Assembly (NCBI GenBank): GCA_014801655.1
Contig: JAAVDT010000029.1
Location: 67,574 to 81,711, forward strand
Direction of reading: 5' to 3'
Origin: Bacteroides sp.
Lineage (GTDB): Bacteria; Bacteroidota; Bacteroidia; Bacteroidales; Muribaculaceae
Length of the DNA: 14,138 nt
The position numbers and the translations under genes were made by a program. Within the stretch, counting starts at the first letter, position 1. Each line of letters starts with the position of its first letter. Shown one piece after another: positions 1-14,138 of the stretch. The notes beneath the pieces were generated by a model. It was not told the DNA's origin. It made no database searches and saw only the letters and a program-made list of their open reading frames with translations.

Positions 1-1
1 C

Positions 2-187
2 TCTCCCCTCCCTCAATCCTCCTCTACAAAACAACTTACCCCCCTCCCCCATTTCTCTCCCCAACCAGAATTTCAAGAAATCTACTCCAACAAATACGCA
101 CAACGGACTATTGAGCATTCAACAACATACCCTTCAATTAAAGTAGTTTACGATTCCCCAATAATCTCACAGTATTTATTGAAATAG
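2..187 (+). CDS. C-terminal end of an unidentified plus-strand protein (5' partial)
   Basis: An open frame enters from the left edge and stops at TAG 185-187, giving about 61 residues. The first 20 or so are rich in Ser, Pro, Thr and Gln and look like a linker. The rest has ordinary protein composition and ends in ...DSPIISQYLLK. A rho-independent terminator sits 18 bases after the stop, which supports a real gene end on this strand. It converges with the minus-strand operon to its right. No family is recognisable from this fragment, and the pyrimidine-rich first 60 bases could also be non-coding. The function is unknown. Confidence 0.5.
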   Translation, partial: SPLPQSSSTKQLTPLPHFSPQPEFQEIYSNKYAQRTIEHSTTYPSIKVVYDSPIISQYLLK

Positions 188-205
188 CATACAAGATTGA
201 AATGG

Positions 206-237
206 AAAAGCGGCGCAGTGATTGCGGCGCTTTTTTT
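206..237 (+). terminator. Rho-independent terminator after the left-edge gene
   Basis: AAAAGCG (206-212) pairs with CGCTTTT (228-234). After one G-G mismatch, CGCA (214-217) pairs with TGCG (223-226) around a GTGAT loop. Seven T follow on the plus strand, against four on the minus strand, so it best serves the plus-strand gene ending at 187. Confidence 0.75.
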
Positions 238-301
238 ATGTTCTTTTATTGAACTTGCGGGATTGGAGCTTCCGGGATTGGGATTGAACTATGCGGAAAT
301 C

Positions 302-321
302 ATCGGCCGTTCACGGCCGAT
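302..321. repeat. Perfect 8-bp inverted repeat, unassigned hairpin
   Basis: ATCGGCCG (302-309) and CGGCCGAT (314-321) are exact inverted copies around TTCA. There is no T tract on either side, so it is not a standard terminator. It lies between the two terminators at the convergent gene ends. The rest of 238-398 shows only a short duplicated GGGATTGG and no gene. Confidence 0.5.
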
Positions 322-398
322 AAACCCGACACCCGGCTCCTGATTCTTTTTACTGCTCTTTGTTCTTTTTTAGAGGGAGAGACAAGAGGTAAGGATAC

Positions 399-428
399 AA
401 AAAAAGCAACCGGGGCGGTTGCTTTTTT
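399..428 (-). terminator. Rho-independent terminator of the minus-strand operon
   Basis: An A tract plus GCAACC (406-411) pairs with GGTTGC (417-422) plus TTTTTT around a GGGGC loop. It lies 21 bases beyond the stop of the Bax inhibitor-1 gene. Both ends carry A/T tracts, so it could also stop plus-strand transcription. Confidence 0.8.
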
Positions 429-449
429 GGGTTATTGGGGGTTGGGGGA

Positions 450-1175
450 TTAGTTGCGGTTGTTGCCGAAGAAGCGGAGAAGGTAGAGGAAGAGGTTGAT
501 GAAGTCGAGGTAGAGGCTGAGGGCGCCGAGGGTGGCGAGCTTGCCTGCGGTTTCCATCGGGGCCTGAAGAGCCATCTGTTTGATTTGCTGGGTGTCCCAG
601 GCGGTGAGGCCGATGAAGATGAGCACACCGGCGCCGGAGATGATCCATTCCATGGTTGTGCTCTTGAGGAAGATGTTGACAACCGATACGATGATCAGGC
701 CGAAGAGGGCCATTGTCAGAATCGAACCCCAGCGCGAAAGGTCTTTTGAGGTGAAGTAGCCATAGACTGACATTGCGCCGAACACGCCGGCGGTGATGAA
801 GAATGTCTTGGCGATTGACGCTCCGGTGTAGACTACGAATATCGGGCTAAGCGCCAGACCGTTGATGACTGCGAAGATATAGAAGAGCAGCGAGGCGGTG
901 GCGGAGCTGAGTTTGTTGATGCCACCCGACACACCGAGCACAATGGCGATTTCGGCACCGAAGAGCACCCACATCATCCAGCGGTTGGTGAAATAGAAGT
1001 TAAGGAACGAGATGGATGTTCCGGCATAGAGCGAAACGAGGGCGGTCACAATCAGTGCGAGAGTCATTTTCAGATAGACGCGCTTCATGACTGCCGAGAG
1101 TTTGGTGCTCAGGTCGTCGGCGTGCTGATAGTAGGCGTCGTGACCGGGATAGTTGTAGTTATTGTAGTTATCCAT
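450..1175 (-). CDS. Bax inhibitor-1/YccA family membrane protein
   Basis: This 241-residue protein has a Tyr/Asn-rich cytoplasmic N-terminus (about 1-30) and about seven hydrophobic segments, near residues 36-56, 66-82, 92-112, 120-140, 150-170, 176-194 and 213-236. That count and length match the BI-1 (TMBIM) family. The typical C-terminal signatures are present: GLTAWDTQQIK near 189-199 and SLYLDFINLFLYLL near 220-233. Asp194 and Asp224 fall where the family's pH-sensing Asp pair of the calcium-leak channel YetJ is found. Family members are inner-membrane proteins, some of which leak calcium, and the bacterial role is poorly defined. It is the last gene of the minus-strand cluster, 61 bases after argS, and is followed by the terminator at 399-428. 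Start ATG 1175 is taken as the only sensible one. Confidence 0.93.
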   Translation of the reverse strand: MDNYNNYNYPGHDAYYQHADDLSTKLSAVMKRVYLKMTLALIVTALVSLYAGTSISFLNFYFTNRWMMWVLFGAEIAIVLGVSGGINKLSSATASLLFYIFAVINGLALSPIFVVYTGASIAKTFFITAGVFGAMSVYGYFTSKDLSRWGSILTMALFGLIIVSVVNIFLKSTTMEWIISGAGVLIFIGLTAWDTQQIKQMALQAPMETAGKLATLGALSLYLDFINLFLYLLRFFGNNRN

Positions 1176-1236
1176 AGGTTATAACGTTTTTGTTGTTTGT
1201 ATCTTATATTAGACGCTTCAAAGTGGGAAAAGTTTA

Positions 1237-3024
1237 TTACATGCGTTCGGGCACACGGATGCCGAGCAGCGACATAGCTGAGGCCACGGTGCGTGCGGTG
1301 CAGGCCGAGAGGGCCAGACGCATGGCGCGCACTGCGGGGTCGGTTTCCTTGAGAATGGAGCAATCGTGGTAGAACTGGTTGTATTCCTTCACCAGGTCGT
1401 AGGCATAGTTGGCAATCACGGCGGGGCTATAGTTGCGACCTGCTTCGGCCACCACTGCGGGATAGTCGGCCAGACGCTGTATGACGGCTATTTCGCGTTC
1501 GCCGGGCTTCACACCCTCATAGCCGGTGAAGGCCATGCCTGCTTCCTCGGCTTTGCGGATCACGGAGCGGATGCGGGCATAGGTGTATTGGATGAAGGGG
1601 CCGGTGTTGCCGTTGAAGTCGATTGATTCGGCGGGGTTGAAGGTGATGTTTTTGCGGGGGTCTACTTTGAGCAGGTAGTATTTGAGCGCGCCGAGGCCCA
1701 CCATTTCGGTGATGTCGGCAATCTCCTGTTCGGAGCAGCCGTCGAGTTTGCCAAGTTCGGCACTCACTTCGCGGGCGGTCGACACCATTTCATCCATCAG
1801 ATCGTCGGCATCGACCACGGTGCCTTCGCGGCTCTTCATCTTGCCGTTGGGAAGTTCGACCATGCCGTAGGAGAAATGCACGAGGTCTTTGCCCCACTTG
1901 AAGCCGAGGCGGTCGAGCAGCAGGGAGAGCACCTGAAAGTGATAGTTCTGCTCATTGCCAACCACATAGATCATCTTGTCGATGGGGAAATCCTGGTAGC
2001 GGAGTTTGGCGGTGCCGATGTCCTGAGTCATATAGACCGAAGTGCCGTCGGAGCGCAGCAGCAGTTTGTGGTCGAGACCGTCGCCGGTGAGGTCGGCCCA
2101 CACGGAGCCATCTTCCTTGCGATACATCAGGCCTTTCTCCAGACCTTCAAGCACCTTCTCTTTTCCTTCGAGATAGGTCTGGCTTTCATAATAGATTTTA
2201 TCGAAGTCAACGCCCATGCGCTTATAGGTTTCGTCGAAACCGGCATAGACCCATGAGTTCATTGTTTCCCAGAGCTTGCGCACTTCGGGATCTTTGGCTT
2301 CCCAGGCGCGGAGCATTTCGCGAGCCTCCTGCATCAGGGGCGAAGCGGCTTCGGCTTCTTCTTTGGTCATGCCGGAGGCCATGAGCTGTTCGAGTTCAGC
2401 CTTGTAGTGCTTGTCGAAAAGCACATAGAAATCGCCGATGAGGTGGTCGCCCTTCTTACCGCAGCTTTCGGGGGTGACACCTTCGCCCCATTTCTTCCAG
2501 GCGAGCATTGATTTGCAGATGTGAACGCCGCGGTCGTTGACAATGTTGGTCTTGACAACGCGGTTGCCGCAGGCTTTCAGGATTTCTGACAGCGAGTAGC
2601 CGAGCAGGTTGTTGCGCACATGGCCCAGGTGGAGGGGCTTGTTGGTGTTGGGCGAAGAATATTCCACCATGACCAGAGGAGAATTTTCATCGGCTGCCGT
2701 CAGGCCATAGTCCGGAGTGTCCTGGATGTGGTGGAGCACCGACGACCAGAATGCAGGCTCGATCACGATGTTGAGGAAGCCCTTAATCACATTGAAGCGA
2801 TCAACGGCAGGCTCATTGTCGACGAGCCACTGACCGATTTCGGTGCCCACGGCTTCGGGGCTCTTGCGGGCGGCTTTCACCCAGGGGAACACAACGATGG
2901 TCAGATTGCCCTCAAACTCTTTTTTGGTGGTCTGGGGCTGAATGGTTGCCGGGTCGGCGTCGACTCCGTAGAGTTCCTTGACGGCGGCGGCAACCCCTTT
3001 TGCTATGATATCATCTATTGACAT
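1237..3024 (-). CDS. argS: Arginyl-tRNA synthetase
   Basis: This enzyme charges tRNA-Arg with arginine using ATP, in the cytoplasm. The 595-residue length is normal for the class I enzyme. The N-terminal additional domain (about 1-110, with KTKKEFEGNLT-like text near 33-42) is followed by the catalytic core. The core carries the HIGH-type motif HLGH at 132-135 within SSPNTNKPLHLGHVRNN, and the KMSKS-type loop KMKSREG at 395-401. The DALR-type anticodon-binding domain fills roughly 475-595, beginning around FIQYTYARIRS and ending in IRVPERM. The gene sits between the glycosyltransferase and the BI-1 gene on the same strand, but has its own promoter candidate overlapping the end of the upstream gene. 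No missing residues or frameshifts were seen. Confidence 0.98.
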   Translation of the reverse strand: MSIDDIIAKGVAAAVKELYGVDADPATIQPQTTKKEFEGNLTIVVFPWVKAARKSPEAVGTEIGQWLVDNEPAVDRFNVIKGFLNIVIEPAFWSSVLHHIQDTPDYGLTAADENSPLVMVEYSSPNTNKPLHLGHVRNNLLGYSLSEILKACGNRVVKTNIVNDRGVHICKSMLAWKKWGEGVTPESCGKKGDHLIGDFYVLFDKHYKAELEQLMASGMTKEEAEAASPLMQEAREMLRAWEAKDPEVRKLWETMNSWVYAGFDETYKRMGVDFDKIYYESQTYLEGKEKVLEGLEKGLMYRKEDGSVWADLTGDGLDHKLLLRSDGTSVYMTQDIGTAKLRYQDFPIDKMIYVVGNEQNYHFQVLSLLLDRLGFKWGKDLVHFSYGMVELPNGKMKSREGTVVDADDLMDEMVSTAREVSAELGKLDGCSEQEIADITEMVGLGALKYYLLKVDPRKNITFNPAESIDFNGNTGPFIQYTYARIRSVIRKAEEAGMAFTGYEGVKPGEREIAVIQRLADYPAVVAEAGRNYSPAVIANYAYDLVKEYNQFYHDCSILKETDPAVRAMRLALSACTARTVASAMSLLGIRVPERM

Positions 3025-3062
3025 ATTTCTGATATGATTTTTTTAGATTCTACTTGGAGATG

Positions 3063-3094
3063 CAAAATTACTGCTTTTTTTCGCCCGAATCCAA
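3063..3094 (-). promoter_or_regulatory. Bacteroidetes-type promoter for argS
   Basis: Read on the minus strand, TTG (3094-3092) is followed after 21 bases by TAATTTTG (3070-3063), an exact TAnnTTTG match. Its start point would lie near 3056, about 30 bases ahead of the argS start. The -7 box overlaps the stop codon of the glycosyltransferase gene. Confidence 0.6.
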
Positions 3095-4405
3095 CAATTC
3101 GCGGAAAAGGTCGAGAAAACGTCCGGCAACGAGCTGCGACGAGAAGCGTCGGCTGACGTGGTCGTGGAGCTTTTGCCGGTCATGGTGATGCTTCATGCCC
3201 CAGACAATGCCCTCGCCGAAGTCGGCGGTGTCTTTATAGCGGGCTATGTAGCCATTGACCTTGTGTTCAACGATGTCGCTCTGGCCCCCCATGCCGAAGG
3301 TGACGGGGAGCGCACCCGCGGCCTGACCTTCAATGAGAGTTCCGGGCAGGGTTTCGTAGAGCGAAGTGGAGATGATGACCGATGCGCGGGCATAGATGTC
3401 GCGCAGAATGGTGCCGTCGGTCACCACACCTAATTCTATATGGGGGAAGCGCAGCGCATCGAGCTTGTCGGTGCGGCGGAACCCGCCGAAAAACACGGCC
3501 ACCGTTTCGCGCGCCACTTCCGGATAATTATCGAACACATAGTTGAGCGACGACACCGCCATGTCGAAACCCTTTATAGGGTCGTCGAGGCGGGCAGCTC
3601 CCATGACGATTACCTTCTTGTTTTGCGGAATCGAGGGAATATTGATGGTCGGCTCGGTGTAGAACGAACCGATGGGGAATGCGTTGTGAATCACTCTGAC
3701 GTCGCGGTCTTTCAGCAGCGAGCTTTTGCGGGCGCACTCGGCGAGCCAGTTGCTGACAGCCACGAAATGGATAGGCACGGCATCGTAGAGCGCTTTCTTG
3801 GCGCGCCAGGTCTCGTGGGAGAGATCGTTCTGGCGATTGGAATTGAGGAACATGCAGCGGCCACACTCTTGGGTGTAGCGTTCACACTCATAGGCATGGT
3901 GGCAGATGCCGGTCATGTTCCACATGTCGTGCATGACCCACACAATCGGTTTGCCCAGCGCAGCGAGCTGTTTGATTCCCTCGAGCGAGAGCAGACCTTG
4001 ATTAATCCAGCTCAGCACGATGATATCGGCGTCGCGCACGAGTTCTTTCTTGTCGAGACGTATTCCGTTGCTCGCCGTCGACACCTTGAAAAGATTTTTA
4101 TACGACAGGCCGTTTTTCAAAAAAATCTTGGTTCGCTCGGCAACGAAGGAGAAGCCACGTCGCTGACGGCCATTTTTTGCCGATTCCACCAGCGGATCGT
4201 CAGTGATTTTGTTGAACACAATCATCTTTGCGTCAACGCCTTCGCCCACGAGTGCATGCATCAGGCGTCGGGTCACAATGGCTGCCCCGCCGAGGTCGTC
4301 GCTACTCGACAGAAAGACAACGCGCAGCGGACGGCATTCGCCTGTTTCGGTCATTACAATGGCCTTTGGATTAGGCTCTTGAGGAGTCAGTGTGGAATTG
4401 AACAT
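3068..4405 (-). CDS. Glycosyltransferase, GT4-type (GT-B fold)
   Basis: This 445-residue protein likely transfers a sugar onto a surface polysaccharide or lipid-linked glycan at the cytoplasmic membrane face. The N-terminal Rossmann half starts near residue 27 (LRVVFLSSSDDLGGAAIVTRRL), with the Gly-rich turn typical of GT4 enzymes. The C-terminal half has VIVMGAARLDDPIKGF near 265-280 and the nucleotide-sugar site SLYETLPGTLIEGQAAG (348-364), whose Glu351 and Glu359 form the E-x7-E pattern. A Cys/His cluster near 168-184 (C168, H169, H170, C174, C181, C184), just after WNMTG, suggests a metal-binding or disulfide insert seen in some GT4 members. No membrane segment is seen. Met18 is an alternative start because the first 26 residues look non-conserved. 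It lies 39 bases after the flippase gene, fitting a shared glycan pathway. The donor and acceptor are unknown. Confidence 0.92.
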   Translation of the reverse strand: MFNSTLTPQEPNPKAIVMTETGECRPLRVVFLSSSDDLGGAAIVTRRLMHALVGEGVDAKMIVFNKITDDPLVESAKNGRQRRGFSFVAERTKIFLKNGLSYKNLFKVSTASNGIRLDKKELVRDADIIVLSWINQGLLSLEGIKQLAALGKPIVWVMHDMWNMTGICHHAYECERYTQECGRCMFLNSNRQNDLSHETWRAKKALYDAVPIHFVAVSNWLAECARKSSLLKDRDVRVIHNAFPIGSFYTEPTINIPSIPQNKKVIVMGAARLDDPIKGFDMAVSSLNYVFDNYPEVARETVAVFFGGFRRTDKLDALRFPHIELGVVTDGTILRDIYARASVIISTSLYETLPGTLIEGQAAGALPVTFGMGGQSDIVEHKVNGYIARYKDTADFGEGIVWGMKHHHDRQKLHDHVSRRFSSQLVAGRFLDLFRELLDSGEKKQ

Positions 4406-4444
4406 CTTGGTTATATAAATATATATGGTGAGGGTTTCAAATTA

Positions 4445-5962
4445 TTATCTGTGAAGCAGACGGCGCATTATCGCGCCCACGGGGAGCATCTGCGAGAGTT
4501 TCATCTTTTCGACTCGGAGCACCACGCTGATGTAGAGAGCCAACAGCAGCAGGCGCACACCATAGTTGAGCCAGGGCATCGCATCGACTGTGATCCACAC
4601 CGACACTCCGTAGAGTGCCAGAGCCAGCAGGAAATAGCCGCCGAGGCGAGGCACATTGTAGCCGATCGGATATTTCAGGCGGCCCATGATGTAGCTGAAC
4701 ACCATCATGACGGCATAGCAGGCCAGAGCGGCCCATGCGCAACCCATGTAGCCGAAATGCGGCACGAGCAGCCGGTTCATCAGCAGCGTTACGGCCAGTC
4801 CGGTCAGCGAGAGCCACATGCCCCACTGAGTGCGGTCGGTCAGCTTATACCAGATGGAGAGATTGAAGGTGACGCCGAAGAAAAAATCGGCTATCATCAC
4901 GATCGGCACCACGGCAAGCCCCTCCCAATAAGCGGGGGCTATGATGCGCTTGGCAATGTCGATGAAAAACATCACTCCGAGGAAAATCAGCAGCGAGAAG
5001 ATGACAAACCATTTCATGGCGTCGCGGTAGCTCTGCAGGCGGCTCTCCCCTTTATCTTTGTTTTGAGCGAAGATAAATGGCTCATAGGCAAAGCGGAAGG
5101 CCTGAGTAAACATCACCATGATGATGGCAATCTTATAGTTAGCGCCATAGATGCCGAGCTGATCCAGAGCGGTCGACTTGTCGGCCACAAGCTGCGGAAG
5201 CAGAATCTTGTCGATGGTCTGATTCATGATTCCGGCCACGCCGAGCACGAGCAGCGGCCAGCTGTAGCTGATCATGGCGCGCCACATGGCCCGGTCAAAG
5301 CGCCAGCCGAATCCGCGCAGCTCGGGGGTGAGCAGCACCAGATTCAGAAGGGAGGTGATGAAGTTGGTCAGGAAAATGTAGCCAATGCCATAGCCGGGAT
5401 CATAGAACCAGGCGATGACTTGCGGAGCATGCTTCCAAATCCAGGGGCAGAGGACTATGAAAAAGAGATTGAGCCCGATATTCAACCCGATGTTGAGCAG
5501 CTTCAGCCCGGCAAAACGCATGGGGCGATGGGCGAAGCGCAGATAGCTGAAGGGGATGGCCGTGAAAGCGTCGAGAGCCACGGCGGCCGCCATCATCCAA
5601 ACGTAGGAATAATGGTCGCCACACTCCATCCACCCCGTTATCGGCTTGAGAAACAGCAACACCAACAGCAAAAAGGCCGAAGAGCTTGAAGCGAGCGAAA
5701 TGAGCGAAGTGGAGTAGACACGCATCGGGTCGTCGCCATAGCGTTCATGGTTGGCGAAGCGGAAAAATCCGGTCTCCATGCCATAGGTCAGAATCACCAT
5801 TGCCAGAGCCACGAAGGAATAGACATAGGTCACGATACCATACTCCTCCGCAGCGAAGTAGTAGGTATAGAGCGGCACCAGGCACCAGTTTAAAAACCGT
5901 CCGACGATGCTGCTCACGCCATAGATGGCCGTGTCCTTTGCTAAACTTTTAACTCCGCTCAT
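4445..5962 (-). CDS. Polysaccharide/oligosaccharide flippase (Wzx/MOP superfamily)
   Basis: This 505-residue inner-membrane protein has roughly 12-14 hydrophobic segments across its whole length. It opens with MSGVKSLAKDTAIYGVSSIVGRFLNWCLVPLYTYYF, the amphipathic start plus first helix usual in Wzx-like proteins. Its family moves lipid-linked glycan units across the inner membrane for O-antigen or capsule assembly. The cytoplasmic loop KDKGESRLQSYRDAMKWF near the middle and the multi-helix C-terminal half also fit. It is flanked by ruvB upstream (39-base gap) and a glycosyltransferase downstream (39-base gap). A ruvB-flippase order is common in Bacteroidales as far as I know. The exact substrate cannot be told from the sequence. 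Confidence 0.92.
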   Translation of the reverse strand: MSGVKSLAKDTAIYGVSSIVGRFLNWCLVPLYTYYFAAEEYGIVTYVYSFVALAMVILTYGMETGFFRFANHERYGDDPMRVYSTSLISLASSSSAFLLLVLLFLKPITGWMECGDHYSYVWMMAAAVALDAFTAIPFSYLRFAHRPMRFAGLKLLNIGLNIGLNLFFIVLCPWIWKHAPQVIAWFYDPGYGIGYIFLTNFITSLLNLVLLTPELRGFGWRFDRAMWRAMISYSWPLLVLGVAGIMNQTIDKILLPQLVADKSTALDQLGIYGANYKIAIIMVMFTQAFRFAYEPFIFAQNKDKGESRLQSYRDAMKWFVIFSLLIFLGVMFFIDIAKRIIAPAYWEGLAVVPIVMIADFFFGVTFNLSIWYKLTDRTQWGMWLSLTGLAVTLLMNRLLVPHFGYMGCAWAALACYAVMMVFSYIMGRLKYPIGYNVPRLGGYFLLALALYGVSVWITVDAMPWLNYGVRLLLLALYISVVLRVEKMKLSQMLPVGAIMRRLLHR

Positions 5963-6001
5963 TTTTTTTCAGTTTTTTCTTGCGGGGGATGTATCTATCT
6001 G

Positions 6002-7048
6002 TCAGTCAAACAATGAATTCTCACTCTGCAGAGGGCGATGGCCGAGATGGATGTAGGCCAGTTCGGTCACTTCACGTCCGCGCGGGGTGCGCTTGATGAA
6101 ACCCTCTTTAATAAGGTATGGTTCGTAGACCTCCTCCAGAGTTCCGGGGTCTTCGCCGAGAGCCGTGGCTATGGTGCCGAGCCCCACGGGTCCGCCCTTG
6201 AACTTGGTGATGATGGTGGTCAGAATCTTATTGTCGATTTCGTCGAGGCCATAGCGGTCGATGTTGAGGGCTTCGAGCGCATAGCGGGCTATTTCAGGAT
6301 TGATGACGCCGTTGCCCTTGACCTGGGCGAAGTCGCGTACACGTCGCAGCAAGGCGTTGGCAATTCGGGGTGTGCCGCGGCTGCGCAGGGCAATCTCGTG
6401 GGCGGCCGTCGGCGTACATTCCACTCCGAGCAGTCCGGCCGAGCGCAGGATGATGCGTTCGAGCACCTCGTGGTCATAGTATTCCAGATGGCAGTTGATG
6501 CCGAATCGCGCACGCAGGGGGGAGGTCAGCAGGCCGCTTCGGGTCGTGGCACCGACCAGAGTGAAGGGGGAGAGGGTCAGCTGTACGCTTCTCGCTCCGG
6601 GGCCCTTGTCAATCATGATGTCGATGCGATAGTCCTCCATGGCCGAATAGAGATATTCCTCCACCACAGGGCTCAGACGATGGATTTCGTCGATGAAAAG
6701 CACATCATTCTCCTCGAGCGAGGTCAGGATGCCGGCCAGGTCGCCCGGCTTGTCGAGCACGGGGCCGGAGGTGACCTTGAATCCCACGCCGAGCTCGTTG
6801 GCAATGATGCCGGAGAGGGTGGTCTTGCCGAGTCCGGGAGGGCCGTGAAGCAGCAGGTGGTCGAGGGCTTCGCCGCGCATGCGGGCGGCCTCCACAAACA
6901 CCTTCAGATTCTCAACAATCTTCTCCTGACCGCTGAACGCGTCAAACTGCGACGGACGGAGAGCCTTTTCAAGCTCTTTCTCACCGCCGTCGCCACCGGC
7001 CGACGCACCCAATCGGGCAGAACGTATGTCGAAGCTGTCGTCGCTCAT
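6002..7048 (-). CDS. ruvB: Holliday junction branch migration ATPase RuvB
   Basis: RuvB forms the hexameric AAA+ motor that, with RuvA, drives branch migration of Holliday junctions in recombinational repair. At 348 residues the length is normal. Visible motifs are Walker [10 protein letters not shown] (69-77), Walker B LFIDEIHR (117-124), sensor 1 in LVGATTRSG (164-172), the arginine-finger region SPLRARFG (176-183, R179 likely) and sensor 2 near GTPRIAN (225-231). The C-terminal winged helix includes RTPRGREVT (320-328). It follows the DUF4254 gene by only 9 bases, so the two are almost certainly co-transcribed. ruvA and ruvC are not in the window. Confidence 0.98.
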
Positions 7049-7057
7049 CGGCTCGCG

Positions 7058-7675
7058 TCAGGCTTTGGGGGTTTTCGACGCGTAGAGCACGGGGTTGGTC
7101 TCTGCGTCGTTATACATTTTCATCTGGCGATAGACCTTCATGTACTTGCGGCCGGCCTCGATGTCGTCGAGGAGCTGGTCGAGGGCTGTGGTCAGGTCAA
7201 CGAGCTGTTCACGGAGCACGGCGAGCTTGGCACCACACTTGGCGAGATGGACCTCCGAAGCATCTGTGCGGGCCACTTCCGCTTCCATGTGGTAGATTTT
7301 CAGCGCGAGAATCGAAAGGCGGTCAAGCGCCCATGCCGGCGACTCAGTGTTGATGGTGGCACCTTCGAGCGCGGCCACATCTTTATATTTGTCGAGGAAA
7401 TAGCTGTCGAGCTGCTCCACCATGTCGGTGCGCACCTGGTTGGAGCGGTCGATTCTGCGCTTGAGCTCGAGCGCGGCCACCGGATCGATTTCCGGATCGC
7501 GGATGATATCTTCGAGATGCCACTGAACGGCATCGACCATGTTTTTTGCAAAGAGTGTGTTTTCAAAAGAGCCCTCCTCGTAGGGGTTGGGCTGAACGGC
7601 ATCGACATTGTCGGCAACGTGATACTGCTCGGTTGCCTGTCGGAAAATATCGTAGCATTTGTTTGCGATAGCCAT
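7058..7675 (-). CDS. DUF4254 domain protein
   Basis: This 205-residue, mostly helical, soluble protein matches the DUF4254 family in overall pattern. It has an N-terminal Gln/His-rich helix (FRQATEQYHV), ENTLFAKNMVDAVQWHLEDIIRDP near 38-60, a basic RRIDRSNQVRTDMVEQLD stretch near 73-90 and a C-terminal helical coil ending near YMKVYRQMKMYND. No signal peptide or membrane segment is seen. In other Bacteroidetes this family often lies beside ADP-heptose-type glycosyltransferases, which suggests a link to envelope glycan synthesis. Here no such gene is adjacent, and its neighbours are ruvB and a secreted phosphatase. Its biochemical function is unknown. Confidence 0.88.
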   Translation of the reverse strand: MAIANKCYDIFRQATEQYHVADNVDAVQPNPYEEGSFENTLFAKNMVDAVQWHLEDIIRDPEIDPVAALELKRRIDRSNQVRTDMVEQLDSYFLDKYKDVAALEGATINTESPAWALDRLSILALKIYHMEAEVARTDASEVHLAKCGAKLAVLREQLVDLTTALDQLLDDIEAGRKYMKVYRQMKMYNDAETNPVLYASKTPKA

Positions 7676-7709
7676 ATTGTTATGTTGTTTGTTTTTTGGG
7701 GTTTTTACT

Positions 7710-9029
7710 TTATTTCAGGGGCTTCGGTGAGGGGAAGCGTCCGCCGTCGGGGCCGAGCAGGTCGAGATAGGTGCGTCGGATGTCGGTCCAGCGATAGTAG
7801 GGGCCGCTGACAGCCTTTGCCGGCAGCGTCACCTCTTTTTCGTTGAGCAGAACTTTGACCAACACGTCGTCGGGCGTATAGGTCTGACCCTGCGGGCGAT
7901 AGAAAATCATCTGAATATTGGAGGCCATTGGGAAAATCTCATAGTTCTTCCACTGGTCGGCCACTCGGGTCATGTCGTCGATCTGACGTCCGGTGCCGTC
8001 GAGATTCATCAGCATCGCCATCGGGAGCAACACCACTTCGTGGCCGAAACGCAAGTTGGCGCTCGGCTGCTGACGCATGATGCAGGTGTCGGCGCTCTCA
8101 ATCCAGTTGCGCAGCAGAAATCGCTGACGCATGGGGCCGGTGCCGCCGGTCCATTTCGTGTTGCCATAGCGCAGAAACCATTCGGCGTTGTCTCTGACCC
8201 ACTTGTCGTGAATCTGACGGTCGGTGTAGAGATCAAACGGAGCCGTGCGGTCGGTCAGGCTCTGGGCATTGGCCACGATGAGAAAGAGATTGTTGTAGAG
8301 GTCCTTGGCGTTGATGCTGTCGGCAATAAACTTGGGGTCGTTGACCAGTTGCAGGGCAAATGCCTCATAGTCAGGAATGTTGGCGGCGTTGATTTCGGCC
8401 ATGGCCTGCGGATAGATGCTGTTGTGGATTGAGTCGGCGTAAGCATCGTCGGGGTTGAGATAGCGCACGGTCGATTTCGATGCGTCGGAGGTGATGTCGA
8501 GCCGGGGATTGAAGGCCATCAGCTCCATCAGCTCATTTTCCATCGACAGGATGCAGCGCACAACGTCGGTCGATTTGGCATCTACGCGCGCTCCGTCGGC
8601 AAATATCTCCGGGAAGTTGGCGGTCATGCGGCGTGCTATTCCACGATGCTGCTCGGCTCCGAGGGGAGTGAGTTCGCCGCTGCGGCCGCGCGAAGCGATT
8701 TCGAGACGGCGCATCTGCTCCAGCAATTCCTGACCGCGAGGTGTCAGCTTGCCGTTGCGCTCGGCCGGAAGAAGGAGCTTGACCGGACTTTGGTAGACCC
8801 ACTCGCCGATGTGCCAGCGCGAACCGTGACGCCCGTAATGCTCCATGTGGAAAGGCTCATAGCCTTTAGGAGCGGGAGTCAGCTTGGGAAGCTGCTGCTC
8901 GGGATAGGGGTAGGCGAAATAGTTGCTCGCGGCCTGACGGTTGGCAAGCGTCGGCTCGGCAGCTTGTGAAGCCGCGGCAATAGTGGCCGCTATGGCGGTC
9001 AATAATATCTTGCGTAGAATCATTTTCAA
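7710..9029 (-). CDS. Secreted histidine-type phosphatase (MINPP/phytase-like)
   Basis: This 439-residue protein belongs to the histidine phosphatase superfamily, branch 2. A signal peptide covers about residues 1-23, with cleavage near SQA-A and no lipobox cysteine, so it is probably periplasmic. The catalytic RHGSR motif is at 67-71 in HYGRHGSRW, His68 being the phosphate-accepting residue of the family. TPLGAEQHRGIARRM (121-135) is a second family signature. The second catalytic His is in LRFGHEVVLLP, at His330. The usual partner Asp of the HD motif is Glu331 here, and MINPP enzymes use HAE. Family members release phosphate from inositol phosphates or other phosphomonoesters, and the substrate is not set by sequence alone. 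It lies 47 bases after the gene upstream and 34 bases before the DUF4254 gene. Confidence 0.88.
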   Translation of the reverse strand: MKMILRKILLTAIAATIAAASQAAEPTLANRQAASNYFAYPYPEQQLPKLTPAPKGYEPFHMEHYGRHGSRWHIGEWVYQSPVKLLLPAERNGKLTPRGQELLEQMRRLEIASRGRSGELTPLGAEQHRGIARRMTANFPEIFADGARVDAKSTDVVRCILSMENELMELMAFNPRLDITSDASKSTVRYLNPDDAYADSIHNSIYPQAMAEINAANIPDYEAFALQLVNDPKFIADSINAKDLYNNLFLIVANAQSLTDRTAPFDLYTDRQIHDKWVRDNAEWFLRYGNTKWTGGTGPMRQRFLLRNWIESADTCIMRQQPSANLRFGHEVVLLPMAMLMNLDGTGRQIDDMTRVADQWKNYEIFPMASNIQMIFYRPQGQTYTPDDVLVKVLLNEKEVTLPAKAVSGPYYRWTDIRRTYLDLLGPDGGRFPSPKPLK

Positions 9030-9076
9030 GTAAGATTACTTTTTTCGGTGAGGAGGCCGCGTGGCAGCCTGAGGGA

Positions 9077-11137
9077 TTATTTCTTTACAGGGCGCGGCTC
9101 GGTGTTGTATTCGTTCTTGGGAGGCATCTTTTTCGAGATCTCGTCGCGAAGCTTGCGCACGTCGAGCGAGCCGTTTTCGGTCATCTCGCGCATCAGGCGG
9201 CGATGGTTTTTCTCGTGCGAAGTGCCTTTGGCTTTCCATGTGAGGTCAACAATCTGCATGGCCACTTTATTGGTGGCCTTGCCTTCTACGGCGAAATAAT
9301 CGTTGGCGGCCAGAGCGTCAATGTCGCCGGCTTCCAGAGCGGTGAAGATAGCTTTATATTTTTCGCTGCGCAGGCTTCCCTTGCGCCAGGTTTTGTTGTT
9401 GTTGAGATACTCCACGTCGGCCTTTTCAGTTGCGTTGTCTGGCGTGGCAGTAGAGGTCGCCACGGCTGCGGGGGTGCCGTCGGTCAAGACTTCGGAGTCG
9501 GTGGCCACGCTGTCGGGGTTGACGGCTTCGGCATCGGGCAGGGTGTCTTCATCGCTGCGGCTGCATGATCCGGCGAGCTTGATGCCGCCCCAGATGAGGG
9601 CGAGCACGGCCACAACGCCAATGACGCCGCGGATGATCATCGACTTTTTAGATGTGGTGTCCTCTGCGGGTTTGCCATCATTGCCATCGCTGCCACCGGT
9701 GGCGACGTTGTCAAACACCGGGGCGCGGTGTTTGTGGCGATTGCCCCAGATGTCGGCCGGCATTCGGTCGGCCGGGCGGAGCGGCTGCTCTGCATCGGCA
9801 ATCTCTGCGGCGGCCTGCGGCGGGGCGGCAGGTGTCTGCTCCGAGTTGTCGAAAAGTCCGGTGTCAACAGTAGCTGCGGGCGCGGCAGACGCGGCAACGG
9901 ATGGGGCGGGAGCTGCCGAAACCACCTGCTTGAGGTCGATATTGTAGGTTTCGGGTGAGCTGCCCATCAGGCGGTGGGCACGGAATCCGTGGAAACGTCC
10001 GGCGCGGAGCTGCATATATTCCTGGGTGTTCTTCTCCATGAAGAGCGCTTCTTCGATAATGCGCCCTTCGCCGAAGTCGAAGCGCAAAAGAATATCCTTT
10101 GATTCGGGTTCGAGCACAATGGCCAGGGGGTCACTGACGGGGAGTGTATCGACGGTGAAAAATTCGGTGTAGGTGCCGAAGTTGGTCGACGAGACGGTGA
10201 TTTTCGCCTTGCCGTCAACGAAGTCGGTGTTGGAGATTTCAAAGCCGTCGGCGGTGCGGTTGGCGGTGCGGCCGTTGACGAGCACAGTGTAGGTGTCGAT
10301 AGCCGAGCCGGAGGGTGTGGCCACGGTGTAAGGCACGCGGCGGCGGAAAATGATGCCGGCGTGGAGGGCGTTGTTGACAATCAGCGCCGGGCCGTTGATG
10401 CGCACATAGCGGTTGGTGGTGCCGACCTCAAACATCACTGACACGGGCTCGAAACCGTCGCAGCTGTAGGTCACGGTCAGATGGTCGGAGAAGTTGACGG
10501 CGGGCGCAGAGGCCTGCACGTCGGGCGGACACACCACCATCAGGGCTTTGTCTACAGGGGTTGTGATCTGAGTCAGCTCTGAGTCGGGGGCTTTCATCAC
10601 CGAGGAGGGCACGATGACCACGGCGCGGAATTCGGCATAGTCTTTCTGACGGGGAAAGCCGAGGATGTTGCCAAGCTCGCCGGGAGAGGCGAAGGTGCGG
10701 CTGCAGAGACCGCCGGTCTGGGGAGAGCCCCAGGGGTCGTAGGAGCTGCGCATAGGCTTATCGGAGAAACCGGCGGAGGCAATCAGGCGCTCCACTTTTT
10801 CGGCATCGAGATCCTCGCCGGCCATGATGGCATTTTTCAGCGATGACAGCAGCGTGACCAGATGGCGTCCGGAAACGAGAACGTCGCGCTCACACAGGAG
10901 CGTGACCGTCAGCATGGCCGAGGGCATCTCGCTGTCGATAGCAAACAGAGAAAAGGCGCGACGGTCGGCCACATTCCACATCATGTAGCCCTCGGTAAGG
11001 CCCACGAAATGGCGGACAATACGTGTCAGCGACGGGAGTTCAACCGCCGGAGCACCGTCAGTCAGGTTGAAAGTGGCGGGGCGGCCATCTTCAGTCACAC
11101 TGACGGCTATGTCGAGATAAGAAAATTTTCTGCTCAT
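9077..11137 (-). CDS. Large one-pass membrane protein of unknown function
   Basis: I do not recognise this 686-residue protein. The N-terminal part (1-400) is soluble, without signal peptide, and rich in predicted strands. Residues 265-330 (RRRVPYTVATPSG..., YTVLVNGRTANR, KITVSSTNFG) look like a beta-sandwich repeat. An Ala/Pro-rich linker follows (405-447), then a basic stretch and one transmembrane helix (about 500-521, IIRGVIGVVAVLALIWGGIKLAG). It is preceded by KK, so the N-terminal domain should be cytoplasmic. An acidic, low-complexity stalk (526-575) leads to a small C-terminal helical domain (576-665, with YLNNNKTWRKGSLRSEKY) outside the membrane. The layout suggests a bridge between cytoplasm and periplasm. 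It is first in the minus-strand cluster and follows the promoter at 11239-11268. Confidence 0.85.
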   Translation of the reverse strand: MSRKFSYLDIAVSVTEDGRPATFNLTDGAPAVELPSLTRIVRHFVGLTEGYMMWNVADRRAFSLFAIDSEMPSAMLTVTLLCERDVLVSGRHLVTLLSSLKNAIMAGEDLDAEKVERLIASAGFSDKPMRSSYDPWGSPQTGGLCSRTFASPGELGNILGFPRQKDYAEFRAVVIVPSSVMKAPDSELTQITTPVDKALMVVCPPDVQASAPAVNFSDHLTVTYSCDGFEPVSVMFEVGTTNRYVRINGPALIVNNALHAGIIFRRRVPYTVATPSGSAIDTYTVLVNGRTANRTADGFEISNTDFVDGKAKITVSSTNFGTYTEFFTVDTLPVSDPLAIVLEPESKDILLRFDFGEGRIIEEALFMEKNTQEYMQLRAGRFHGFRAHRLMGSSPETYNIDLKQVVSAAPAPSVAASAAPAATVDTGLFDNSEQTPAAPPQAAAEIADAEQPLRPADRMPADIWGNRHKHRAPVFDNVATGGSDGNDGKPAEDTTSKKSMIIRGVIGVVAVLALIWGGIKLAGSCSRSDEDTLPDAEAVNPDSVATDSEVLTDGTPAAVATSTATPDNATEKADVEYLNNNKTWRKGSLRSEKYKAIFTALEAGDIDALAANDYFAVEGKATNKVAMQIVDLTWKAKGTSHEKNHRRLMREMTENGSLDVRKLRDEISKKMPPKNEYNTEPRPVKK

Positions 11138-11191
11138 TTATGATTTATACGCTGCTGTGTTAGTGCTGGTTACGTCAAAATAGGGAGTCAT

Positions 11192-11224
11192 CGCCGGGAC
11201 AACCGGATAGCGCATCCCTACAAT
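11192..11224 (-). repeat. REP-like intergenic element, copy 1
   Basis: Read on the minus strand it starts ATTGTAGGGATGCGC and runs through CCGG-N5-CCGG inverted bases. The ATTGTAGGGA core is shared with the element at 11430-11457 on the plus strand, so the two lie in opposite orientation around the operon promoter. The copy is diverged and the outer limits are approximate. Confidence 0.45.
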
Positions 11225-11238
11225 AACTCTAATCTTTG

Positions 11239-11268
11239 CAAAGATAATAAATATTTACAAGTCACAAA
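11239..11268 (-). promoter_or_regulatory. Bacteroidetes-type promoter of the eight-gene operon
   Basis: On the minus strand TTTG (11268-11265) is followed after 18 bases by TATCTTTG (11246-11239), an exact TAnnTTTG match. Initiation would be near 11231, leaving a leader of about 95 bases before ATG 11137. The -7 box is embedded in a 14-bp perfect palindrome, ATCTTTGCAAAGAT (11232-11245). Confidence 0.6.
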
Positions 11269-11278
11269 CATCCGAATT

Positions 11279-11295
11279 TTAACAAAAAATGTTAA
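11279..11295. promoter_or_regulatory. Possible operator, 6-bp inverted repeat
   Basis: TTAACA (11279-11284) and TGTTAA (11290-11295) are inverted copies separated by five A. They sit just upstream of the -33 element of the operon promoter, where an activator could bind. The region is AT-rich, so chance is possible. Confidence 0.3.
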
Positions 11296-11305
11296 CAAAT
11301 CAATC

Positions 11306-11354
11306 AGAAAGCAGAAAGCAGAGTATAGAGAACAGAGTTCAGAGTTTAGAGCCT
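11306..11354 (+). repeat. Heptanucleotide array A, AGAGNNN x7
   Basis: Seven consecutive 7-base units fill exactly 49 bases. Two begin AGAA and five begin AGAG (AGAGTAT, AGAGAAC, AGAGTTC, AGAGTTT, AGAGCCT). The first four bases are nearly fixed while the last three vary. A period of seven excludes coding repetition. It lies upstream of the operon promoter and shares unit types with the arrays at 13763-13826 and 14042-14090. Confidence 0.8.
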
Positions 11355-11412
11355 GCTTTCCAATGTTGCTCTTAGAGTGTGTTTACTTATGCAATCAGGA
11401 GGGGTTGATTTC

Positions 11413-11457
11413 ATTCGGGATTTACCCGAATTGTAGGGACACACGGCTCGTGCGTCC
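11413..11457 (+). repeat. REP-like compound inverted element, copy 2
   Basis: Two adjacent hairpins are visible. ATTCGGG (11413-11419) pairs with CCCGAAT (11425-11431), and GGACACACG (11437-11445) pairs with CGTGCGTCC (11449-11457) with one mismatch, which becomes a G-U pair on the minus strand. The linker TTGTAGGGA is shared with the element at 11192-11224. The remainder of 11358-11575 shows no gene. Confidence 0.55.
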
Positions 11458-11575
11458 GCCAATAATACGTTGATTTTCAAACATACACACAAGCTATGCG
11501 TCTCCACAAACAGAGCGGAACCCTATTCAGTTTGTTGCCTAAGCAATCAGCATTGGGCTACATCAAGGGCAATAG

Positions 11576-11625
11576 AAAAAGCCGCCCGCCGGGGTCATGT
11601 TGTCAATGACCTTTGGGCGGGCGGC
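11576..11625 (-). terminator. Rho-independent terminator of the secreted-protein gene
   Basis: GCCGCCCGCC (11581-11590) pairs perfectly with GGCGGGCGGC (11616-11625). Inside it GGTCA (11593-11597) pairs with TGACC (11607-11611). On the minus strand five T follow the stem. It lies 41 bases after the stop of the gene ending at 11666. Confidence 0.85.
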
Positions 11626-11665
11626 GTTGGAGGGGTGTCGTGTCGACTTCTATGCCTTACGGTTG

Positions 11666-13342
11666 TTATCTTACTATTACCTTGCGGGCTGTGCCATCAG
11701 ACAGGCGGCGGATATAGATGCCCGTCTGTGGATTACCGCTCACGCGCACACCGCGCAGGTCATAGAGGCCCTCTTCGGTAGGAATCGAACTGATGATTTC
11801 CGGCGAGTCAACGCCCGCCGTGGGTTTGGCTACAAACGACACTGCTTTCACTGCCGACTTCACTCCGCCTCGGGTAGTGTAATATTCCAGACGGCCGGGA
11901 GATGATATTTCAACATCGCCCGTGTGTTCGGCAAACCCATTGGCATCCGTAGCCATTACACTCTGCATCGGCTCATCGCCGGTCCACTTGACGTAGATTT
12001 TCATGCCGAGAGCCTGATCCTCGTGCATCATGCGCACACTGATTGTCTCACCCTCGCCAATCTCATACGATTCGCCACTCGCCGACTTAACATAAAAATC
12101 AAGCGACTCCGGAAGCGCAGGGTTCTTGACAGAGAATGGCATCGAAATCTCCTCATCAAACACGATGCGCTGACCATCAGATGTGAATGCGTCGAAAATA
12201 TCGTTGGGCTTTGTCACCACCACTTTGTAGTCACCCACGCCTTTATACCATTTTGACGGCAACATTGCGGTGAAATGATTCCTATCACTTACAGCCAGCG
12301 AAGTCACGGCTACAGAGTCAGTACCATAGACAACGAAAGTCGAATAATTCGAAGCATCGTTTTTGTGGCAAGCCAGCGTGGCTGCATTCTCCAGACATCC
12401 GGTCACTTCCGTGGGCAGCATATCCGATTCAAATGTTTCCGCCGTCCACTCCGTAAGTTGTGCTTCAGATGTAGGCAATTCGCCATTAGGATGCTCCTTG
12501 ACGATATAGGGACCCACCTTCATTCTTGCAAGGTGACGGACATTGTGATACCCTCCCACTGAGTCATAGAAGCGGTAATCGCCGTCGGAAACAAAAACTA
12601 TCCAATACGTTCCCGGTTCGGTGATAGCCTTGTCGATGCTGACATGGAAACTGACCTCATTATCGTTGGCCAAGTAATTACGGTTGATACAATCAGTGCA
12701 ATACGCGATGATTTTACCCTCATCATTCATCACATACGGACGATACATCGAGTTCTTTGCATTAGGATAAAAGTGTGTGTAAATGCTATTGAGATCAATC
12801 GCATAGTCGCCCAAAAGCGCATCATATTCCCCGGGAGGATTATTATAGGGATACTTTATGTTATCGACATGACGAAGCAAACCTTCCCTGACAAAATCAT
12901 CTGCTGATTCAGGCGTGGAGTATTCTGTATAACGAAATCTTATAGTAGTGGAACTATTGATTGATTTTTCTTCCGGATTCTCCTCATCCTTATTGATGTA
13001 TTTTAGGTTCAATGGTACTCTTAAAGATGACATTTCTTCATTAAGAACGTTGATGGGAATACGTAACTGATGGGCATATCCGTTTTCATCTTTTTTTAAG
13101 GCAATCACATCAACCGCTTCGCTATTGATTGTTGGGATTACTTTCGACCAGTCTGTAAAGTAGCAATTGACGTAATCGCTTTGGAAATAAATATTAACAC
13201 ATTCAATGGTGGTGTATTCACCCTCCATGATATCACGCTGGAGTGGAAGAGAACCAATATTAACTTTGACGAAACCCTCGGCCCACGACATCAGAGTGCA
13301 TGTCACAGCAAGAAACAACGATAGTAAAAGTTTGTGTTTCAT
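11666..13342 (-). CDS. Secreted protein with type IX-secretion-like C-terminal tail
   Basis: The frame is open back to 13369, but Met at 13342 is the better start. It begins a signal peptide (MKHKLLLSLFLAVTCTLMSWA, cleavage near residue 21) and has a GGAG about 10 bases ahead. This gives 558 residues. The mature protein is rich in Tyr, Asp and Ser and looks like stacked beta domains, with no catalytic motif that I can name. The last 35-40 residues contain YDLRGVRV, then GIYIRR and a closing KVIVR, matching the pattern of type IX C-terminal sorting tails in Bacteroidetes. Export across the outer membrane is therefore likely but inferred. Its base composition is AT-richer than the operon genes, which may hint at separate ancestry. 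It is monocistronic, with a terminator at 11576-11625. The function is unknown. Confidence 0.85.
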   Translation of the reverse strand: MKHKLLLSLFLAVTCTLMSWAEGFVKVNIGSLPLQRDIMEGEYTTIECVNIYFQSDYVNCYFTDWSKVIPTINSEAVDVIALKKDENGYAHQLRIPINVLNEEMSSLRVPLNLKYINKDEENPEEKSINSSTTIRFRYTEYSTPESADDFVREGLLRHVDNIKYPYNNPPGEYDALLGDYAIDLNSIYTHFYPNAKNSMYRPYVMNDEGKIIAYCTDCINRNYLANDNEVSFHVSIDKAITEPGTYWIVFVSDGDYRFYDSVGGYHNVRHLARMKVGPYIVKEHPNGELPTSEAQLTEWTAETFESDMLPTEVTGCLENAATLACHKNDASNYSTFVVYGTDSVAVTSLAVSDRNHFTAMLPSKWYKGVGDYKVVVTKPNDIFDAFTSDGQRIVFDEEISMPFSVKNPALPESLDFYVKSASGESYEIGEGETISVRMMHEDQALGMKIYVKWTGDEPMQSVMATDANGFAEHTGDVEISSPGRLEYYTTRGGVKSAVKAVSFVAKPTAGVDSPEIISSIPTEEGLYDLRGVRVSGNPQTGIYIRRLSDGTARKVIVR

Positions 13343-13397
13343 GAAATAATCTCCGTTGCTACCACTCATCCCTTTGGTTGCAGTTTAAAAGATTAGC

Positions 13398-13633
13398 AAA
13401 AAAAAAGCGGGGATGACGTTCTGTTTATCTGTTGACAGGTATCGCCAAACACCTTAGCTAAAATAAACAGTCCACTCCCACGCCTTACCGTATATTCACC
13501 GGCTACCCCTTGTCGAGCGGGGAGTGGTTGATATGCGACAAGCATGAGCGTATTCTATGACTGCTTTTTTCCCTTAGCTATAGAAATTGGCGATTTCGTC
13601 AACAAGGAATAAAGCAAGAATTCGCTTCTTTTT
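13398..13633 (-). ncRNA. Rod-like structured RNA candidate (6S-like shape)
   Basis: A long imperfect hairpin spans the region. The outer arms AAAAAAAAGCG (13399-13409) and CGCTTCTTTTT (13623-13633) pair over 11 positions on the minus strand with one G-U. Inner helices are 13430-13436 with 13598-13604, 13441-13448 with 13587-13594, 13455-13461 with 13574-13580, 13465-13472 with 13559-13566, and CCACTCCC (13472-13479) with GGGAGTGG near 13520-13527. A lateral bulge of about 31 bases lies at 13528-13558. Nine U end the minus-strand transcript. Several pairs exist only as G-U on the minus strand, which favours that strand. The closing stem, central bulge and terminal stem recall 6S RNA, the RNA-polymerase-binding regulator. 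That identity is inference, and a long leader of the downstream gene is the alternative. Confidence 0.5.
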
Positions 13634-13644
13634 AAAAATATGTG

Positions 13645-13688
13645 TGCAATCGCCGCGGCGCAACTGCATTGAGCCGGACTCTTCCGGC
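13645..13688 (-). other. Two small hairpins at the start of the same transcript
   Basis: GCCGG and CCGGC (13673-13677 and 13684-13688) enclose a six-base loop. TGCAATCGC (13645-13653) and GCAACTGCA (13660-13668) pair over nine positions on the minus strand, two of them G-U, which on the plus strand would be A-C mismatches. They lie just after the predicted start point and upstream of the rod-like RNA. Confidence 0.45.
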
Positions 13689-13695
13689 ATCGCTG

Positions 13696-13726
13696 CAAAT
13701 TTAATCTAAAGAATCAATCCCTGCAA
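13696..13726 (-). promoter_or_regulatory. Consensus Bacteroidetes promoter for the structured RNA
   Basis: On the minus strand TTG (13726-13724, in a TTTG context) is followed after exactly 20 bases by TAAATTTG (13703-13696), a full TAnnTTTG match. The start point would be near 13690. It points at the hairpins, the rod-like RNA and then the secreted-protein gene. Confidence 0.7.
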
Positions 13727-13762
13727 ATTTTTTCCAAAACTTTTTCCAAGCAACCGTGAAAT

Positions 13763-13826
13763 AGAGTGCAGAGAACAGAGAGGAGAGGCGCCTCTAAACT
13801 CTATTCTCTAAACTCTATTCTCTATC
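13763..13826. repeat. Heptanucleotide array B, inverted pair AGAGNNN x4 / CTCTNNN x5
   Basis: Four AGAG units (AGAGTGC, AGAGAAC, AGAGAGG, AGAGGCG; 13763-13790) meet five CTCT units (two CTCTAAA, two CTCTATT, one CTCTATC; 13792-13826). The junction forms a perfect 12-bp palindrome, AGAGGCGCCTCT (13784-13795). Both halves keep the seven-base period, so AGAG and CTCT blocks face each other as repeated 4-bp pairing segments. Confidence 0.8.
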
Positions 13827-13837
13827 CTCCCCTCAGG

Positions 13838-13996
13838 GTTCCGCGGGTTCCTGCTCGGAGAGCGAAGCGATTCCCTGCGAGTTCACATTCAAGCAAACCG
13901 GAAAAAACAAATAAGTTCCGTGTCGTTCCGCTCCGTTCCGTATTTGAGGCGCCAGCCGACAAAAAAGTTCCGTAGGCTTTCAAATCCCTAAGTTCC
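13838..13996 (+). repeat. GTTCC motif cluster
   Basis: GTTCC occurs seven times (13838, 13847, 13915, 13925, 13935, 13967, 13992), five of them as GTTCCG. The three at 13915, 13925 and 13935 have an exact 10-base period. No gene is supported here. The role is unknown. Confidence 0.5.
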
Positions 13997-14041
13997 AAAC
14001 ATTAGACCGCAGGCAAGGATTCCTGCTTTCCTATGCTTCGC

Positions 14042-14090
14042 CTCTATTCTCTATTCTCTATTCTCTGCACTCTAAACTCTGATCTCTATA
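14042..14090 (-). repeat. Heptanucleotide array C, CTCTNNN x7
   Basis: Seven perfect-period units fill 49 bases: three CTCTATT, then CTCTGCA, CTCTAAA, CTCTGAT and CTCTATA. Read on the minus strand it is an AGAGNNN array of the same length and unit types as array A. The final unit forms the outer part of the terminator stem that follows. Confidence 0.8.
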
Positions 14091-14134
14091 AAAAAAGCTC
14101 CGGGCCGGAGGGGCTCGGAGCTTTTTTTATAGAG
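14084..14134. terminator. Bidirectional terminator with a 19-bp perfect stem
   Basis: The arm 14084-14102 (CTCTAT, seven A, GCTCCG) is exactly complementary to 14116-14134. Inside, GGCC and GGCT extend the stem with one wobble around a GGAGG loop. Seven T follow the GC-rich core on each strand. It would stop transcription arriving from either side, including a gene beyond the right edge. Confidence 0.8.
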
Positions 14135-14138
14135 TGTA

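Follow-up and report, generated by a model that had tools for sequence, protein, structure and literature searches.

A multicopy structured RNA of Bacteroidota with kissing hairpins, probably a cis-acting transcription-attenuator leader

The element in the window and its promoter

The window analysed here is a stretch of 14,138 nucleotides from a Bacteroides sp. of the Muribaculaceae (contig JAAVDT010000029.1, assembly GCA_014801655.1). Read along the minus strand, positions 13727 to 13398 carry a TAnnTTTG box, two leader hairpins, a long folded domain and a run of nine U residues (U9); the gene that follows on the same strand is here called the led gene, and no Pfam family was found in it (Table 1). 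An earlier note, made from the sequence alone, had proposed a new or 6S-type structured RNA at this site, and the two leader hairpins and the U9 end that it described were found on the minus strand.

Table 1. Features of the element and the led gene, in minus-strand order
Feature	Positions	Strand	Basis or remark
Possible -33 box TTTG	13724..13727	-	20 nt 5' of the -7 box; sequence; assignment presumptive
-7 promoter box TAAATTTG (TAnnTTTG)	13696..13703	-	sequence and family box count
Leader hairpin A	13673..13688	-	fold; sequence
Leader hairpin B	13645..13668	-	fold; sequence
P0 region AAGC...GCUU	13612..13627	-	fold; CGCUUUUUUUU at the 3' end is an alternative partner of its 5' part (base stem)
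P1, 5' strand	13606..13613	-	family test; partner in 13567-13573, short in the window copy
H_low, 5' strand UGUUGAC	13598..13604	-	pairs with 13430-13436; covariation
Kissing hairpin 1	13583..13597	-	loop UCGCCAA (13587-13593); family pairing tests
H_up, 5' strand UAGCUAA	13574..13580	-	pairs with 13455-13461; covariation
GCUCAUG, upstream partner of switching strand (antiterminator side)	13543..13549	-	family covariation
Insertion domain of window subclass	13509..13542	-	CUUGUCG/CGACAAG and CCACUCCC/GGGAGUGG; covariation
Switching strand GGCGUGGGAGUGG	13472..13484	-	sequence; family tests
H_up, 3' strand UUAGCUA	13455..13461	-	covariation
Kissing hairpin 2, GGU-GUUUGGCGAU-ACC	13438..13453	-	family pairing tests
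H_low, 3' strand GUCAACA	13430..13436	-	covariation
Tail GUCAUCCCCGC	13407..13417	-	terminator 3' strand and partner of downstream loop; family tests
U9 run	13398..13406	-	sequence
Downstream hairpin UGCAACC...GGUAGCA	13357..13382	-	loop GGGAUGA (13366-13372) complementary to tail
Led gene	11666..13342	-	ATG at 13342; ORF open from ATG 13369; signal-peptide-like start by eye

The note had also claimed a full consensus promoter. The -7 box and a TTTG 20 nt 5' of it are present, but a scan of 13300-13800 for sigma-70-type promoters returned none on the minus strand; by its sequence, the promoter is of the Bacteroidota type, for which PMC9723704 gives the -7 consensus TAnnTTTG. Of 198 family members, 165 have such a box 25-150 nt 5' of the structure; in a reversed control, 12 of 198 do. 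The promoter and leader stretch (13691-13740) also recurs by itself at two further sites of the genome (L021 and L022; loci are numbered in this way throughout), at 80% over 50 nt.

The minus strand folds with a minimum free energy of -105.9 kcal/mol (z = -4.81) and the plus strand, more weakly, with -94.8 (z = -3.53); none of 100 shuffles was as good in either case. Seven G-U and no A-C pairs occur in the helices of the window copy, which were picked by the analyst, so that the count is not unbiased. Across the family, the 5' leader hairpins show no covariation (10.08 with their own partners, 10.04 with swapped ones). Farther along the window, simple repeats of the CTCTATTCTCT type (13760-13840 and 14040-14131) adjoin a strong two-way, terminator-like palindrome at 14088-14131.

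A family of homologues and its shared architecture

When a 351-nt stretch was used as a DNA query, four long and two short (50-nt) matches were returned from the same genome, together with matches in 10 of 60 relatives. In an alignment of 18 copies, fixed blocks alternate with stretches that vary but are complementary to one another. The core pattern CGTGGG-N14..44-GYGTTTGGCGATRC occurs in 153 of 297 genomes of the taxonomic family (22 of 30 genera), a few matches being due to chance (e.g. L034), and the reversed pattern gave 0 in every genome listed. The assignment to the phylum Bacteroidota rests on the loci in named genomes, of which there are at least 117; members outside Bacteroidales include Chryseobacterium, Tenacibaculum, Algibacter and Roseivirga. 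Among the 80 named-genome titles listed, 14 name other phyla, and 10 of these 14 lack the partner motif; three were removed by eye and one was kept (L132, a MAG called Lachnoclostridium). At L132, a Bacteroides-like lipoprotein lies behind the element and the contig is probably misbinned.

The pattern yielded 162 distinct cores, 143 with the upstream partner motif (A/T)CGCCA(A/T) and 19 without it. Removal by eye of presumed chance matches (L034, L090, L103, L106, L143 and L162) left 137, here the pattern set. Both filters lose real members, such as L086, which is a member by the covariance model; on a second look, the arms of L162 pair like those of a member. The covariance model was built from 53 compact members. 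It finds nine sense copies at E<=2.7e-4 in the window's own genome (84% complete), members in 12 of 118 genomes of the phylum, and members in 44 of 247 genomes of the class (31 of 142 genera), with stricter filters by which weak matches were lost. Its hits form the model set, from which three antisense echoes were left out. In all, 204 distinct elements were gathered. At three loci of the own genome (L218, L220 and L221), paralogous leaders have diverged and their kissing loops differ (CCGCCAA/UUGGCGG and CCUGAGAA/UUCUCAGG).

No members were found by a blastn search of plasmids. A phage collection gave one partial match, MT837835.1 (L211), which is filed as a phage clone; its genes look chromosomal by eye, and it is probably a bacterial contig. 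On viral contigs, the partner motif accompanies 25 of 41 core-pattern matches. Judging from the sequences gathered, the element is a member of a Bacteroidota RNA family that no Rfam model matched in the loci tested.

Because RNAalifold missed most helices in alignments of mixed length, the pairing of each helix was assessed with anchored swap tests, in which the score of a strand with its own partner is compared with scores after partners are swapped between members; these tests control class composition in part only. The core is a four-way junction with helix H_low below it, H_up above it, and a kissing hairpin on either side. Both helices are far above their swaps in each of two subclasses (H_low 18.64 versus 8.89 and 19.10 versus 9.00; H_up 17.78 versus 11.02 and 17.24 versus 10.62). 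In the further helices tested (n=102), P1 (13.58 versus 11.14) and P2 (13.01 versus 11.15) exceed every swap; the local P0 also does, but slightly (9.10 versus 8.33), and its covariation is weak.

The loops of the two side hairpins are complementary to each other. The pattern set fixes this complementarity by its search, so the kissing test was run on 49 model hits; the covariance model contains no loop-loop pairs. The loops score 19.41 with their own partners and 9.45 with swapped ones (sd 0.62, maximum of 500 swaps 11.12), and 35 of 37 distinct loop pairs are well paired, with matched changes on the two sides. Of the two poorly paired ones, L212 has an undetermined base and L240 is cut short in the alignment. 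The pairs seen include UCGCCAA/UUGGCGA, ACCGCGAA/UUCGCGGU, ACUGGUA/UACCAGU, UCUGACAA/UUGUCAGA and ACGUGAGAA/UUCUCACGU, and MT837835.1 has one further matched change.

Alignment A2 (53 members, 41 pairs) agrees with these tests: 87.6% of its cells are paired compared with 75.5% when shuffled (0 of 500 shuffles as high), and its covariation score of 0.340 is likewise reached by none of 500 shuffles (0.146); after sliding, the score does not exceed 0.137. In 24 pairs both sides have changed, compared with 20.9 in shuffles, 10 of 500 of which reach 24. G-U cells number 136 and A-C cells 70. The Y-R pair of hairpin 2 (GGY-GUUUGGCGAU-RCC, n=137) is C-G in 67 members, U-A in 66, U-G in four and C-A in none, even though the search pattern permits C-A; wobble is thus allowed in the minus strand and its complement is not, and this is a better test of the strand than the count in the window copy.

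The window subclass also has an insertion domain, in which one helix is well supported (d/d', 21.73 versus 18.18 swapped) and the other modestly (b/b', 15.39 versus 14.11). From their sequences, CUUGUCG/CGACAAG and CACUCCC/GGGAGUG could possibly form an H-type pseudoknot. Helix d takes the GGG of the strand discussed below, which therefore has one more competitor in this subclass.

The earlier note had named covariation in homologues as the check to make; the check was run and passed, and its proposal of a new structured minus-strand RNA with its own promoter is strongly supported by the homologues. Its picture of a rod of nested helices holds to the extent that there is a folded domain at about 13627-13407; the shape is not a simple nested rod, since two hairpins kiss across a four-way junction and there is support for additional long-range and alternative pairings.

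Alternative pairing ahead of co-directional genes

The apical strand GCGUGGG (CGUGGG) has two mutually exclusive partners, GCUCAYG upstream or the 3' tail UCCACGC before the U-run. Among the 49 model hits, this switching strand scores 20.13 with its 5' partner (17.57 swapped), a pairing that the model itself favours, and 20.20 with the tail (17.56 swapped), which lies outside the model. The strand lacks GTGGG in eight of these 49, and in seven of the eight (L224, L259, L235, L218, L226, L263 and L240; the exception is L247) both partners fit the changed strand. That both track it is the signature of two exclusive states that are both under selection. Matching the 5' arm to the downstream region, as a control, gave no signal (11.24 versus 11.24), and neither did the apical helix of the compact class (16.27 versus 16.30), whose 3' strand is fixed by the search pattern. 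By our own three-dimensional argument, the kissing hairpins would bend the apical arm round so that it meets the tail, and covariation between such distant strands would follow from this.

An uninterrupted tail helix of at least 8 bp is present in 187 of 203 elements, compared with 12 of 201 when a control is taken 60 nt further on; at least five T in the best of three 8-nt windows after the helix are found in 189 of 203 (control 25 of 201). In the window copy the helix of tail and switching strand has mismatches. Its predicted energy is -11.1 kcal/mol, with -12.6 for the duplex of tail and downstream loop and -11.3 for the base stem AAAAAGAAGCG/CGCUUUUUUUU, so a stem other than the tail helix may terminate in this copy. 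The base stem AAGCG/CGCUU was considered as the general terminator stem and was demoted, as the helix of tail and apical strand is longer; yet it is strong in the window copy, and it lies slightly above its swaps in both subclasses (16.00 versus 15.19, maximum 15.85; 13.38 versus 12.24, maximum 13.09).

The genes behind the elements were surveyed with a simple ORF caller. The next gene is co-directional at 106 of 111 pattern-set loci (113 were examined, two of them without a called downstream ORF) and at 43 of 45 model-set loci, with a median gap from U-run to gene of 50 and 48 nt, respectively. The orientation of the upstream gene is unbiased (64:48 and 20:25). By a crude regular expression, exported-like starts are found in 70 of 106 led genes and 120 of 397 other ORFs in the pattern set, and in 21 of 43 and 15 of 47 in the model set. 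Among 141 led proteins, of which at most the first 400 residues were scanned, the largest Pfam groups are BspA-type LRR (18), type I R N-terminus (5) and DUF6140 (3), and PADLOC families matched one led protein each. No common pathway was found in these 141 proteins, and gene content gave no ligand candidate. Two led proteins of the own genome (the window's, at 11666-11800, and that of L016) share the ending TGIYIR-LSDGTARKVIV, which looks like a C-terminal sorting signal. In some members outside the window's order (L228, L229, L237 and L238), a gap of 117-246 nt, longer than in Bacteroidales, separates the end of the model match from genes that by eye resemble ECF sigma factors or SusC-type transporters.

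We consider it probable that the RNA is a structured, cis-acting 5' leader of the led gene and belongs to a family of Bacteroidota transcription attenuators, an orphan riboswitch-like class that would serve diverse accessory genes, many of them for exported proteins. Comparison between members demonstrates the helices and kissing loops, both alternative partners of the switching strand, the box and the U-run, and the place of the element before a co-directional gene. As a leader acting in cis should, the elements lie directly upstream of genes in the same direction; as in an attenuator, covariation keeps two exclusive partners, at the level of the family and with an imperfect tail helix in the window, and a U-run follows the second partner in nearly all elements.

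In the mechanism that we propose, transcription would start just 3' of the TAnnTTTG box and the compact domain would form around the H_low/H_up junction, its side hairpins kissing and its apical arm brought back toward the 3' tail. In the ON state GCGUGGG would pair with the upstream GCUCAYG, leaving the tail free and allowing read-through; in the OFF state it would pair with UCCACGC directly 5' of the U-run and form a terminator. In read-through transcripts, the tail could pair with the hairpin loop just past the U-run and stabilise the ON state. Termination at the U-run, in-cell switching between the two states and their polarity are what we infer from this arrangement, and a ligand or protein bound at the kissing junction would presumably set the balance. 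Some observations speak against the attenuator: genes led by a metabolite riboswitch usually share a pathway and these do not, a structured loop of 50-60 nt would lie inside the terminator, the tail helix of the window copy is mismatched and the base stem beats its swaps slightly, the apical helix of the compact class is no better than its swaps, and the signal between tail and downstream region varies in the model set with the segments taken.

This last signal is 14.91 versus 11.86 swapped (sd 0.20, maximum of 200 swaps 12.46) in 127 elements, i.e. the 143 minus 16 without a recognisable tail, before removal by eye and with near-copies uncollapsed. In the model set it is 13.79 versus 11.82 (maximum 12.64) with a shorter tail and 14.94 versus 13.79 with a longer one, where it is not above every swap (maximum 15.20). 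Such covariation would also be expected if the leader acted in cis on translation or mRNA stability, the pseudoknot of tail and downstream region hiding or exposing the initiation region and the U-run being a weak pause site. The downstream loop lies 23 nt 5' of the ATG at 13342 and itself (13358-13372) contains the in-frame ATG at 13369; in several members, though not in all, ORFs open in the same loop (MEAT.., MDAT.., MDET..), and the tail might therefore hide a start codon as well. We regard this alternative as unlikely, as the T-run kept after the tail helix would be superfluous for control of translation and some downstream partners (e.g. in L004, L014 and L018) have no start codon.

A multicopy, trans-acting sRNA that ends at the U-run, with the tail as its seed and the gene behind as one target among several, would be in keeping with the element's own promoter box, its U-run, its copy number and its variable, seed-like tail, and FopS attests to multicopy sRNA families in Bacteroides (PMC11697453). 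The tight spacing and shared direction of the downstream gene, next to an unbiased upstream gene, and a partner of the tail that lies immediately downstream in cis make this reading improbable.

Identical 44-nt cores in genomes of four genera (G070, G071, G072 and G277, twice within G277) suggest recent horizontal movement and could point to a mobile element that folds as DNA, e.g. a recombination site of the hairpin type that takes genes with it. Given G-U but no A-C alternatives in conserved helices, the polarity of promoter box and T-run, and an architecture conserved while its helices vary, we think this very improbable.

A bolder form of the attenuator reading is put forward tentatively, as something that may well not hold: a new, phylum-wide riboswitch class in which the kissing junction would be the aptamer for a small Bacteroidota signal, switching on exported and often horizontally acquired surface genes by moving CGUGGG, with a tail/downstream lock at each locus to prevent cross-talk between paralogues. 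Apart from this bolder form, an RNA family that has very strong covariation, precedes surface and accessory genes in Bacteroidota of gut and environment alike, and has no Rfam 15 match where tested would amount to an extensive and so far overlooked level of gene control in a dominant phylum of the human gut. With its paired strands, the design allows the ON/OFF prediction to be tested directly, and a search for a ligand is suggested by the clamp-like fold. For B. thetaiotaomicron, PMC7366714 gives 5' UTRs of >100 nt for 13.5% of mRNAs, about 2% of those with a predicted riboswitch.

Comparison with known RNA classes

A permissive Rfam scan of the whole window returned nothing at 13398-13740 at E<=10, including the 6S and Bacteroidales-1 models that the earlier note had named for the search. 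RF00013, RF01685 and RF01693 matched neither the window element (E<=10) nor the member loci scanned (18 at gathering scores, 11 at E<=1), in which Rfam models found only tRNAs. The riboswitch classes of Rfam 15 and Flavo-1 (RF01705) likewise gave no match, either in the window or at these member loci. The Bacteroidales-1 (6S-like) RNA of the same genome lies on another contig (L001, G000:C7:14998-15185, 130.5 bits) and is the single match of RF01693 at E<=0.001 in this 84% complete genome. That the element is a 6S RNA or a Bacteroidales-1 paralogue, as its rod-like minimum energy fold had suggested, is scarcely credible given the missing model matches, the separate Bacteroidales-1 gene, and a multicopy element that leads co-directional genes, and we reject the 6S identity. 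Bacteroidales-1, 6S-flavo and 6S RNA resemble the element in occurring in Bacteroidota and in the rod-like drawing of the fold, but the element has kissing hairpins and is present in multiple copies, as a leader of genes.

Flavo-1 is described in PMC9723704 as a recurrent Bacteroidota motif of unknown function, partly in transcribed 5' regions; the element is likewise a recurrent Bacteroidota RNA motif, but one that the Flavo-1 model does not match. FopS of Bacteroides thetaiotaomicron, as described in PMC11697453, is a set of paralogous, multicopy, trans-acting sRNAs of 65-70 nt. It is like the element in being a paralogous multicopy Bacteroidota family; the element is roughly 180 nt or more and placed in cis, and membership was rejected on size and genomic placement. 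The family was not recognised in the literature searched, and the supplementary tables of large RNA surveys (e.g. PMC8040213) may list it.

As far as the Rfam 15 scans and the literature search go, the RNA family is unnamed, and the type of mechanism that its sequences suggest is already known. In lysine and cobalamin riboswitches, loop-loop contacts (kissing loops) clamp a multi-helix junction; with no model match, their likeness to the element's kissing junction is one of resemblance only. Transcription-attenuating riboswitches differ from the element in that it matches no Rfam 15 class and its led genes have no common pathway, but they share with it a promoter, a compact domain, a strand with two exclusive partners, a U-run and a gene behind.
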